In this document: positions 1 through 64,000 of the stretch, in pieces
How positions within the stretch are numbered: position 1 is the first letter of the stretch
Layout: each line of letters starts with the position of its first letter
Assembly: GCF_000482505.1 (NCBI RefSeq)
Contig: NZ_AXVL01000004.1
Span: forward strand, 62,001 to 126,000
DNA length: 64,000 bases
Direction of reading: 5' to 3'
Source: Leptotrichia trevisanii DSM 22070
GTDB taxonomy: Bacteria; Fusobacteriota; Fusobacteriia; Fusobacteriales; Leptotrichiaceae
Notes under the pieces: generated by a model
Told to the model about the DNA's origin: nothing
Database searches by the model: none
Seen by the model: the letters and a program-made list of their open reading frames with translations, nothing else
Made by a program: the position numbers and the translations under genes

Positions 1-543
1 AGTATCGTATTCATCTATTAAAATAATTACTTTTTTACCATAATATTCGTATAAATATCTTGATAGATTTTTTATTGAACTTTCCCAATCAGCCTCTTCT
101 TTTTTTATCCATATTTTTTCAAATTCAACTAAATCTCTTTTTTTAAAATTTTTAGAAATATACTCAAATTTATCATACAAATCTGAAATAAGATTTTTAA
201 TATTTGAAAAGCTATCTTCCCAACTTTCTGCTTCCGCATTTCTCATACTTATAAAAATCACAGGATTTTGTCCCTGATATTTCATATACTCGCTTTTAGA
301 AATATACAAATCATCAAATAATTTTTTATTTTCTTCCGCATTTTCTATATCAAAAAAATATTTTAACATCGACAAATTTAAAGTTTTCCCAAATCTTCTG
401 GGCCTTGTAAATAATTTAACTTCTGATAAATCTTCCAATATTTCTTCTATAAATTTCGTTTTATCAATATAATAGCCATTTCGTATTATTATTTCCTTAA
501 AATTGGAATTTCCTATCGCTAGTCCCTTTTTCTTTGCTTTCAT
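1..543 (-). CDS. AAA-ATPase-like protein (DUF1703 type), partial
   Basis: This is the N-terminal 181 codons of a gene whose 3' end lies outside the window. Translation from the ATG at 543-541 gives a start typical of the PF09820-type AAA-ATPase-like family: a YYIDKT segment near residue 29, a Walker A-like RPRRFGKT near residue 55, and a Walker B-like LIDEYD at the last visible residues. In this family a PD-(D/E)XK nuclease domain usually follows, but it cannot be seen here. A good SD (AAAGGGA) sits just upstream. The family is common in many copies in anaerobic bacteria, and its role is not settled. Family assignment is fairly sure; function is not inferred. Confidence 0.85.
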   Translation of the reverse strand, partial: MKAKKKGLAIGNSNFKEIIIRNGYYIDKTKFIEEILEDLSEVKLFTRPRRFGKTLNLSMLKYFFDIENAEENKKLFDDLYISKSEYMKYQGQNPVIFISMRNAEAESWEDSFSNIKNLISDLYDKFEYISKNFKKRDLVEFEKIWIKKEEADWESSIKNLSRYLYEYYGKKVIILIDEYDT

Positions 544-734
544 AATTAATCCCTTTCTTTCCCTTTTTATTAATTAAATTATATCAGAAAAGATAAACTG
601 TTGCAATAAAGAAAAAATAGTATTTTTATTCCATTTTATTTTAGTTTTACTTATCATTTTTGTTTTTTATTTTAAAATTTTGAAAAATCATTAATTTATG
701 TTATAATAATTTAAATATACAAATGGAGGTTATC

Positions 735-1313
735 ATGGATTTAGATAATAATAAAAATGAAATGGATTTTTTTAATGAAGAAAAGAATAATGAAAACAAT
801 CAAAGTGAACATCATTTTAACAATTTAAAAAAGTTAAATGAAATTAGAAATGAAGTAACAAATAATTTTAACGACAAAAAAGAAGGTTCTAATAGTTTTC
901 AAACTGCTGTTAATACTGTAACAGAATCTATCACTTTAACATTGGATCCTGTAACAATAAAAAATATGAAGTTTATCGCAACAGTATTGAAAATTTTTTC
1001 AATTTTGGGAATGATTTCCGGTGTGCTTCAATCACTTATGTTCTTCTTTATAATTCCCCTTGTTACTGGTATTTTTACTATCGTAATCGCATTAAAATTT
1101 TCTAAGTCAGCCAGCTTTTTGGAAGAAGCGGTTCTTATGAATGACGAAAATAAATTAAAATCATATTTTAACGAACAAGCCAAGGCTTTAAAATTATATA
1201 TTATTTTTATAATCGTTAGCATTGTCCTTACTATTATTTATTGTGTTTTTATTTTTTCTATAGTTTTAACAGGTGTCTTAAATCATCCTGACTATTCTCG
1301 TTATTCATATTAA
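735..1313 (+). CDS. small membrane protein with acidic Asn-rich N-terminus
   Basis: Function is not recognised. The first 60 residues or so are charged and Asn/Glu-rich and look cytoplasmic and disordered. Hydrophobic stretches follow near residues 80-112 (probably two segments) and 152-182, and a short polar tail ends in Tyr-rich sequence. The layout resembles small DUF5362-like membrane proteins, but this is a weak impression. An in-frame ATG exists 12 bases upstream, but it overlaps the GGAGG SD at 725-729, which is well spaced for the ATG at 735, so the later start was chosen. A clear terminator follows, so this appears to be a single-gene unit. Confidence 0.75.
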   Translation: MDLDNNKNEMDFFNEEKNNENNQSEHHFNNLKKLNEIRNEVTNNFNDKKEGSNSFQTAVNTVTESITLTLDPVTIKNMKFIATVLKIFSILGMISGVLQSLMFFFIIPLVTGIFTIVIALKFSKSASFLEEAVLMNDENKLKSYFNEQAKALKLYIIFIIVSIVLTIIYCVFIFSIVLTGVLNHPDYSRYSY

Positions 1314-1342
1314 ATTCAAAATTTATAAAATTTAGTGCAATT

Positions 1343-1373
1343 AAAAAAAGATCCCTAAAAATAGGGATTTTTT
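1343..1373. terminator. bidirectional hairpin terminator
   Basis: A 7-bp stem (ATCCCTA/TAGGGAT, 1351-1357 with 1362-1368) with an AAAA loop is flanked by an A-run upstream and a T-run downstream. It ends the plus-strand membrane-protein gene. Confidence 0.85.
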
Positions 1374-1473
1374 ATTGAAACTATTTTCTAGCAATTCATA
1401 CTATTCTCCATTTACATAGCGAATATTTAATAAGTTTTGTAAATTACATATTATTTAACAAGGAATTAAAACT

Positions 1474-1571
1474 AAAGAATTATATTTTAATCATTTAGAA
1501 ATACTAGGTTTTTATTCTTTGTTGAAAAAGTTTGTGATAAATTCGTTATTTAAATGGGAAATAGTATTAAA
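1474..1571 (+). repeat. dispersed intergenic repeat, family 1 copy A
   Basis: About 98 bases run right up to the stop codon of the convergent FtsZ-like gene. The stretch aligns over nearly its whole length with 46521-46619, and its reverse complement matches the core seen at 25775-25812 and 37262-37305. It contains no reading frame and no obvious single hairpin. Confidence 0.7.
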
Positions 1572-2484
1572 CGCTGGAAATTACCACAGTCTTTATTTTT
1601 TTAATTACCTCATAACCCTCATTAATCATAACTCCCCATATGAGATTAACATTCTTATCTTTTATAATATTTGAAATTTTCTCAGTTATTTGTCCAATAT
1701 CTGCAAGTGATACATTTTTTCCTGTGGTAAAATTTATTAAAACTTTTTTTGCGTTTTCCAATTTTCCTTCAAATATGTTATTTTCCATAAGTTGCTCCAT
1801 TATTTTCTCAACTGCATTATCTCCCCTACCTTCACCTACACGAATAATTGTATCTTTTGAGTTATGTAAAACAGCCTTTATATCCAGTAAATCAATATTC
1901 ATAAATCCAACTTCTGTCAAAATATTTACAATGCTTTCAATACCTTCCTTTATAATCTCATTAATTTTATTATAAGCAACTTCAAGTGGCTCTTTCCTGT
2001 CTATATGATTGTACAACTTTTCATTAGGAATCACAATCAAGCTATCTGTATTTTTCTCAACTTTCTTCATCCCCATATTTGCAATTTTCAAAGTTTCAAA
2101 TCCCTCCAGATAAAATGGACGGGCAACAATACTTATTGTAAAAATCTGTAATCTTTTTGCAACTTCAAGAATGACAGGCATTATACCACTCCCGGTAGCC
2201 CCGCCAATTCCTGAAACTAAAAATAAAATATCCGTCCCTTTCAGCAGTTCCCGAAATTGATTTTCACACTGAAACGCCACTCTTTCAGCCTGTTCCCTGG
2301 TACATTCCTTAACTCCTGTATCTAAAAAAATCTTCTTCTCCGCCCGACTAAAATTAGAATTTCTACTATCCGTATCAATAGTTATATATTCAATTTTCCG
2401 CACATTTGATGCTAGCATAAAATTAACAAAATTTATCCCCATCCCGCCAATTCCAATAACCTTCACATTCATTTTATCCTTCAT
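1567..2484 (-). CDS. divergent FtsZ-like tubulin-family GTPase
   Basis: The 305-residue protein covers the FtsZ GTPase fold. An N-terminal IGIGGMGINFVNFM segment matches the first FtsZ glycine loop, and SGIGGATGSG near residue 93 matches the tubulin signature with Ala and Ser substitutions. DSLIVIPNEKL and a T7-type NIDLLD loop, supplying the catalytic acidic residues of the neighbouring subunit, are also present. The protein stops directly after the globular domain. It lacks the linker and C-terminal peptide that tether true FtsZ to FtsA or other partners, and it is shorter than usual FtsZ. It stands apart from any division gene and has its own promoter. The start is uncertain: ATG 2484 or ATG 2475, the latter with AAGGA just upstream. 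Likely an FtsZ paralogue; its role is unknown. Confidence 0.85.
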   Translation of the reverse strand: MKDKMNVKVIGIGGMGINFVNFMLASNVRKIEYITIDTDSRNSNFSRAEKKIFLDTGVKECTREQAERVAFQCENQFRELLKGTDILFLVSGIGGATGSGIMPVILEVAKRLQIFTISIVARPFYLEGFETLKIANMGMKKVEKNTDSLIVIPNEKLYNHIDRKEPLEVAYNKINEIIKEGIESIVNILTEVGFMNIDLLDIKAVLHNSKDTIIRVGEGRGDNAVEKIMEQLMENNIFEGKLENAKKVLINFTTGKNVSLADIGQITEKISNIIKDKNVNLIWGVMINEGYEVIKKIKTVVISSV

Positions 2485-2575
2485 ACCAATCCCATTCTTG
2501 CAAATACAAATTATTGCAAATCTCCCTTCTATTGAAAATATTTAATTTTGAAATTAATTTTCTATTTATAGGTAT

Positions 2576-2604
2576 ATTTTAACAGATTAGAGAGGGTATT
2601 TCAA
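2576..2604 (-). promoter_or_regulatory. sigma-70 promoter for the FtsZ-like gene
   Basis: On the minus strand TTGAAA (2599-2604) is separated by 17 bases from TAAAAT (2576-2581). It lies between the helicase stop and the FtsZ-like start, so that gene can be expressed independently of the accessory cluster. Confidence 0.6.
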
Positions 2605-2635
2605 GGAAAGAGTAAAAATTTTAGAAAAACTAAAA

Positions 2636-4375
2636 CTAATATATTATTTCTCTCACTTCTACATCTAAAGCCTCTCCTATAAATGCATTACAATTTTTTT
2701 CATTTATCTTCTTTCCAGCCATATTTTCACAAACAGCTAATTTATCTTCTTTACTTAAATATGCGATATAGCTTAGAAAATATTTAGCTCTAGAAGCCCC
2801 AACGTGCATTACTTTTTTATGAATTTTATTATTAAAAATTTCCTTTTCAATATCAATAAGAATCACAACTGCTGCTTCCAATCCTTTATATTTTCTAGCT
2901 GTTGTGAATAAAATTCCTTTTTCTCCAAGATTATGCGTTATAACAAAATTCCCAATTTTACTGTGTCCTGCTAAAATACTTTTATTTTCTGTCTTTACAG
3001 TTAATATCACTATTTTAGAAATTGGTATCCCATCATTTACATATTTTTTTATTTCATCGTTTAATTTACTCAAAATTTGTTCTTTTTTAGAAATAATATA
3101 AAAAACTGGTTTTGTACCTTGTACATTGTCACGCAATTTGCACTTTTTTATTCCTAATATTCTATTTGAGGAAGAAGCAATACTTTTTGTATTTCGACAA
3201 TTTATAGATAATACTAGCCTGCATTCAATTCTGTCTGTCGAAAGTATCGAAATAGAACCTTCCTTATTTACAAGTTGATTTTTGTCGTAAAAAACATAAA
3301 AACAACTATCCTCTATTTCAGCAATTGTATACAATGCACTAATTTCATCATGTGTAAAATCCTGACCTTCATCAATAATAATATGCTTATAATCCCAGTT
3401 ATAATCACTATAGTTATTTAAAAAATCTAATTTTTCTTGTAATGTTGAATACTGTCCTTTTATCTTATAATGTTTTTTTACCAGTTTATCCATACTAAAA
3501 AAATAAGTATTTGGCAATTCTTCTTTGTATTTTTCTAATAAATATTTATATAAAAATTCATTAAAACATAAGAACAATACTTTATCGTTCTGTGTTTCTG
3601 GATTCTGTAAAAGTCTACGAGCCTTCTCAATTGCCAGCATAGTTTTTCCAGTTCCAGCACCACCTTGTATTGCTGCAACACGCTGTTCATCTAGATATTC
3701 AATGAGCCTAACTTGTTCTCTTGTCATTCGATTAAAATAATATTCAGCCTCTTCCATTATATTTGAAACACTCATAATTACATTAAATTCAGGAGAGAGA
3801 GTTCTAATAACATTAGTTTCATCATTTTTATCGTAAAGGCTGTTTTCCTTAAAATTATAGTAGTCAAAAACTCTTTTAATTGCCTTTTCAATATTATTTA
3901 AATCTTTTTTTATAAGCAGATTACCTTCACTAAAGTTCGGTGGTAAAGAACCTAATTGGTTATAACTTTCAGCCATTGTAAACCACACTGCACATTCTAC
4001 ACGATATTCCCTTCCTGAATTAATATTTTTTTCTAATAAGTCAATAAATGTATATTTACTTCTCTCTGCTTGTACCATTGGATCTTTCATATTCTTTCGT
4101 TCTTTAGTCCTACTATTAACTTGACTCCATTCCCCATTCTTACAATAAATCTCTCCAGATTTCACTTCTATAACTAGAATCCCTCTTTTAGGATGAAAAA
4201 TGGTAAAATCGCTTTCTCCCCAAAACACTCCATATTTCTCTTTTCTATTCCAATGCAAAGAATAAAAAACAATATAGTCATCGGGCAATTTTGACAGTGC
4301 CTTGTATATTTGATACTCTCCATAACTGTTGTGAAAATTGGATTCTGTTAGATTTGTTGGAATTATTTTTGCCAT
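2636..4375 (-). CDS. NERD-domain UvrD/PcrA-like helicase
   Basis: The protein has 579 residues. Residues about 12-100 form a nuclease-related NERD domain: GEYQIYKAL, a GESDFTIF strand and IEVKSGEIYCKNGEW, giving the D...ExK pattern of PD-(D/E)XK folds. A superfamily 1 helicase core follows. Walker A is QGGAGTGKT near residue 240 and Walker B is IIIDEGQDF near residue 335. RKYKGLEA near residue 510 and VGASRAK near residue 545 fit motifs V and VI. It probably cuts or unwinds nucleic acid. It is the last gene of the accessory cluster, 53 bases after the HsdR-N-like gene. NERD-helicases are frequent in defence islands, but whether this one acts with its neighbours is inference. Confidence 0.85.
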   Translation of the reverse strand: MAKIIPTNLTESNFHNSYGEYQIYKALSKLPDDYIVFYSLHWNRKEKYGVFWGESDFTIFHPKRGILVIEVKSGEIYCKNGEWSQVNSRTKERKNMKDPMVQAERSKYTFIDLLEKNINSGREYRVECAVWFTMAESYNQLGSLPPNFSEGNLLIKKDLNNIEKAIKRVFDYYNFKENSLYDKNDETNVIRTLSPEFNVIMSVSNIMEEAEYYFNRMTREQVRLIEYLDEQRVAAIQGGAGTGKTMLAIEKARRLLQNPETQNDKVLFLCFNEFLYKYLLEKYKEELPNTYFFSMDKLVKKHYKIKGQYSTLQEKLDFLNNYSDYNWDYKHIIIDEGQDFTHDEISALYTIAEIEDSCFYVFYDKNQLVNKEGSISILSTDRIECRLVLSINCRNTKSIASSSNRILGIKKCKLRDNVQGTKPVFYIISKKEQILSKLNDEIKKYVNDGIPISKIVILTVKTENKSILAGHSKIGNFVITHNLGEKGILFTTARKYKGLEAAVVILIDIEKEIFNNKIHKKVMHVGASRAKYFLSYIAYLSKEDKLAVCENMAGKKINEKNCNAFIGEALDVEVREIIY

Positions 4376-4428
4376 TTTGATTATTTCCTTTTTTAAAATT
4401 TATAGAAATCTTTTTAAAAATTATTTTT

Positions 4429-5406
4429 TTATATTAAATAATTATGATTTAAATAACAATAATCTAAGATTTGAGTTGCTATTTTTATTGTTTCATCTAT
4501 TATTCTATTTATATTATTAAAAGTGCTATTCATTTCTTCGAAAACACTCTCTACATTTTTTATGAATTTAATTTTTTCATTATTATAAGGATTTTTTAAC
4601 CATGAATCTTTTAAAACATAATTACTATTTCCTGTAAAATATTTATATGGAAAATTTTCATTTAATTCTGAAATATTATATCTCAACAAACCTAATTGAA
4701 AATCTATTATTTCATAACCACTATTTAGTAATTCAGTTTTTAAAATTTCAGTCCAAACGTCTATTTTGATGTCATTTGAATCAAATTCCAGATAAATATT
4801 ATTATTTTCTTCTTTTTTCACTAATGGAAGTATATTATAATTATTCTTTCTTGTAATACTCATTATATTTTGAATTAATTTTTCTTTATTTCTATAAAGC
4901 CTAATCCAATTCTCAAATGTATTATATCTATCTTCTAAATTTCTTAGTACTTCTCCTCTATACAAACTGAATTTTCCTAATAAAGCGACTAATTTAACTT
5001 CTAAATCTTCTATACTATCATTTATTAAATCTCCTAAAAATAATAATTCATTGTTTCTATTATAAACTAGTATTGTTTTAAAATTTGACAAACATATTAT
5101 TTTTTTATTTAAGAATGTATTATATTCAATTGCCTGTAATAAAGTTTTTCCATCATTTATAGAAATATTAGAAGATTTTATTTCAAATAAAATATCACTA
5201 CAAACTATATCAGCTTTTCTTACATTTGATAATAAGTTATTTTTTTGACCTTCTATACAACTATCTATTTTTTGTTCAAATATTATTTCATTATCTTCAT
5301 ATCCTAAATATAATAAAAAATCTCTAAATATTTTTTGTTTATAACTTTCTTCTTTTAAATTACCATTTTTTTCAAATAATTCTCGTAAATTTTTAAAAAA
5401 GTTCAT
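4429..5406 (-). CDS. HsdR N-terminal-like nuclease domain protein
   Basis: The 325-residue protein starts with a domain like the N-terminus of type I restriction R subunits. It has KQKIFRDFLLYLGY, then KADIVCSDILFEIKS, a good PD-(D/E)XK core with Asp and an E-x-K pair, followed by QAIEYNTFL. No helicase motor follows. Residues after about 140 are not recognised. The reading frame extends 13 codons further upstream only through a TTG. The ATG at 5406 was preferred because GAAAGGC lies 10 bases before it. The gene sits 91 bases after the SUKH immunity gene. It could be a stand-alone nuclease or DNA-binding partner. The domain call is reasonably sure; the biological role is open. Confidence 0.75.
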   Translation of the reverse strand: MNFFKNLRELFEKNGNLKEESYKQKIFRDFLLYLGYEDNEIIFEQKIDSCIEGQKNNLLSNVRKADIVCSDILFEIKSSNISINDGKTLLQAIEYNTFLNKKIICLSNFKTILVYNRNNELLFLGDLINDSIEDLEVKLVALLGKFSLYRGEVLRNLEDRYNTFENWIRLYRNKEKLIQNIMSITRKNNYNILPLVKKEENNNIYLEFDSNDIKIDVWTEILKTELLNSGYEIIDFQLGLLRYNISELNENFPYKYFTGNSNYVLKDSWLKNPYNNEKIKFIKNVESVFEEMNSTFNNINRIIDETIKIATQILDYCYLNHNYLI

Positions 5407-5497
5407 TTTATTTCTTGCCTTTCTTTTAATTATAAATATATTCAATACAATAACTTAATATTTTTTTATTTCTTTTATGTCTTTTTTTATCATATCA

Positions 5498-5926
5498 TTA
5501 ATATTCATAACTAATTTCTTCAAATCTCTCCAAAATATATTCAAATAATTTCTTTTGCAATGCCACTACTCCATCATCTAAATTTGTATCAAATTCATAT
5601 ACATTATCATCTGAATCTAAAAAAATATAATCTCCATCACCCTTATTTTCAAATGCAATTAATGATTTTGTTTCTGGAAATTGTTCATTTAATTTTAGAG
5701 TATCTTTTACCATATCTGAATCAAATTCCTGTTTTTTATTTATTCCATAAAATTCTACAAATTTAAAAGCTAAAAAACCATATTCTAAAATATATTTTTT
5801 TAATTCCTTCCCAAAATTAAAATTTAATTTTTTTTCATATTTTTCAATATCTTCTTCTAAAATTAAATTATCTTTCTTACATTGTAATATATCATTATTT
5901 TTTAAAAATTCAACTAATTTATCCAT
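5498..5926 (-). CDS. SMI1/KNR4 (SUKH) family immunity protein
   Basis: The 142 residues show the SUKH fold pattern: an EEDIEKYEKKLNFNFGKELK helix entering the domain, YGFLAFKFVEFYG, and a central LIAFENKGDGDYIFLD hairpin with GDYIFLD typical of SMI1/KNR4 proteins. SUKH proteins are among the commonest immunity proteins of bacterial polymorphic toxins. The gene begins 46 bases after the LHH nuclease gene, exactly where its immunity partner is expected. It probably binds and neutralises that nuclease in the cytoplasm. The SD before the ATG is AGGAGG-like. Family call is confident; the pairing is inferred from position. Confidence 0.85.
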   Translation of the reverse strand: MDKLVEFLKNNDILQCKKDNLILEEDIEKYEKKLNFNFGKELKKYILEYGFLAFKFVEFYGINKKQEFDSDMVKDTLKLNEQFPETKSLIAFENKGDGDYIFLDSDDNVYEFDTNLDDGVVALQKKLFEYILERFEEISYEY

Positions 5927-5972
5927 TTTTCCTCCTAAATTTTTATTATATTTTTAACAATTTATTTTTTAA

Positions 5973-6632
5973 TTATCTTTCTAACATCGCTAATCTGCTT
6001 CTCCAATGTTTAGGTCTTTGTATGTTATTATACTCTCTTTTTAATTCAGGATCACGTCTCCAACTTTCTATACTATTATCATGTAAAATTTTATGATTTT
6101 TACCGCCATGTTCACTATTTTCAGTTAATTCAGCAAATGGTGAATCAAATTTCTGATCCATATGATGAAGTTCTATTTTTTCACCTGTTTTTTCATATAT
6201 TGGAGCCATTCCTCTTTCCATACGTTCTTTATTACTTAATCCTGTTTTTTCATCTATATAATCTAAATCTAAATCTTTCTTTACTAAACATTTTCTTCCA
6301 TTAATTTCTTTTTCTTCTAAATCAGCAGCTTTATAAATTTCATACTGTTTCATATTTTTTATACAATCAATAATTTCTTTTGACCATCCTGTCTCTTCCC
6401 TTATCCTAGTTTTGTCACTTTCAGATATAGCAGGAAAACTTAATTTATTCAAATCAAGATTCTTTTCTTGATTCAATGAATTCAAAGATTCTAGTGAACC
6501 CGATTTTACTAAATCTAAATCTTGTTCTATAATTTTACCATTTTTCAATTCAGAAATTCCAAATTCTTCTAAATTGCCTATTTCATTAGGTTTAACTGAA
6601 TTTTCAACAATAGATTTAATAAATTTCTCCAT
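5973..6632 (-). CDS. LHH-type HNH/Endo VII nuclease toxin
   Basis: Residues about 75-215 match the LHH subgroup of the HNH/Endonuclease VII fold. They show TRIREETGWSKEIID, EINGRKCLVKKDLD, NKERMERGMAPI, the diagnostic IELHHMDQ, GKNHKILH and SWRRD. In this family the first His of LHH and the later His residues bind metal and attack DNA. Such domains normally form the C-terminal tip of very long secreted toxins. Here only about 70 residues precede it, with no signal peptide and no LXG, RHS or adhesin region. The ATG lies inside the 3' end of the HerA-like ATPase gene (17-base overlap), with AAAGGGG upstream, so the two are translationally coupled. The SUKH gene follows. The nuclease call is strong; delivery route and target are unknown. 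Confidence 0.9.
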   Translation of the reverse strand: MEKFIKSIVENSVKPNEIGNLEEFGISELKNGKIIEQDLDLVKSGSLESLNSLNQEKNLDLNKLSFPAISESDKTRIREETGWSKEIIDCIKNMKQYEIYKAADLEEKEINGRKCLVKKDLDLDYIDEKTGLSNKERMERGMAPIYEKTGEKIELHHMDQKFDSPFAELTENSEHGGKNHKILHDNSIESWRRDPELKREYNNIQRPKHWRSRLAMLER

Positions 6633-9600
6633 TTTTTATTTCCCCTTTCAATTTTTCAATTATTTCATCAATCTCTTTATCCGTTATTATAACAAAGAAA
6701 TTCTTTATACTACTTATAATATCAATCTCAGCTATATTTTCTAATGTTATTTTATATATTATTTCTTGAATTAAAATTTCTTTGACCTTTTCTTTTAATC
6801 GTCTTTCGTATTCTTTCTCCATTATTTTTTTTAATTCAGTTATATTTTCTTCTTCAGGATACTTAATACTCTCCATTATTTTACTAAACAATTCTTCTGA
6901 TACTATTTTATTTAAGCTGAATATTCCATTTCCTAGAAATTTTACTACAGATTCTACTATTTTTTGTGATAAAATTTTATTTAATTCTTCTAAAGTTGGG
7001 AAAATTAATTTGATATTTTTAGAAATTAAGCTGTTTTCGATTTCTTCCTTAATTTTTCTTATAGATTTTATTACTATATCTGTATCACATATCATTAAGG
7101 TTCTTAATAATTTGATTGATTTTTCATCTATTATATCTTGCAAACCTGAATCTATAATACTTAAATTTATACGCTCCTTTCTTTCTTCAGGTTCTTTACC
7201 ATATAGTTTTGAATCTGAAATAAACTTATCATGAACATAATTTACTTTCACATTTATTGGATTTGCCATTCCTTCTTTATGGCAGACTGCAAATCCAGTC
7301 TTTAACATTCCCAAGTAAAGTGCATCCTCTCTTGAAAGTCCAATCGTATTTGCTATTATTTCCTGATCATCATAAGAAACTATCCTATGAATAATCTTAT
7401 TTGATGAATTTTTTATTACATCTGGAGCAAGTTTAGTCGGTATCTGCTCAGCAATAATAACTCCTTGTCCGTATGAACGCATTTCTGCTATCATATTTGT
7501 AAAATGCTCTACTGCTTTTCCTTTAGGATTTCCCATATTTTCTGATATTCTTTCTGTACCAATATTTTTAAGTAATCTATGTGCTTCTTCAATTACTAAT
7601 AAATGCTGTAATTCTAATTCCTTGCTTCCTTCTTCTTCTTTTTTTACTTGCCGATATTCATTAATAAATATTATAAGCAACCCTACACAAAAAGCTTTAT
7701 CTGAATCATCTGCAAGTCCTTCCAATTCAAAAATAGTATTTTTGTTTAAAAGCTTTTCTATGTTAGCAAATTCATTTGTATTAAACATGAATCCTTTTGC
7801 ACCATTACACAGACTTTCCAATCTTGTTTTTATAGCTGATTTTATATTCCCTGAAACTTCTCCTTCATATTGTAATTCTTTTTCTATGTATCTTTCAACC
7901 TCACATTTCAAATCATACATAGTTGGGAAAAGAAATTTGTGTGACGAAAGATTATATTTTTTATTCATTTTATCAATATCAAATAGATTATTAAAGCTTT
8001 TTTCGTTTATTAAATAAGGATGATACCCCAATACTAAATTCCAGCCTTTTTTAATATATATGTTTTGAAGACATTTTTCAAGAATATAGGGCATTGGACC
8101 ATAAAATGAAAAAGAAGCATTAAATAAATCCTTTAAAAAATCAATATGCATCTGAGGACTTATTCCTGGAAGTATATAAAACGGATTCATCTGTAAGCAA
8201 TTTATTTCAGGTTTTCCAAGAGTATAAACTTCAACATTTGTATTATTTTTAAGTTCAATATTTCTATATTCTTTTTTAGCTGGTTCTATTACCATAAATG
8301 GTTTTTCACAGTTTGATAAAATATTTTTAACGGTTGTAGTTTTTCCACTTCCTGTAATCCCACATACAAAAGTATGTTTATTTAAATCATCTTCTGTCAT
8401 TTTAAAACTCATATTGTCTATAATATTCCCATTGTCTGAAACTTTTCCAATTTCAATTGTTTCTCCATTTGAATCAGGTAATCTCAATGAATACTGCCTT
8501 TGATTTATTAATTCAAAATTAGGTGTGCTGTCAGTTGGTAACGTACATATCAAACTTAATTCTGTAGAACTTAAATAAGTTGCCAGTGGATTTTCCATTT
8601 CTTTATCTGTCATTCCTTTTGGAATAAGTAAAGTTTCAGAAATATTATCAGAACTAAATGATTTAGCTGGTAATAATTTGGAATTTGGTTTTGCAATTTC
8701 TCCGCTTAACGATGATTGTATAAGATTTCTTGCTAATTTTGAATCTGAAGAATAAGTAATCACAGTTTTCCACATTCCACAAGTTTTTCCTAATTTGAAT
8801 CTTTCAATTCCTTCTTCTGCATATTCCATTAACTCTAAAGCAAAACTATTTTGTACATCTCCTGAAATTGTTTCATTATTTGAAATAGCATTTGAAACAC
8901 TATCACTCCAATTTTTTCCTTTAGACCAATTGTGTGAATAAGAAACTCCTCCTCCAAATACCCAAAAAAATCCAGCATAAGCTCCTACTGTATGAGATGT
9001 ATTTTCACTTTCTCCTTCAGTTCTAGTATCAGTCTTAGTTTTCCCCTGTTGTCTAGCAATATTTCTTTTACTTACTGCAAAACAGTTATCCTTAATTTGA
9101 ATTAAATCTTCCATTTTTTTTGAAACTACATTTTCTGATACAGGAGTTGCAATAAATAATAATGTATAATTTTCACCATTCAATCCTCTCATTAGAGGAG
9201 AAATATCAAACTTCTGTTTTTTATTTTCAATTTTACAAGAAGGAATAGCTGAAAATATCCCATTATATCTATTAATACATTTTTCAAATTTAGGTTCAAT
9301 TTCTTCTAATTCTATTCCTAACAATAATCCTGAAATAACTTTTTTTATTAATTCTATATTTTCAGTATTATTAATCCCAAAAACAATATTAGCCATTCCA
9401 TCTATTGTTACTACTCCGTATGTTACAGTTAATCCTAACGGATGAATAGCAGAAAATAATTTTTGCATTTTTTGATACAAATAGTCAAATTCATCTCCGA
9501 TTTTTTCAACAGAGCAACTTTTTATCCTAAAATATTTAAATTTATTCAAAATTGATGAAGAATCTTTTTCAATATACGATTCAAGCTGATTTTCTCCAAT

Positions 9601-9705
9601 TAAATAGTGTGGATATAAAGTTTTCAAAAGTTCATTACCTTGTATTGTAATAACTTCTGTATCTCTTCTAAATTCTTTTTCATGTTTTTCTAGTTCATTC
9701 TCCAT
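6616..9705 (-). CDS. HerA/FtsK-type ATPase (DUF87) with long N-terminal region
   Basis: The 1029-residue protein has a C-terminal motor with Walker A GITGSGKTTT near residue 453 and Walker B LLVIEEAHRLL near residue 710. The later EQIPTKLAPDVIKNSSNKII stretch is typical of HerA and VirB4 pumping ATPases. Residues 1-440 are unusual. They include a Gly/aromatic/Ser segment near residues 235-275 (GAYAGFFWVFGGGVSYSH) inside a Ser/Thr-rich stretch. About 200 charged helical residues follow the motor. The frame opens at a TTG, but the SD GAGGAG at 9713-9718 selects the ATG at 9705, one base after the previous stop. It overlaps the nuclease gene downstream. Probably a hexameric motor moving DNA or protein. 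The motor is sure; the substrate is inferred at most. Confidence 0.9.
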   Translation of the reverse strand: MENELEKHEKEFRRDTEVITIQGNELLKTLYPHYLIGENQLESYIEKDSSSILNKFKYFRIKSCSVEKIGDEFDYLYQKMQKLFSAIHPLGLTVTYGVVTIDGMANIVFGINNTENIELIKKVISGLLLGIELEEIEPKFEKCINRYNGIFSAIPSCKIENKKQKFDISPLMRGLNGENYTLLFIATPVSENVVSKKMEDLIQIKDNCFAVSKRNIARQQGKTKTDTRTEGESENTSHTVGAYAGFFWVFGGGVSYSHNWSKGKNWSDSVSNAISNNETISGDVQNSFALELMEYAEEGIERFKLGKTCGMWKTVITYSSDSKLARNLIQSSLSGEIAKPNSKLLPAKSFSSDNISETLLIPKGMTDKEMENPLATYLSSTELSLICTLPTDSTPNFELINQRQYSLRLPDSNGETIEIGKVSDNGNIIDNMSFKMTEDDLNKHTFVCGITGSGKTTTVKNILSNCEKPFMVIEPAKKEYRNIELKNNTNVEVYTLGKPEINCLQMNPFYILPGISPQMHIDFLKDLFNASFSFYGPMPYILEKCLQNIYIKKGWNLVLGYHPYLINEKSFNNLFDIDKMNKKYNLSSHKFLFPTMYDLKCEVERYIEKELQYEGEVSGNIKSAIKTRLESLCNGAKGFMFNTNEFANIEKLLNKNTIFELEGLADDSDKAFCVGLLIIFINEYRQVKKEEEGSKELELQHLLVIEEAHRLLKNIGTERISENMGNPKGKAVEHFTNMIAEMRSYGQGVIIAEQIPTKLAPDVIKNSSNKIIHRIVSYDDQEIIANTIGLSREDALYLGMLKTGFAVCHKEGMANPINVKVNYVHDKFISDSKLYGKEPEERKERINLSIIDSGLQDIIDEKSIKLLRTLMICDTDIVIKSIRKIKEEIENSLISKNIKLIFPTLEELNKILSQKIVESVVKFLGNGIFSLNKIVSEELFSKIMESIKYPEEENITELKKIMEKEYERRLKEKVKEILIQEIIYKITLENIAEIDIISSIKNFFVIITDKEIDEIIEKLKGEIKNGEIY

Positions 9706-9706
9706 T

Positions 9707-10315
9707 TTATTTCTCCTCAAAATAATTAATAATATCTCTTACTCTTTTATTGTAGTATTTTTCAATTTCATGAAACCAAGCAATAAATTCTTTTTTTGTC
9801 TTATCTAAAAATTCATCTACAGCCTTTTCCAAATTTCTTTTATTTGCTGAGGGCTTTAAAAAATAAGATGCTCCAAAAGCCATAATTGCTCCACAAATTA
9901 TAGCAATAAAAGGAATATTTATATTATTTTGTAACACATATTTCAAAATTCCACCTATTGCCATCGTTCCTGCCGCCATTCCAAGTGAAGTGTATAATTT
10001 ATTTGCTTCTTTATAGTCAATTTTATTAGTCACTTGAAATTTATATTTTTCTAATATCTCTTTTTTTATATTTGTTTCATAAAATTTACTTTTTCTTTCA
10101 ATATCTTCAAATTCTTTAGATGCTAAAGTTCTTTTTGACATTTCTGAATATATATCTGTAATTAACATTTTACTTTTAATCGTCAAATCTAATGAAATTT
10201 TGTCAATAATTTTTTTAATTATACTGTCTATATTTGAACTTAAATTGAATACTTCATATGATTCTTTTTTTAAATCTAAAAATATTTCATCTATATCTTT
10301 TTCTCTATTATACAT
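9707..10315 (-). CDS. small protein with a helical membrane hairpin
   Basis: The 202-residue protein is not recognised. Residues 1-100 are charged and helical with coiled-coil character. Two hydrophobic segments, near residues 110-130 and 135-153 (MAAGTMAIGGILKYVL and IPFIAIICGAIMAFGASYF), are separated by a short polar turn. A charged helical C-terminus follows. It overlaps the 3' end of the dynamin-like gene by 8 bases and its last codons carry the SD of the ATPase gene, so the three must be made together. Dynamin-like proteins usually carry their own membrane paddle, and the neighbouring one lacks a visible hydrophobic paddle. A plausible inference is that this protein supplies the membrane anchor in trans. 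Confidence 0.7.
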   Translation of the reverse strand: MYNREKDIDEIFLDLKKESYEVFNLSSNIDSIIKKIIDKISLDLTIKSKMLITDIYSEMSKRTLASKEFEDIERKSKFYETNIKKEILEKYKFQVTNKIDYKEANKLYTSLGMAAGTMAIGGILKYVLQNNINIPFIAIICGAIMAFGASYFLKPSANKRNLEKAVDEFLDKTKKEFIAWFHEIEKYYNKRVRDIINYFEEK

Positions 10316-12341
10316 ACTCTTTTATTTCCTTTCTTAAATTTTCAATTTTTTCTTTAAATGTATTTACTTCTTGAATTATACATCTTAGTTTCTCAATTTT
10401 TTCTTTTATTTCTTCTGTTTTCGCTTTTTCTTCAAGTAATTCATTTAATTTTTGTTTTTCTTCATTTGCATTTTTAAATAATTCTTCTGTATATTTGTCA
10501 CTAATACTACAAACAAAATCTATTAAATTATTCACAACTTCTTTTTGAATTTTTTTTATTCTATCAAGTATATTATTTTTTAGTACTTCAAAATGTTTAT
10601 TTCTTGAATATTCAGAATAAAAATGTGTTTTCTTAAATGTTACTCCAGTTTCATAAGACTTTTCTTCATTAGCCTCTTTTTCAGTTTCATCCTTCATATT
10701 TTTAAAATCTTCTTCTGTAAAATTCGGTTCTAATACTTGATATGATATTTTTGATCCGTCACTTAATAAAATTAATGTTTCATTACATTCTTTAACTATT
10801 TCTTCCTGTATAACTTTTTGAAATTCTTTTTGCTCTTCTATTTTTCTAAACGATATTTTTTCTAATTCATTTATGGAATTATCATTTTCTGCATCAAGAG
10901 ATTTAATTTCTTTTTCTAACTCTGAAATTTTTTCTTCTGCTTTTTTTTCTATTATCCCTTTAGAATTTATATATTTGAATCTTACTTCATCTACTTTTCT
11001 ACTAATTTTTATATTAATTTCATCAATTTTTTTCTGAATTTCATTAATTTCTTTTGCAAATTCAGTAGGATCTTTTGTAATTTTAGATTCATACCGTTCA
11101 ATATTATCACTTATACCAGCTTTTATTTTCTCACAAATATTTGAAATATTATTCACTGCCTCATTTAAAGCATAATACTGTGATTTTCTTGCAAATTTTT
11201 CTATTGCTTCATTTATGTCTTCAAATCTTGATTTTTCTATTAAGTATTTCATATAACTACTTTTTTCTGATACATTTATTGGTGGATTCATAAAACCTTC
11301 AATTTGATTGTTATTCTGTAATTCAAATAAATATTCTTTTATATCATCATAAGTTGAATATTTTGAAATCTCATTAAGAAACATCTGTACTTTACTATCT
11401 ACTACAACTATCTGTCCCTCATCAACTTTACTTCCATACTGTTTTTTTGCCTCTTCTTTTTGTTTTTCTAAATTCTGATTATTTAAATCTGCTGCACGTG
11501 TTAGTATTAAAAATAAAGTTCCCTTATTTCTTTCTACACTTCCCTTATCTAAAAATTTTTTGAATGAAGTTGATTCTAATGCCTGTCCTGTTATAGATTT
11601 TAAAAACATTATTGCATTTGCTGTTTCTATATAATTTTCACTTACATCTCCTACATGTCCTGCTGCATTTACTCCTGGACTGTCTATTATTTCTATATTT
11701 TTTAGTGATTCTATTTTAAATGGATATAAAATTACCATTTTTGTAATAATATTCTGCCATTTATTTTTATTTTCTTCAATGTACCTTTTTATTTTACCAT
11801 TGTATTCTTCTTCAGGTAAATTGTATATATTGTCTTCTTTAACCTCTTCTATTAAATTTTCTACTACTCTTTCAGATATTTTTCCTTTGTATTTTACTAA
11901 TATCTCATTGTTAATAGTTGGAACAGGTATATCCCTATAATCATCATTTAATGCGGCATTATCTTTCAAAAATTTTGCTATATCCTCTTTACCTTTTATC
12001 TGTTCTTTTTTACCACCAGCATATTCAGCCAGTAAAGAAAATTCTTCTCCATATTTTATTTCTATAATTGAACTTGTACATTGCTTAACATCCATAGGAA
12101 GTATATCTTTACCTAAATAAGCATTTATAAAAGTAGATTTCCCACTTTTTGCTTCTCCTGCTATCATAAGTACAAACTTATCTTTCTTTATGTTTTCAAT
12201 TTGGTTATTCAAGCCACTTATTGGTTTCTGAATTTGTCTTACTTTCTCTTTTACATCATTTTTTTCTATTATTTCCTGAAATTTCTCATTTAATTCTAAT
12301 ACTTTCTGTTTTTTTTCCTCATAATTATTTTTTTGAATCAT
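10308..12341 (-). CDS. full-length dynamin-like GTPase
   Basis: The 677-residue protein has a dynamin-type GTPase domain in the first 390 residues or so. G1 is GEAKSGKST near residue 62, followed by a switch-like QCTSSI. G3 is IIDSPGVN near residue 220, and a G4-like LTRAADLN lies near residue 283. Residues 390-677 are long charged coiled-coil helices like a dynamin stalk. No strongly hydrophobic paddle is visible. Bacterial dynamin-like proteins bind and remodel membranes, some in response to phage or membrane damage. The 5' region (GGAGAATAGCAAA, then MIQKNN) is nearly repeated at the next gene upstream. The coupling downstream to the membrane hairpin protein and the ATPase suggests a joint complex, which is inference. 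Confidence 0.9.
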   Translation of the reverse strand: MIQKNNYEEKKQKVLELNEKFQEIIEKNDVKEKVRQIQKPISGLNNQIENIKKDKFVLMIAGEAKSGKSTFINAYLGKDILPMDVKQCTSSIIEIKYGEEFSLLAEYAGGKKEQIKGKEDIAKFLKDNAALNDDYRDIPVPTINNEILVKYKGKISERVVENLIEEVKEDNIYNLPEEEYNGKIKRYIEENKNKWQNIITKMVILYPFKIESLKNIEIIDSPGVNAAGHVGDVSENYIETANAIMFLKSITGQALESTSFKKFLDKGSVERNKGTLFLILTRAADLNNQNLEKQKEEAKKQYGSKVDEGQIVVVDSKVQMFLNEISKYSTYDDIKEYLFELQNNNQIEGFMNPPINVSEKSSYMKYLIEKSRFEDINEAIEKFARKSQYYALNEAVNNISNICEKIKAGISDNIERYESKITKDPTEFAKEINEIQKKIDEINIKISRKVDEVRFKYINSKGIIEKKAEEKISELEKEIKSLDAENDNSINELEKISFRKIEEQKEFQKVIQEEIVKECNETLILLSDGSKISYQVLEPNFTEEDFKNMKDETEKEANEEKSYETGVTFKKTHFYSEYSRNKHFEVLKNNILDRIKKIQKEVVNNLIDFVCSISDKYTEELFKNANEEKQKLNELLEEKAKTEEIKEKIEKLRCIIQEVNTFKEKIENLRKEIKEYV

Positions 12342-12371
12342 TTTGCTATTCTCCTTTATTTTATAATATTT

Positions 12372-13322
12372 TTAAATATATTTCTTTATTTCTTCTCTTA
12401 AATTTTTAGCTTTATTTTCAAATAAAGTTATTTCTTTAATTAGATATTCTAATTTGTCAACTTTCATTTTTATATCACTCTCGTTTTTTTCTTCTAGTAA
12501 CTCATTAAATTTTTGTTTATGTTCATTTGCATTTTTTATTAACTCTTTTACATACTCACTACTAATATTATTAACAAAATCTATTAGATTATTCACGACT
12601 TCTATTTGAATTTCATTCATTTTACCAAGTATATTTTCCTTTAGTATTTCAAAGTGTTTAGTTTTTGAATATTCAGAATAGAAATATGTTTTTTTAAATA
12701 TTATTCCTGTTTCATATGATTTTTCTTCAAAAATATCTTTTTTAATTTCATCTTCCATATTTTTTAAATCTTCTTCTGTAAAATCTAGTTCTAGTGTTGG
12801 ATATATTGCTTCAAATCTATCAATTAATGCATCAAATTCTTTGTTGTATTCTTCTACTATATCTCTTTGTATAATTTTACAAGACTCTTTTAATTCTTTT
12901 ATTTTTTCTAATGATATTTTTTTTAATTCATTTATGGAATCATCATTTTTTGTATCAAGATATTCGATTTCTTTTTTTAACTCTAAAATTTTTTCTTCCG
13001 TTTTTATTAGTATTATTCCTTTAGGATTAATATATTTTTCTTTTACTTCATCTATTTTTCTACCAATTTTTATATTAATTTCATTAATTTTAGTTTTAAT
13101 TTCGTCAATTTGAACTGCAAATTCAGTAGGATCCTTTGTTATTTTATCTTCATATAACTTCATTTCATATTTTAAACCATCTTCTATTTTTTTACAAATA
13201 CTTGGGATTTCTTTTATTATTTCATTTAAAGCATAATATTGTTCTTTTCTTACAAATTTTTCTGTTCCTTCATTTTCTAATACTTTATTCTTTTTTTTAT
13301 TATCACTATTTTTGTGAATCAT
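12372..13322 (-). CDS. stalk-only dynamin paralogue (no GTPase domain)
   Basis: The 316 residues align with the coiled-coil half of the neighbouring full-length dynamin-like protein, from its residue about 390 to the end. Shared stretches include QYYALNE, ITKDPTEFA and EEKSYETG. The first 17 residues (MIHKNSDNKKKNKVLEN) instead resemble the very N-terminus of the full-length protein, and the RBS region is also nearly the same. So the gene looks like a dynamin gene from which everything between codon 20 or so and codon 390 is missing. It carries no P-loop. It has its own SD (AAAGGAG) and starts 68 bases after the GTPase-only gene. It could be a working subunit or a fragment; the long intact frame favours use. 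Confidence 0.8.
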   Translation of the reverse strand: MIHKNSDNKKKNKVLENEGTEKFVRKEQYYALNEIIKEIPSICKKIEDGLKYEMKLYEDKITKDPTEFAVQIDEIKTKINEINIKIGRKIDEVKEKYINPKGIILIKTEEKILELKKEIEYLDTKNDDSINELKKISLEKIKELKESCKIIQRDIVEEYNKEFDALIDRFEAIYPTLELDFTEEDLKNMEDEIKKDIFEEKSYETGIIFKKTYFYSEYSKTKHFEILKENILGKMNEIQIEVVNNLIDFVNNISSEYVKELIKNANEHKQKFNELLEEKNESDIKMKVDKLEYLIKEITLFENKAKNLREEIKKYI

Positions 13323-13390
13323 TTTACTATTCTCCTTTTTTTAATTAGGCATTTTCAATTTTTTATTTTTTTTGTACTTTTTATTATACA

Positions 13391-14440
13391 CTATTTAATT
13401 ACTTTTCTTAAATTTTTAACTATAAATTTTAAAATTTCTTTATACGCGTTACTAAAATTAGATTTACTTTCCAAATATTTAATGTAATCAGCCTTATTAA
13501 ATTTTTTTATGTTTATTGGTGGTGTCATAAAATTAAAATATAAACCTTCTTTTTCCAACTTTTCCAAATATTCCTCTATTTCTTTTGAATCCATATCTTT
13601 AATCTCATTAATGAAAAGTTGTACTTTGCTATCTAAATATTCTATTTGTTGAGTATTTACCTTATTACCATAAATTTTTACTGCTTCTTTTTTCAGTATT
13701 TCTAATTTTTCTTTTGTTTCACTTGAAGAATGAGTTAATAATAAAAATACATTTTCTTTATCTTTATTATTAGTATTTTTTTCAATAAACTTTATAAATG
13801 AATTTAACTCTAAGGCTTGTCCTATTATTGGTTTCACAAATATTATTGCATCAACATTTTTTATAACTTGATTTGTTATATCTCCTAATCTTCCCTCAGC
13901 ATTGACACCTGGGCTGTCAACAATTATTACATTTTTAAATACTTCATTTTCAAAAGGATATGATATTTCTATTTCAGTTATTATCTTATCCCAGTTTTGT
14001 TTATTTTGAATATAATTTTTAATTTTTTGGCTATATTCTTCATAACAATATCCGTAAATATTTTCTTTTTCTACACTTTTAATAAAATCTTTTATACTTT
14101 TTTCATTAATATCATCTTTATTTTTTAATATAAAATTATTTATAAGAAATACTGGTAAATCTCTATATTTGTCATCAATTGAGGCTCCTTCTTTCAAATT
14201 TTTCCTAATTTTTTCAAAATTTGTTATAATTCTTGAACTATTCATATATTTTAAAATTAAAGATAATTTTTCTCCATATCTTATTTTTATAATAGAATTT
14301 GTACATTGTTTAGCATCAGTAGGTAAAATTTCTTTTCCTAAAAATGCATTAATAAAAGTTGATTTCCCGCTTTTGGCTTCTCCTGCAATCATTAGTATAA
14401 TTTTATTTTCCCTTTTTTTATAGTTATTTTCTTGAATCAT
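13391..14440 (-). CDS. GTPase-only dynamin paralogue (no stalk)
   Basis: The 349 residues match the GTPase half of the full-length protein encoded downstream. The start MIQENN is shared. G1 GEAKSGKST lies near residue 18, QCTNSI follows, G3 IVDSPGVN lies near residue 178, and the G4 position (LTHSSSE) has lost the usual T/N-K-x-D pattern. About 35 residues before G1 are missing compared with the full-length protein. The frame ends at KFIVKNLRK, just where the stalk-only protein begins with KFVRKEQYY. Together the two genes make up one complete dynamin-like protein in two parts. This is the promoter-proximal gene of the cluster, with an AAAGGA SD. A heterotypic dynamin pair is a reasonable inference. 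Confidence 0.85.
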   Translation of the reverse strand: MIQENNYKKRENKIILMIAGEAKSGKSTFINAFLGKEILPTDAKQCTNSIIKIRYGEKLSLILKYMNSSRIITNFEKIRKNLKEGASIDDKYRDLPVFLINNFILKNKDDINEKSIKDFIKSVEKENIYGYCYEEYSQKIKNYIQNKQNWDKIITEIEISYPFENEVFKNVIIVDSPGVNAEGRLGDITNQVIKNVDAIIFVKPIIGQALELNSFIKFIEKNTNNKDKENVFLLLTHSSSETKEKLEILKKEAVKIYGNKVNTQQIEYLDSKVQLFINEIKDMDSKEIEEYLEKLEKEGLYFNFMTPPINIKKFNKADYIKYLESKSNFSNAYKEILKFIVKNLRKVIK

Positions 14441-14480
14441 AATTAATTCCTTTTAATATTTTTATTATTTTACTACGGAT

Positions 14481-14508
14481 ATTATACCACACCTTCAAAT
14501 ATTTTCAA
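14481..14508 (-). promoter_or_regulatory. promoter of the dynamin/ATPase/nuclease cluster
   Basis: TTGAAA (14503-14508) lies 16 bases before TATAAT (14481-14486), which is preceded by TGG (an extended -10). It sits 41 bases upstream of the first dynamin-like gene and could drive the whole minus-strand cluster. Confidence 0.7.
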
Positions 14509-14600
14509 ATTTTTTATTAAGTCTTAGCTAATATATGAATAAATTTTATTATATACTCGACCCCGTTTAAAATTGAACTACTAAAAATTATATAAATTTA

Positions 14601-14660
14601 AGGTTGGAGTAGAATAGCCATAACTTTTGAATTCGGTTTTAAAGAGATTTTACTATATTA
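14601..14660 (+). repeat. dispersed intergenic repeat, family 2 copy 1
   Basis: This is a stretch ending in TTTTAAAGAGATTTTACTAT. It matches the reverse complement of 34520-34580 over roughly 50 bases, including a shared ATAACTTTTGA core. It occupies most of the gap between the dynamin promoter and the HPr-like gene; nothing else is seen there. Confidence 0.6.
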
Positions 14661-14705
14661 ATTTAAAATTTTTAATCTTACATTTTTTTATTAAAGATTT
14701 TATTA

Positions 14706-15602
14706 TTATTTTATAAATCTCATCATGCTCCACTTAATCTCCGGCATCTCAAAATTCCTATCAAATTCCATCATAAACTCCTTATATGTAGGCACAATTA
14801 TTTCCCCTGAATCCTCATATTTAAGTGTATTCTTTAATGAAACTATATATGCGTTTCTAAGTTTTCTTGTTACTTGAGACATTATTGAACCCGGAACATT
14901 AAAATACACATAAGGAATCATTGATTCTGATAATTTTTCTTCCAAATTATTTTTTTTAACATCTTCTTCTATAATATCTTTAATTCTCTTTTTTATAGAA
15001 GGAACTATTGTCCACATCGAATTATTAATTCTAAATTTCTTGTCAATTCGATAAACCATAACATCCCAAATTCTTTCAATTGAAGTTTTAACATCAAAGT
15101 CAGGTCCTGCCATCAAATTAAATGGATGAATAATACATCCTCCAATATTTATCCCAATACCTAGTTGATTATTTCTACGGCTACATATTATTCTCTTTCC
15201 AATTGTAAGATTATCTTTGTTAGATGCGGCTTCTTCAACAATTTTTTCTAATTCCTTTTCAATTTCTTCTGGACTTTTGTTTTTTTCTTTTTCCAGTTCT
15301 TCCTGTTCATCCACAATTGCCATTTCCTGCTTGCATATATCTTCTTCAGCTATAATTCCTAAAAGATTTGATACTGTTTCCAATGCTTCTTCCTCGTCAG
15401 TTCCATCTGCATAAATAGTAATTTCTGAACCCATTTTAATTCCAAAACCGCTTAACATCAATGAAGATTTATTTTTTATTTTTTTTCCATCATACTCAAT
15501 TTCAATTTTACTTTCAAATTCTCGTGCTTTTCGCATAACCTCCGTAGTAAAATATATGTCTATTCCGTAGCGGTAATTAAAAATTATTGTTTTACTAACC
15601 AT
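14706..15602 (-). CDS. HPr-like (Crh-like) domain fused to an unknown domain
   Basis: Residues 1-85 align without gaps to the PTS phosphocarrier HPr: an MVSKT start, GID at 13-15, IEIEYDGKKI, KSS at 45-47, and GSEITIYADGTDEEEAL. The catalytic His15 is replaced by Asp, so it cannot carry phosphate from enzyme I. Ser46, the regulatory site used by HPr kinase, is kept. This is the pattern of the regulatory protein Crh. A charged linker (about 85-130) and a 170-residue C-terminal domain of unknown type follow, which HPr and Crh never have. The SD is AAGGAG. It follows the coiled-coil gene by 36 bases in a three-gene unit headed by a WYL regulator. A sensory or regulatory role is inferred. Confidence 0.8.
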   Translation of the reverse strand: MVSKTIIFNYRYGIDIYFTTEVMRKAREFESKIEIEYDGKKIKNKSSLMLSGFGIKMGSEITIYADGTDEEEALETVSNLLGIIAEEDICKQEMAIVDEQEELEKEKNKSPEEIEKELEKIVEEAASNKDNLTIGKRIICSRRNNQLGIGINIGGCIIHPFNLMAGPDFDVKTSIERIWDVMVYRIDKKFRINNSMWTIVPSIKKRIKDIIEEDVKKNNLEEKLSESMIPYVYFNVPGSIMSQVTRKLRNAYIVSLKNTLKYEDSGEIIVPTYKEFMMEFDRNFEMPEIKWSMMRFIK

Positions 15603-15638
15603 TTTTCTATCTCCTTTTCTTTTTCCTATTCAAAAAAT

Positions 15639-16361
15639 TTATACTTTTCTATTCATCCCCTTCAACTCCTCTTCCTTCCTATCCCTAAACATCTCCTCAA
15701 TCTCAATTTTATTCACAAATCCTTCCCTTTTTAAGAGTAATTTTTCATATTCAGATAACAATTTTTGTCTTTCTGCCTCTTTTTCTGCTAATTCTGCTAA
15801 TGTATCTATTAGTTTTTTACTTAAATTTACTCTTTCTGAATTGATAACAAGATCCAATTTTAACTGTTTTTCACTAAGTATTGAATTGTATAGTTTTCGG
15901 GACTGTTTTATTGTATTTTTTAAAATTTCCTTTTTTCTATTGGTTTCAGTCCACACGTTTGTAAACTTATTTTCTTTCTTTATTTCCTGTGATAATTCTT
16001 TTTTATAATTATTAATTTTGCATACTTCATTATAAAGTTTTGAATTATATTTATTTTTTATTTCTCTTATAAATTTTTTTAACTCAAATGTATAAGGATA
16101 AACTCCATTTTTATCATTTATTATCAGTTTATCTTTTTGTAAATCATAATCGATAAAAACTTCCTTTAATGCTTTTATTTTTTTGTGAAAAAAAGCAATT
16201 TTATTTTCTACTCCTTTGATTTCCCATTCTTTCATAATTATTTCCCAATTGCTTTTTATCAATATTGAATGATTCTGATCAATTATGCTATCTATTTCTT
16301 CAAGTTCTGAAATAAATCTTTGAACATCATCAGAATACTTATTAAAATTAAAATTTTCCAT
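15639..16361 (-). CDS. coiled-coil protein of unknown function
   Basis: The 240-residue protein is not recognised. It is almost entirely charged helix with two coiled-coil stretches, near residues 5-70 and 150-235, the latter rich in Glu, Leu and Arg (LAELAEKEAERQKLL). There are no membrane segments, signal peptide or enzyme motifs. Its SD GGAGG lies inside the last codons of the upstream WYL regulator gene, with only two bases between stop and start, so the two are co-translated. The HPr-like gene follows. It could be a structural partner or adaptor for either neighbour. Confidence 0.7.
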   Translation of the reverse strand: MENFNFNKYSDDVQRFISELEEIDSIIDQNHSILIKSNWEIIMKEWEIKGVENKIAFFHKKIKALKEVFIDYDLQKDKLIINDKNGVYPYTFELKKFIREIKNKYNSKLYNEVCKINNYKKELSQEIKKENKFTNVWTETNRKKEILKNTIKQSRKLYNSILSEKQLKLDLVINSERVNLSKKLIDTLAELAEKEAERQKLLSEYEKLLLKREGFVNKIEIEEMFRDRKEEELKGMNRKV

Positions 16362-16363
16362 TT

Positions 16364-17296
16364 CTAATCCTCCAATATTTTTACTTTTTTCCCTTGACTT
16401 CTAAGCCACATTTTAATTCCTTCTTTTCCATAAATTTCAGCCCAAATTGTATATTTTTTCATATTATTTTCCAAATTTTCCTCTTTCTTTATTTCTGCCG
16501 TTGGTAACCTATCCAGAACTACTTCTTTCAGCCCTGTATATTCAAATTTTACTTTATGCAATTTTCCTGAATACATAAATTGTATCCTTTTTCTAAATTC
16601 TCCATCTTCAAATCTTGAATTATACGGAATATCAAATTTTTTATTTGTATTTCTGACTTCCGTTATTCTGTCAATCCTAAAGACAATTGGTATCTCATCA
16701 TCTTTATTTACCATAAATACAATTAGATAAAAGTAAAATTCTGAAAACATTATTGAAAGTGGCTTTACTGCATGAAATTTCTTTTTTCCAATGTTAGACG
16801 TATATTCAATTTCTATAATTTTTCTGTCAGTAATGTATTTGGATAAATTCCAAATCGATTTAAGGAGAGGTTTTCCGTGTTGTAATTGAACATAGTTAAA
16901 TCGCTCATTTTTTATGATTTTTTCAATTCTCTTATAGCTGTCACTACTGGCTGCCTGCTTTGCTATTTTCCTTAAAAGAATCTCTAATTCTTCCTTACAA
17001 AATGCTCTACTTTCCAGCAATATTTTACTAATTGCTAATATTTCCTCATTAGTAAATACATTTATATTCACATCTTTTTGCAGTTCATAGCCCTCTTTTT
17101 GCCAATTATATACAACCTTGCTTTGATTTTTTTCAGCATAATAACTGTTTAATGTATCAAAATCACGCTGAATACTCTTTTCACTAACTCCATATTTCTC
17201 AGACAATTTTTTCTTTTTTAAAATTTCTCCTTTTTCCAGTTTTTCCTTAATTTCTATAAACCTAAATAACTTCTCTGTTTTTACTGACTTTTCCAT
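16364..17296 (-). CDS. WYL-domain transcriptional regulator
   Basis: The 310-residue protein has a winged-helix DNA-binding region in residues 1-60 (LSEKYGVSEKSIQRDFDTL). A WYL-type ligand-binding domain follows, around residues 155-225, with IIEIEYTSNIGKKKFHAVKP and FYFYLIVFM in the place of the WYL triplet. A C-terminal WCX-like part ends at about 305. Regulators of this type bind nucleotides or nucleic acid and often control defence or DNA-damage genes. The frame can start five codons earlier, but the ATG at 17296 has the well-spaced AAAGGA. It heads a three-gene unit and has two possible promoters plus a palindrome upstream, consistent with self-control. Confidence 0.9.
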   Translation of the reverse strand: MEKSVKTEKLFRFIEIKEKLEKGEILKKKKLSEKYGVSEKSIQRDFDTLNSYYAEKNQSKVVYNWQKEGYELQKDVNINVFTNEEILAISKILLESRAFCKEELEILLRKIAKQAASSDSYKRIEKIIKNERFNYVQLQHGKPLLKSIWNLSKYITDRKIIEIEYTSNIGKKKFHAVKPLSIMFSEFYFYLIVFMVNKDDEIPIVFRIDRITEVRNTNKKFDIPYNSRFEDGEFRKRIQFMYSGKLHKVKFEYTGLKEVVLDRLPTAEIKKEENLENNMKKYTIWAEIYGKEGIKMWLRSQGKKVKILED

Positions 17297-17364
17297 CTTT
17301 TTCCTTTCCATAAAATTTAGTGAATCAATATTTTCATTTTATTTATAATTTGTATATCCTTAGA

Positions 17365-17393
17365 ATTATACCTCAAAAAAAAGGCTTTTCCAA
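17365..17393 (-). promoter_or_regulatory. promoter of the WYL operon
   Basis: TTGGAA (17388-17393) and TATAAT (17365-17370) are spaced by 17 bases, about 70 bases upstream of the WYL start codon. Confidence 0.65.
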
Positions 17394-17420
17394 TTTTATA
17401 ATGATTATATCATAATAAGT

Positions 17421-17437
17421 TGGACACTTTTTGTCCA
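17421..17437. promoter_or_regulatory. palindrome, possible WYL operator
   Basis: TGGACA and TGTCCA arms flank a 5-base spacer. A second TATAAT (minus strand, about 17410) lies just downstream, so the palindrome covers the expected -35 position of that upstream promoter. Operator function is inference. Confidence 0.45.
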
Positions 17438-17494
17438 TATCTACAAAAAATTATAAAATTATTAACTTTAGTAAAGTTATTTTAAATAAATCAA

Positions 17495-17528
17495 CAAAAA
17501 AATCACAGCTAACTGAATAACTGTGATT
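17495..17528 (-). terminator. terminator of the PanA-PemK/MazF pair
   Basis: An 8-bp perfect stem (AATCACAG/CTGTGATT, 17501-17508 with 17521-17528) with a 12-base loop is followed on the minus strand by a T-run. Confidence 0.85.
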
Positions 17529-17549
17529 CTTATTCTTAAAATACTTTCA

Positions 17550-17930
17550 CTATTCTAATAGTCCTTCCATAATTTCATTGTGAAATTGCTCCACTTTTTC
17601 CACTATTTCTAAAAATAGCTCTTCGTAATCTAATTTTAAATCTCCTATTATAACACTTGTATCTATTTGCTGTCTTGGTATTGAAACTATTCTGTGTGTT
17701 CTAACATACGATAATCTTGTCAAATTTATTTTAGGAAATTTTACTGGATCTATTTCTATATCGTATATCGGATTTACGTTTGCTCTATTTGAAATACTCG
17801 AGATAGGAAGGACTACGTAATCATCATTTACAGGACTTTTTAATACTAACGCAGGTCTTGATTTAATGGAATTTCTCTGTAATCTTATATCATAATATTG
17901 GGTTAAACATTTGACTATTTTACCTATCAT
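17550..17930 (-). CDS. PemK/MazF-family toxin
   Basis: The 126-residue protein shows the MazF/PemK fold: a GKIVKCLTQYYDIRL strand region, SRPALVLKSP in place of the common RPALVI, YVVLPISS, and a C-terminal LDYEELFLEIVEKVEQF helix. Members are usually mRNA endoribonucleases. Its ATG shares one base with the stop of the upstream Panacea gene (TAATG), a strict translational coupling typical of toxin-antitoxin pairs. The order here is antitoxin first. Cleavage specificity cannot be read from the sequence. Confidence 0.85.
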   Translation of the reverse strand: MIGKIVKCLTQYYDIRLQRNSIKSRPALVLKSPVNDDYVVLPISSISNRANVNPIYDIEIDPVKFPKINLTRLSYVRTHRIVSIPRQQIDTSVIIGDLKLDYEELFLEIVEKVEQFHNEIMEGLLE

Positions 17931-18421
17931 TAAACTATCACTTCATAATCTTCAAATTCGTCATAATACATATCCCACATATAATCATAAGGCCTTACTT
18001 TTTTTGCATCTTCTCTTATATCTTCCATTTTAATTTTCACATTTCCATTTTCTTCCTTTTTAAGTCCTTTTCGTGAGTTAAGCCACGAAGTTTCTTTATG
18101 TGTCAATACACTTAATTTCCACGAAGCCAATGCCCCGTATTCTTGAATTATGTTATTTATTATGTATTTACTTTCGCTTTTTATATCTTCTGTTTGTGCA
18201 TTTATACCATCTTCAGTAAAAACTGTTCTAACCTCCCTAGAAACAGGTCCATACTTCCACCCCTCAAATACTTCGTTAAAAAGAGGCTGATTTAAAATAG
18301 CAAATGTTTCTCTCTGTGAAAAATATAATAATTTTTGCAATTTCATTTCATCAATAATTTCTTCTGTTACTCTTTTATATTCATTGAAAATATACTGAGC
18401 AACATTTATTATTTTTTCCAT
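17930..18421 (-). CDS. Panacea-domain antitoxin (PanA)
   Basis: The 163 residues match the Panacea (DUF4065, SocA-like) family. INVAQYIFNEYKR at the N-terminus is followed by MKLQKLLYFSQRE near residue 26, then FEGWKYGPVSREV near residue 70, and LSVLTHKETSWLNSR near 118. Panacea domains neutralise many unrelated toxins. It is directly coupled to a PemK/MazF-like toxin, so this is a PanAT pair with a ribonuclease-type toxin. A strong promoter lies upstream and a terminator follows the toxin, so the pair is a self-contained unit. Confidence 0.85.
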   Translation of the reverse strand: MEKIINVAQYIFNEYKRVTEEIIDEMKLQKLLYFSQRETFAILNQPLFNEVFEGWKYGPVSREVRTVFTEDGINAQTEDIKSESKYIINNIIQEYGALASWKLSVLTHKETSWLNSRKGLKKEENGNVKIKMEDIREDAKKVRPYDYMWDMYYDEFEDYEVIV

Positions 18422-18455
18422 ATTACCATCTCCTTAACTACTATTTAATAATTAA

Positions 18456-18484
18456 ATTATACCCTTTTTCCTACAAAAGTGCAA
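18456..18484 (-). promoter_or_regulatory. promoter of the PanA-toxin operon
   Basis: TTGCAC (18479-18484) and TATAAT (18456-18461) are separated by 17 bases, about 35 bases before the antitoxin start codon. Confidence 0.7.
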
Positions 18485-18511
18485 TCAAAATTTTTAATAT
18501 TGCATTTCCTT

Positions 18512-19468
18512 TCAATTCTTCCTACCTCCACCAATCTTCTCAAAAACAATCGACTTCGTAACCACATAAAGTAAAATTGCTATTAACAATGGCAATACTA
18601 TTGATGTCAATAAAATTATTCCAATAATAACTGGCGTATTTTCAACCAAGTCTTTTGAAATAACATTTATTTCCTTTGAAAAATTATCAATCTTGACTTT
18701 TGCACTGTCAATTTGCCCTGGAATATTAAAAATACTTTTAGACTGATCTAACGAAAGCATTTCATCCTTTACTTTATTTAATCTTCCCAAATCCTGATTT
18801 AGTTCAACAATTGCAGGTTCCTTGTATTCTTTTTCAAAATAGCTTGATATTGTTGAATTTACAAATATTGCACTTGGTAAAACTATGTAAATGTACAATA
18901 ATATAAAAAATGAATATTTAGAAATCTTTCTAAAAATTCTTGTAATTTTATTTTTGTAAATAGTATATGGAAAAATCGTAATTAATGAAATAAATGTCAA
19001 AATTGTAGCTAATTTCACCTTAAAAATTTCATAATAAATCGTTTCCAGCTTCAGTATAACAACGCTCGCAAGTGACACTTTCCACAAAATATTTATCATA
19101 TCATAAATAGGCTGAATAATATCTCCAATTTCAATTTCCATCCCAACAATCATACTGACATTAACCGTACTTCCCTCAATAATATCCGTCGTCCCCTTCA
19201 AAAGCGATAATGTCAAAAACATCTTTTTCGACTCTTCATAAGTTTTTTCCAAATACGGCATTGTCAAATTTTTGAAAAAATTAAAAATTGTATGCTCAAA
19301 AATTTTATCCATTATTCCAAAAATACATAAAATCAGTCCAATTACAATCAATATTTTAACCAACAGATTCTTCCTATTTGAGTCCCATTTTGGAGAATCA
19401 TTTTTCTGATTTCTCTCCAAATTTTTTTCTTCATTTACTGTTAATACAGCTTCTTTTCTTTCTTCCAA
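18512..19468 (-). CDS. integral membrane protein of unknown function
   Basis: The 318-residue protein is not recognised. A charged N-terminus is followed by a hydrophobic segment near 33-55 and a soluble loop. Further segments lie near 125-150, 158-175, 186-208 and 280-308. Between the last two lies a charged helical stretch (about 215-275). The start codon appears to be TTG: AAAGGAG sits 9 bases upstream, and no ATG or GTG occurs in frame before the first membrane segment. The gene stands alone between the toxin-antitoxin pair and tcdA. It could be a transport or envelope protein. Confidence 0.7.
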   Translation of the reverse strand: MEERKEAVLTVNEEKNLERNQKNDSPKWDSNRKNLLVKILIVIGLILCIFGIMDKIFEHTIFNFFKNLTMPYLEKTYEESKKMFLTLSLLKGTTDIIEGSTVNVSMIVGMEIEIGDIIQPIYDMINILWKVSLASVVILKLETIYYEIFKVKLATILTFISLITIFPYTIYKNKITRIFRKISKYSFFILLYIYIVLPSAIFVNSTISSYFEKEYKEPAIVELNQDLGRLNKVKDEMLSLDQSKSIFNIPGQIDSAKVKIDNFSKEINVISKDLVENTPVIIGIILLTSIVLPLLIAILLYVVTKSIVFEKIGGGRKN

Positions 19469-19557
19469 TCAATTTCACTCCTTTTTTCTTTCAATTATTT
19501 TCAAATATTTATTTAGTAGATAATTAATTTCAACTATTTAAACCATAAAGAATGGGA

Positions 19558-20340
19558 TTAATCCCACTCCAATAACTTTCTGACTACATAAGAAGCAAGC
19601 ACAAGTCCAGCTGTTCCTGGTACAAAAGCATTACTTCCAGGTGTAGTCTTTCTTGGAATTGTGTTATTTTCCCTAAATTCAGTTGGCAATTCTTCCTTAA
19701 ATAATTCTGATTTATTCGGCTGTACAGGTATTTCTTTTGAAAATGCAACTGGAACATTTGTAATTCCTTTCTTTTTCAAAATACTTCTAATAGTTCTTGC
19801 CATCGGACAAACGGAAGTATTTTTTATTTTTGCAATTTCCACCATTTCAGGACGCATCTTGTTACCAAATCCCATTGAAGAAATGATATTTATTTTATTC
19901 TTTACGCAATACTCGATCAGATTAACCTTGCTTCTGATAACATCAATCGCATCCACAACAAAATCGTATTTACTATTATTTAAAGATTTATTTTCAGAAT
20001 TTCCCAAAATTTCATCAACATCATCATAAACCAGCTTTTTCACAAGCTCCACCTTACATTCTGGATTAATATCTAAAATTCTATCCTTCATAACATCAAT
20101 CTTAGACTTTCCAATTGTACTTCTAAGTGAATGCAGCTGTCTATTAATATTTGACTCTGAAATCTCATCAAAATCAACCATCGTAATCTGCCCGATTCCT
20201 GATCTAGCCAAAGCCTCCACAGTATAAGAGCCCACTCCACCAACTCCAAATACAATAACTTTAGAGTTTTTCAATCTCTCAATCCCTTCTTCTCCAACCA
20301 TCATGGAAAATCTGGCAAACGTCTGATTTTTACCACTCAC
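19558..20340 (-). CDS. tcdA: tRNA threonylcarbamoyladenosine dehydratase
   Basis: The 260-residue ThiF/E1-like protein cyclises threonylcarbamoyladenosine at tRNA position 37 using ATP. The adenylation fold is clear: FGVGGVGSYTVEALARSG near residue 31, MVDFDEISESNINRQ with the conserved Asn-Arg-Gln, DFVVDAIDVIRSK, and TTPGSNAFVPGTAGL near the end. Cys residues in ICSMG-like and SVCPMART positions fit the family. The start is GTG at 20340. A four-codon mini-ORF (MIKK, 20351-20337) directly precedes it, its TGA overlaps the GTG, and the SD AAAGGGGAG abuts the mini-ORF ATG. Translation of tcdA may therefore rely on a slightly long SD spacing or on coupling. Confidence 0.93.
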   Translation of the reverse strand: MSGKNQTFARFSMMVGEEGIERLKNSKVIVFGVGGVGSYTVEALARSGIGQITMVDFDEISESNINRQLHSLRSTIGKSKIDVMKDRILDINPECKVELVKKLVYDDVDEILGNSENKSLNNSKYDFVVDAIDVIRSKVNLIEYCVKNKINIISSMGFGNKMRPEMVEIAKIKNTSVCPMARTIRSILKKKGITNVPVAFSKEIPVQPNKSELFKEELPTEFRENNTIPRKTTPGSNAFVPGTAGLVLASYVVRKLLEWD

Positions 20341-20481
20341 TTTTTAATCATCTCCCCTTTCAATATTCATTTTCACTTTACTTTTTTCTATCTAAAAATT
20401 TCGCTCATATTATATCATAAATATGTAAAATGTAAATAGTGTAAGAATAAATTTTTATTATATGTTATTAAATAAATAATA

Positions 20482-20510
20482 TTGAAAAAAATATTAATTT
20501 ATAATATAAT
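20482..20510 (+). promoter_or_regulatory. promoter of htpX
   Basis: TTGAAA (20482-20487), a 17-base spacer and TATAAT (20505-20510) lie directly upstream of the htpX SD. Confidence 0.7.
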
Positions 20511-20531
20511 ACCTTTAGCAAAAATTAAATG

Positions 20532-20576
20532 AAAGGAGCTTGTATAATGTAACTATATTATACAAGAATAAAAATG
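20532..20576 (+). promoter_or_regulatory. SD-hairpin-ATG translation start of htpX
   Basis: The SD AAAGGAG (20532-20538) is 35 bases from the htpX ATG, too far for normal use. Between them lies a 12-bp stem (20539-20550 with 20555-20566, one G-U pair) with an AACT loop. It abuts the SD and leaves 7 bases to the ATG. Folding would restore normal spacing. The stem also contains an ATG-TAA start-stop pair (20547-20552) at 8 bases from the SD. Confidence 0.7.
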
Positions 20577-21449
20577 CCTATGTTTATAAATACTATGAAA
20601 ACAGGTTTTTTAATGTTTGGATTAGTTTTTCTCTTTGTAGCGATTGGTGGTGTATTGGGAAATCAGCGAGGGGCCTTGATTGGACTTCTGATTGCTGGGG
20701 GAATGAGTTTTTATAGCTACTGGTTTAGCGATAAGATGGTTATAAAAGCATATAATGGGCAGGAAGTTACTTCCCGAAATAATCCAAGGTTATATCAGTT
20801 AATACAAAAACTGGCAAACAACGCAAATTTACCAATGCCAAAAATTTATATAATTCCGGAACGTCAGCCAAATGCCTTTGCAACTGGGAGAAATCCTCAA
20901 AATGCTGCGGTTGCCTGTACTGCTGGACTGCTTGAATTGATGGATGATAATGAGCTGGCTGGAGTTATGGCTCACGAATTGGGACATATAAAGCATCGTG
21001 ATATTTTAGTGAGTACGATTGCTGCCACTTTTGCTGGAGCGATTGTCAATATTGCAAGATTTTTGCCTTATGTATCAAGTGGAAATAATAAAGATGAAGG
21101 TAGAAGAAGAAACAATGTTGGAACTGCAATGCTTCTTTCATTTTTAGCTCCAATAGCAGCTTCAATAATTCAGATGTCCATTTCAAGAAAAAGGGAATAT
21201 ATGGCGGACAGAGCTGGAGCGGAATATTCAGGAAATCCATTATATTTACGTAATGCACTGCAAAAATTGGAAAGTTACAGTCACAATATCGCAATGAATA
21301 GACAAGATCCTGCAACAGCACATATGTTTATCATAAACCCATTTTCAGCTAGCAGCTTTAACTTAAAAAATTTATTTAGTACACACCCATCTACTGAGGA
21401 TAGAATTAGAGAGCTGGAAAAAATGGCAAGAGAACAGCATTTGTTATAA
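20574..21449 (+). CDS. htpX: HtpX-like zinc membrane protease
   Basis: The 291-residue M48-family metalloprotease has two N-terminal membrane segments (about 9-28 and 33-50). The zinc motif HELGH lies at 134-138 inside AGVMAHELGHIKHRD, and two further hydrophobic stretches lie near 145-165 and 185-200. MADRAGAEYSGNP supplies the third ligand Glu region. HtpX degrades damaged membrane proteins, often under envelope stress. The gene has its own promoter, and the leader places a stable hairpin between SD and start codon, which suggests translational control. The ATG at 20574 was kept because the next ATG two codons later has no better spacing. Confidence 0.93.
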   Translation: MPMFINTMKTGFLMFGLVFLFVAIGGVLGNQRGALIGLLIAGGMSFYSYWFSDKMVIKAYNGQEVTSRNNPRLYQLIQKLANNANLPMPKIYIIPERQPNAFATGRNPQNAAVACTAGLLELMDDNELAGVMAHELGHIKHRDILVSTIAATFAGAIVNIARFLPYVSSGNNKDEGRRRNNVGTAMLLSFLAPIAASIIQMSISRKREYMADRAGAEYSGNPLYLRNALQKLESYSHNIAMNRQDPATAHMFIINPFSASSFNLKNLFSTHPSTEDRIRELEKMAREQHLL

Positions 21450-21489
21450 TTTTTAAGGAATTTGATAAAATAATTCTTTTTTAATTTTC

Positions 21490-21518
21490 TTGAGAATTTA
21501 TCTCAAATATGATAAAAT
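21490..21518 (+). promoter_or_regulatory. promoter with inverted repeat over the -35
   Basis: TTGAGA (21490-21495) and TAAAAT (21513-21518) are 17 bases apart. TTGAGA and TCTCAA (21501-21506) form an inverted repeat that could be a repressor site. Confidence 0.5.
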
Positions 21519-21548
21519 GTATAAAACTATAAAATATGGAGAATTGAT

Positions 21549-21935
21549 ATGATTAACGCATTTGCATTTTTAACATTGTTATTACTTTTTGTACGAATTT
21601 ATTCATTTGTATCACTTTTATTTTTACGTGGCAAGCAAGTGCAATTTGCTGAAAGAATAACTGTATTGATATTATTATTTGAAGTCCTGATTATATTTTT
21701 ATATACTTTCTTTGCTTCATTCCGATACTTATTACCGCCAGTTTTAATGCTGTTAAAAACTCCAAAATTTTTAATTTTTAATAATTTTTCGGTGGTGTTT
21801 TTATGTTATTCACTTTTAAATCTAGCATTAAGTTTTACATTCGGAAGTCAAAGTATCTTTAAATTTATAAATAGGTTTTTTGTTGGAATAATTTTATTAA
21901 CAAATATTATTTATGGATTTTTATTAATAGTTTAA
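21549..21935 (+). CDS. small membrane protein of unknown function
   Basis: The 128-residue protein consists of about four hydrophobic helices (near 2-25, 33-58, 70-95, 103-127) with a short basic loop (RGKQVQFAER) after the first. It has no recognised motif. Its own promoter lies directly upstream, GGAG is at 21538-21541, and a terminator follows, so it is a single-gene unit between htpX and the convergent DUF1858 gene. It may belong to a multisubunit membrane complex family, but nothing in the sequence decides this. Confidence 0.7.
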   Translation: MINAFAFLTLLLLFVRIYSFVSLLFLRGKQVQFAERITVLILLFEVLIIFLYTFFASFRYLLPPVLMLLKTPKFLIFNNFSVVFLCYSLLNLALSFTFGSQSIFKFINRFFVGIILLTNIIYGFLLIV

Positions 21936-21941
21936 ATAAAT

Positions 21942-21990
21942 AAAAAATGTGTACTAAATAGAAATTAATCTAAAATCGTACACTTTTTTA
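21942..21990. terminator. bidirectional terminator
   Basis: A GTGTAC/GTACAC stem (21949-21954 with 21978-21983) extends through an A-run on the left and a T-run on the right. It lies between convergent genes. Confidence 0.7.
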
Positions 21991-22014
21991 TTATCTTTTT
22001 ATTTTTAAAATGAT

Positions 22015-22224
22015 TTATCCTTCCTGTTTCTCAAGAATCATATTTACTTCCTCAAGAATCATGTCTGGATTTAATCCGTGAACTGCAATACCTTCTCCCA
22101 ATGTTTCAGCACTCGAAATAATGCACCCAACACATCCAAGCCCGTATCTCATAAGCACCTGTGCTATAATTGGATATTTTTCAACTGCTTCCATTATATT
22201 CATATCTTTTGTCACTTTTTCCAT
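22015..22224 (-). CDS. DUF1858 domain protein
   Basis: The 69-residue protein matches the DUF1858 family: ITKDM-like start, YPIIAQVLMRYGLGCVGC with the conserved Cys-x-x-Cys, then a helix with the LGEGIAVHGL pattern. Such proteins are found alone or at the N-terminus of ScdA/RIC-type iron-sulfur repair and hybrid-cluster-related proteins. They are thought to take part in redox or iron-sulfur chemistry in anaerobes. The gene is near superoxide dismutase, which fits a redox role. The SD is AGGAGG. Domain call is confident; exact function is not known. Confidence 0.85.
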   Translation of the reverse strand: MEKVTKDMNIMEAVEKYPIIAQVLMRYGLGCVGCIISSAETLGEGIAVHGLNPDMILEEVNMILEKQEG

Positions 22225-22357
22225 AGTTATTTCCTCCTGTTTAAAATTTTATTTTATATTTTTATCCATCTAAATTAAGTATAACAAATTAAATAATTTC
22301 AGTCAACTTTTATAAACAAATATTTTTTAATTCAAATAATATCTGAAACTTTTAAAT

Positions 22358-22408
22358 AAGAAAAAGATTGAACTGGAATTATTGTAATTAATGCTTCCAA
22401 TTCAATCT
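22358..22408 (-). terminator. terminator of the superoxide dismutase gene
   Basis: A 14-bp stem (22365-22378 with 22395-22408, one G-U pair) is followed on the minus strand by a T-rich tail, just after the stop codon of the dismutase gene. Confidence 0.85.
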
Positions 22409-22434
22409 ATAAATCTATTTTAATTTACTTTGTC

Positions 22435-23070
22435 TTATTTTGTAGCTTCATATTTTTTAGATACTTTATCCCAGTTTATAACATTAAAGAATGCTGAAAT
22501 ATAATCTGGACGTCTATTTTGATAATTTAGGTAGTATGCATGTTCCCATACATCTATTCCTAAAATTGGAGTCCCTTGTGAACATCCACAAGAAGTTGCT
22601 CCCGGCATTAATGGGTTGTCCTGATTTGCAGTCGAAGTTATTTTTAATTTTCCATCTTTATTTACAACAAGCCAAGCCCATCCTGAGCCAAATCTAGTCG
22701 CTGCAGCTTTTGAAAATTCTTTCTTAAATTCATCAAAACTTCCAAATGCTTCGCTTATTTTTTCAGCTAATTCTCCTGTAGGCTCTCCTCCTGCGTTAGG
22801 CCCCATTATTTCAAAATACAGATTATGATTGTAAAAACCTCCCCCATTATTTCTTACAGCTCCACGTATATTTTCCGGCAATATATCTAAATTTGCTAAA
22901 ATTTCTTCTATTGGCTTTTCAAAAAATTGTGGTGCATTATTTTTTAGTGCATCATTTAAATTGTTTGTATAAGCTGCATGATGTTTTCCATAATGGATTT
23001 CCATAGTTTTTGCATCAATATTTGGCTCCAATGCATCAAAGTTATACGATAATTCTATCTGTTTAAACAT
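22435..23070 (-). CDS. sodA: superoxide dismutase, Fe/Mn type
   Basis: The 211-residue enzyme converts superoxide to oxygen and peroxide. It carries the full family pattern: [17 protein letters not shown] with the first metal His, [11 protein letters not shown] with the second, SGWAWLVV, and the Asp/His ligand motif [20 protein letters not shown] Cys-Gly-Cys insert near residue 158 (SCGCSQGTP) is unusual, because most relatives have no Cys there. Whether iron or manganese is used cannot be told. A promoter and a terminator frame the gene, so it is monocistronic. In an anaerobe it serves oxygen tolerance. Confidence 0.95.
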
Positions 23071-23103
23071 TTTTTATCACTCCCAAATTTATTATTATGA
23101 TAC

Positions 23104-23132
23104 ATTTTAGCACATTAATTTTATAAAATCAA
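23104..23132 (-). promoter_or_regulatory. promoter of the superoxide dismutase gene
   Basis: TTGATT (23127-23132), a 17-base spacer and TAAAAT (23104-23109) lie 34 bases upstream of the start codon. Confidence 0.6.
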
Positions 23133-23221
23133 TAAAAATTTATATTTTTTATGAATTTGTTATTATTACAATTATGAATTGATTAATCAAGATATTCACT
23201 ATTGCTTGTTAGGAAATTATA

Positions 23222-23899
23222 CTATTCCTTTATAATATATCCAACACTTCTTACAGTTTTTATGATTTTTTGATCAAATCCCTTGTCTATCTTAGATCTT
23301 AAGAAATTGACATACACATCTACGATGTTACTTTCTGAAACAAAGTCTATATCCCAGATTTTTTCAGAAATCATAGTTCTTGTAAGCACTCTGTTCTTGT
23401 TTCTTAAAAAATATTCAAGCAATAAAAATTCTTTATTTGTTAATTCAATTTCTTTTCCGTCACGTTTAACTTCTCTGTTTGCAGGATTTAATGTTAAGTC
23501 GTAAGCTGTCAAAATTCCCATTTCGTCTTCTGTCAAACGTTTGTTTAAAATTCTTACGATTGCTCTGAATTTAGCAGAAAGTTCTTCCAGTCTAAAGTCA
23601 TTATATATGTAGTCATCGATTCCTTTTAATAATGCCTCTGTCTTAGCATATCTGTCGTCCTGTTCAATTGCCATTAAAATATAACTTTGTCGTTTATATC
23701 TTATTATTCTTTCGATCGCCAATGGAAAATCTTCAATTGAGCTGATGTCTAAAAAAGAAATATCAAGAGATTCTGTCTTCAGTGCGTCCAGCATTTGTTC
23801 TTCATTTTCTGCCAATATTACATTAAAACTCAATTCTTTTAATAGCTGTCCCACTACCATTCTGGTTTTTTCATTTTTATTAAATACTAATACTTTCAT
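23222..23899 (-). CDS. atypical OmpR-family response regulator
   Basis: The 225-residue protein has a receiver domain (1-118) and an OmpR/PhoB winged helix (about 130-225) with ELTNKEFLLLEYFLRNKNRVL, SNIVDVYVNFLRSKID and VRSVGYII. The phosphoacceptor Asp51 is present (FLDIS). The acidic pair that binds magnesium is replaced by Asn7-Lys8-Asn9, the conserved Thr/Ser is Ile, and the conserved Lys is Asn (YIYNDF). Such receivers usually work without phosphorylation. No histidine kinase is adjacent. It follows mrp by 64 bases. No SD lies close to the ATG; the nearest, AAAGGAG at 23952-23958, is 52 bases away across an A/T hairpin. Confidence 0.88.
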   Translation of the reverse strand: MKVLVFNKNEKTRMVVGQLLKELSFNVILAENEEQMLDALKTESLDISFLDISSIEDFPLAIERIIRYKRQSYILMAIEQDDRYAKTEALLKGIDDYIYNDFRLEELSAKFRAIVRILNKRLTEDEMGILTAYDLTLNPANREVKRDGKEIELTNKEFLLLEYFLRNKNRVLTRTMISEKIWDIDFVSESNIVDVYVNFLRSKIDKGFDQKIIKTVRSVGYIIKE

Positions 23900-23915
23900 T
23901 TTTTTGTTGTATGAT

Positions 23916-23958
23916 AAATATATTAACGTTTATAATATATTTAAAATACTTCTCCTTT
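23916..23958 (-). promoter_or_regulatory. distant SD and A/T hairpin before the response regulator
   Basis: The SD AAAGGAG (23952-23958) lies 52 bases before the regulator ATG. Between them a 9-bp perfect inverted repeat (23916-23924 with 23934-23942) made only of A and T can fold. In-frame upstream codons hit a stop and offer no alternative ATG, GTG or TTG. Confidence 0.45.
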
Positions 23959-23963
23959 CACAT

Positions 23964-24779
23964 TTATTTACTTTCGTTTTTGTTTTCTAAATTTTCAATT
24001 ACTTTAGTAATTACGTCATTCATCCGTCTTGATGCCACAGAATCGTTTGAAATAAATGGTAACCCATTATCACTAGATTCTACGATATTCTCATCTAATG
24101 GTATTGAGCCTAGAAAGTCAGTTTTTTTCTCTTGAGCCAACTTTTTGACACCGCCTTTTTTAAAAATATTCACTTCCTTTTGACAGTCAGGGCAAATAAA
24201 ACCACTCATATTTTCAATTATACCAAGCAGATTTAAATTTATCAGTCTAGCAAAATTTATTGCTCTTGTAGAATCCAGTAAAGAAACCTTCTGTGGTGTT
24301 GTAACAATTATTGCTTTTGAATCTGTGCCTATATTTTGTGCAATACCCAATGTTTCATCACCTGTTCCTGGAGGCAAATCAACTATTAAAAAGTCAATTT
24401 CGCCCCATTTAATTCCTTCCAGCATTTCCATTATTGCTGTAATTTTTTGTGGGCCTTTCCACACAACTGGTGAATCATCTGGAACAAAAAAACTTAATGA
24501 TGATATATGTAAATTCTTTGTTATTTCCAGCGGTTCAGAAATCTTTGAAAGTTTTACGCCTTCTTTTCCAAACATAATCGGAACATTAGGCCCATGCAAA
24601 TCAGCATCAAGAATACCAACCTTATATCCCCGCATCGATAATCCATAAGCTAAATTAACAGATGTTGTTGTCTTTCCAACGCCACCTTTACCGCTCATAA
24701 TCACGATTTTATGCTTAATTTTGGACATATTGGAATCAATTCTTTGTTTTCGTTCAGCTAAAGCTGGATTAGTCTGCAT
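23964..24779 (-). CDS. Mrp/NBP35-type iron-sulfur carrier ATPase
   Basis: The 271-residue P-loop protein (ApbC/Mrp family) carries iron-sulfur clusters to apoproteins. The deviant Walker A SGKGGVGKTTTSVNLAY lies near residue 29. LDADLHGPNVPIMFG, IVDLPPGTGDE and the cluster-binding CPDC near residue 197 are all present. It lacks the N-terminal MIP18-like domain found in some homologues, as is common in Firmicutes and Fusobacteriota. The SD AAGGAGG is optimal. The atypical response regulator gene follows at 64 bases and is likely co-transcribed. Confidence 0.93.
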   Translation of the reverse strand: MQTNPALAERKQRIDSNMSKIKHKIVIMSGKGGVGKTTTSVNLAYGLSMRGYKVGILDADLHGPNVPIMFGKEGVKLSKISEPLEITKNLHISSLSFFVPDDSPVVWKGPQKITAIMEMLEGIKWGEIDFLIVDLPPGTGDETLGIAQNIGTDSKAIIVTTPQKVSLLDSTRAINFARLINLNLLGIIENMSGFICPDCQKEVNIFKKGGVKKLAQEKKTDFLGSIPLDENIVESSDNGLPFISNDSVASRRMNDVITKVIENLENKNESK

Positions 24780-24892
24780 TCATTCCTCCTTACTCTAAAA
24801 ATATTTTAATTTTATTTAACTTCCCTACTTTAATTAAAACATAAACTTAGAAAAAATACAAGCTATTTTTTAAATTTTTTTGAAAAAAAATT

Positions 24893-24980
24893 AATTTATT
24901 TGTTAATATAAATAAATTATAAATAAAAACTTTTTTTATTAAAAAATAAACTGGACTATTTTCTCTCTTTTTTATATAAT
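24893..24980. promoter_or_regulatory. divergent intergenic region with hairpin and promoter
   Basis: The 321-base gap between the divergent mrp and hydrolase genes holds a perfect 9-bp inverted repeat (24893-24901 with 24910-24918). It also holds a possible plus-strand promoter, TGGACT-17-TATAAT (24952-24957 and 24975-24980), which leaves a leader of about 115 bases. No gene or other structured RNA was recognised. Confidence 0.4.
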
Positions 24981-25101
24981 ATATTTAAACTACTTCTAAA
25001 ATATAGAAATTTTTATACATATATTTTTACACCTAAATAAATTTTTAAATTCGATTTTCAAGTAGTTTTATCACAAGTTTAATCAAGAAAGGAAATTTTA
25101 T

Positions 25102-25677
25102 ATGAATATTTGTTTAAAAGCCAATCTACGAAGATTAATACTATTTCTAATATTAACTTTTGCTCTTGTATGTAAAACAAAGCCGGAGGATAAATATTTT
25201 TGGTATTCTCCAAGAGAAGTCATTGCAAATGTAGATAAATTACAGCCAGGAGATATTCTTATTTTATCAAAAAGGCCAACATTACGTTCAATGTGGGGGC
25301 ACGCCGCCGTTCTTAACGAAAATAAAAAAATAGTTGAGTTCCCCTCATATTCTGCTGGATACAGCGAAAGTCCACTATATGCTTGGCAAAACATTAATAG
25401 AAAAGTAGCTATTTTTAGGCTAAAGGATATTGATAAAAAATTTAAAGCGGCACTATTCAAGGAAATTGATGAAACAGTAACTAAACCGTATGGACTGACG
25501 TTTCATAAAAACTTCGATAAAAGATTATACTGTTCACAGTTTATTTATCTCGTGTTTAAAAAGGCTGGAGAAAAAGTTGGACGTGAAGTAGATCTTGACT
25601 CCAATGGCGGTGGCTGGGTTATGCCATTTGATATAATGGATTCCCCATTGCTGGAAAATATCTCTATCTATAAATAA
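25102..25677 (+). CDS. YiiX/YebB-like permuted papain hydrolase
   Basis: The 191-residue protein belongs to the circularly permuted NlpC/P60 superfamily. After a hydrophobic N-terminus (about 8-24) come LQPGDILIL near 52, the catalytic-type His in WGHAAVL near 73, VEFPSYSAG with a conserved Glu, and the Cys in LYCSQFIYLVF near 153. Relatives are amidases or thioesterases acting on peptides or lipids. The N-terminus ends in ALVC, close to but not a standard lipobox, so either a signal peptide or a lipoprotein anchor is possible. It stands alone with its own promoter and terminator. The family is fairly sure; the substrate is unknown. Confidence 0.85.
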   Translation: MNICLKANLRRLILFLILTFALVCKTKPEDKYFWYSPREVIANVDKLQPGDILILSKRPTLRSMWGHAAVLNENKKIVEFPSYSAGYSESPLYAWQNINRKVAIFRLKDIDKKFKAALFKEIDETVTKPYGLTFHKNFDKRLYCSQFIYLVFKKAGEKVGREVDLDSNGGGWVMPFDIMDSPLLENISIYK

Positions 25678-25690
25678 TAATTTTTACTAT

Positions 25691-25716
25691 AAAAAGCTCC
25701 CATATGAGAGCTTTTT
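25691..25716. terminator. terminator of the hydrolase gene
   Basis: A 9-bp stem AAAAAGCTC/GAGCTTTTT (25691-25699 with 25708-25716) with an 8-base loop starts 13 bases after the stop codon. Confidence 0.85.
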
Positions 25717-25750
25717 CAATTTATTCTATTTTTCTCAAGCCGAGTTGTTA

Positions 25751-25862
25751 TTAATATTATTTCTCATCTAATATTAAGTCCCATTTAAATAACGAATTTA
25801 TTACAACTTTTCTAAATTATAAAAATTTATTCTTATTTTTAAGCGAGGTTTAGTATAAATAA
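25751..25862 (-). repeat. dispersed intergenic repeat, family 1 copy D
   Basis: The core at 25775-25812 (CCATTTAAATAACGAATTTA followed by TTACAACTTTTCT) matches the reverse complement of the copy at 1474-1571. The copy lies downstream of metA, in the opposite sense to copies A and B. Confidence 0.6.
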
Positions 25863-25892
25863 TATAGAAAACAATTAAAACTATAATTAAAT

Positions 25893-26831
25893 CTAAATTT
25901 TAAAATTAGAAATTTCTTCCAATTTCGTCAAATCATATGGCGTACCTTGATAAACGTGATGGTTTACCCAGTTGGAAAACAATAAATTTGCATGAGCCCG
26001 CCATACAAAAAGCGGTTCCCTGTTCACATCATCATTTGGATAATAGTTAAACGGAACTTTTATATCTTTTCCTAATTTCACATCTCGTTCATATTCCTTT
26101 GCAAGCGTCATTCTATCATATTCCAGATGTCCCATAATAAAGATATTCCTCTTATCCTTAGTACGGACAATGCTAACTCCTGCCTCTTCAGAATATGCAA
26201 TAATTTCCAATTCTGATACACTTTCAATATCTTTCGCACGTACTTCCGTGTGTCTTGACTGTGGCATATTAAACACTTCGTCAAACCCACGTAACAGCAT
26301 CGTATGACAAATATCAATTTTTAAGGGATAAATCCCAAAAAGTTTTTCCTTTAACGAATATTTCTTTATTCCATAATGATAGTAAAGTGCCGCCTGTGCC
26401 CCCCAGCAAATGCACATTGTCGAATAAACGTGAGTTTTGCTCCATTCCATAACTTTTGTCAATTCCTGCCAGTAAGCAACTTCTTCAAAGGGCAAATTCT
26501 CCACTGGGGCTCCTGTTATAATTAAACCATCAAAATAATCATTCTCTATATCGTTGAAAGTTTTATAAAAATTAGACATATGTTCTTCTGAAATATTTTT
26601 TGATACGTAGGAAGCCATTTTCAAAAAGGTAACTTCCATTTGAAGCGGAGTATTACTAAGCAATCTTAATAGCTGAGTTTCTGTTTCAATTTTTGTAGGC
26701 ATAAGATTTATTATTATAAATTTTAAAGGACGAATATCTTGCGACAATGCCCTATTTTCATCCATTACAAAGATGTTCTCCTTTGCTAAAATATCTACAG
26801 CCGGTAAGTTATTTGGTATTTTTATAGGCAT
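25893..26831 (-). CDS. metA: homoserine O-acetyltransferase (MetA family)
   Basis: The 312-residue enzyme acylates homoserine in the first committed step of methionine synthesis. The catalytic Cys142 sits in [15 protein letters not shown], and the His and Glu of the triad fall in QSRHTE and MGHLEYD. Residue 111 is Glu (GAPVENLPF). In characterised MetA proteins Glu111 goes with acetyl-CoA use and Gly111 with succinyl-CoA, so an acetyltransferase is predicted. The length matches the family. It lies 38 bases after dnaN with its own SD (AAGGAG). No riboswitch is visible in that short gap, so expression probably follows dnaN or an internal promoter. Confidence 0.93.
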
Positions 26832-26869
26832 TGTGTATTCTCCTTTCGTAAAAATTTATTTTAAATTTT

Positions 26870-27997
26870 TTAACTTTCCCTAAGTGCCAATGGCATTGTG
26901 AAATATAGTGATTTATCATTATCTTCATCTCTTACAATTACCGAACTTTTGTTATTTAACAATTCCAGCACGGTTACTTTTCCTTTAATTGTAGAAATGT
27001 AGTCAAGTAAAAACCTTACATTCAATGAAATTTTTAAATCATCACCTTCCTGAATTGTTGCAATTTCCTCTTTTATCTGCGCATTTTCACTCGTTCCAGT
27101 AAGCAGCAGCCTGTTATTGGCAAAATTAAATATTCCGCCATTTTTAGCTTCTTTGTTATCCCTAACAAATATAGCCGTTCTTCTTAATACTGATAAAAAA
27201 TCCTTTGTATTTAACAATATTTTTTTATTATGCTGCGAATTATTTAAAATTGACTTGTAATCTGGAAATTGCAGATCAATTGTACGAGTTAATATTTCTA
27301 CATTTGAAAATTGGAAAAATACTTTTGAGCCATCTGATTTTACGGTAATATTTTCTTCATCAATAAGTTTCATAATTTTTATTAATCCGTCAATTGTCTT
27401 TAACGGAATGCTCAGACTAAGATTTTCCTTCCCTTTTTGAGTGTCATCCAAATCTTCTTCAATGTATGTCAATCTATATGTGTCAGATGAAACAAGTTTT
27501 AACTTGTCCTCTTCAATTTCCACTCTGATACAGTTTACAGCTAGATTTTCTGGATTTGGAGAAGCTGAAATTTTTACATTTTCAATATTATTTAATAACT
27601 TTTCCTTTTCAAATACATATTCAACTCCATTTTCCAGTTTTGACTGAACTGGGAAATTTTCTGCATTGTATAATGAAAATTCAGTATTTGTAGAACTTGC
27701 CTGAATTATTAGTTTACCATTTTCTTCAATTAGTGTAATTTTTTCATCAGAAATTTGTTTTAAAAATTCTTCAATTAATTTATGTTTTATGACAATTTTT
27801 CCATCTTCTTCAACTTGTGCCTCTATTTTTGTATTTATAGACAGTTCCAAGTCTGTTCCCCGTAAAATTGCCTTTCCTTCGTTTGTTTCAATATAAATTC
27901 CAGAAAGGACTTCTCTTATTTTATTTTCAGTTACTGCATTTTCAACTATAGTTATAGCTTTTAACAATGATTTTCTATCAACGATTATATGTAACAT
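26870..27997 (-). CDS. dnaN: DNA polymerase III sliding clamp
   Basis: The 375-residue beta clamp holds polymerase III on DNA. It has the three-domain pattern of the family, with an LLKAITIVENAV start, LRGTDLELSI near 55, and a C-terminal YFTMPLALRES in place of the usual MPMRL-type end. The length is normal. It lies directly after a sigma factor gene (15-base gap) and before metA, not next to dnaA. Either the clamp gene has moved in this lineage or this is a second clamp; the window cannot decide. SD AGAGGTGA is good. Confidence 0.93.
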   Translation of the reverse strand: MLHIIVDRKSLLKAITIVENAVTENKIREVLSGIYIETNEGKAILRGTDLELSINTKIEAQVEEDGKIVIKHKLIEEFLKQISDEKITLIEENGKLIIQASSTNTEFSLYNAENFPVQSKLENGVEYVFEKEKLLNNIENVKISASPNPENLAVNCIRVEIEEDKLKLVSSDTYRLTYIEEDLDDTQKGKENLSLSIPLKTIDGLIKIMKLIDEENITVKSDGSKVFFQFSNVEILTRTIDLQFPDYKSILNNSQHNKKILLNTKDFLSVLRRTAIFVRDNKEAKNGGIFNFANNRLLLTGTSENAQIKEEIATIQEGDDLKISLNVRFLLDYISTIKGKVTVLELLNNKSSVIVRDEDNDKSLYFTMPLALRES

Positions 27998-28012
27998 ATG
28001 TTCACCTCTCTT

Positions 28013-28834
28013 TTATAATATATCTTTGTATTCTTCCAAGTGTTCCTTTAATTTTGTTATAGCCTTTTTTTCAATCTGTCTGACTCTTTCACGTGTAATG
28101 CCCATCTGTTCACCGATTTCCTTTAATGTATGAATTTTATTGTCATACAGTCCGTAACGATATTCAAGAATTGCTCTTTCACGCTCATTCAGAACCTTTT
28201 CAAGCAAATCTTTCATTTCAATAAGCTGATCCTCTTTTATTATTTTATCTTCCACATCATCATTTTTCCCAATAATGTCTTCCAGGTAAATATTATCACC
28301 AATTGTTTCATTCAGTGACATTATATCCTGAAATTCACCCAAAAGCAAAATAACTTTACTTTCCTTCAAATCAACTTCCTTTGCAATGTATTCTGTTGAT
28401 GGAGCTTCACCATGAACAGCAGTATAATCTTTTATAACTTTATTCACTTTTGATAATTGCTCGTATTTATAAGACGGTATTCTTATATCACGCCCTATAT
28501 TAATAATTGCTTTTTTTATCGACTGTTTTATCCACCATACTGCATATGTACTAAACCTATGTCCTTTTTCATAATCAAATTTATTTATAGCTTTTATCAA
28601 TCCAATATTACCCTCACTAATTAAATCAATCAGAGGAAGTCCATTCCCAAGCGATTTTTTAGCTGTACTTATTACCAATCTTAAATTTGATAAAATTAAT
28701 AATTGTCTTGCCTGCTCGTCATCATCTTCCCTAATCCGTTTTAACAGTTCATATTCTTCCTCCTTTGAGAGTAAATCAAATTTTTGAATATCACTTAAAT
28801 ATAACGACATCAAGTTTAAGTTGTTATCTTCCAT
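28013..28834 (-). CDS. sigma-70 family factor, short RpoD/group 2 type
   Basis: The 273-residue sigma factor has region 1.2 (SLYLSDIQKFDLLSKEEE), region 2 (NLRLVISTAKKS, GNIGLIKAINKFDYEKGHRF, STYAVWWIKQSI for -10 melting), region 3, and region 4 (LKEIGEQMGITRERVRQIE) for -35 binding. It lacks region 1.1 and the non-conserved insert, so it is much shorter than a typical primary sigma factor. Its core motifs are nevertheless close to RpoD. It may be a group 2 stationary or stress factor or a reduced primary factor. It is followed by dnaN and preceded by gpsA (34-base gap), with an SD GGAGTGAGG. Confidence 0.9.
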   Translation of the reverse strand: MEDNNLNLMSLYLSDIQKFDLLSKEEEYELLKRIREDDDEQARQLLILSNLRLVISTAKKSLGNGLPLIDLISEGNIGLIKAINKFDYEKGHRFSTYAVWWIKQSIKKAIINIGRDIRIPSYKYEQLSKVNKVIKDYTAVHGEAPSTEYIAKEVDLKESKVILLLGEFQDIMSLNETIGDNIYLEDIIGKNDDVEDKIIKEDQLIEMKDLLEKVLNERERAILEYRYGLYDNKIHTLKEIGEQMGITRERVRQIEKKAITKLKEHLEEYKDIL

Positions 28835-28868
28835 TACCTCACTCCAATTTTATTTTTTATATAATTTC

Positions 28869-29891
28869 TTAACTTAAAAATTCTGATTTTAAATCTCTGC
28901 TCATAAATGTAGATTCCAGTTCTGAAACTGGCTTTCCATTGTAGATTACTTCATAAAGTGCCGTGAAAATAGGTGCTTTTAAATTATTTTCCTTTATGAT
29001 TTTATAAAGGGCCTTTATTGTTTCTGCACCTTCTGATACCATATTCATATGAGAAACTATATCTTCAATTTTTTCACCTTGTCCCAGCTTTTCCCCTACA
29101 AATCTGTTTCTGCTATGCTTACTTGTACAAGTTACAATAATATCTCCAAGCCCTGATAATCCCATAAATGTTTTAGGATTAGCATTGTAATATTTTGCAA
29201 TTTCAAACATTTCGTTAATTCCACGAGTTATAAGAGCAGCCTTCGTGTTATCTCCATAACCCATTCCATCAGCAATTCCCGCTGCGATTGCAAGACAGTT
29301 TTTTAATGCTCCCGCAAGTTCGGCTCCCATCAGATCTGTTCCTGTATAAACTCTAAAATAAAGGTTGCTAAATGTAGCTTGTACAGTTTTTGCAGCTTGT
29401 TCAACTTCAGATACGGAAAGTATGGCAGATGGCAGCTTTTGTGCCACTTCTTCAGCATGTGTCGGCCCCGCCAGCAGAACATAGCTATATTGTTTGTTTT
29501 CAAGCTCTTCTTCTACTATTTCAGAGATTCTTTTCTTTGTAGCAATTTCTAAACCTTTTGCAACATTTACCAATATTATATTATAATTTAAGAAATTTTT
29601 CAATCTTTTTAAAATCATTCTTAAAAATTGTGTTGGAGTTGCCAATAACAGAATGTCAATTTTCCCATATTTTTCAATATTTTCAAGCACTTCTCCATAA
29701 TCATCCACCACATTAAGATTGTCAGGTAATTTTATATTTGGCAAAAATTGCGGATTTTCCTTTGTATCACGAATAACTTTTCTTACTTCTTCATTATGCT
29801 CCCACAAATAGACTTTGTGTCCATTTTCTATTAACAGTTTTGAAAGACAGGTTCCCCAGCTTCCACCACCGATAACCAATACATTCTTCAT
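28869..29891 (-). CDS. gpsA: glycerol-3-phosphate dehydrogenase (NAD(P)+)
   Basis: The 340-residue enzyme reduces dihydroxyacetone phosphate to sn-glycerol 3-phosphate for phospholipid synthesis. The Rossmann motif VIGGGSWGTCLSKLL opens the protein. VAKGLEIATKKRISE, the catalytic Lys in ELAGALKNCLAIAAGIADG and GLGDIIVTCTSKHSRNR follow. The length is normal. It is 33 bases downstream of plsY, which uses its product, so the two form a phospholipid unit; the sigma factor and dnaN may be read through. Confidence 0.95.
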   Translation of the reverse strand: MKNVLVIGGGSWGTCLSKLLIENGHKVYLWEHNEEVRKVIRDTKENPQFLPNIKLPDNLNVVDDYGEVLENIEKYGKIDILLLATPTQFLRMILKRLKNFLNYNIILVNVAKGLEIATKKRISEIVEEELENKQYSYVLLAGPTHAEEVAQKLPSAILSVSEVEQAAKTVQATFSNLYFRVYTGTDLMGAELAGALKNCLAIAAGIADGMGYGDNTKAALITRGINEMFEIAKYYNANPKTFMGLSGLGDIIVTCTSKHSRNRFVGEKLGQGEKIEDIVSHMNMVSEGAETIKALYKIIKENNLKAPIFTALYEVIYNGKPVSELESTFMSRDLKSEFLS

Positions 29892-29924
29892 CGTTATCCC
29901 TTCCTTTCTACTTTTATCTCTTTT

Positions 29925-30548
29925 TTATTTTTTATTCTTTAAATTAAATTTAGATTCTGTTCCATTTTTTAATCTTTCAATATTGCTTTTATGTTTTACT
30001 ACAATCAAAATTGCTATTAAAATTCCTAGAATAACATATATTATCTGCTGATATAAAAAATATATAAAAATTGGAAGTGATATAGCCGCCAAAATCGAAG
30101 ACAGCGAAACATATTTCGAAATAGCAAAAATCACAAAAAACACAATTGCAGCAAACAATATGGCTTTTGGCACTAAAATTAAAAATACTCCAAGCGTTGT
30201 CGCAACAGCCTTTCCACCTTTAAAATTCATAAAAATAGAAAACACATGTCCAAAAATTGCACAAATTCCAACTAATACATAATCAAGGTTTGAAATTTTT
30301 GTCAAATTTTCAAAAAAATCAACTTTTAATAAAATTGCTATCAACGTCGGAACTAATCCTTTGGAAATATCTAGAATTAATGTCAAAATACCTAATTTTA
30401 CTCCTAAAACACGAGCAGCATTTGTAGAGCCTGTATTTCTGCTCCCATGCTCACGAATATCTATCCCTTTAAATACTTTTCCTATCCAAAGTGCATTTGG
30501 TATACTTCCCAGAATATAGGAAATAGCCATTAATAAAATTGTAATCAT
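29925..30548 (-). CDS. plsY: acyl-phosphate:glycerol-3-phosphate acyltransferase
   Basis: The 207-residue membrane enzyme makes lysophosphatidate from acyl phosphate and glycerol 3-phosphate. It shows the PlsY motifs YILGSIPNALWIGK, EHGSRNTGSTNAARVLG (glycerol-phosphate loop) and GHVFSIFMNFKGGKAVATTLG, with about five to six hydrophobic helices. A basic tail follows. Its SD AGAGG is 36 bases after the MATE gene stop, and gpsA follows closely, so the two enzymes of lysophosphatidate synthesis are encoded together. Confidence 0.95.
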   Translation of the reverse strand: MITILLMAISYILGSIPNALWIGKVFKGIDIREHGSRNTGSTNAARVLGVKLGILTLILDISKGLVPTLIAILLKVDFFENLTKISNLDYVLVGICAIFGHVFSIFMNFKGGKAVATTLGVFLILVPKAILFAAIVFFVIFAISKYVSLSSILAAISLPIFIYFLYQQIIYVILGILIAILIVVKHKSNIERLKNGTESKFNLKNKK

Positions 30549-30583
30549 TTTTTTTCCTCTTTAAAATTTATTTTTATCTATCT

Positions 30584-32035
30584 TTATTTTACTTTTTCTT
30601 CTTCATCTATTTTTCCATTATATTCCAGTCTGTTATTTTCATTTTCAATCATTTTATCAAAGAATTTTTTTTCTTTATATAAAAATCCTAAAAGTATTAT
30701 AAAGAACAGTAAATCAGTAAACGGTTGTGCAAGCCACACTCCATCCAGTTTCCAAATATTTGAAAAAATTATAACAACTAATAAGAATATAACAACTTGT
30801 CGCAATAAATTTAATGTAACTGAATATTTTGAACGTCCTGTTGCCTGAAAATAATTTGGCACTGTGATTCCAAAAGATGAGATTATTACAAGTGAAAAAT
30901 ATACTCTAATTGCCTTTACCCCTTCTCTCAGAGCTTCTGGCGTACTTTTTTCATTAAAAAATAAAATCAATTCCTTTGGAAGCAGCATTACAATCACCCA
31001 AAATGCAAAAGACAATACAATCCCTGCATTTATAGCTGTCATTAAAGATTTTTTCACTCTCCTGAAATTTTTCGCCCCATAATTAAACCCAATTATTGGC
31101 TGAACAGCTTGAGAAACCGCATAAACACTCATTGTCATAATTGGCAAATATGAATTTATGATTGTCATAACCGCCACACCATAAGTTCCTCCATAAGTAT
31201 CCACGATTTTATTTGTTACAAGCCCAACTCCCGAACTTGCAGCCTGTAATAAAAACGGTGACATTCCTATTGAAAAAATATCTTTCACTATTTTTGAATC
31301 CAATTTCATTTTTGAAAATCTTATTGTAACAACACTTTCCTCTTCCAGCTTGAATCCAAACATATCAATTTTAAACGGTAATTTTCCAACAATCAGGAAC
31401 CAAAGTACAAATATTGCAGACAATACATTCCCAATCAAAGTCGCATAAGCAGTTCCCTCAATTCCAGTATGCATAATCATTACAGCTACATAATCTAAAG
31501 CAATATTCACAACTGCTCCAATTAGCATTGAAAACATCGCAACTCGTGGTGCTCCAGCCGCATTTAACACATTTGTTAGCCCAAACGAATAAAACAGTGG
31601 TAGGATGGCCAGTAATATTATTTCTAGATAAGCCTTTGCATATGGCAATGTTTCGTTATTAGCACCCGAATATCGTAAAACCATGTTAATATTCAACATT
31701 AAAAGCACATACAATGCAAGTCCTAAAATAGTAAATAATGTTACAGCATTTCCCAATATTTTCTTGGCTTCTCCCTTTTTTCCCTGTCCAAGCCTAATCG
31801 AAATGATAGTTCCAGCTCCAACTCCTATGAACATTGAAAAGGCAATAATCAGCATAACAATATAAAAAGCAATTCCCGCACCAGCAAGTGCCTTTTCACT
31901 AATTTTCCCAACAAAGAACCTGTCAACAATATTGTACAAGACAACTGCCGCAGATCCAATAAGCGTTGGTATGAAATATTTTACAAATAATTTCAAAATA
32001 GAACCTTTTAACAGTTCTTCACGTTTTTTTTCCAT
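30584..32035 (-). CDS. MATE-family efflux transporter
   Basis: The 483-residue protein has twelve predicted membrane segments in two six-helix halves (FFVGKISEKALAGAG near the start and NYGAKNFRRVKK in the second half). This is typical of cation-coupled multidrug and toxin extrusion proteins. An upstream extension of 11 codons exists only from a TTG; the AAAGGA SD at about 32042 selects the ATG at 32035. It lies immediately after lpxB (36 bases) and before plsY, in an envelope-biogenesis neighbourhood, so a lipid-linked substrate is imaginable. Drug efflux is the default call. Confidence 0.9.
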   Translation of the reverse strand: MEKKREELLKGSILKLFVKYFIPTLIGSAAVVLYNIVDRFFVGKISEKALAGAGIAFYIVMLIIAFSMFIGVGAGTIISIRLGQGKKGEAKKILGNAVTLFTILGLALYVLLMLNINMVLRYSGANNETLPYAKAYLEIILLAILPLFYSFGLTNVLNAAGAPRVAMFSMLIGAVVNIALDYVAVMIMHTGIEGTAYATLIGNVLSAIFVLWFLIVGKLPFKIDMFGFKLEEESVVTIRFSKMKLDSKIVKDIFSIGMSPFLLQAASSGVGLVTNKIVDTYGGTYGVAVMTIINSYLPIMTMSVYAVSQAVQPIIGFNYGAKNFRRVKKSLMTAINAGIVLSFAFWVIVMLLPKELILFFNEKSTPEALREGVKAIRVYFSLVIISSFGITVPNYFQATGRSKYSVTLNLLRQVVIFLLVVIIFSNIWKLDGVWLAQPFTDLLFFIILLGFLYKEKKFFDKMIENENNRLEYNGKIDEEEKVK

Positions 32036-32071
32036 ACTTTTTCCTTTTTGTAAAGTTTCTAAAGTCAATCT

Positions 32072-33274
32072 CTATTTTTCTAACAAATAATCTGCAATTT
32101 TTTCCAAAACTCCAAAATTACCCAATTTTTCTCTCTCTTTTTTCAATTCTAAAACAATATTTTTTTTCTTTTTTTCCATAATTTCCATTTCTTCCAGCAA
32201 TTTTTCCACTGAAAAATCTTCCTGCAATAATTCCTTAAAAATTTCCCTATCAGCATTCAGATTAGTAAGTGTTATATATTTTATTTTGACTATCTTTCGT
32301 GCAATAAAAGCATTGATTTTCGATGTTTTGTAAACTACAATCACAGGCAGTCCCATAAGCGATATTTCAAAAGTTACCGTTCCTGAAGTTGCTATTGCAT
32401 ATTTGCAGTCTTTCCGAATATTCTTGATTTCATCAAAAGTTATTTCCAAATTTGGAATTTTATGAACATCAATTTTATATTTTTCTTCAAAAACACGTAT
32501 ATATTTTATATGCTCCTCATTTGCCAGTTTCATCAAAAACTTCTCATTCTTAACTTTTTCGTTTCTAATAAGTTCCATAATTACTGGCAAAAATTTTTCA
32601 ATTTCTTGGCGTCTGCTTCCAGGAAGCAACAATATTTTTTCTCCTAGCTTGTCAGAAAATTCATATTTATCAACAAATGGATTCCCAAAGTATTCCACTT
32701 TCAGCCCTTTTGATTTATCTTTTTTCAAGCCATTGTCAAAATACGCCTTTTCAAATGGAAAAATAACAATAACATCATCAAATTTTTTTAATTTTTCAAT
32801 CCGCTTTTTCCCCCAAGCCCAGACTTTAGGTGGAATGTAATAAATCATTCTCAAGTTTTGAAGTTCTTTTTCTGAAATCTTCTTTTTTAATAATTCAAAA
32901 AATTTTAAATTAAATCCTCCAAAATCAACAAAAATAACAGTTTCTATTTCATTTTCCTTAATAAACTGCAAATATTCATGAGCCTTTTCCGTAAAATAAT
33001 TATACTTTTTCAAAGCCTCAACAAATCCCATAACATCGTTATTTTTAATATGATTTACAGGCTTAACACCAGCCTTTATTGACTTATCCCCAATTACACC
33101 AAAAAATTCAACATTTTCATCTTTTTTTCTCATTTCCTCCACAATGTATGAAGCATGTAAATCTCCTGACATTTCACCGCAGGAAATAAAGATTTTTTTC
33201 TTTTTTTGAGGTTTTACTATTGATAAATCATTATTTTTTTCTTTTATTATATCATTTTCATTATTATTTTTCAT
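32072..33274 (-). CDS. lpxB: lipid A disaccharide synthase
   Basis: The 400-residue GT19 glycosyltransferase joins UDP-diacylglucosamine and lipid X. It has the FISCGEMSGDLHAS start, FGVIGDKSI, YIPPKVWAWGKKR, FEKAYFDNGL, a LLPGSRRQEIEKFLP loop, and AIATSGTVTFEISLMGLP with the sugar-nucleotide site. Compared with usual LpxB it has about 25 extra N-terminal residues that are Lys- and Asn-rich (ending PQKKKK). The ATG at 33274 has an AAAGG SD; an internal start cannot be excluded. It is a membrane-surface enzyme, separated from lpxI by a repeat-filled gap. Confidence 0.95.
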   Translation of the reverse strand: MKNNNENDIIKEKNNDLSIVKPQKKKKIFISCGEMSGDLHASYIVEEMRKKDENVEFFGVIGDKSIKAGVKPVNHIKNNDVMGFVEALKKYNYFTEKAHEYLQFIKENEIETVIFVDFGGFNLKFFELLKKKISEKELQNLRMIYYIPPKVWAWGKKRIEKLKKFDDVIVIFPFEKAYFDNGLKKDKSKGLKVEYFGNPFVDKYEFSDKLGEKILLLPGSRRQEIEKFLPVIMELIRNEKVKNEKFLMKLANEEHIKYIRVFEEKYKIDVHKIPNLEITFDEIKNIRKDCKYAIATSGTVTFEISLMGLPVIVVYKTSKINAFIARKIVKIKYITLTNLNADREIFKELLQEDFSVEKLLEEMEIMEKKKKNIVLELKKEREKLGNFGVLEKIADYLLEK

Positions 33275-33465
33275 TTTTAGCCTTTTTTATTGTTTATTTT
33301 ACTTGTTTCCTGTATGTTCAAATTAGTTTAAAAATTCAAAGTTGTATTTAATTTTTATATGCTAAATCTATTTTAAAATTAATAAATACAGATTTTAAAT
33401 AGCATATTTATAGTTTTTAGCCTATTTTTTAAAAATAGTTTTTCTAAAAGCTCCTTATAAAACCT

Positions 33466-33597
33466 AATTTAAATAACGAAATAATATATAATACTAAATT
33501 CCATTAGAAACTAGAAGTTTTAATTCTTTACTAAGATAGTACGTAATTCAAAATTTATTAAATATCCACTATTTAAAAGAGAAATAGTATTAAATCT
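33466..33597 (+). repeat. dispersed intergenic repeat, family 1 copy C (composite)
   Basis: The gap of 314 bases between lpxI and lpxB holds a TAATTTAAATAACGAAATAA core in inverted sense near 33470. At 33541-33597 an ACGTAATTCAAAATTTATTA stretch is followed by GAGAAATAGTATTAAAT, which ends at the lpxI stop exactly as copy A ends at its gene. Nothing else is seen in the gap. Confidence 0.55.
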
Positions 33598-34399
33598 TAA
33601 TTCCTTTTATAAAAATTTTATTTTTGTTTGCAAATTTTATAACTTCCTCTTTATCAATAAACAGCATTTTATCAGCTTCGATTACAATTCCACGTCCATT
33701 GATTTCTACCACTTTTTTTATTGTTTCCAGTCCAATAGTTGGAATGTCTATACGATAATCCTGATGACGCCTTGCCATTTTTACCACAATACAGTTTTTT
33801 CCAGCTAGTTCCCCACCACGCAAAATAGCCTTATCAGTACCTTCCACACCTTCCAGAGCAATAACTGACTCATCTTTTACAACAACAGTCTGCCCCGCAT
33901 CAATATCCGTAAGCATCCGTGCTGCCTCAATCCCAATTTTGATTGTTTTTTCCTCATTTGTGCTTGGTGAAATCTTTGTATATACTTCATTTCCAGCAAT
34001 GTATTCGTCCATCAAGTAATTTTGTGGCAGAACCTTGATATTTTCTGATTCAATGTAATCGATTATCGCTTTTAAAATATTCTTATCTTTTTTATTTTTT
34101 GTAGACAACAATATTTTAGTTGCTGTCAAATCAAATTTCAAATTTGAAAAAATCAGATTTTTTTCTACTTTTCCAAGCATTATCAGCTGAGTTACCCCAT
34201 TTTTCTTAAAATATGAGATTATTTTTCCAACTTGTGCAACGCTGTATTTTACAGAATTTTTATGCTCTTTTACACCTTCCTCTACACTTTCAAACAAATA
34301 AACCGAAAATGGTTCAATTCCTTTTAGAATACATTGATTCATAAATAATTCAGGCAATTTCCCGTTTCCAGCAATCAAACCTACTTTTTCCATTATCAC
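33590..34399 (-). CDS. lpxI: UDP-2,3-diacylglucosamine pyrophosphatase LpxI
   Basis: The 269-residue DUF1009/LpxI protein hydrolyses UDP-diacylglucosamine to lipid X, replacing LpxH in many bacteria. It shows KVGLIAGNGKLPELFM at the N-terminus and TAGQTVVVKDESVIALE-like sequence near 170 (DAGQTVVV, EGVEGTDKAI). The C-terminal VVKMARRHQDYRIDIPTIG is characteristic. The start is GTG at 34399 (SD AGAGG at 5 bases) or ATG two codons later; GTG fits the spacing better. It lies between lpxA and lpxB as expected for this pathway. Confidence 0.95.
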   Translation of the reverse strand: MIMEKVGLIAGNGKLPELFMNQCILKGIEPFSVYLFESVEEGVKEHKNSVKYSVAQVGKIISYFKKNGVTQLIMLGKVEKNLIFSNLKFDLTATKILLSTKNKKDKNILKAIIDYIESENIKVLPQNYLMDEYIAGNEVYTKISPSTNEEKTIKIGIEAARMLTDIDAGQTVVVKDESVIALEGVEGTDKAILRGGELAGKNCIVVKMARRHQDYRIDIPTIGLETIKKVVEINGRGIVIEADKMLFIDKEEVIKFANKNKIFIKGIKI

Positions 34400-34519
34400 T
34401 TTTTCCTCTTAAAAAAATATCTACATTAAAAAATTAACTCAAAATAAAATATAGATTATTATTATTTTGAGAAATTTTACATCTTAAGTTTTTTATTCTA
34501 TTTTTATTTTTTATATGAA

Positions 34520-34580
34520 CATAATAAAATCTCTTTAAAACTAAACTCAAAAGTTATAATTATTTTACTCAAATCACAGT
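34520..34580 (-). repeat. dispersed intergenic repeat, family 2 copy 2
   Basis: The reverse complement of this stretch matches 14601-14660 over about 50 bases, with shared ATAACTTTTGA and TTTTAAAGAGATTTTA blocks. It fills much of the 259-base gap between lpxA and lpxI, where nothing else is seen. Confidence 0.6.
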
Positions 34581-34658
34581 TTTGAATTTTAATTAGTCTT
34601 AGTCAGAAAGATTTTTAAAATTAATTTTGTAACTGTATCACGATAATAGTTCCATATT

Positions 34659-35435
34659 TTATCTCGTAATACCCCTTTTACTTTTTCGTATAAAATTAAC
34701 AAGATTTTGTGCTTCTTCATATTGTCCGTAATCACGTTCCACCGTTTGAAGTGCTTCTTCCAGTTTCAATTTTTTCTTGAATATAATTTTATACAGTTCT
34801 CTCAATCTTTTTATCTGCTCTTCTGAAAAACCTCTACGTTGAAGTCCTACAATATTGATATATACAGCTCTTGCCTTATTACCTTCAGACAGCATATAAG
34901 GAACAACATCCTGATTTACAGCCGAACATCCACCTATCATTGCGTGTCGCCCAACCCTTGTAAACTGATGCACAGCAGTAAGCCCACCTACCACCGCATA
35001 ATCTTCCACTTCCACATGCCCAGCAAAAGTCGCAGCATTTGCAAGTACACAGTTATCTCCAATTATACAATCGTGAGCAATATGAACATAAGCCATTACA
35101 AGCGTATTATTTCCAATTCTAGTTTCATATTTATCAGTAGTCCCACGATGAATTGTAACAAATTCACGGATTTTATTATTATTTCCAATAACAACTCTCG
35201 TTTTCTCTCCAGCAAACTTCAAATCTTGCGGATCCTTCCCAATTGAAGCAAAAGAAAAAATATAGTTATTCTCCCCAATAATCGTTTCTCCTTCAATTAC
35301 AACATGCGATTCTACAACAGTCCCATTTCCAATTGTTACTTCTGGCCCTATAATCGAATACGGCCCTATCTTTACATTTTCTCCAAGTTTAGCATTTGGA
35401 TCAACAATTGCCGTTGGATGTATATTTAAACTCAT
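34659..35435 (-). CDS. lpxA: UDP-N-acetylglucosamine acyltransferase
   Basis: The 258-residue left-handed beta-helix enzyme adds the first acyl chain to UDP-GlcNAc in lipid A synthesis. Hexapeptide repeats run through residues 1-190 (ENVKIGPYSIIGPEVTIGNG). The catalytic His lies in AYVHIAHDCIIGDNCVLAN, followed by GGLTAVHQFTRVGRHAMIGG. The C-terminal helical part (RRGFSEEQIKRLRELY) is complete. Normal length, SD AGAGG. It sits between fabZ and lpxI, an order common in Gram-negative bacteria. Confidence 0.96.
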   Translation of the reverse strand: MSLNIHPTAIVDPNAKLGENVKIGPYSIIGPEVTIGNGTVVESHVVIEGETIIGENNYIFSFASIGKDPQDLKFAGEKTRVVIGNNNKIREFVTIHRGTTDKYETRIGNNTLVMAYVHIAHDCIIGDNCVLANAATFAGHVEVEDYAVVGGLTAVHQFTRVGRHAMIGGCSAVNQDVVPYMLSEGNKARAVYINIVGLQRRGFSEEQIKRLRELYKIIFKKKLKLEEALQTVERDYGQYEEAQNLVNFIRKSKRGITR

Positions 35436-35589
35436 AATTATTATACCTCTTATTTTTATATTTTGAATTATTTAAAACTCATGTTTTAAAATTGCATAAA
35501 ACTGCATAAAATTAAATTAAAAATTTTTATATCACTTAAATATTCAATTTTTGAGAATTTAATTCCAAAGCAGTTAGAGTATTATCTAA

Positions 35590-36024
35590 TTATAAATCCT
35601 GTACTGAAAATTTCAAGTCAGCTTCACTTACAACTGTGCCATCAACAACGCATCTTCCACGTGCAACTATTACGTTACTTTTAACTTTTATCTTTTCTAC
35701 TTCCAGTCTTAATTGATCTCCCGGAACAACCGCTCTTCTAAATTTACATTTATCAATTGACATAAATAAAGGTATTTTACCCGGTTCTAACATCAATAAC
35801 CCTACAGCCTGTGCCAATGCTTCTATTTGTAAAACTCCAGGCATTACAGGTTTCCCCGGGAAATGCCCCTGAAAAAATTCCTCATTCATTGTAACATTTT
35901 TTATTGCTACCAAAGAATCTGTCCCATTTTTTTCAATAACTCTGTCTACCAGTAAAAATGGGTATCTATGTGGTAATATTTTCATAATATCCTCTATATT
36001 CATAATTGTTTCATTTGATGCCAT
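35590..36024 (-). CDS. fabZ: 3-hydroxyacyl-ACP dehydratase FabZ
   Basis: The 144-residue hot-dog-fold enzyme dehydrates 3-hydroxyacyl-ACP in fatty acid elongation. The catalytic His is in ILPHRYPFLLVDRV and the Glu in GHFPGKPVMPGVLQIEALAQ. The frame is open 20 codons further upstream, but AGGAGG at 36035-36040, 10 bases before ATG 36024, and the family length favour the shorter protein. It sits between lpxC and lpxA, where it balances fatty acid and lipid A supply. Confidence 0.95.
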   Translation of the reverse strand: MASNETIMNIEDIMKILPHRYPFLLVDRVIEKNGTDSLVAIKNVTMNEEFFQGHFPGKPVMPGVLQIEALAQAVGLLMLEPGKIPLFMSIDKCKFRRAVVPGDQLRLEVEKIKVKSNVIVARGRCVVDGTVVSEADLKFSVQDL

Positions 36025-36242
36025 ATTTTCTAATCCTCCTGAAATTATATTTTTATTTATTTTAAAATTTTCATTTGAAATCAAATTAACTAATGTATTA
36101 AAAATTATTATTTCCTAATATTGTTTTTTAAATCAAAGTTTTCTAATTTATCTAGTTTAATTTAATTTCGATATTTTCATTAAAATTTTATACCTATATT
36201 ATATTTGATTTTTGTCGAAATTACAAGTGTTTTTTATGTTTT

Positions 36243-37091
36243 TTACAAATATTTTTTCGCAATCATCTCAGTCAATCTTGAATTTACATAGTGTCCAGCC
36301 TTTATTGCGATAACGTGAGCCTTTATAGGCGTTCCTAGAACATACAGATCTCCAATTATATCAAGAATTTTATGTCTTACAAATTCATCAGGATATCTTA
36401 AACCTTCTGGGTTCAATGGCCCATCTGCCCCCACTACCACAGCATTTTCCAAACTTCCTCCTAATGCTAAATTATTCTTTTTAAGAAAATCTATTTCATA
36501 ATCAAATGCAAAAGTTCTACATTTCGCAATATTTTCCATATAATTTTCCAAATTTACTTCAAGCTCATAATACTGTGATTTCAAAAAACTATGGTTAAAA
36601 TCAATCGTATAAGATATTTTAAATCCATCATAAGGCAGTGCCATCACATATTTTCCCGCCTTCTCATCTGAAAATATAACAGGTTCTGTAATCATAACAG
36701 GCTCTATTTCCTCATCCAGTTCCACAATTCCAGCTTCCAGTAATTTTTCAACAAATCTCGCTGAACTCCCATCCAAAATAGGCAACTCATTCCCTGAAAT
36801 CTCAACTAAAATATCAGTTATTCCAGTAATCGAGAGTGACGATAAAAAATGTTCGATCGTATGAACCTTCACATCATCCTCATTCCTAATATTCGTTCCT
36901 CTCTCCAAATCAAATAAATTCCTGTAATCAACCTTTATAATATTACTTTTCCCACTCACATCAATTCTTTTAAAAATAATTCCTTGTTTATCATTATTTC
37001 CACTGGGCTTCAAAGTTAATTTTATTTTTTCTCCTTTATGAAGCCCAATTCCCGATATTTCAACAGTATTTTTAATAGTTTTTCTTTGCAT
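36243..37091 (-). CDS. lpxC: UDP-3-O-acyl-N-acetylglucosamine deacetylase
   Basis: The 282-residue zinc deacetylase catalyses the committed step of lipid A synthesis. It has the QRKTIKNTVEISGIGLHKG start, VHTIEHFLSSL with the first zinc His, LPILDGSS with the catalytic Glu just before it, and FVRHKILDIIGDLYVLG with the other His and Asp ligands. It ends in RLTEMIAKKYL and is slightly shorter than the E. coli protein. SD GGAGG is 10 bases before the ATG. It is the first gene of the lipid A unit, with fabZ 218 bases downstream. Confidence 0.96.
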   Translation of the reverse strand: MQRKTIKNTVEISGIGLHKGEKIKLTLKPSGNNDKQGIIFKRIDVSGKSNIIKVDYRNLFDLERGTNIRNEDDVKVHTIEHFLSSLSITGITDILVEISGNELPILDGSSARFVEKLLEAGIVELDEEIEPVMITEPVIFSDEKAGKYVMALPYDGFKISYTIDFNHSFLKSQYYELEVNLENYMENIAKCRTFAFDYEIDFLKKNNLALGGSLENAVVVGADGPLNPEGLRYPDEFVRHKILDIIGDLYVLGTPIKAHVIAIKAGHYVNSRLTEMIAKKYL

Positions 37092-37250
37092 TTCTCAATT
37101 TCCTCCATTTTTCAAAATTTTATTTCATATCTAATTTTTATTTATAAATTTGTTTCCTTTTTCCATAGATATTATATCATAAAATTAAATATTTTTCCTT
37201 TTATTATTTTATAAATTTATCAATATTTTATTGATTTACTACTTAATTCC

Positions 37251-37313
37251 ATAACTAATACTAAACCCCATTTATTTAAATAACGAATTTATTACAAACT
37301 TTTCTAATGAAGG
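37251..37313 (-). repeat. dispersed intergenic repeat, family 1 copy E
   Basis: The core TTTAAATAACGAATTTATTA continuing into CAAACTTTTCT (37273-37305) matches the inverted core of copies A and D. Confidence 0.6.
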
Positions 37314-37404
37314 GCAACAACCCAATATTTTTAAATAGTTTATAATAAATATTGCGTCCGATAATATATCGTTGTATTAAAAATTTTGCTATTTTAATTA
37401 ATAA

Positions 37405-37567
37405 TTAAAAACAAAAAACTTGTTTGCTCCATTATCGTCTCCAAGTAAGAAATTTGATTATGATTTAGACGGAAATCTATATGTCTATGGGTTACATAAA
37501 AAATACTATTAATTTTGAATTATTAGAAGAAAAGGCAAGAATGTATTTACAAAGTAATTTATTTTGA
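37405..37567 (+). pseudogene. short decayed coding remnant
   Basis: The 687-base gap between lpxC and the peptidase has no intact gene. One frame (37405-37512) reads 35 codons including FDYDLDGNLYVYGLHKKYY. Another (37481-37567) opens at ATG and reads 28 codons with NTINFELLEEKARMYLQ. The two overlap and together look like a frameshifted protein fragment, but no family was recognised. The rest of the gap holds repeat E, a partial repeat near 37618-37640 and the terminator. Confidence 0.3.
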
Positions 37568-37723
37568 TGAATTTAGATTTTAAAGAATAAATAATTAAGA
37601 CATATTTAATATTAATACTATTTCTCATTTATTTTAGAGGATTTGATGTAAATATTGTAAAATCTAATCTCTATTTTTAAATGGATTAAAAAAATAATTT
37701 TTAATTATTTTTAGCACCTTATA

Positions 37724-37760
37724 AAAAAACTATCTCAATATTAGTCAAGATAGTTTTTTA
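37724..37760. terminator. terminator of the M13 peptidase gene
   Basis: A 12-bp stem (37724-37735 with 37748-37759) around an ACTATCT/AGATAGT core ends in a T-run in both directions, 19 bases after the peptidase stop. Confidence 0.85.
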
Positions 37761-37778
37761 TTTTATTATTCAATTATT

Positions 37779-39920
37779 TTACCAGATTTTTATTCTGTCT
37801 TGAGGAGCTTTATACATTTTATCTCCCGGTTTTGTTTCAAATACTTTGTGGAATGCATCAACATTTATTAAAGTTCCGTTCACCCTAAATATATTTGGTG
37901 AATGGGAATCTGTTTTTGCTAAGTTTTTCAAATATTCTGGTGTTGATTTTTGTCGCCACATTCTTGCAAAACTTAGGAAAAATAATTTATTTGTTGTATC
38001 AGCGTAAATTTTTGTAGACGTTGGGTGATCTTTTAAATACAGCTGTAAAGCATCATAAGCAATATTCAGTCCACCTAAGTCAGCAATATTTTCTGTTAAT
38101 GTGAATTTTCCATTTACGTTTACTCCATCACCAACTGAATATCCAGAAAATTGATTTTCCAATCTTTTAGTTGCTGCATCAAATTTTAACTTGTCTTCTG
38201 CTGTCCACCAGTTTTTTACATTTCCATCCCCATCATATTCAGCTCCCGATACATCGAATGCGTGTGTAAGTTCATGTCCAATGATACTTCCTATCGCTCC
38301 AAAATTACTTGCCATTTCTGATCTATAATAATCATAAAATGGGAATTGTAAAATTCCAGCCGGGAACACTATTTCATTTCCTGTTGGAGAATAATAAGCA
38401 TTTATTGTATGCGGATACATATGCCATTCTGTTTTATCCACTGGTTTTCCAACCTTTTTCATTTCTTCGTTATATGCCCATTCACTTATTTTTTTCAACT
38501 GATCATAAAGTGTATCGTTACTTGAGATTGTCATTTTGCTGTAGTCTTTCCACTTGTCAGGGTATCCGATTTTTACATTAACTTTTGCCAATTTTTCAAG
38601 TGCTTTTTTCTTAGTAGCTGCACTCATCCAGTCCAGTTTTTCAATTCTATTTTTCATGGCTTTTTTGATATAACCAACCATTTCCTGTGTATTCTTTTTG
38701 GCTTCTGGCGAGAAATTTCTTTGAACATAAATTTTTCCTATTATTTCACCTAAACTTCCATTTGTAAAGTTCAATGCTCTTTTTTCCAGCGTTTCCCTTT
38801 CCTTTTGTCCATTTAAATATTTTCCAAAAAATTCAAAACTTCTTTTCCCCATATCATCTGTTAAAATACCGGCTGCAGAACTTATTAAATTATATTTCAT
38901 ATAATCCTTAATTACATCAATATTCGTATCATTTACAAAATTGTCCAGATTTTTATAATAATTCAATTCACTTATGATGACTTTATCAGTTTTTATGTTC
39001 AATTCTTTCAAGTATTGTGCCAAATCAACATTTTTAGACAATGTTCCCAATTCACTTACTTTTATTGGATTATTATATTTTTTTACATCGTGACGTTCCT
39101 CATTAGTCAATAATGTATTTGCAATCTGCTTTTCAAACGCAACTATTTTTTTAGCTCTTTCAAGAGTATCCTCTTCTCCAGAATATTTCAGCATATCACT
39201 GACATATTTTGTATATTCTTCCAATATTGCCCGATTTTCCTTTGTATCCTTCTGATAATAATCTCTTGACAGTCCAATTCCAGCACTTCCCAAGTATATT
39301 GCATTATTTTTGGAATTATTTAAGTCAGTTCCTACACCCCAACCATAAAATTCAGAACCGCCAGTTTTCGTAACTTCCACATTATATTTCTTCAAATCTT
39401 CAATATTTCGAATAGCATCAATTCTATCCAAATCTTTTTTAATGGGTGTCAAACCTTCTTCGTCTCTTTTTTTCATATCAGAATAACTGTCATAAAGTGT
39501 TATAACTTTCTTTTCATCTTCAGTCAAGGATGACTTATTTTTTAATTCCTTTACTAAATTGCGTAAAAAATCCTGATTTTTCTCATTTAATTCATAAAAG
39601 GAACCCCACGCTGGCTTTGTACTGGGAATCTGTGTTTTTTTTGTCCAGTTTTCATTCACATAGTCATAAAAATCGTCTTTTGCCTTAGTTGTTGTGCTAA
39701 GTTCATCAAATAGCTTTTTATCGTTGTCCTTTAGCAATTTTGCCTGCTGTTTTTCATAAAAATCCCAGAATCCTATTTGCTTTGGTGCAGGCTGTACTGG
39801 CTTTGTTTCCCTTTGTGATGTTCTTCTTGCTGAAAACTCCCCATATTCATAATTCTCATTTTCTGCGTAAATTAAATTAATGCTAGCTAAAAATAGCGAA
39901 ATTGTAAGTAATTTTTTCAT
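37779..39920 (-). CDS. pepO: M13 family metallopeptidase (PepO/neprilysin type)
   Basis: The 713-residue zinc endopeptidase has a signal peptide of about 19 residues (MKKLLTISLFLASINLIYA) predicting export. The N-terminal helical M13 domain contains DDFYDYVNENW. The catalytic domain holds NAYYSPTGNEIVFPAGILQ, the zinc motif HELTH near residue 547 in IGHELTHAFD, and ENIADLGGLNIAYDAL with the third ligand Glu. The C-terminus ends in DRIKIW, as usual for M13. Such enzymes cut short peptides in the periplasm or at the surface. It is a single gene ended by a strong terminator. Confidence 0.95.
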   Translation of the reverse strand: MKKLLTISLFLASINLIYAENENYEYGEFSARRTSQRETKPVQPAPKQIGFWDFYEKQQAKLLKDNDKKLFDELSTTTKAKDDFYDYVNENWTKKTQIPSTKPAWGSFYELNEKNQDFLRNLVKELKNKSSLTEDEKKVITLYDSYSDMKKRDEEGLTPIKKDLDRIDAIRNIEDLKKYNVEVTKTGGSEFYGWGVGTDLNNSKNNAIYLGSAGIGLSRDYYQKDTKENRAILEEYTKYVSDMLKYSGEEDTLERAKKIVAFEKQIANTLLTNEERHDVKKYNNPIKVSELGTLSKNVDLAQYLKELNIKTDKVIISELNYYKNLDNFVNDTNIDVIKDYMKYNLISSAAGILTDDMGKRSFEFFGKYLNGQKERETLEKRALNFTNGSLGEIIGKIYVQRNFSPEAKKNTQEMVGYIKKAMKNRIEKLDWMSAATKKKALEKLAKVNVKIGYPDKWKDYSKMTISSNDTLYDQLKKISEWAYNEEMKKVGKPVDKTEWHMYPHTINAYYSPTGNEIVFPAGILQFPFYDYYRSEMASNFGAIGSIIGHELTHAFDVSGAEYDGDGNVKNWWTAEDKLKFDAATKRLENQFSGYSVGDGVNVNGKFTLTENIADLGGLNIAYDALQLYLKDHPTSTKIYADTTNKLFFLSFARMWRQKSTPEYLKNLAKTDSHSPNIFRVNGTLINVDAFHKVFETKPGDKMYKAPQDRIKIW

Positions 39921-40176
39921 TTTTCTTCATTTCTTTAAATATTTTGAAAATTGAATAAATATCAAATCAAATTTTTCTAATTTCCAAATTATCATATTTA
40001 AAAATAATTTCTCCTCTCTTTTTCTAAAATATTCAAACTTTACAAACTCACAATCTGAGTTAAATAAAAATACTTTTCAATTCAGGCAAAATAAAAAAAT
40101 ATTTACTTTTTAATTGCCTTCTAAAAAGCATTACGTTTATTATACATTTTTTTTAAATTTATTTCAAGAAGTTTGC

Positions 40177-40209
40177 AAAAAAAATAGCCTTAAATTTAAT
40201 TTAAAGCCA
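40177..40209 (-). terminator. terminator of the metNIQQ operon
   Basis: An 11-bp stem (40185-40195 with 40199-40209, two G-U pairs) with a 3-base loop is followed on the minus strand by eight T, 30 bases after the last metQ. The rest of the 318-base gap to the peptidase gene shows nothing recognisable. Confidence 0.85.
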
Positions 40210-40238
40210 TTTTTTCAATATAAATATTTTTATAAAAT

Positions 40239-41063
40239 TTAGAATGCAGGAATTACTCTACCTTCGTATTTCTCTTCAATATATTTTTTAACTTTTTCAC
40301 TTTGTAATGCTTTTACAAGTTTTTTAACTCTTTCATCATTTTCATTTCCTTTTAAAACTGTAATAATGTTTACATATGGTGAATCTTTACCTTCAATCAA
40401 GATAATTTCATTTTTTGTAACACCAGCATCAATTGCAAAGTTTGAATTTATGATTGCTCCTGCAACTTCGCTTAATCTTGGTGCAATTTGCTCATTTGAT
40501 AATGTTTCAATTTTAATATTTTTTGGATTTGCAGCAATGTCTGCTGGTGTAGAATCTAGTTTTGTGTTGTCTTTTAATTTTATAATACCAGCTTTATCAA
40601 GTAAAATTAATGCACGTCCTCCGTTTGTTGGATCGTTAGGAATAATTAAAGTATCTCCATTTTTCAAATCATTAATATTTTTTATTTTTTTAGAATACAA
40701 TGCCATTGGCTCCAAATGAATATTTCCAACTGCTGACAATCCAATATTATTTTTCTTTCCAAAATCATCCATATATGGAACATGTTGAAAGAAATTCGCA
40801 TCTATACTTTTATCTGCAAGTGCCTTGTTTGGCTGAACATAGTCATTAAACTCAACTACTTCCAGTTCAATTCCTTCTTTTTTCAAGTCATCTTTTACCA
40901 AATTCAATAATTCAGCGTGTGGAATAGGTGTAGCCCCCACAATTAATTTTTCAGTTTTTGCAGCTCCACCTTGGCTGTCAGCCGCCCCCTTAGTTTCATT
41001 CTTATTTCCACAAGCTACTAAAAATAATGCTGTTGCTAATAATAATGATAATATTTTTTTCAT
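40239..41063 (-). CDS. metQ: methionine-binding lipoprotein MetQ, copy 1
   Basis: The 274-residue NlpA/MetQ-family lipoprotein captures methionine for the MetNI importer. A signal peptide with lipobox LVAC gives an acylated Cys near residue 18. VGATPIPHAELL, VEFNDYVQPNKAL, DANFFQHVPYM and LIIPNDPTNGGRAL are typical. The frame can open four codons earlier at TTG, but GGAGG directly before ATG 41063 settles the start. It is the distal of two tandem metQ genes and ends the operon at a terminator. Confidence 0.95.
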   Translation of the reverse strand: MKKILSLLLATALFLVACGNKNETKGAADSQGGAAKTEKLIVGATPIPHAELLNLVKDDLKKEGIELEVVEFNDYVQPNKALADKSIDANFFQHVPYMDDFGKKNNIGLSAVGNIHLEPMALYSKKIKNINDLKNGDTLIIPNDPTNGGRALILLDKAGIIKLKDNTKLDSTPADIAANPKNIKIETLSNEQIAPRLSEVAGAIINSNFAIDAGVTKNEIILIEGKDSPYVNIITVLKGNENDERVKKLVKALQSEKVKKYIEEKYEGRVIPAF

Positions 41064-41109
41064 AAATACCTCCAAAATTTTTATTTATAATTTATTTTAC
41101 AACCTTCTA

Positions 41110-41922
41110 CTAAAATACTGGAATAATCACATCTTTGTATTTTTCTTCCATATATTTCTTAACTTTTTCACTTTGCAACGCCTTCAACAATTTCTGAATT
41201 TTAGGATCATTTTCATTCCCTTTCAATGTTGCAAGTACATTTGCATAAGGAGAATCCTTGTCTTCTTTCAAAAGTCCATCATCTTTATATGACAATCCTG
41301 CATTCAATGCAAAACTGCTATTTACAATTGAAGCTGCCACTTCAGGTAATCTTGGCGGCAACTGTTCTGCCGAAAGTTCCTCAAACTTAATATTTTTTGG
41401 ATTGCTCACAATATCTTTCAATGTTGCTTCCGTATTTTTATTATCACTTAATTTCATAATTCCACCTTTGTCAAGTAAAATTAATGAACGTGCCAAGTTT
41501 GTCGGATCATTTGGCAATAAAATAGTATCTCCATTTTTTAAGTCATTAATGCTTTTTATTTTTTTTGAATACAGTGCAAGAGTTGGCAAATACACTTTTC
41601 CAACTGCCACCATTTCAAATCCATTTTTCTTCCCAAAATTTTCCATATATGGAATATGCTGGAAAAAATTCGCATCAACCTCCTTGGACTGCAGCACTTT
41701 ATTAGGCTGAACATAATCATTAAACTCAACTATCTCCAGTTCAATCCCTTCTTTCCTTAAATCATCTTTTACAACATTCAAAATTTCTCCCGCTGGAACG
41801 GGCGTAGCTGCAACCTTTAATTTTTGAACCTTTTTATTTTCAGAATTTTTAGCAGCTTTATCAGGATTTCCGCAAGCTATCAAAAATAACGCTGCAATCA
41901 GGACTAATAAAATTTTTTTCAT
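41110..41922 (-). CDS. metQ: methionine-binding lipoprotein MetQ, copy 2
   Basis: The 270-residue lipoprotein is a close paralogue of the following gene and carries the lipobox LIAC. VAATPVPAGEILN, VEFNDYVQPNKVL, DANFFQHIPYM and LLPNDPTNLARSL keep the family pattern. Differences around the binding region (for example NLARSL against NGGRAL) suggest a slightly different ligand preference, such as D-methionine or another amino acid. It lies 35 bases after metI. Two binding proteins for one transporter is a known arrangement; the specificity split is inference. Confidence 0.94.
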   Translation of the reverse strand: MKKILLVLIAALFLIACGNPDKAAKNSENKKVQKLKVAATPVPAGEILNVVKDDLRKEGIELEIVEFNDYVQPNKVLQSKEVDANFFQHIPYMENFGKKNGFEMVAVGKVYLPTLALYSKKIKSINDLKNGDTILLPNDPTNLARSLILLDKGGIMKLSDNKNTEATLKDIVSNPKNIKFEELSAEQLPPRLPEVAASIVNSSFALNAGLSYKDDGLLKEDKDSPYANVLATLKGNENDPKIQKLLKALQSEKVKKYMEEKYKDVIIPVF

Positions 41923-41957
41923 GAAATCATCTCCCTTGCTGTATCTATATTATTAAA

Positions 41958-42641
41958 CTAAACTCTTTTTCTCTTGTTCATCAACATTTTTACAATGCTG
42001 TTTCCAATAAACTGTATAATTTGTACAAGCAAAATTATAACAATTGTAGCCTGCCACATAACTTCAGGCTTGGATCTCTGATAACCGTCAATTACAGCGG
42101 CATTTCCAAGTCCACCACCACCGATTGTCCCAGCCATCGCAGAATATCCAATTAGACTGATTAACGTCAACGTCAAACCATGAACAAGTGCAGGCAATGC
42201 TTCCGGTATCATCACTTTAAAAATAATTTCAGAAACTGTTGCACCCATAGATTTTGAAGCCTCAATAAGCCCTTCATCCACTTCCTTTAACGCCCCTTCA
42301 ATGATTCTTGCCACAAATGGTGCAGATCCTAACGAAAGCGGAACAATAAATGCAATACTTCCGTAAGATTTATTTACAAGCATTCTTGAAAGTGGTATTA
42401 ATAAAACCATTAGAATTATAAATGGAATTGATCTTGTAATATTTACAATAATCATATCCAGTATCTTATGAATCGTCTTATTGGGTTTAACCCCCTTTTC
42501 ATCAGATGTTACAAGTAGAATTCCAATCGGCAGTCCGATAATTAATGCTATAATTGTTGAAATAAATACCATATAAATTGTTTCCCAAAGAGGCTCAGCC
42601 ATATTTTGAAACTGTAAAAATTTAACCCAGTCAAATCTCAT
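41958..42641 (-). CDS. metI: methionine ABC transporter permease
   Basis: The 227-residue permease has five membrane helices and the EAA loop EALKEVDEGLIEASKSMGATVSEII, preceded by FIVPLSLGSAPFVARII. It forms the membrane channel of the MetNIQ importer. It starts within the stop of metN (TAATG, one-base overlap) and is followed by the first metQ, so the unit is translationally coupled. Confidence 0.95.
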   Translation of the reverse strand: MRFDWVKFLQFQNMAEPLWETIYMVFISTIIALIIGLPIGILLVTSDEKGVKPNKTIHKILDMIIVNITRSIPFIILMVLLIPLSRMLVNKSYGSIAFIVPLSLGSAPFVARIIEGALKEVDEGLIEASKSMGATVSEIIFKVMIPEALPALVHGLTLTLISLIGYSAMAGTIGGGGLGNAAVIDGYQRSKPEVMWQATIVIILLVQIIQFIGNSIVKMLMNKRKRV

Positions 42642-43714
42642 TATACCACCTCCGAATCTATTTTATTTTCTTTTAGCCATTCAATAATGTCTTTTGCTTT
42701 TTCTTCGTTTGCTGAAATTTCTATCAATAAGTTTCCAACGATAATATCGCCTACCTTATCAATAAATCCACCTAAAATATTTACTTCCACATCATATTTG
42801 CGGATAATTTTTGTAATATAGGACTCATTTACCTGTTCCTCGTTATATTTCAATCTCAATCGTAATTTTCCGCTATTTTCTTCACGACTTTTTATTTCTT
42901 CTTCCGTCCTAAATTCTTCATGTGAAATATTTTCTACAAATTCTTTTGCCAATTCTGTCTTAGGATTTAAGAAAATTTCCTTTGTTTCCCCTTTTTCAAT
43001 AATTTCTCCATCCGACATAATTGCAGCTTTATTACAAATTTTCTTTATAACTTCCATCTGATGTGTAATTAAAATTATCGTTATACCAAATTTTTTATTT
43101 ATATCCTTCAAAAGTTCCAAAATAGAATTGGTTGTCCTAGGATCAAGTGCCGAGGTTGCTTCATCCGAAAGCAATAATTGCGGATTGTTTGCCAATGCCC
43201 TTGCTATCGCCACACGTTGCTTCTGTCCACCTGAAAGCTGTTCAGGATAACTCAGTTTTTTGTCTGAAAGCCCTACAATTTCAAGCAATTCATCTACTCT
43301 TTTATTAATATTCTTCTTTTTCCATTTGGCAATCTTTAATGGGAAAGCCACATTATCAGCTACATTTTTAGAATTTAACAAATTGAAGTGCTGAAAAATC
43401 ATTCCTGTTTTTTTTCTGTATTCACGTAATAATCTTATATTAAAATCTAAAATATTTTTATCTTCATACCCAAGACTTTTTTTCTTTTTTTTATCAATAA
43501 TTTCGTGCCTCACAAGAATTTCCCCAGAAGTAGGCTCTTCCAGTCTATTAAGAAGCCGTATGAGTGTAGACTTCCCAGCCCCACTAAGCCCCATAATTCC
43601 GTAAATATCCCCTTGCTCAATATCAAGATTCACATTATTTACAGCCAGCAGTTCCTGTCCATTATTAAGTCTATATTTTTTTACCAAATTTCTTATCTTA
43701 ATTAAACTATCCAT
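42641..43714 (-). CDS. metN: methionine ABC transporter ATPase with NIL domain
   Basis: The 357-residue ATPase has Walker A GLSGAGKST near residue 42, the signature LSGGQKQR, Walker B LLLSDEATSAL and a conserved switch His (LITHQME). Residues about 280-355 form the NIL domain that senses methionine and inhibits transport. It powers methionine uptake through MetI and MetQ. It is the first gene of the operon, with two promoters upstream. No S-box or other SAM riboswitch was seen in its leader. Confidence 0.95.
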   Translation of the reverse strand: MDSLIKIRNLVKKYRLNNGQELLAVNNVNLDIEQGDIYGIMGLSGAGKSTLIRLLNRLEEPTSGEILVRHEIIDKKKKKSLGYEDKNILDFNIRLLREYRKKTGMIFQHFNLLNSKNVADNVAFPLKIAKWKKKNINKRVDELLEIVGLSDKKLSYPEQLSGGQKQRVAIARALANNPQLLLSDEATSALDPRTTNSILELLKDINKKFGITIILITHQMEVIKKICNKAAIMSDGEIIEKGETKEIFLNPKTELAKEFVENISHEEFRTEEEIKSREENSGKLRLRLKYNEEQVNESYITKIIRKYDVEVNILGGFIDKVGDIIVGNLLIEISANEEKAKDIIEWLKENKIDSEVV

Positions 43715-43768
43715 ATTTCACCTCTTTTTCATATATTTTGCTTTACCTTTACTTTTGTAGTCAAAAAG

Positions 43769-43797
43769 ATTATATTATTTCTCACTTTAAAAGTCAA
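43769..43797 (-). promoter_or_regulatory. proximal promoter of metNIQQ
   Basis: TTGACT (43792-43797), a 17-base spacer and TATAAT (43769-43774) lie 55 bases before the metN start codon. Confidence 0.75.
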
Positions 43798-43820
43798 CTA
43801 TTTTTAAAATACTTTTTTAT

Positions 43821-43849
43821 ATTATATCATTTTTATATTGTATATACAA
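43821..43849 (-). promoter_or_regulatory. distal promoter with palindrome upstream of metN
   Basis: TTGTAT (43844-43849), a 17-base spacer and TATAAT (43821-43826) form a second promoter. Its -35 lies in the perfect palindrome TTGTATATACAA (43838-43849), a possible repressor site. Confidence 0.55.
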
Positions 43850-43883
43850 GTTTTATTTTTTAATAAAAAAAATTTTTTAAAAG

Positions 43884-43906
43884 AAAAGGGTATTGCTATG
43901 ATACCC
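43884..43906 (-). terminator. terminator of the amino-acid ABC operon
   Basis: GGGTAT/ATACCC (43888-43893 with 43901-43906) with a 7-base loop is followed on the minus strand by a T-rich tail, 15 bases after the ATPase stop. Confidence 0.75.
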
Positions 43907-43921
43907 CCTAAAATTAGCTAT

Positions 43922-44668
43922 TTAACTATTTGTATTCAAAAATTCCCTTACTCTTTGAGAAAATGGATTTTCAAATATTTGCTGCGAACTTCCTGTTTCC
44001 AGTATTTCACCTTTTTCCATAACGATTATCCTGTCTGAAATTTCACGGACAAAGTTCATTTCGTGGCTTACAATCAGCATTGTAATTTTCTGATTTTTCA
44101 GTTTTCTTATTATATCCAGCACTTCCTTTACCAGTTCAGGATCAAGTGCTGATGTTGGCTCGTCAAAAAGCATAATATCCGGCTGTAATGCCAATGCCCT
44201 CGCTATTGCCACACGCTGCTTCTGTCCACCTGAAAGTTCATTCGGAAAACTGTCAATTTTATCTGAGAGTCCGACTAAATCTAACATTTTTTTGGTAATA
44301 TTTTCAGCCTCTGTCATATCTATCTTTTTTACAAGTTTTAAAGTTTTGACTATATTATTTCTAACCGACATATGAGGAAATAAATTAAATGTCTGAAAAA
44401 CCATTCCTGTCTTTAACAGCATTTCCTTTTTTATTTTTTTATCAACATTCTTATCCGTTAAATTATTCCCCTCAATCAGCACTTCTCCCGATGTTATGCT
44501 TTCCAAATCAACTATACAGCGTAAAATTGTTGACTTTCCGCTTCCAGAAGGCCCTATTAATGAAACAACTTCACCTTTATCAATGTATAAATTAATATTT
44601 TTCAAAATTACATTATCGCCATACTGTTTTTTTAAATTTTTTAATTCTATTATTTTTTCACTTTCCAC
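43922..44668 (-). CDS. polar amino acid ABC transporter ATPase
   Basis: The 248-residue ATPase is of the GlnQ/HisP type. It has Walker A GPSGSGKST near residue 39, TGMVFQTFNLFPHMS (Q-loop), signature LSGGQKQR, Walker B IMLFDEPTSALDPE and the His in VSHEMNFVRE. The start is GTG with GGGAG 7 bases upstream. It follows the permease gene by 55 bases. With the permease and binding protein it forms a complete importer for a polar amino acid; the ligand cannot be read with confidence. Confidence 0.94.
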   Translation of the reverse strand: MESEKIIELKNLKKQYGDNVILKNINLYIDKGEVVSLIGPSGSGKSTILRCIVDLESITSGEVLIEGNNLTDKNVDKKIKKEMLLKTGMVFQTFNLFPHMSVRNNIVKTLKLVKKIDMTEAENITKKMLDLVGLSDKIDSFPNELSGGQKQRVAIARALALQPDIMLFDEPTSALDPELVKEVLDIIRKLKNQKITMLIVSHEMNFVREISDRIIVMEKGEILETGSSQQIFENPFSQRVREFLNTNS

Positions 44669-44723
44669 AATTTATCTCCCAGTTTCTCTGTATTTTAGTA
44701 AAACTATATACAAATCAGAAATT

Positions 44724-45380
44724 TTAAATTCTAATTTTATTTATTTTTTCAATACCCTTAAATAATCTATCAACAGCAAAACTTAGCACCAGATAAATAA
44801 TAATCGCACAAATATATGGAGTAACATTATAATAAATATTAGCCAGTTCCTTTGTCCGTTTCATTACCTCTGTCACAGCAAGAACATACACAAGGGAAGT
44901 ATCTTTTATAAGTGTAATCGCCTCATTTCCCAATGTTGGTAACACTCTTCTTATTGCCTGTGGCAAAATAACGTATATTATTTTTTGCCAATAGCTGTAA
45001 CCTAGCACTTTTGCCACTTCATGCTGTCCCTTATCAATGCTTTCTATTCCACTTCTCATAATTTCTACAAGATATGCAGCATAATTTATGATAAATGTAA
45101 TCGTAGCCGCCGTGTATGGTGCAAGGACAATTTTATAACCTCCAAAATTCATTAGCGGTATTCCATAATAAACAACCATTAATTGCAGCATCAAGGGAGT
45201 CCCACGAAAAATCCAGGTATAAACTGAAATGATAAATTTTACTATCTTATTTTTTCCTGTATACGCCAACGCTCCTAAAATTCCCAACGGGACGGAAAAT
45301 AAAACCGTGAATATATACAGCACCACTACATTCGGTAAGGTTTTTATCAGTTCTATAAATATTGATAACGACTGATTCAT
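44724..45380 (-). CDS. polar amino acid ABC transporter permease
   Basis: The 218-residue HisM/GlnP-type permease has about five helices, the RGTPLMLQLMVVYYGIP segment and the EAA loop GQHEVAKVLGYSYWQKI followed by ILPQAIRRVLP. It starts within the stop of the binding-protein gene (TAATG), so the two are translationally coupled. It probably works as a homodimer, because only one permease gene is present. Confidence 0.94.
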   Translation of the reverse strand: MNQSLSIFIELIKTLPNVVVLYIFTVLFSVPLGILGALAYTGKNKIVKFIISVYTWIFRGTPLMLQLMVVYYGIPLMNFGGYKIVLAPYTAATITFIINYAAYLVEIMRSGIESIDKGQHEVAKVLGYSYWQKIIYVILPQAIRRVLPTLGNEAITLIKDTSLVYVLAVTEVMKRTKELANIYYNVTPYICAIIIYLVLSFAVDRLFKGIEKINKIRI

Positions 45381-46168
45381 TAATCTTTAAACCATTTAGA
45401 ATAAATTTTTTGATATGTCCCGTCTGCTTTTAATTCCTCAATAGCTTTATTTACAGCTTCAATCAATTTTGTGTTTCCTTTTTTAGCCGCAATTCCATAT
45501 TCCTCTTCACCATAATTCTCACTTAAAATTTTGTACAATTCTTTGTTAGCCTGAGTTTCTTTTGTCTTTTTAGTATATTTTGCCAATACTTCATCAGCTA
45601 TGATTGCATCAACTCTCCCTGCGTCAAGATCCATAAATGCCTGATCATATTGGGCATAAGTCTTAAATTCCTTAAATTTCTTATCGTCTCCTGATTTTTT
45701 CACAGCTTCCTCTCCGCTGCTTTCAGTCTGACTTCCAACATTTTTTCCTGCCAAATCGGCTTTTGTATTAATACTTGAACCTGCTTTAACCACTATAAGC
45801 TGGTGACTTGTAAAATACGGTTTTGTCATTTCAGTTTCTTTTTTTCTTTCTTCCGTTATAGTAAGTCCATTCCAGATTAAATCAATATTTCCTCCATTTA
45901 AATCCAGTATCTTAGAATCCCAGTTTATCGGCTTAAATTCAACTTCAACTCCTAACTTCTGAACAACCGCCCTAGCCAAGTCAATATCAAACCCCACAAT
46001 CTCACCTTTTTCATTCTTAAATCCCATTGGAACGAACGAATCATCAAGTCCAACCACTATTTTCTCAGGAATCCCATCAGCATTTTTCTCTTCCTTTTTT
46101 TCCTCCTTCTGAACACTGCACATAAACACACTTAATGCCAAAATCATAAGTAACATTATTTTTTTCAT
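45380..46168 (-). CDS. amino acid-binding lipoprotein of ABC importer
   Basis: The 262-residue family 3 solute-binding protein has an N-terminal hydrophobic stretch ending in FMC, a weak lipobox, then a Lys/Glu-rich linker. VGLDDSFVPMGFKNEKGEIVGFDIDLA and LIWNGLTITEERKKE are the signature motifs. The C-terminal lobe has VDAIIADEV and YGIAAKKGN. It captures a polar amino acid, cystine or a similar ligand for the downstream permease and ATPase. The SD AGGAGG and a promoter lie upstream; it is the first gene of the operon. Confidence 0.93.
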   Translation of the reverse strand: MKKIMLLMILALSVFMCSVQKEEKKEEKNADGIPEKIVVGLDDSFVPMGFKNEKGEIVGFDIDLARAVVQKLGVEVEFKPINWDSKILDLNGGNIDLIWNGLTITEERKKETEMTKPYFTSHQLIVVKAGSSINTKADLAGKNVGSQTESSGEEAVKKSGDDKKFKEFKTYAQYDQAFMDLDAGRVDAIIADEVLAKYTKKTKETQANKELYKILSENYGEEEYGIAAKKGNTKLIEAVNKAIEELKADGTYQKIYSKWFKD

Positions 46169-46232
46169 TTCTACTGCCTCCTGCTTTCATTTATATACTA
46201 AAATTTACAAACTAATTTCTAAATATATTATA

Positions 46233-46262
46233 ATAATAACATTTTTTAAAACATTTTGTCAA
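46233..46262 (-). promoter_or_regulatory. promoter of the amino-acid ABC operon
   Basis: TTGACA (46257-46262) is followed after 18 bases by TATTAT (46233-46238), about 65 bases before the start codon. Confidence 0.5.
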
Positions 46263-46404
46263 TAATTATAATATATAACTTTTATATAGTTCAATATATA
46301 TTATTTATGATTGAATATTAAAAAATTAAAATTAAAAATACAAGGTGAGCAACTATTCCCCACCTCTTTTATAATTATTCACATTTTTCTCATTTAAATA
46401 TTAG

Positions 46405-46506
46405 GTTATTTTATTTAATAACAGTTTTATTATTTTCTCTTTTTTCGCAGGATTGCTCATTGCCGCAAAACCTTATCTTGCAGTAAAGATTTATCCTAAT
46501 AATTAA
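46405..46506 (+). pseudogene. possible remnant of a membrane-protein gene
   Basis: In the 452-base gap between the ABC operon and the lipoprotein, one plus-strand frame reads FFAGLLIAAKPYLAVKIYP between stops, with a hydrophobic lead-in. It resembles a loop-helix piece of a drug/metabolite transporter, but the stretch is only 33 codons and has no start. The gap also holds a weak GGTG/CACC hairpin near 46343-46364 and repeat copy B. Confidence 0.2.
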
Positions 46507-46520
46507 AAGCTCCGTCAATT

Positions 46521-46619
46521 TATAAATTATATTTTAATTATTTAGAAATACTAATTTTTTTATCCTTTGTTGAGAAAGTTTGTAAGAAATTTATTATTTA
46601 AATAGAGTTTAGTATAAAT
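46521..46619 (+). repeat. dispersed intergenic repeat, family 1 copy B
   Basis: The stretch aligns with copy A (1474-1571) from the AATTATATTTTAAT block through TTTAGAAATACTA and CTTTGTTGA to the final AGTATAAA. It again ends at the stop codon of the convergent gene. Confidence 0.7.
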
Positions 46620-46620
46620 T

Positions 46621-47610
46621 CTATTTTTGTACCATCAAAACATTAAACACATTTTCTAAATCTGTCTTTGCACTCAAAATATTACTTGCACTCATTACTA
46701 CATCCTGAATATTCTGATTTTTTACACCTGCTACCATTTTTTGTATATTTTCTGATAATGTTTTTGAACTTTCCTTTATTTTTTTGAAATCTGCTTCACT
46801 TATATTTTCTTTTTTTGCATTTTCCAGTGTCATTTCAACTACTGCCTTATATGTGTTTTGCACATCATTATTTGCTTGTTCCAGTATTTTTACTTCATTT
46901 TCATCAAAGTTTAGATTGTTTTTTCCGAAGGCTGTTTTTCCAAATTTATCTACTGAATTTACAAATTTCAAAACATTTAATTTTACTGTTTTTCCATCCT
47001 TCTGTAATTGGTTTACCATTTTTTGATTGATTATCTGGGCAATTTCATGTAATGAATTAGCAAAAATTTTGTGATTTTCCTGTCTGTTTTGCAGTACAAC
47101 TTTGTATTTATCATTCAGTTCTCCTGCTTTTGCCAGTTTATCAGTTTTATAATCACCTTTTTCAAAATAATCATTAATTTCTGTCAGCACCTTTTGTTCC
47201 TCTACCAATGAATTTATCAGATTTTCAGCATTTTTGTCAATTGCTTCCATTTTTGGACTTTTTTGCATTACATCTGTAATTTCTTTTATATATTCGCCAG
47301 TCAGGTTAATTGAATTATTCAGATTTCCCATAAATGCAGGTACTTCTGAAATATTTTTTATATTTCCAGCTTCATTAGTAAATTCCTCTTTTTTTATTTC
47401 TGTGAAGAATGTATTCCATTCTTCAGAATTTGGTACATCGCCCAATTTTGAATATTCATTATATTTCGCAATTTCCTCAGCCGAAATGTCCCTTTTCACA
47501 TCCGTTACTTCCACTTTATCCTTGTCATTCTTGCCATTGCCCTTATTATCACAACCAGCAAGAACCAACAATGCCATTATTCCAATCAAAACATATTTTT
47601 TCAATTTCAT
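46621..47610 (-). CDS. YiiG-like (DUF3829) lipoprotein
   Basis: The 329-residue lipoprotein has a signal peptide ending in the lipobox VLAGC, then an Asn/Lys/Asp-rich linker. The rest is a long helical domain of the DUF3829/YiiG type: NEYSKLGDVPNSEEWNTFF near 52-70, LNNSINLTGEYIKE and a C-terminal helix ending in VFNVLMVQK. Lipoproteins of this family are surface or periplasmic with unknown function. It stands alone with the SD GGAGGG. The lipoprotein call is sure; the family call is moderately sure. Confidence 0.8.
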   Translation of the reverse strand: MKLKKYVLIGIMALLVLAGCDNKGNGKNDKDKVEVTDVKRDISAEEIAKYNEYSKLGDVPNSEEWNTFFTEIKKEEFTNEAGNIKNISEVPAFMGNLNNSINLTGEYIKEITDVMQKSPKMEAIDKNAENLINSLVEEQKVLTEINDYFEKGDYKTDKLAKAGELNDKYKVVLQNRQENHKIFANSLHEIAQIINQKMVNQLQKDGKTVKLNVLKFVNSVDKFGKTAFGKNNLNFDENEVKILEQANNDVQNTYKAVVEMTLENAKKENISEADFKKIKESSKTLSENIQKMVAGVKNQNIQDVVMSASNILSAKTDLENVFNVLMVQK

Positions 47611-47699
47611 TGTCTTCCCTCCAGAATATTTTATTTTTACAAACTTATTATTTTTACAATACCTGTTATTATACCAAATTTTTATTTATTTAACAAATT

Positions 47700-48644
47700 T
47701 TATACTAATCCTGCAAGCTTCAAAATGTAAAGCCATCCCGTCAACGTAAAAATGCTCATAATTGTCGTAACCATCACAGTTCCCGAAGTTACAGCCCCAT
47801 TATGCCCCATTCCTCTTGCCATCGTAAATGAAGTCGGAGTTGTCGGGCTTCCCAGCATTCCAAGCACAGCAACCAGCTTTTCGTCCTTAAATCCAAATTT
47901 TATGGCTATTGGCAAAAATATCGCCGTAAGAAGTAGGAGCTTGAATGAAGACGAAACTAATACGATCTTTAGTTTTGAAAAAACTTCCTTTACATCAAAA
48001 CTCGCTCCAAGTGCAAGCAGCCCAAGGGGAGTTGCCGCTGCAGAAAACGTTGAAATTGATTTCTTCATAATTACTGGCTGCGGGATTTTTAATAATGCCC
48101 AAACCATTCCAGCCAGAATTCCAAGTATCAGAGGATTTTTCATAACTCCCTTTAACGTATTTTTCAAAACTGCTCTATTCAATTTCCCCTGCTTTGGACG
48201 CAGCAGCATCAAAATCACAACCGAAGCGACATTGTACAAAGGGACAGCTCCGATTACCATAAGTGCTACAATTTTAGCCTCTCCATACACATTCTGCACA
48301 AAGGCATAAGCAAGCAGAGCAGCGCTGCTTCTAAATCCCGCCTGAATAAATTCCCCACGGATTGACTTATCTCTTAAAAAAATTGAAACAATGCACATTA
48401 TCGTTATCGAAAAAAATGTTGCAAAAAAGCAAAAAAGCAAATATTTCAAATCCCAGATTGCTGAAAAATCAGACAGCGACAATTCCTTAAATAATAGCAC
48501 AGGCAAAAGTGCCAGAAATACAAATCTATTCATCTTATCTGCAAATTCCAAGTCTATAATCCCTATTTTTCTAAAAATGTATCCAAGTAACATAAGTAAA
48601 AATACAGGCATTGTTGCATTCAAGCAAAATATTAATTCTTTCAT
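47700..48644 (-). CDS. AEC family transporter
   Basis: The 314-residue protein has ten predicted helices in two five-helix repeats of the auxin efflux carrier family: MPVFLLMLLGYIFRKIGIID near the start and GMLGSPTTPTSFTMARGMG near the end with the conserved crossover. Some members carry malate or other carboxylates. A malolactic-type enzyme is encoded 1.9 kb away on the other strand, so malate transport is imaginable but unproven. The start chosen is ATG 48644, with AAGGAGG directly upstream; the longer frame needs a GTG. The SD overlaps the stop region of the previous gene. Confidence 0.9.
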   Translation of the reverse strand: MKELIFCLNATMPVFLLMLLGYIFRKIGIIDLEFADKMNRFVFLALLPVLLFKELSLSDFSAIWDLKYLLFCFFATFFSITIMCIVSIFLRDKSIRGEFIQAGFRSSAALLAYAFVQNVYGEAKIVALMVIGAVPLYNVASVVILMLLRPKQGKLNRAVLKNTLKGVMKNPLILGILAGMVWALLKIPQPVIMKKSISTFSAAATPLGLLALGASFDVKEVFSKLKIVLVSSSFKLLLLTAIFLPIAIKFGFKDEKLVAVLGMLGSPTTPTSFTMARGMGHNGAVTSGTVMVTTIMSIFTLTGWLYILKLAGLV

Positions 48645-48652
48645 TTTCCTCC

Positions 48653-49099
48653 TTAACTTCCACACGCTACATAAAACACTGGAATTCCATCTTTTTCATT
48701 ACCTGAATCCATACCTTCAAAAAATACATGATCTCCTAATTCTTTATTTGCCTGCTGATTATGTACTTTTGTTATTAATTCAAGATTTGTAAAATATTTT
48801 CCATTATCAGCCTTTAACAATGCTCTTACATCAACTTGAAAATAACCATCATCTGCATACTCTTCCGACAATCCTTCTTCATCAGTCGTCTCATTTTTCA
48901 GCAAGTCTTCTTTCCCTTTTATCCATGCTTCATAATCAACATAAATTTCTGACTGGTTAACAGCTATTTCATCAGGATTCCATTCTCTATCAACATATTC
49001 ACGCATTCTGTCATAATATGCCTTAATATCCTTATTAAAATCTTCTGAATTTTCATAAATTTTCTTACTAAACGTCCACATAACATCATCAAGTGCCAT
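48653..49099 (-). CDS. conserved hypothetical cytoplasmic protein
   Basis: The 148-residue acidic protein is not recognised. It begins MALDDVMWTFSKKIYEN and contains AYYDRMREYVDREWNPDEIAV, an Asp/Glu-rich middle (NETTDEEGLSEEYADDG) and GKYFTNLELITKVHNQQANKELGDHVFFEG. There is no signal peptide or membrane segment. The frame opens 17 codons earlier, but GGTGGAG before ATG 49099 indicates the start. It is followed after 8 bases by the AEC transporter gene, so the two are co-transcribed. Confidence 0.75.
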   Translation of the reverse strand: MALDDVMWTFSKKIYENSEDFNKDIKAYYDRMREYVDREWNPDEIAVNQSEIYVDYEAWIKGKEDLLKNETTDEEGLSEEYADDGYFQVDVRALLKADNGKYFTNLELITKVHNQQANKELGDHVFFEGMDSGNEKDGIPVFYVACGS

Positions 49100-49212
49100 A
49101 TTTTCTCCACCTTTCAAATTTTTATATTTTACATTAATTATTTTTAACAACTAAATATTTTTAATTCCTGAATCATAAATTTTAAATTTTGAATAAACTC
49201 TGATAAACAAAA

Positions 49213-50334
<1,122 letters not shown>

Positions 50335-50371
50335 TTAAACTTCTTTCAAAACCTTTCTTTCTATAAAAATA

Positions 50372-50400
50372 AGTATATCATAATATATTGCAACAGACAA
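50372..50400 (-). promoter_or_regulatory. promoter of mnmA
   Basis: TTGTCT (50395-50400), a 17-base spacer and TATACT (50372-50377) lie 67 bases upstream of mnmA. Confidence 0.6.
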
Positions 50401-50431
50401 GGAAAATAATTTAAGTAACAGGATAAACAAA

Positions 50432-50460
50432 TTGATTTTTCCATATTTCAGTGTTATACT
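50432..50460 (+). promoter_or_regulatory. promoter of the malolactic/malic enzyme gene
   Basis: TTGATT (50432-50437), a 17-base spacer and TATACT (50455-50460) lie 59 bases upstream of the start codon and diverge from the mnmA promoter. Confidence 0.6.
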
Positions 50461-50519
50461 TAATGTTAGCAGATTATTGTAAAAAATAAATTTAAAATAT
50501 TATTTAGAGGTGATTAACT

Positions 50520-52160
50520 ATGAAATCAGGCTATGAAATTTTGAACAATCCATTCCTTAACAAAGGTACAGCTTTTACAAAAAAGGAAAGAGAAGAATAT
50601 GGATTATTAGGACTTTTACCGCCGTATATTCAAACTATAGATGAACAGGCAAAACAGACTTATGGGCAATTTCTGAAAAAAGACAAGTTAATTGAAAAAA
50701 GACATTTCTTAATGGAAATTTTTAATACAAACAGAACATTATTTTATTATTTATTTAGCAAACACGTAGTTGAATTTATGCCAATTGTTTATGATCCTGT
50801 AATTGCAGAAAGCATAGAAAATTACAGTGAATTATTTGTAAATCCTCAAAATGCGGCTTATTTGTCAGTAAAAGAGCCAGAAAACATAGAAACTATTTTA
50901 AAAAATGCTGCTGACAACAGAAAAATCCGTTTAATTGTCGTTACTGATGCAGAAGGAATCCTTGGAATTGGTGACTGGGGAACTAACGGAGTTGACATTT
51001 CAGTTGGAAAACTGATGGTTTACACTGCCGCCGCTGGAATTGATCCCGCTACTGTCCTGCCAGTTGTAATTGATGCTGGAACAAATAGAAAAGAACTGCT
51101 GGAAAACGACTTGTATCTAGGAAATAGATTTGAGAGAGTTCGAGGAGATGAATATTATAACTTTATAGACAAATTTGTAAAAACAGCTGAAAAACTTTTC
51201 CCAAATTTATATCTTCACTGGGAAGACTTTGGAAGATTAAATGCGGCAAATATTTTAAATAAATATGAAAATGAAATCGCAACTTTTAACGACGATATAC
51301 AGGGAACTGGAATTATCACTTTAGCTGGAATCTTAGGCGCATTAAAAATTTCAGTCGAAAAGCTTACTGAGCAAGTTTATATGTGTTTTGGTGCAGGAAC
51401 TGCTGGAGCTGGAATTGCTAGACGTATTTTTAATGAAATGGTTGCACAGGGTCTTTCTGAAGAAGAAGCAAAAAAGCGGTTTTATCTAGTTGACAGACAA
51501 GGCTTATTATTTGAAGACACAGAAGGACTAACTCCAGAACAAACTCCTTTTGCAAGAAAACGAAGCGAATTTACAAATGCAAATGAATTAACTACTTTGG
51601 AAGCCGCTGTAAAAGCTGTAAAACCAACTATACTTGTCGGAACTTCCACAGTGCCAAAAACTTTCACAAAGGAAATCGTTCAGGAAATGGCAAAACACAC
51701 TGCAAGACCAATAATTTTTCCACTTAGCAACCCAACAAGGCTAGCAGAAGCCAGTGCAAAAGATCTTATCGAATGGACAGACGGAAAAGCTCTCGTTGCA
51801 ACAGGAATACCATCAGACCCAATAGAGCTTAACGGAATCACCTATGAAATTGGACAAGCAAACAATGCTCTAATCTATCCTGGGTTAGGACTTGGAATTA
51901 TCACAACAAAATCAAAGATTGTAAACGACAAAATAATCTCAGCAGCCGCACATTCACTAGGTGGAATCATCGACACAACAAAACCTGGAGCTGCTGTACT
52001 TCCTCCAGTATCAAAACTGACAGAATTTTCTGAAACTGTGGCACTGTCAGTTGGACAAAGCGTACTAGATCAAAAATTAAATACAGAACCCATAAGCGAT
52101 TTAAAAGAAGCAATAAAAAATGCAAAATGGATTCCTGAATACAAGGAGATGATTTTATGA
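50520..52160 (+). CDS. mleA: malolactic enzyme / NAD-dependent malic enzyme
   Basis: The 546-residue enzyme is of the large malic enzyme type. The N-terminus [19 protein letters not shown] and the block [23 protein letters not shown] closely resemble malolactic enzymes of lactic acid bacteria, which convert malate to lactate and carbon dioxide with bound [42 protein letters not shown] (metal ligands) and [11 protein letters not shown] (NAD site) are present. A plain malic enzyme making pyruvate is the alternative, because the two cannot be separated by motifs alone. It overlaps a truncated rpiB by four bases (ATGA). SD AGAGGTGA. Confidence 0.9.
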
Positions 52161-52249
52161 AAATAGCAATGGCTGGAGATCACGCCGAATTTAATTTAAA
52201 AAAAGAAATTAAGGAATTGCTGGAGTCACAAGGTTATAGCGATTGCTGA
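52157..52249 (+). pseudogene. truncated rpiB (ribose-5-phosphate isomerase B)
   Basis: A 30-codon frame starts with [20 protein letters not shown], the clear N-terminus of RpiB/LacAB isomerases (GADHAG loop), then stops at GYSDC. A full RpiB has about 145 residues; nothing that encodes the catalytic Cys follows. The frame has a perfect AAGGAG SD and an ATGA overlap with the malic enzyme gene, so the stub is still translated in principle. Downstream, another frame (VIAIAEKHIRKDV) may be part of a lost tail. Internal deletion is the likely cause. Confidence 0.75.
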
Positions 52250-52297
52250 AAAGCATATTAGAAAAGATGTTTAATTAAAGATTTATTTAACAAAAAA

Positions 52298-52338
52298 CGG
52301 AAGTTAATCCCAAAAATAGATTTTCTTCCGCTTTTTTT
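52298..52338 (+). terminator. terminator after the malic enzyme gene
   Basis: CGGAAG/CTTCCG (52298-52303 with 52325-52330) is followed by a run of seven T. It separates the gene from the convergent autotransporter gene. Confidence 0.75.
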
Positions 52339-52420
52339 ATAAATTAAAACCAGTAATTAATAACTAGATTAGATATATCAATGTATCTAATTAATTTTCA
52401 GATTTAAGCATTTCTAAATG

Positions 52421-55400
52421 TTAGTAGATAGCCCTAAATCCTATTCCACCTCTGACATTGTTGCCCTTAGTGTCGTATCCAGCATTTACAGTAACTCCAA
52501 ATCTTGTATTGTCAACTCCGATGTTCAAGTCAAATTTACCATTTCCTCGTCTATCTTCTTTTTCTTTTTCCAAGTTATACCAGTCGGCTGTTGTATATCT
52601 TACTTTTGCCCTGTTTCCTTTTTGAAGTTTTCCAATTTCATTTTCGTAAGCTGCTGATAATCCTACTGTCAGATTTGTTCGTACTGCTAATGGTTGAACA
52701 TATTTGAATTCCATTCCAGCTTCAGGTTTTACTGAGAAATAGTCATTTCCTTTTACTTTCAATCTCATTTGTCCACTGTCTTCTTTTATGCTGTTAAATC
52801 TTCCATATTCCATTTTTACTGATCCAAATGGACGTAAATGTGTTCTTTCACTTAATCTTATATCATAGCCTAACTCATTTTTAAGAGCAGCACCATAAGA
52901 ATGATAAGTAGATTTCGCTTCAAACACATCATCCACTATCCAGAATTTACGTTTCATACTATTAACCCCAGTAAAGACATCTCCAGCAATTGTCCATTGC
53001 AATGCTCCGTTATGATCAGTTTTTGGCGACATTGTCTTGAATATTCCGAGTTTAATCATTGTCTGATCTTCTTTTGATTTTCCTAAGTCTTTAAATCTGA
53101 ATCTGTTTGTTACAGCTCCTGCGTACCATCCGCTTGAGTTACCCATCTTAATTTTTTCATCTTCATGAACATAGGCTACACCATAAGCATTGCTCTTATA
53201 ATCAATTATTCCCGCTGTATCAGTATTGTATTCATCTCTCGTACCAAATACCTTAATTTTGTTATTTTGTTTAGACGGATTTCTCCATTCATTTCTTAAA
53301 TATCCAAATTCATTATCCAAAGTATTTCCAGTGGCATTGATTCTTTGTTGAACATTTGCATACTGATGTCCTTTCATTTCATCTACAGCCTGTGTAAAGA
53401 TATGTTGTTCACCTTTTCCAAGATCATTTAATTTATTAAACAATTCCTTTTCTCTCGTACCAAGCCCTTCAACACCGTATCTTTGTTCCAACCCATTTAA
53501 GAAATTATAAGTATTAGGATCCTTTTTACTTACAAAATCTGTATATGGAATTTTAACCAGATATACTTTATCATACAATCCTGTAACCGCTGATTTTGTT
53601 GGTATTGCTAACCATGTAAGGCTGCTTGAATTAGTATTTAATACTGTTCCAGTTGTAACTACGTTTGCAAGTGCATCGTTATATGGTTTTATTATATTAT
53701 CTCCCAATTCTATAGCTTTAGCATTCGTATATCTTGCAGCTTCTGTCCCAAAATATAGGTTAATATCTGTAAGCCCTGCTAAATTACTTAATCCTTGAAT
53801 AGGATTTGTATATTTTATTCCAGATGTATCAACATACATTCCCACACTTGTTGCTTTAGAACCTGAAGGGAAATTCATAAGTCCTGATTTTGCAAGATCT
53901 AATACTGTAACTCCTGAAGGCGACGTAACTGTTACTTCAGTTGCTGAAGGAGAAGCGACATTTGTATCAACTTTTGTTATTGGAACTTTTGCTCCATTTA
54001 TTGTAACTGTTACTGTAGTTGCCTTTGGTGGAACCTTTATTGTTACACTTCCTTCAACTTTTTCATCAGTTGGCTGTGACTCATAAACATTTCTGAATGA
54101 TCCCGTATTTACCGCTCCAGGCCCGTCTATACCGTCAGCAGACGCTTCACCTTTATCAGTATAAATTCCTATACCTTTATTTCCGGTAATTTGAATTGTA
54201 CCATAGTTTTTAAATTTACCTTGATTTGCTACTACAACACCTTTCAAATTATCTCCGTTACCTGTAATAGTACCGTAGTTTTCACCTTCCGCTTCTTGAT
54301 CTATGTACATACCGATTGTATTTTTACCACTAAGATTAATTATCCCTCCAGCGGCATTAATTGCTTTAGAACCCTTTCCAACTGCATACATTCCTATACT
54401 ATTTTCTTCTGTTACATTAATTGTGCCTTTATTTATAATAGTTCCTTGATTTCTTGATGAAGTTCCATCATAATAACCTGTTGCCATTCCTATTCCGTAT
54501 GATTTTGTATTCTTATCAGTTTTACCTACATCAATTGTTGTCCAGTTTGTTGCAGTTCCAGCTGTAGAATACATACCTATATTACCGTTTCCATTTCCAG
54601 ATTTCAAGTCCATATTTCCATAGTTATCGACTGTTCCAGAAGAGTAGATTCCGTAGTTTCTGTTACCTGTCGCTTTTATTGGAGTATAGTTTTTAATAAC
54701 TGAAGAATTATTATCAGAATAAGCATAAACAGTTTCATTATCCATAGTTACATTTGAACTTGCGTTTGTAGTCAATGTTCCAGGAGCTTTTATTACGTAT
54801 CCAAATGTCCAGTCCTTAAGATCCATTTTTGAACCGTTATCGTTTATATTTACAGGATTAGTTCCCGCTGTAAATACTCCAACTGCTTCCTTACCTTTTA
54901 CACTGGCACTTGTTGTAATTTCAGAACCCGAATCCAATGTTACAGTTCCTGTCCCCGCTGTCCCTTTCGAGAATATTCCAACTCCATTTTGAGCAATTTT
55001 AATCTTAGAAGTTCCATAAGCATGTATATTTTCTCCATACATTCCATAAGAACTATCTTTTATATCCAATGTTCCATAGTTATTCAACGTTACACTGTCA
55101 GCCGTATACATACCGATATTTGGAACATCCGAAGCAGATGAAAGTACAGAATTCCCTACAGTAATATTTCCAGTTGCCCAGTTTGTCATATTTGAATTAT
55201 TGATTCCGTACATACCAATTTTTGCATTGCTTCCTGTTTTTAGATCAATAGTTCCATAGTTATTTAATGTGGCTTTATCAGCATACATTCCAACGGATCC
55301 AGCTCCAGACATGGTAATTTTACCATTAGCTTTATTTGTAGCAACACTGTCTGCAATGCTTGAAGCACTGTTATTATTTTTTACAAATACACCTTTGGCA

Positions 55401-58400
55401 CCAGTACCGCCCAATGTTATATTTCCATCATTATTTACAGTTGCCTTTCCTTGACCAGCTACTCCTCCAAATTCATTTAATACTGGATTTCCAGCAGCAT
55501 CTTCCCTATATGCAAGCCCTAAAATACCAATTGAGTTATTTCCGCCTACAGTAATATTTCCACTGTTATTATTAACTTCCGAACCATTTACAGCATAAAC
55601 TCCCACAGCCTGATCATTCACAGTGTTAGCAGTATCTGTTTCAACATTCAAAGTTCCACTGTTTATATTAATTTTACCAAAGTTTGTATATAGCCCGATT
55701 GCTCCAGCACCTGCATCCGTTCTGTCAACCGTTATAGTTTTACCATTGACATTAATTCCTGTTTCCGCATTACTTGCAGCCCCAGTGCTTGAACTGATAT
55801 TAAGTCCAATAACTGACGAATTTGTTAAATCTCCATTTATAGTTGTCGCATCACTTGTACTTAATACAGCTTTGACATCAGCATTTACATCTAATATACT
55901 TCTTTGAATCAAGAAATTACGAACATATTTATAATCATTTGTTGATGAATTAGAAGAGCTTACTGCTAAACTTTTATCTAAATTATTATCAAATGTAAAT
56001 GATTTTCCATTATTTAATCCTTCTACAACTGCTAATTTATAATTATCTCCCGCTCCTGGACCATTTGTAGTAATATTGCTTGCATTTAAGCCTGAAGCTC
56101 CTGATAATGTTGAAACAAAATTACTCAACTTCAATGCATTTGGATTAACAACATTCATTAATATAACATCGTCTGAAGTTATTTTAAATTTAGAATTTAA
56201 TAACGATACATTTGAGGTATATCCTGTGGAAGTACCTCTTATACCGAATCCTACAGCTTTTCCTGATAATGTAATCTCAGAATCATCTGCATTTATTTTC
56301 CCTTTATCATCTGTATAAAGTGCAAATCCTTCACCATCATAATTAATTGTCGAATATTTAACATTTATTTGAGAAACTTTATTACTTGCATTTTGTCCTA
56401 CTGATGCTACTGCCGAAGCTCCATCTTTTACCGTGATTTTTAACCCTTTAGCTAACGAATCTCCAATTGCATTTATCATTCCACCATTTTTAGCATACAA
56501 CGCTGTTCCCAATTTACGATCATCACTAGTAATTGTGATTGATGAACCTTTTGTACTACTTCCAGTTGTAGTTCCAGTAAGTGAAGGAGTTCCCTTATTA
56601 TTATCACCAAACATTACTGTTGCATCGTCAACAAAAACTCCAGTATTATTACCAGTAGAATTTGTTATTGTTTTTGAAGCTGCTTTTAGTTTAATGTCAT
56701 TCTCTCCATTTAAAACAACTTCTGAGGATCCATTAGCATAAACAACTGTACTTTCTGTTAATTCCTTACCATTCTTATCAGTTGTAATATCTCCTTCCAC
56801 TGTAACTTTATTTGAATTAGTAGCATATACTGCTGTATTTTTATATCCTGTTGTTATAGCATCTGATAAAGTAGAAGCTGAACCTCCCATTTCTATATCT
56901 CCCTTAAAGGAAATTCCTCCACCAGAAGCATATAACCCAACATTCTCTTCCCCACCTAACATACTGATTTTACCTTTATTTGCTGTTACAGCTCCATGAT
57001 CTATATCTACGTTTCCACTTTTAGTATATATTCCAACTGATTTTCTCGTAAAAGCCTCCATAGTTAATTCAGGAAGTGCTGATTTTAATGTTATATCATT
57101 AGTCCCTAGTGCATTTTTAGTAGCATTTTGATAAATTCCTATAACTCCTTCAGTGTATTTATCACTATATCCTGTATCATTAGCAGAACTGTTTGCAGTA
57201 TAACTTCCACTTAATAGTGAATTTGAAGAAGTATAAGTTAGTAGCTTATTTTGAGATTGATTTCCTATTATAAATCTTGCCTCATTTTTATCATTTCTTG
57301 TCCCGTTACCACTGTTGGCATTATAAAGTCCTACCGCATTATCTCCATAAATATTAATTGGTTTTGATAAAATAAAATTAGTATTTGGTGTTACTTGTCC
57401 ATATGTGTCATTATTTATTGCAACTCCAACATTTTCTTTACCATATAAATTTATTGTTCCTTCATTTATAAATGAAACATCGCCTTGTTCCAGTGTAGAA
57501 GGTGTTGACAAATCTTTAGCTGCTGTATATAAGGCTACTGCTCCACCCTGTCCGTATAAAGAAATTTCTCCATTTTTAGAATTAGCATACAAATGTTGAT
57601 AATCATCATTTCCTGCTAAATCTGGCGAATGAAAAAAAACAATATTATCACTTGTAGTAACATTATTATGATTGTAATTTATTCCTATAATCTTACCATT
57701 ATTTTCAACGATATTTAATCTTTGATTACCACCATTAACAGTTGTATGAACATATCGTGTTTCCGTTCCTCCAATTTCTACAATTCCATTATTTGTATGA
57801 TATAATTGTCCATTTGTATTTGCATTCAAATTACTTTTACTCATATAATTTTGAATTCTAGTATATTGATCCGCTGTAATTATATGCCCAGTATTCAAGT
57901 CACTAAAAGTTTTTCCTGTCCTTCCTTCCGTTTCCAAATTAATTACAGTTCCCCTATGGTAAGCACCTGATTGAAAAGATGATGAAGGAGTTATTAATGC
58001 TATTTTCGTTCCATCTCCAAAATATGAATAAGGTGTGTTTGTCAATGTATTAAAAAACAAATTGCTACTATTTTCACTATTTGTATAATTACTTTTAGGC
58101 GAAGTTCCACCATATAGAGCAGCAGCTGTTCCTGGAGTTACACTCGCTCCATTAAATGCGTTAGTTTGTATAGTTCCTGAAAAAGTTCCATTATAAGTAT
58201 TACCTGAAGTAATGCTTGAATAAGTTTTATATACTTCTCCATTTGCTACAGAAGTTCCTGAAATATCTCCCTTATTATCCATCCAATATGAATAACGAGT
58301 ATGAGTAGGATCTGCTCCACCAGATGTAAATGATAAAATTAAAGTTCTTGGGGTAACAGGATTAACTACGCCAGGTTCTCCTGGAACTTTCACTATCCTT

Positions 58401-59005
58401 GTCACAAAATTCGGAAATCCTCCTCCTGCTCCCTGTACTGTAAATGCTGGTGCTACTTTATCTACACTCTTGGGTGTTAGTGCTGCCGATACGTCCATTG
58501 CGGCATTTGGCTCTCTTACTAGTCCTAATGTTGTTGCTCCGTATTTTGTTTCGATTTTTCCTGGATAGTTACTTCTGTTTACGATTGAGTCATCTCTTTT
58601 GTAAATAAAGCTGTCTATCTTATCCCCTCTACCTCTATAATGTCCATGCCAGTCATTATAAAAATAGTTCATTCCGTATTGCCAGCTGCTCCAAGGTGAT
58701 TTTGTTACGTGATCCCCCTGTTCCATCAACTGAATTAGCTCAAGGTTTGTTCCTTTGACTAATTTATCAGTTTCTGCTCTCGCACGTTTAAATTCTGTTC
58801 GTATCTGCTTTATTGACGTGTTAATTTGTTGCATCTGATTGTTAATTGCAGAATCTTTTTCTGGCGCTGCATATAAACTGCCAGAAGAAATTAATAGTCC
58901 ATTCAATAAAAAAGCAAATAATACAGAATCTGTGTATTTAAAGTCTTTACATCTTTTGGCAAAGGCTTTTAAGTCTTTTTTTAATTGTAATAAAGTTTTT
59001 GACAT
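52421..59005 (-). CDS. large autotransporter adhesin
   Basis: The 2194-residue type V secretion protein has an extended signal peptide (charged first 24 residues, then SVLFAFLLNGLLISSGSLYA). An N-terminal coiled-coil segment (NNQMQQINTSIKQIRTEFKR) follows, typical of fusobacterial autotransporters. From about 170 to 1850 runs a long passenger of Asn/Gly/Thr-rich repeats, with recurring NYGTIDL and VGMYA-like units predicting a beta-helix. From about 1900 to the end is a transmembrane barrel ending in GGIGFRAIY, with Tyr instead of the usual Phe or Trp. Start ATG 59005 is set by AAGGAG at 59013-59018. Likely a surface adhesin in the RadD-like class. Base composition is less A+T-rich than its surroundings. 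Confidence 0.93.
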   Translation of the reverse strand: MSKTLLQLKKDLKAFAKRCKDFKYTDSVLFAFLLNGLLISSGSLYAAPEKDSAINNQMQQINTSIKQIRTEFKRARAETDKLVKGTNLELIQLMEQGDHVTKSPWSSWQYGMNYFYNDWHGHYRGRGDKIDSFIYKRDDSIVNRSNYPGKIETKYGATTLGLVREPNAAMDVSAALTPKSVDKVAPAFTVQGAGGGFPNFVTRIVKVPGEPGVVNPVTPRTLILSFTSGGADPTHTRYSYWMDNKGDISGTSVANGEVYKTYSSITSGNTYNGTFSGTIQTNAFNGASVTPGTAAALYGGTSPKSNYTNSENSSNLFFNTLTNTPYSYFGDGTKIALITPSSSFQSGAYHRGTVINLETEGRTGKTFSDLNTGHIITADQYTRIQNYMSKSNLNANTNGQLYHTNNGIVEIGGTETRYVHTTVNGGNQRLNIVENNGKIIGINYNHNNVTTSDNIVFFHSPDLAGNDDYQHLYANSKNGEISLYGQGGAVALYTAAKDLSTPSTLEQGDVSFINEGTINLYGKENVGVAINNDTYGQVTPNTNFILSKPINIYGDNAVGLYNANSGNGTRNDKNEARFIIGNQSQNKLLTYTSSNSLLSGSYTANSSANDTGYSDKYTEGVIGIYQNATKNALGTNDITLKSALPELTMEAFTRKSVGIYTKSGNVDIDHGAVTANKGKISMLGGEENVGLYASGGGISFKGDIEMGGSASTLSDAITTGYKNTAVYATNSNKVTVEGDITTDKNGKELTESTVVYANGSSEVVLNGENDIKLKAASKTITNSTGNNTGVFVDDATVMFGDNNKGTPSLTGTTTGSSTKGSSITITSDDRKLGTALYAKNGGMINAIGDSLAKGLKITVKDGASAVASVGQNASNKVSQINVKYSTINYDGEGFALYTDDKGKINADDSEITLSGKAVGFGIRGTSTGYTSNVSLLNSKFKITSDDVILMNVVNPNALKLSNFVSTLSGASGLNASNITTNGPGAGDNYKLAVVEGLNNGKSFTFDNNLDKSLAVSSSNSSTNDYKYVRNFLIQRSILDVNADVKAVLSTSDATTINGDLTNSSVIGLNISSSTGAASNAETGINVNGKTITVDRTDAGAGAIGLYTNFGKININSGTLNVETDTANTVNDQAVGVYAVNGSEVNNNSGNITVGGNNSIGILGLAYREDAAGNPVLNEFGGVAGQGKATVNNDGNITLGGTGAKGVFVKNNNSASSIADSVATNKANGKITMSGAGSVGMYADKATLNNYGTIDLKTGSNAKIGMYGINNSNMTNWATGNITVGNSVLSSASDVPNIGMYTADSVTLNNYGTLDIKDSSYGMYGENIHAYGTSKIKIAQNGVGIFSKGTAGTGTVTLDSGSEITTSASVKGKEAVGVFTAGTNPVNINDNGSKMDLKDWTFGYVIKAPGTLTTNASSNVTMDNETVYAYSDNNSSVIKNYTPIKATGNRNYGIYSSGTVDNYGNMDLKSGNGNGNIGMYSTAGTATNWTTIDVGKTDKNTKSYGIGMATGYYDGTSSRNQGTIINKGTINVTEENSIGMYAVGKGSKAINAAGGIINLSGKNTIGMYIDQEAEGENYGTITGNGDNLKGVVVANQGKFKNYGTIQITGNKGIGIYTDKGEASADGIDGPGAVNTGSFRNVYESQPTDEKVEGSVTIKVPPKATTVTVTINGAKVPITKVDTNVASPSATEVTVTSPSGVTVLDLAKSGLMNFPSGSKATSVGMYVDTSGIKYTNPIQGLSNLAGLTDINLYFGTEAARYTNAKAIELGDNIIKPYNDALANVVTTGTVLNTNSSSLTWLAIPTKSAVTGLYDKVYLVKIPYTDFVSKKDPNTYNFLNGLEQRYGVEGLGTREKELFNKLNDLGKGEQHIFTQAVDEMKGHQYANVQQRINATGNTLDNEFGYLRNEWRNPSKQNNKIKVFGTRDEYNTDTAGIIDYKSNAYGVAYVHEDEKIKMGNSSGWYAGAVTNRFRFKDLGKSKEDQTMIKLGIFKTMSPKTDHNGALQWTIAGDVFTGVNSMKRKFWIVDDVFEAKSTYHSYGAALKNELGYDIRLSERTHLRPFGSVKMEYGRFNSIKEDSGQMRLKVKGNDYFSVKPEAGMEFKYVQPLAVRTNLTVGLSAAYENEIGKLQKGNRAKVRYTTADWYNLEKEKEDRRGNGKFDLNIGVDNTRFGVTVNAGYDTKGNNVRGGIGFRAIY

Positions 59006-59191
59006 TGATATTCTCCTTTTCATTTTTTAATTTTGATAATTTAAAATTTAAATTTATAAATTACCAAGTGAAATCTTTTAAATAACAACTGATTTATAAT
59101 ACATATAAAAAGCTGATTTAATAGTGATTTAAGTGATATAGACTTTTTTTACATATTAAAATTAAATATTATTTTCTAAAAAAGTATTCTA

Positions 59192-59220
59192 ATTATATCA
59201 CACAAAAAAAAGACACACAA
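59192..59220 (-). promoter_or_regulatory. promoter of the autotransporter gene
   Basis: TTGTGT (59215-59220), a 17-base spacer and TATAAT (59192-59197) lie upstream, leaving an untranslated leader of about 180 bases. No gene is seen in the remaining gap up to 59500 apart from repeat copy F. Confidence 0.55.
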
Positions 59221-59398
59221 ATAGTTTTTAGAAAAATAATTTTTTTTAAATCTTGAATTAATAAATTTATTCCATAATAGTTCTATTTTAATCTTGAAAC
59301 AAAAATTTTGAAAAAGATTTAAATAAAGATACAATTCAACTCCAATTTTAAAGTAGATTTATATATTAATAACAAGGATGTTTTGAAATCTTGTTAAA

Positions 59399-59465
59399 TA
59401 TTACGTAATTCAAAATTCATAAAATATAATTTTCTCTTTTCAAACGACGAGGTATAGTATAAAAA
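59399..59465 (+). repeat. dispersed intergenic repeat, family 1 copy F (partial)
   Basis: TTACGTAATTCAAAATTCAT and the final GGTATAGTATAAAA match the ends of copies C and D. The middle is diverged. Confidence 0.45.
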
Positions 59466-59500
59466 TTACAACAAAAAATAAATTAATTATAATTTTTTAT

Positions 59501-59534
59501 AAAAAAAATACCATCCTATTTCTAAGACAGTATT
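59501..59534 (-). terminator. terminator of the rplU-prp-rpmA operon
   Basis: A 9-bp stem (59507-59515 with 59526-59534, two G-U pairs) with a 10-base loop is followed on the minus strand by eight T. It starts 27 bases after the rpmA stop. Confidence 0.85.
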
Positions 59535-59561
59535 TCCAAAATATATTATACAATTTTATTA

Positions 59562-59855
59562 CTACGCTTCTACTCTTTCAGGGTAAATGCTTACTCTTTT
59601 TTTACCATTTCCGAATTTTTCAAATTTTACATATCCATCAGTTAACGCGAATAAAGTGTAATCTTTTCCTAATTTTGCGTTAGTCCCTGCGTAAAATTTA
59701 CTTCCTCTTTGTCTTACAATGATGTTTCCAGCTTTTACAGCTTCTCCATCATATTTTTTTACTCCTAAATATTTAGGGTTTGAATCTCTACCATTTCTAG
59801 TTGATCCTTGCCCTTTTTTTGAGGCAAATAACTGTAAGTTTAATTTTAATAACAT
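59562..59855 (-). CDS. rpmA: 50S ribosomal protein L27
   Basis: The 97-residue ribosomal protein has the [21 protein letters not shown] start and [25 protein letters not shown]. It carries an N-terminal extension [11 protein letters not shown] before SKKG, which in Firmicutes and Fusobacteria must be removed by the Prp protease. That protease is encoded just upstream. The mature N-terminus reaches the peptidyl transferase centre. SD GAGGAGG. It is the last gene of the operon, before a terminator. Confidence 0.97.
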
Positions 59856-59931
59856 TTTCCAACCTCCTCGATTTCTTTTTCATATTTTATTTCTTGGATT
59901 CTTTTCAAATCTTAACTTCTGAACTTAAAAT

Positions 59932-60270
59932 TTATATTTTTATTTCTTTAAGTTTCACAAAATTACTATAACTTTTTGCAACTTCCTTCAAATACGAATA
60001 CATTGATTCAACCAAAATATCTGCATTTTCTAGTTCATCATCAGTCAATCCAGAATTTTTTAAATCACAGGAAATATACCCATCTTCTTCAGTAAACTTT
60101 AGTTTTTTCTTAAGTTTCAAAGTTTCAATAAGTCCATTTACTGTCATTTGTCCTACTGACGAAACAGCTGCACAAATTACATCTTCTCCATATTCTGAAA
60201 AATTTGCATGTCCTTTTATTTCAAAATATGTTATTTTATTTTTTTGTCTTTGAATTTCTATTTTTATCAT
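59932..60270 (-). CDS. prp: ribosomal processing cysteine protease Prp
   Basis: The 112-residue protein (YsxB family) cleaves the N-terminal extension of L27. The catalytic His is in KGHANFSEYGEDVICAAVS and the Cys follows in VICAAVS, the exact family pattern. It lies between rplU and rpmA, the canonical place. Its presence agrees with the LNLQLFA extension on the L27 encoded here. Confidence 0.95.
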   Translation of the reverse strand: MIKIEIQRQKNKITYFEIKGHANFSEYGEDVICAAVSSVGQMTVNGLIETLKLKKKLKFTEEDGYISCDLKNSGLTDDELENADILVESMYSYLKEVAKSYSNFVKLKEIKI

Positions 60271-60317
60271 TCAAACCACAACAGCTTTCACAATCTAAAT
60301 TATATTAAAAAATACAA

Positions 60318-60626
60318 TTAAGCATTGATTGATTTAATTTCAATTGCTGTAAAAGATTGTCTATGCCCTTTTTTTCTGTAGTAAGTTTTTTTGTTATATT
60401 TAAAGTTAATTTTTTTATCAGCTTTTCCATGAGATTTAACTGTAGCTACAACTTTAGCTCCTTCTACAACTGGAGTTCCAACTGTTACGTTATCTCCTTC
60501 TCCAACTAATAGAACTTCGTTAATTTCGATGTCTGAATCAACATCAGCTGCTAATTTTTCAACTTTTAATACAGTTCCAACTTCTACTTTGTACTGTTTT
60601 CCACCTGTTTTAATTACTGCAAACAT
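60318..60626 (-). CDS. rplU: 50S ribosomal protein L21
   Basis: The 102-residue ribosomal protein has [24 protein letters not shown] at the start, [20 protein letters not shown], and the C-terminal [17 protein letters not shown] signature. It is a structural part of the 50S subunit. It is first in the rplU-prp-rpmA operon, with a good GGAGGTGA SD and its own promoter and leader. Confidence 0.97.
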
Positions 60627-60658
60627 TTATGTTCACCTCCAAATAATTTATCGCTATC

Positions 60659-60677
60659 ATTGGTATTAGCCACCAAT
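60659..60677 (-). promoter_or_regulatory. leader hairpin of the L21 operon
   Basis: A 6-bp perfect stem ATTGGT/ACCAAT (60659-60664 with 60672-60677) with a 7-base loop lies in the short leader 33 bases before rplU. It may be an autoregulatory L21 leader, but no match to the Rfam model was tested. Confidence 0.4.
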
Positions 60678-60697
60678 TTTATGCGTATATCTTAATT

Positions 60698-60726
60698 AGT
60701 TTACTATATTTTCACTAATTTGTCAA
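60698..60726 (-). promoter_or_regulatory. promoter of the L21 operon
   Basis: Consensus TTGACA (60721-60726), a 17-base spacer and TAAACT (60698-60703). The -35 lies only 14 bases after the tRNA-Ser 3' end. Confidence 0.75.
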
Positions 60727-60740
60727 ATTATTTTTATAAA

Positions 60741-60827
60741 TGGCGGAAGTAGAGGGACTCGAACCCACAAGACGTTTAACCGCCCACAGCTTTCCAAGCT
60801 GCTGCCATACCATTAGGCGATACTTCC
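60741..60827 (-). tRNA. tRNA-Ser (GGA anticodon)
   Basis: The 87-base cloverleaf has acceptor stem GGAAGTA/TACTTCC, discriminator G and an encoded CCA. The anticodon stem-loop is GCAGC-TTGGAAA-GCTGT with anticodon GGA. A long variable arm typical of serine tRNAs is present, and the T-loop is GGTTCGAGTCC. It reads UCC and UCU codons. It has its own promoter and no clear terminator before the L21 promoter. Confidence 0.95.
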
Positions 60828-60851
60828 ACTTCAAAAAAATAATTACAAACT

Positions 60852-60880
60852 ATTATACTAAACTTATTTATAAAAGTCAA
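60852..60880 (-). promoter_or_regulatory. promoter of tRNA-Ser
   Basis: TTGACT (60875-60880), a 17-base spacer and TATAAT (60852-60857) lie 25 bases upstream of the mature tRNA 5' end. Confidence 0.75.
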
Positions 60881-60963
60881 TGGATTTGTTTAGCGTATTT
60901 TTTATATTTTTGTGTAGGCGTATAGATGCCAATACTTGCTAATAAATTCATTATCACACGGCA

Positions 60964-61734
60964 TCATTTATTTTGATTTTTTCTATAAATATTAAATCCA
61001 GTCGCCTGATTTGTCGCCATTATTGTAATATCTGAAATTTGTACGTGTTTTGGCTGGTTTGCAATATAAACTATTGTATTTGCAATATCTTCTGGCTTTA
61101 ATGCCTCGATCCCTTCATAAACCTTTCTAGCCTCCTCCATATTTCCGTGAAATCTTACATTACTAAAATTAGTTTCCACAATTCCTGGCTGAACAGTCGT
61201 TACCTTGATATTTTTATCAATCGTATCAATTCTAATTCCATCGCTCAAAACCTTCACAGCCGATTTAGTCGCACAATACACAGCAGCCCCTGCATAAGCA
61301 TAAATTCCAGCAGTTGAACCAATATTTATAATGTGCCCCTCATCATTTGCAACCATACTTGGCAAAATCTGTCTTGTAACATACAAAAGCCCCTTTATAT
61401 TAGTGTCTATCATTCGTTCAATATCCATAATATCATAATCCTGAAATTTATCCAGCCCCAAGGCAAGCCCTGCATTATTTACAAGAATATCCACCTTTTT
61501 CACATCATCCAGTATTTTCTTGCTAAATTTCACAACATCATTATACTTTGTAACATCAAGCACAAAAATATACGCATTAGTCCCATATTTTCTATCAATA
61601 TCAGCCTTTATCTCCTTCAATTTATCCGCATTTCTAGCACACAAAATCACATTGTCCCCATTTTTCGCAAAGGCATAAGCTGTTTCCTTCCCAATTCCAC
61701 TTGTAGCTCCAGTAATAAAAATATTTCTATTCAT
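60964..61734 (-). CDS. short-chain dehydrogenase/reductase (YdfG-like)
   Basis: The 256-residue classical SDR has the NADP site TGATSGIGKETAYAF, NNAGLALG, catalytic Ser in NIGSTAGIYAYAGA, and Tyr-x-x-x-Lys in VYCATKSAV. VQPGIVETNFSNVRFHGN and the length place it close to YdfG/3-hydroxy acid dehydrogenases that oxidise serine or 3-hydroxy acids. The precise substrate is uncertain. It is a stand-alone gene upstream of the tRNA-Ser. Confidence 0.9.
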   Translation of the reverse strand: MNRNIFITGATSGIGKETAYAFAKNGDNVILCARNADKLKEIKADIDRKYGTNAYIFVLDVTKYNDVVKFSKKILDDVKKVDILVNNAGLALGLDKFQDYDIMDIERMIDTNIKGLLYVTRQILPSMVANDEGHIINIGSTAGIYAYAGAAVYCATKSAVKVLSDGIRIDTIDKNIKVTTVQPGIVETNFSNVRFHGNMEEARKVYEGIEALKPEDIANTIVYIANQPKHVQISDITIMATNQATGFNIYRKNQNK

Positions 61735-61770
61735 AAAAATTCACTCCCTAATATTTGAATTTATCATTAT

Positions 61771-62070
61771 TTATTTTAAAAATGATTTTTTTAATTTATT
61801 CAAAATCAAATATACTTTACTTCTATGCTCTATTTCAACAGCTAAAACTATTAATTTATCATCTTGTATTTCAACTATTATCCTGTAATTTTTTAATGGT
61901 TTATACTTCCAATATCCTTTTAAATTATGGCTCAAAGCCTCCCCTTTAATTCTTGGATTTTCAGAATTATTTATTTTTTTCAGAAAATCATAAATTTTTC
62001 TACTTGTATTTTTATCCATCTTTTGTAATTTTTTTGCTGCATATTTGGATAACAATACTTTATATTTCAC
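61771..62070 (-). CDS. RelE/ParE-family toxin
   Basis: The 99-residue toxin has KYKVLLSKYAAKKLQKM at the N-terminus, then GEALSHNLKGYWKYKPLKNYRIIVEI with the basic residues that hold mRNA in RelE proteins, and a C-terminal HRSKVYL. RelE toxins cut mRNA in the ribosomal A site. The start follows directly on the antitoxin stop with no gap, the usual toxin-antitoxin coupling. Family call is firm; cleavage is inferred from the family. Confidence 0.9.
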   Translation of the reverse strand: MKYKVLLSKYAAKKLQKMDKNTSRKIYDFLKKINNSENPRIKGEALSHNLKGYWKYKPLKNYRIIVEIQDDKLIVLAVEIEHRSKVYLILNKLKKSFLK

Positions 62071-62298
62071 TTAAAATCCCATTTCTTTTCCAAAATCTTC
62101 AAGAGACGTCATCGGGAATTTTTTTGCCTTTTCTGATAATTTCAGTATTCTTTTTACTTCTGATTTGGAAATTTGTTCATTTTCTTCCATTTTATCTAAT
62201 TCTTTTGATATTAAGTCATTGATAAAGTTGTTATCGTATTCTAAAACTTCCTTTAACTGTTTTTGTTTCCTTTCATTTAATTCAACATCTATAATCAT
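62071..62298 (-). CDS. antitoxin of the RelE-type pair
   Basis: The 75-residue charged protein starts MIIDVELNERKQKQLKEVLE, the pattern of a ribbon-helix-helix RelB/DinJ-type N-terminus, and ends in a helical KKFPMTSLEDFGKEMGF tail expected to wrap the toxin. It probably binds its own promoter and the toxin. An extended -10 (TGG-TATAAT, 62382-62387) lies 84 bases upstream. SD AGGAGG. Confidence 0.85.
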   Translation of the reverse strand: MIIDVELNERKQKQLKEVLEYDNNFINDLISKELDKMEENEQISKSEVKRILKLSEKAKKFPMTSLEDFGKEMGF

Positions 62299-62409
62299 CG
62301 TACTTTCCTCCTAAAATAGATTTTGTAATTTTTTTAGAATTCAAATAATTTTTAAGTTTATTTAAAAATATCCACATTTTTATTATACCACAAAATTTTA
62401 ATTTAAGTG

Positions 62410-62874
62410 TTATTTTATGTCCAATTTATTTTTCTGATGAAATTTTTGTCTCAACTTCAGTTTAAAAATCCCTATCCCTTTCTCAATGCTCATTTCCTGC
62501 GAAAAATTATACACAAACATATTTGTAAATTTCAAATCCATTTTTTTATTTGAACCCAAATCAACAAACATTTCCAAATTTCTGTAATCACTTTTTTCGA
62601 GATAGGATTCAGCCCATTCTACTAAATCTATTATATTCTTTTTATTTTTTTCATACAAATCATCATTTATGCTCTCATTTTCCAAATTATTTCCTGTATT
62701 TTCCAAGTTTGAAATAATTTTTCCGATTATTTCCATTTCCACTGTGCTTCTGCTGTTTGCAAGATTTGTATCTTCTGCAAGTCCAATTTTATATTTCACT
62801 TCCATAATCTCGTCTTCACTTACATTTATTTCCTTTTTATTTTCCTCATCTGTAATTTTCAATCTATATTTCAT
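62410..62874 (-). CDS. hypothetical protein, possible tail-tube-like
   Basis: The 154-residue protein is not recognised. It is beta-rich at both ends (MKYRLKITDEENKKEI and YNFSQEMSIEKGIGIFKLKLRQK), with a helical Asn/Glu-rich middle. The C-terminal pattern of alternating polar and hydrophobic residues vaguely recalls Hcp or phage tail-tube proteins, but no motif proves it. It lies 21 bases after the 62896-63726 gene with SD AAGGGGAAG, so the last three genes of the window form one unit. The function is unknown. Confidence 0.6.
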   Translation of the reverse strand: MKYRLKITDEENKKEINVSEDEIMEVKYKIGLAEDTNLANSRSTVEMEIIGKIISNLENTGNNLENESINDDLYEKNKKNIIDLVEWAESYLEKSDYRNLEMFVDLGSNKKMDLKFTNMFVYNFSQEMSIEKGIGIFKLKLRQKFHQKNKLDIK

Positions 62875-62895
62875 TTTTTCTTCCCCTTTATTTTG

Positions 62896-63726
62896 TTAAA
62901 AAACCGCTATTTCATCAATTTTTACTGTTTCATCAACATTTACTACTCCAAAATGATTTTTCCAAAATACTTTTAATTCCATTCCAAACTCTAAAAACAG
63001 TAATTCCAAAGTTTTTATCTTTGCAACATTTTCTTTATTTTTTGGTTTATTTATATAAACTATTATTTTATTTTTTTCTGATTTTTGTCTATAAATAAGT
63101 GAATCCAGAAAAAAATACTTTATTCCCAATTTAAAGTTTTTCATACAGTTGACACCATTAATTTTTTCGTTATAAATCAAAAGTACTACATATCCCTGTT
63201 CTTCCCTATTCAAAATCGAAAAATGCCGTTTTAAGTTTATTCCTAAAGTTCCCTTTTTTATATCCTCCGAAATTTTTTCACAAATAACGTCAATCACTGT
63301 CGTCCCACTCACAAAATCAAGTTCCCGTAAGTAATTTATCACATTATTTTCAATATTTTTCTTAAAATTTCTTAAAACAGATATATTTTCCTTTTCTTCT
63401 TTAACTATGTTGTTCCTACGTCTAAAACCATTTATTTTAGACTCTTTTTTAGGTACATTCTCCATTGTCAGATTTTTAATTTCAGTATCTTTTTCCAGTT
63501 TATTTTCAAACTCGAAAAAATTATCATAATAATTTACTAAACTGGTAAAAATTTTATTAAATCTCACATACGGATTTACTTTTACAGCTTTCTTTTTACC
63601 AATTTCATTATTCAAAAAATCTGCATTTACCTCAATATATGCTGAAACACTATTTTCCAGTTCAAATTGCATATTCAGAGGAACTGCCCATATATATTTG
63701 TAGCCTTTTTTATTTTTATTCGCCAT
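62896..63726 (-). CDS. hypothetical protein of unknown function
   Basis: The 276-residue protein starts MANKNKKGYKYIWAVPLNM. It has a helical, basic middle with RRRNN near residue 102 and a beta-rich C-terminus (QGYVVLLIYNEK, FLDSLIYRQK, KIIVYINKPK). There is no signal peptide or membrane segment. The frame opens seven codons earlier at TTG, but the AGGGGG SD favours ATG 63726, which lies inside the 3' end of the preceding gene (11-base overlap). This implies co-translation with it. It may be a structural or scaffold protein; nothing recognised. Confidence 0.6.
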   Translation of the reverse strand: MANKNKKGYKYIWAVPLNMQFELENSVSAYIEVNADFLNNEIGKKKAVKVNPYVRFNKIFTSLVNYYDNFFEFENKLEKDTEIKNLTMENVPKKESKINGFRRRNNIVKEEKENISVLRNFKKNIENNVINYLRELDFVSGTTVIDVICEKISEDIKKGTLGINLKRHFSILNREEQGYVVLLIYNEKINGVNCMKNFKLGIKYFFLDSLIYRQKSEKNKIIVYINKPKNKENVAKIKTLELLFLEFGMELKVFWKNHFGVVNVDETVKIDEIAVF

Positions 63727-64000
63727 ACAGGTACCCCCTGCATTCAAATTCGTTATAATTGTTCTGAATTTCTGAGATTAAAAAGCTAACCTTGTCTTCT
63801 GAATATTCATCAAAATCCTTTATTTCTACAAATAGATTCAATTTCGGCTTTTTATCAGAATACCCTTTTTGAAATTCATTTTTCAAACTCTCATTACAGT
63901 CATAGATATTTAAATTTTCTTCAATATTCTCTGTAAAATTAATATCTTTTAGTATGATTTCATCCTTTGTAAATTCATATTCCAAAAAATATTTTTCCAA
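63716..64000 (-). CDS. hypothetical protein, 5' end outside the window
   Basis: The frame is open to the window edge, so only the C-terminal 94 residues or so are visible. They are acidic with no recognised motif (YEFTKDEIILKDINFTE, then LNLFVEIKDFDEYSEDK, ending CRGYLYGE). It overlaps the next gene by 11 bases and is part of the same unit. Confidence 0.6.
   Translation of the reverse strand: MEKYFLEYEFTKDEIILKDINFTENIEENLNIYDCNESLKNEFQKGYSDKKPKLNLFVEIKDFDEYSEDKVSFLISEIQNNYNEFECRGYLYGE

Follow-up and report, generated by a model that had tools for sequence, protein, structure and literature searches.

The window analysed here is a stretch of 64,000 nucleotides from Leptotrichia trevisanii DSM 22070 (contig NZ_AXVL01000004.1, positions 62,001 to 126,000). 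A first-pass annotation had singled out the open reading frame at 14706-15602 without giving its strand; the frame is real and lies on the minus strand. It belongs to a unit with the following features.

17498-17531, minus strand: terminator-like hairpin between a MazF-like gene and the WYL unit (3 found against 0.5 expected)
17421-17437: palindrome TGGACA-N5-TGTCCA, overlapping the -35 element of the candidate WYL promoter; candidate operator
17437-17409: candidate WYL promoter, TGGACA-17-TATGAT
16364-17311, minus strand: WYL-domain transcription regulator with an N-terminal HTH (PF13280, 29.4 bits; 97% in L. hongkongensis)
15639-16361, minus strand: 240-residue coiled-coil-like protein (coil240) between the WYL gene and the fusion gene
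Ahead of the fusion-gene ATG: Shine-Dalgarno-like AGGAGAT
14706-15602, minus strand: HPr-DUF697-like fusion gene, 298 residues
14481-14508, minus strand: promoter-like site before the dynamin genes (11/12, extended -10)

Comparisons were made with 13 Leptotrichia genomes (G000-G012, of which G000 is the window's own) and with a phylum set of 98 Fusobacteriota genomes; genomes outside Fusobacteriota were searched for close relatives only. The full-length fusion was found in 3/98 Fusobacteriota genomes, which belong to three species of Leptotrichia. The orthologue in L. hongkongensis (L023) shows 90% identity and that in a third genome, G001 (L024), 88%; the closest named relative found was L. 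hongkongensis JMUB5056 (89% over the protein). A mobile origin was rejected: a set of 72,556 plasmid records contained no full-length relative, 50,697 phage records yielded none for the C-terminus, and viral contigs had none either. PADLOC gave no match for the fusion itself. A search of the open-access literature returned no description of an HPr-DUF697-like fusion, in keeping with the earlier statement that the arrangement is undescribed. Two possible additional relatives were discarded. In G009 (L020), a weak resemblance to HPr falls within a 482-residue ORF that reads like a phage portal protein and has internal stops over the matching part, and a GIDI motif in a DUF697-like protein of G081 (L084) was not supported by alignment as an HPr remnant.

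The WYL gene lies two genes upstream of the fusion on the same strand, so that the operon with a WYL regulator proposed in the first pass holds as an arrangement; the operon is presumably co-transcribed. The palindrome precedes the WYL gene in the window and in L. hongkongensis (G003) and a WYL relic in G012, and across the 13 Leptotrichia genomes it has one further copy, within a coding ORF of the window's own genome. The WYL protein probably regulates its own gene through this palindrome on its promoter. The unit is not intact everywhere. In L. hongkongensis coil240 is deleted; in G001 a WYL relic (residues 239-315, with stops) and a coil240 relic (residues 205-240) stand ahead of a fusion that is intact; in G012 nothing but the beginnings of the WYL and HPr genes is left. 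The ancestral operon was WYL, coiled-coil protein and HPr fusion, with the conserved palindrome at its head. Since L. hongkongensis has lost coil240 and G001 has broken copies of both genes, the fusion is not strictly dependent on WYL and coil240.

Within the fusion gene, the following parts were delimited.

15348-15602, minus strand: HPr-fold domain, residues 1-85 (PF00381, phmmer against the PDB, AlphaFold and Foldseek)
15552-15560, minus strand: codons 15-17 of the active centre, reading Asp-Ile-Tyr where HPr has His-x-Arg; Phe18 comes next
15465-15467, minus strand: Ser46 codon
15213-15356, minus strand: charged linker predicted to be helical, residues 83-130; its length differs in G001
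14730-15212, minus strand: divergent DUF697-like domain, residues 131-291 (profile and hhalign chain)
14706-14729, minus strand: last codons of the gene; here the homology to the two orthologues stops (recombination junction)

Residues 3-81 match Pfam PF00381 (PTS-HPr) at 53.1 bits (cut-off 23), and the HPr subfamily model TIGR01003 is reached at 50.5 bits (cut-off 47.9). The best match among solved structures is S. aureus HPr (1ka5), aligned without gaps over residues 12-82 (phmmer against the PDB, E = 7e-12). An AlphaFold model of residues 1-89 (pLDDT 79) has the strand and helix order of HPr and retrieves HPr structures in Foldseek at TM 0.81-0.87. These results agree with the gap-free HPr alignment of the first 85 residues reported earlier and with an HPr fold for this segment; a chance resemblance is rejected by the Pfam score, the PDB alignment and the Foldseek matches, and the HPr identity of the N-terminal domain is firm. 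A tree of 35 HPr domains places the fusion with the ptsH genes of Leptotrichiaceae, at the end of a long branch (1.63 changes per site), with support for this placement (83/92) that is not strong. The HPr half most likely descends from a ptsH gene of Leptotrichiaceae. Canonical HPr genes with an intact His are still present in the window's own genome.

The active centre and the partner-binding face have changed extensively. As the first pass had noted, His15 is replaced by Asp and Ser46 is kept in the window protein; both residues are invariant in 3/3 full-length homologues, so that no relative without Ser46 was found among them. Arg17 and Pro18, present in 32/32 sampled HPrs, are Tyr and Phe in the fusion, and the phosphorylatable His15 with Arg17 is thus absent (Asp15, Tyr17). 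The recognition helix reads KSSLMLSGFGI in place of KSLLKLLSIGI. At 18 positions that we take to bind partners in HPr complexes, the fusion keeps 4 of the residues of its host's HPr, against 29/65 elsewhere (p = 0.11, not significant alone).

Three other roles of the domain were weighed. Asp15 might itself be the phosphoacceptor, with Enzyme I phosphorylating it and the acyl-phosphate making the protein a sensor of the state of the phosphotransferase system (PTS). Enzyme I is present and Asp15 is invariant in the three fusions; moreover, E. coli HPr carrying His15Asp has reportedly been studied as an acyl-phosphate acceptor, so that the earlier wording by which Asp15 bars phosphate transfer was too strong. 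Structures of this E. coli variant (1cm2, 1cm3 and 3ccd) are among the Foldseek matches of the HPr half. Listeria HPr His15Asp mutants nevertheless lose >96% of PTS activity (PMC3526391). With the invariant Arg and Pro of HPrs replaced and most of the positions facing Enzyme I changed, we give a phosphorylated Asp15 very little credence. Alternatively, the domain could be a decoy that titrates Enzyme I or HPr-binding targets and slows PTS uptake when the operon is induced. It has the same fold and is related to the ptsH of its host, and decoys often have dead active sites, but a decoy should keep the face that is largely replaced here, and this role is quite improbable in our judgement.

The third is the role suggested in the first pass, in which HPr kinase would phosphorylate Ser46 and the protein would report carbon status to the locus in the manner of Crh. 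The HPr fold, the loss of His15 as in Crh and the Ser46 of all three fusions speak for it. The HPr kinase model TIGR00679 matched 0/13 Leptotrichia genomes and 69/98 genomes of the phylum, some of them in the same family, although these searches were also silent in a B. subtilis control genome and true members may be missed. Using a Fusobacteriota HPr kinase as protein query added nothing credible in Leptotrichia, and the kinase-domain model PF07475 had no match in the window's own genome. For CcpA, the best match scored 134 bits against a cut-off of 442 and none reached it; a distant functional equivalent is possible. Ser46 occurs in 28/32 sampled HPrs, Leptotrichia ones included, and its retention is no evidence of signalling because the ordinary HPrs of kinase-less Leptotrichia keep it equally. 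The recognition helix and the partner face have been rewritten, unlike those of Crh. Crh-like signalling was therefore rejected and is scarcely credible. Because Leptotrichia has no detectable HPr kinase or CcpA, the fusion is probably no carbon-status sensor, and is probably a repurposed binding module.

The kinase survey also gave two observations on the phylum. HPr kinase is absent from the 13 Leptotrichia genomes and from many Leptotrichiaceae while most other Fusobacteriota have it, an apparent lineage-specific loss. Where present in other Fusobacteriota, it usually consists of tandem domains in one ORF of 610-680 residues.

For the C-terminal half, which the first pass had called unknown, Pfam returned no family at E up to 10 (PF05128, DUF697, was not reached), the PDB contained no relative, and the full-length AlphaFold model (two sequences) had a pLDDT of 39. 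To that extent the description stands; the domain is nevertheless identifiable as DUF697-like through intermediates. A profile of the three orthologues found two proteins of about 200 residues (L026:14678-15274 and L058) at E = 8.5e-5 to about 9e-5, the next match being at 0.07 (among 2009 ORFs of the fetched loci) and the best E among 100 column shuffles 0.0096. By hhalign the C-terminus matched these small DUF697-like proteins at 86.6% (100 shuffles, at most 3.6%), and the latter matched DUF697 GTPase tails at 98.3%. A joint profile of the C-terminus and the intermediates found GTPase-DUF697 proteins directly (E = 6e-8 to 8e-7), with matches confined to two Leptotrichiaceae genera among the 98 Fusobacteriota genomes. 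The claim rests on this chain of intermediates because hhalign run directly between the C-terminus and DUF697 tails gave no significant result (0.3%). Through the intermediates, the assignment of this half to a divergent form of DUF697, a domain that forms the tail of IRG/Era-type GTPases, is well supported.

Window and L. hongkongensis DNA are about 91-93% identical as far as 14730, which is eight codons short of the stop of the fusion gene, and share nothing beyond. On the far side both carry a dynamin, a small membrane-type protein and a HerA-type ATPase of different subfamilies (HerA 29% identity), and in G001 a GTPase-DUF697 gene adjoins the fusion. GTPase genes thus lie near the fusion in all three genomes, but no single family of them recurs at every locus. 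The surroundings are a hotspot of GTPase cassettes in which the fusion has no one fixed GTPase partner gene. The promoter-like site at 14481-14508 suggests that the dynamin genes form a separate transcript.

The window array at 6616-14440 encodes a dynamin of 677 residues, a second dynamin copy split into 349 and 316 residues, a 202-residue membrane-type protein and a 1034-residue HerA-like ATPase; L. hongkongensis (L025:1134-7127) has the same architecture with different subfamilies. The dynamin-HerA array may be an undescribed defence module. In other genomes (L024, L090, L091, L092 and L093) the neighbours are recurrent: a GTPase-DUF697 protein, a 155-186-residue protein, a calcineurin-type phosphatase, 281- and 449-residue proteins without assignment and a small DUF697-like protein are seen in varying combinations. 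Elsewhere in the window, a 305-residue FtsZ/tubulin-family protein (1567-2484) lies beside the island, and an 80% homologue borders the G001 island. A NERD-UvrD-type helicase is encoded at 2636-4375 (PADLOC RTasNERD-Hel, 245 bits). At 5498-6632 an LHH-type nuclease adjoins a SUKH immunity-type protein, the remnant of a polymorphic toxin/immunity pair. On the other side of the WYL unit, a MazF/PemK-like protein overlaps a SocA/Panacea antitoxin-type protein (17550-18421; 98% identical in L. hongkongensis).

Although its neighbours have been lost or replaced, the fusion is open in 3/3 genomes and its length changes are in-frame only. Its dN/dS of 0.33-0.46 exceeds the 0.07-0.12 measured for the ptsH genes that these genomes carry. 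Synonymous changes are in excess (Fisher p = 0.0002-0.008) and pN/pS is significantly <1. These data favour a gene that is kept but loosely constrained, under weak purifying selection. The main rival explanation is that the gene is on its way out, the function of the operon being lost and the fusion merely lacking a stop codon so far. The WYL and coil240 relics of G001, the missing coil240 of L. hongkongensis, the near-complete loss in G012, the few genomes that carry the fusion and the weak constraint are all consistent with decay. Against it stand the three open frames, the pN/pS ratio and the in-frame length differences, together with the ribosome site in the window and the palindrome kept on the WYL promoter in the window and in L. 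hongkongensis. We consider decay somewhat unlikely.

As the best explanation we tentatively propose that the fusion is a two-part non-enzymatic adaptor, a dead HPr joined to a DUF697-like tail, made from a WYL-headed operon and serving local GTPase or dynamin genes. Its N-terminal domain, a ptsH descendant, retains the HPr fold, but the phosphorylation centre is gone (His15Asp, Arg17Tyr, Pro18Phe), as is most of the partner face. Its C-terminal domain is a DUF697-like GTPase tail from which both the GTPase and the hydrophobic hairpins are missing. The gene stands third in the operon, within a hotspot that exchanges dynamin- and IRG-type GTPase cassettes, and would be expressed when the WYL protein leaves the promoter. 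We infer that the DUF697-like part then binds a GTPase of DUF697 or dynamin type whose gene lies at the hotspot, and the dead HPr domain would offer a binding surface to a second partner. Against such an adaptor count its presence in only 3/98 genomes, the lack of a shared GTPase family, the end of identity to L. hongkongensis at the end of the gene, dynamins that seemingly have their own promoter, the broken or missing WYL and coil240 genes of the relatives, a dN/dS above that of ptsH, the non-significant direct comparison with DUF697 tails and the poor full-length model. In a bolder version, a ptsH copy would have become the subunit that senses or docks in an immunity-type module built on a GTPase (dynamin/DUF697); the dead HPr would respond to a cue from the PTS or from infection, and the DUF697-like part would control whichever GTPase is swapped between strains behind the constant WYL-HPr head. 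We think this version improbable.

HPr domains are nearly always read as parts of sugar transport, and annotation pipelines would label the fusion 'HPr family phosphocarrier protein'. It would be an HPr that has kept its fold while its phosphorylation centre and partner face were erased, joined to the tail domain of a GTPase in a genus that apparently has no HPr kinase, and it illustrates that catabolite control should not be read from Ser46 alone. Were the adaptor role true, it would tie a PTS-derived fold to bacterial dynamin/IRG-type GTPase modules.

Among known systems, LeoABC (Eleos) and other dynamin defence modules resemble the downstream dynamin, membrane-type and HerA genes, which have weak PADLOC LeoBC and HerA matches; they differ in that the fusion has no such match, and any defence role here would be putative. 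The DUF697 family (PF05128) aligns in register with the C-terminal half through the 195-204-residue Leptotrichia intermediates, sharing the block MIYQI-EKF, the block EAYI-LKN and an acidic end, EF--NF, whereas the fusion has neither a GTPase domain nor the hydrophobic glycine-rich hairpins and lies below Pfam detection. FruB/DTP, DhaM and the multiphosphoryl transfer proteins likewise contain HPr as a module among others (PMC2405797). A 368-residue FruB-like protein with tandem HPr domains and intact His was also seen on an IMG/VR contig (L077:27-1133). FruB/DTP, DhaM and the multiphosphoryl transfer proteins differ in that they keep, to our knowledge, the phosphorylatable His and have PTS enzymes as their fusion partners. 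HPr/PtsH (PF00381, TIGR01003) shares fold, length and a gap-free alignment with the N-terminal half, at about 40-46% identity to Leptotrichia HPrs, and differs in retaining His15, Arg17, Pro18 and the binding face and in not being joined to another domain. Crh of B. subtilis is alike in having the HPr fold, His15 lost and Ser46 kept. It differs in keeping Arg17, Pro18 and 12/18 face positions relative to B. subtilis HPr and in acting with HPr kinase and CcpA, neither of which was found in Leptotrichia, and it is a single domain, whereas the window protein is a fusion.
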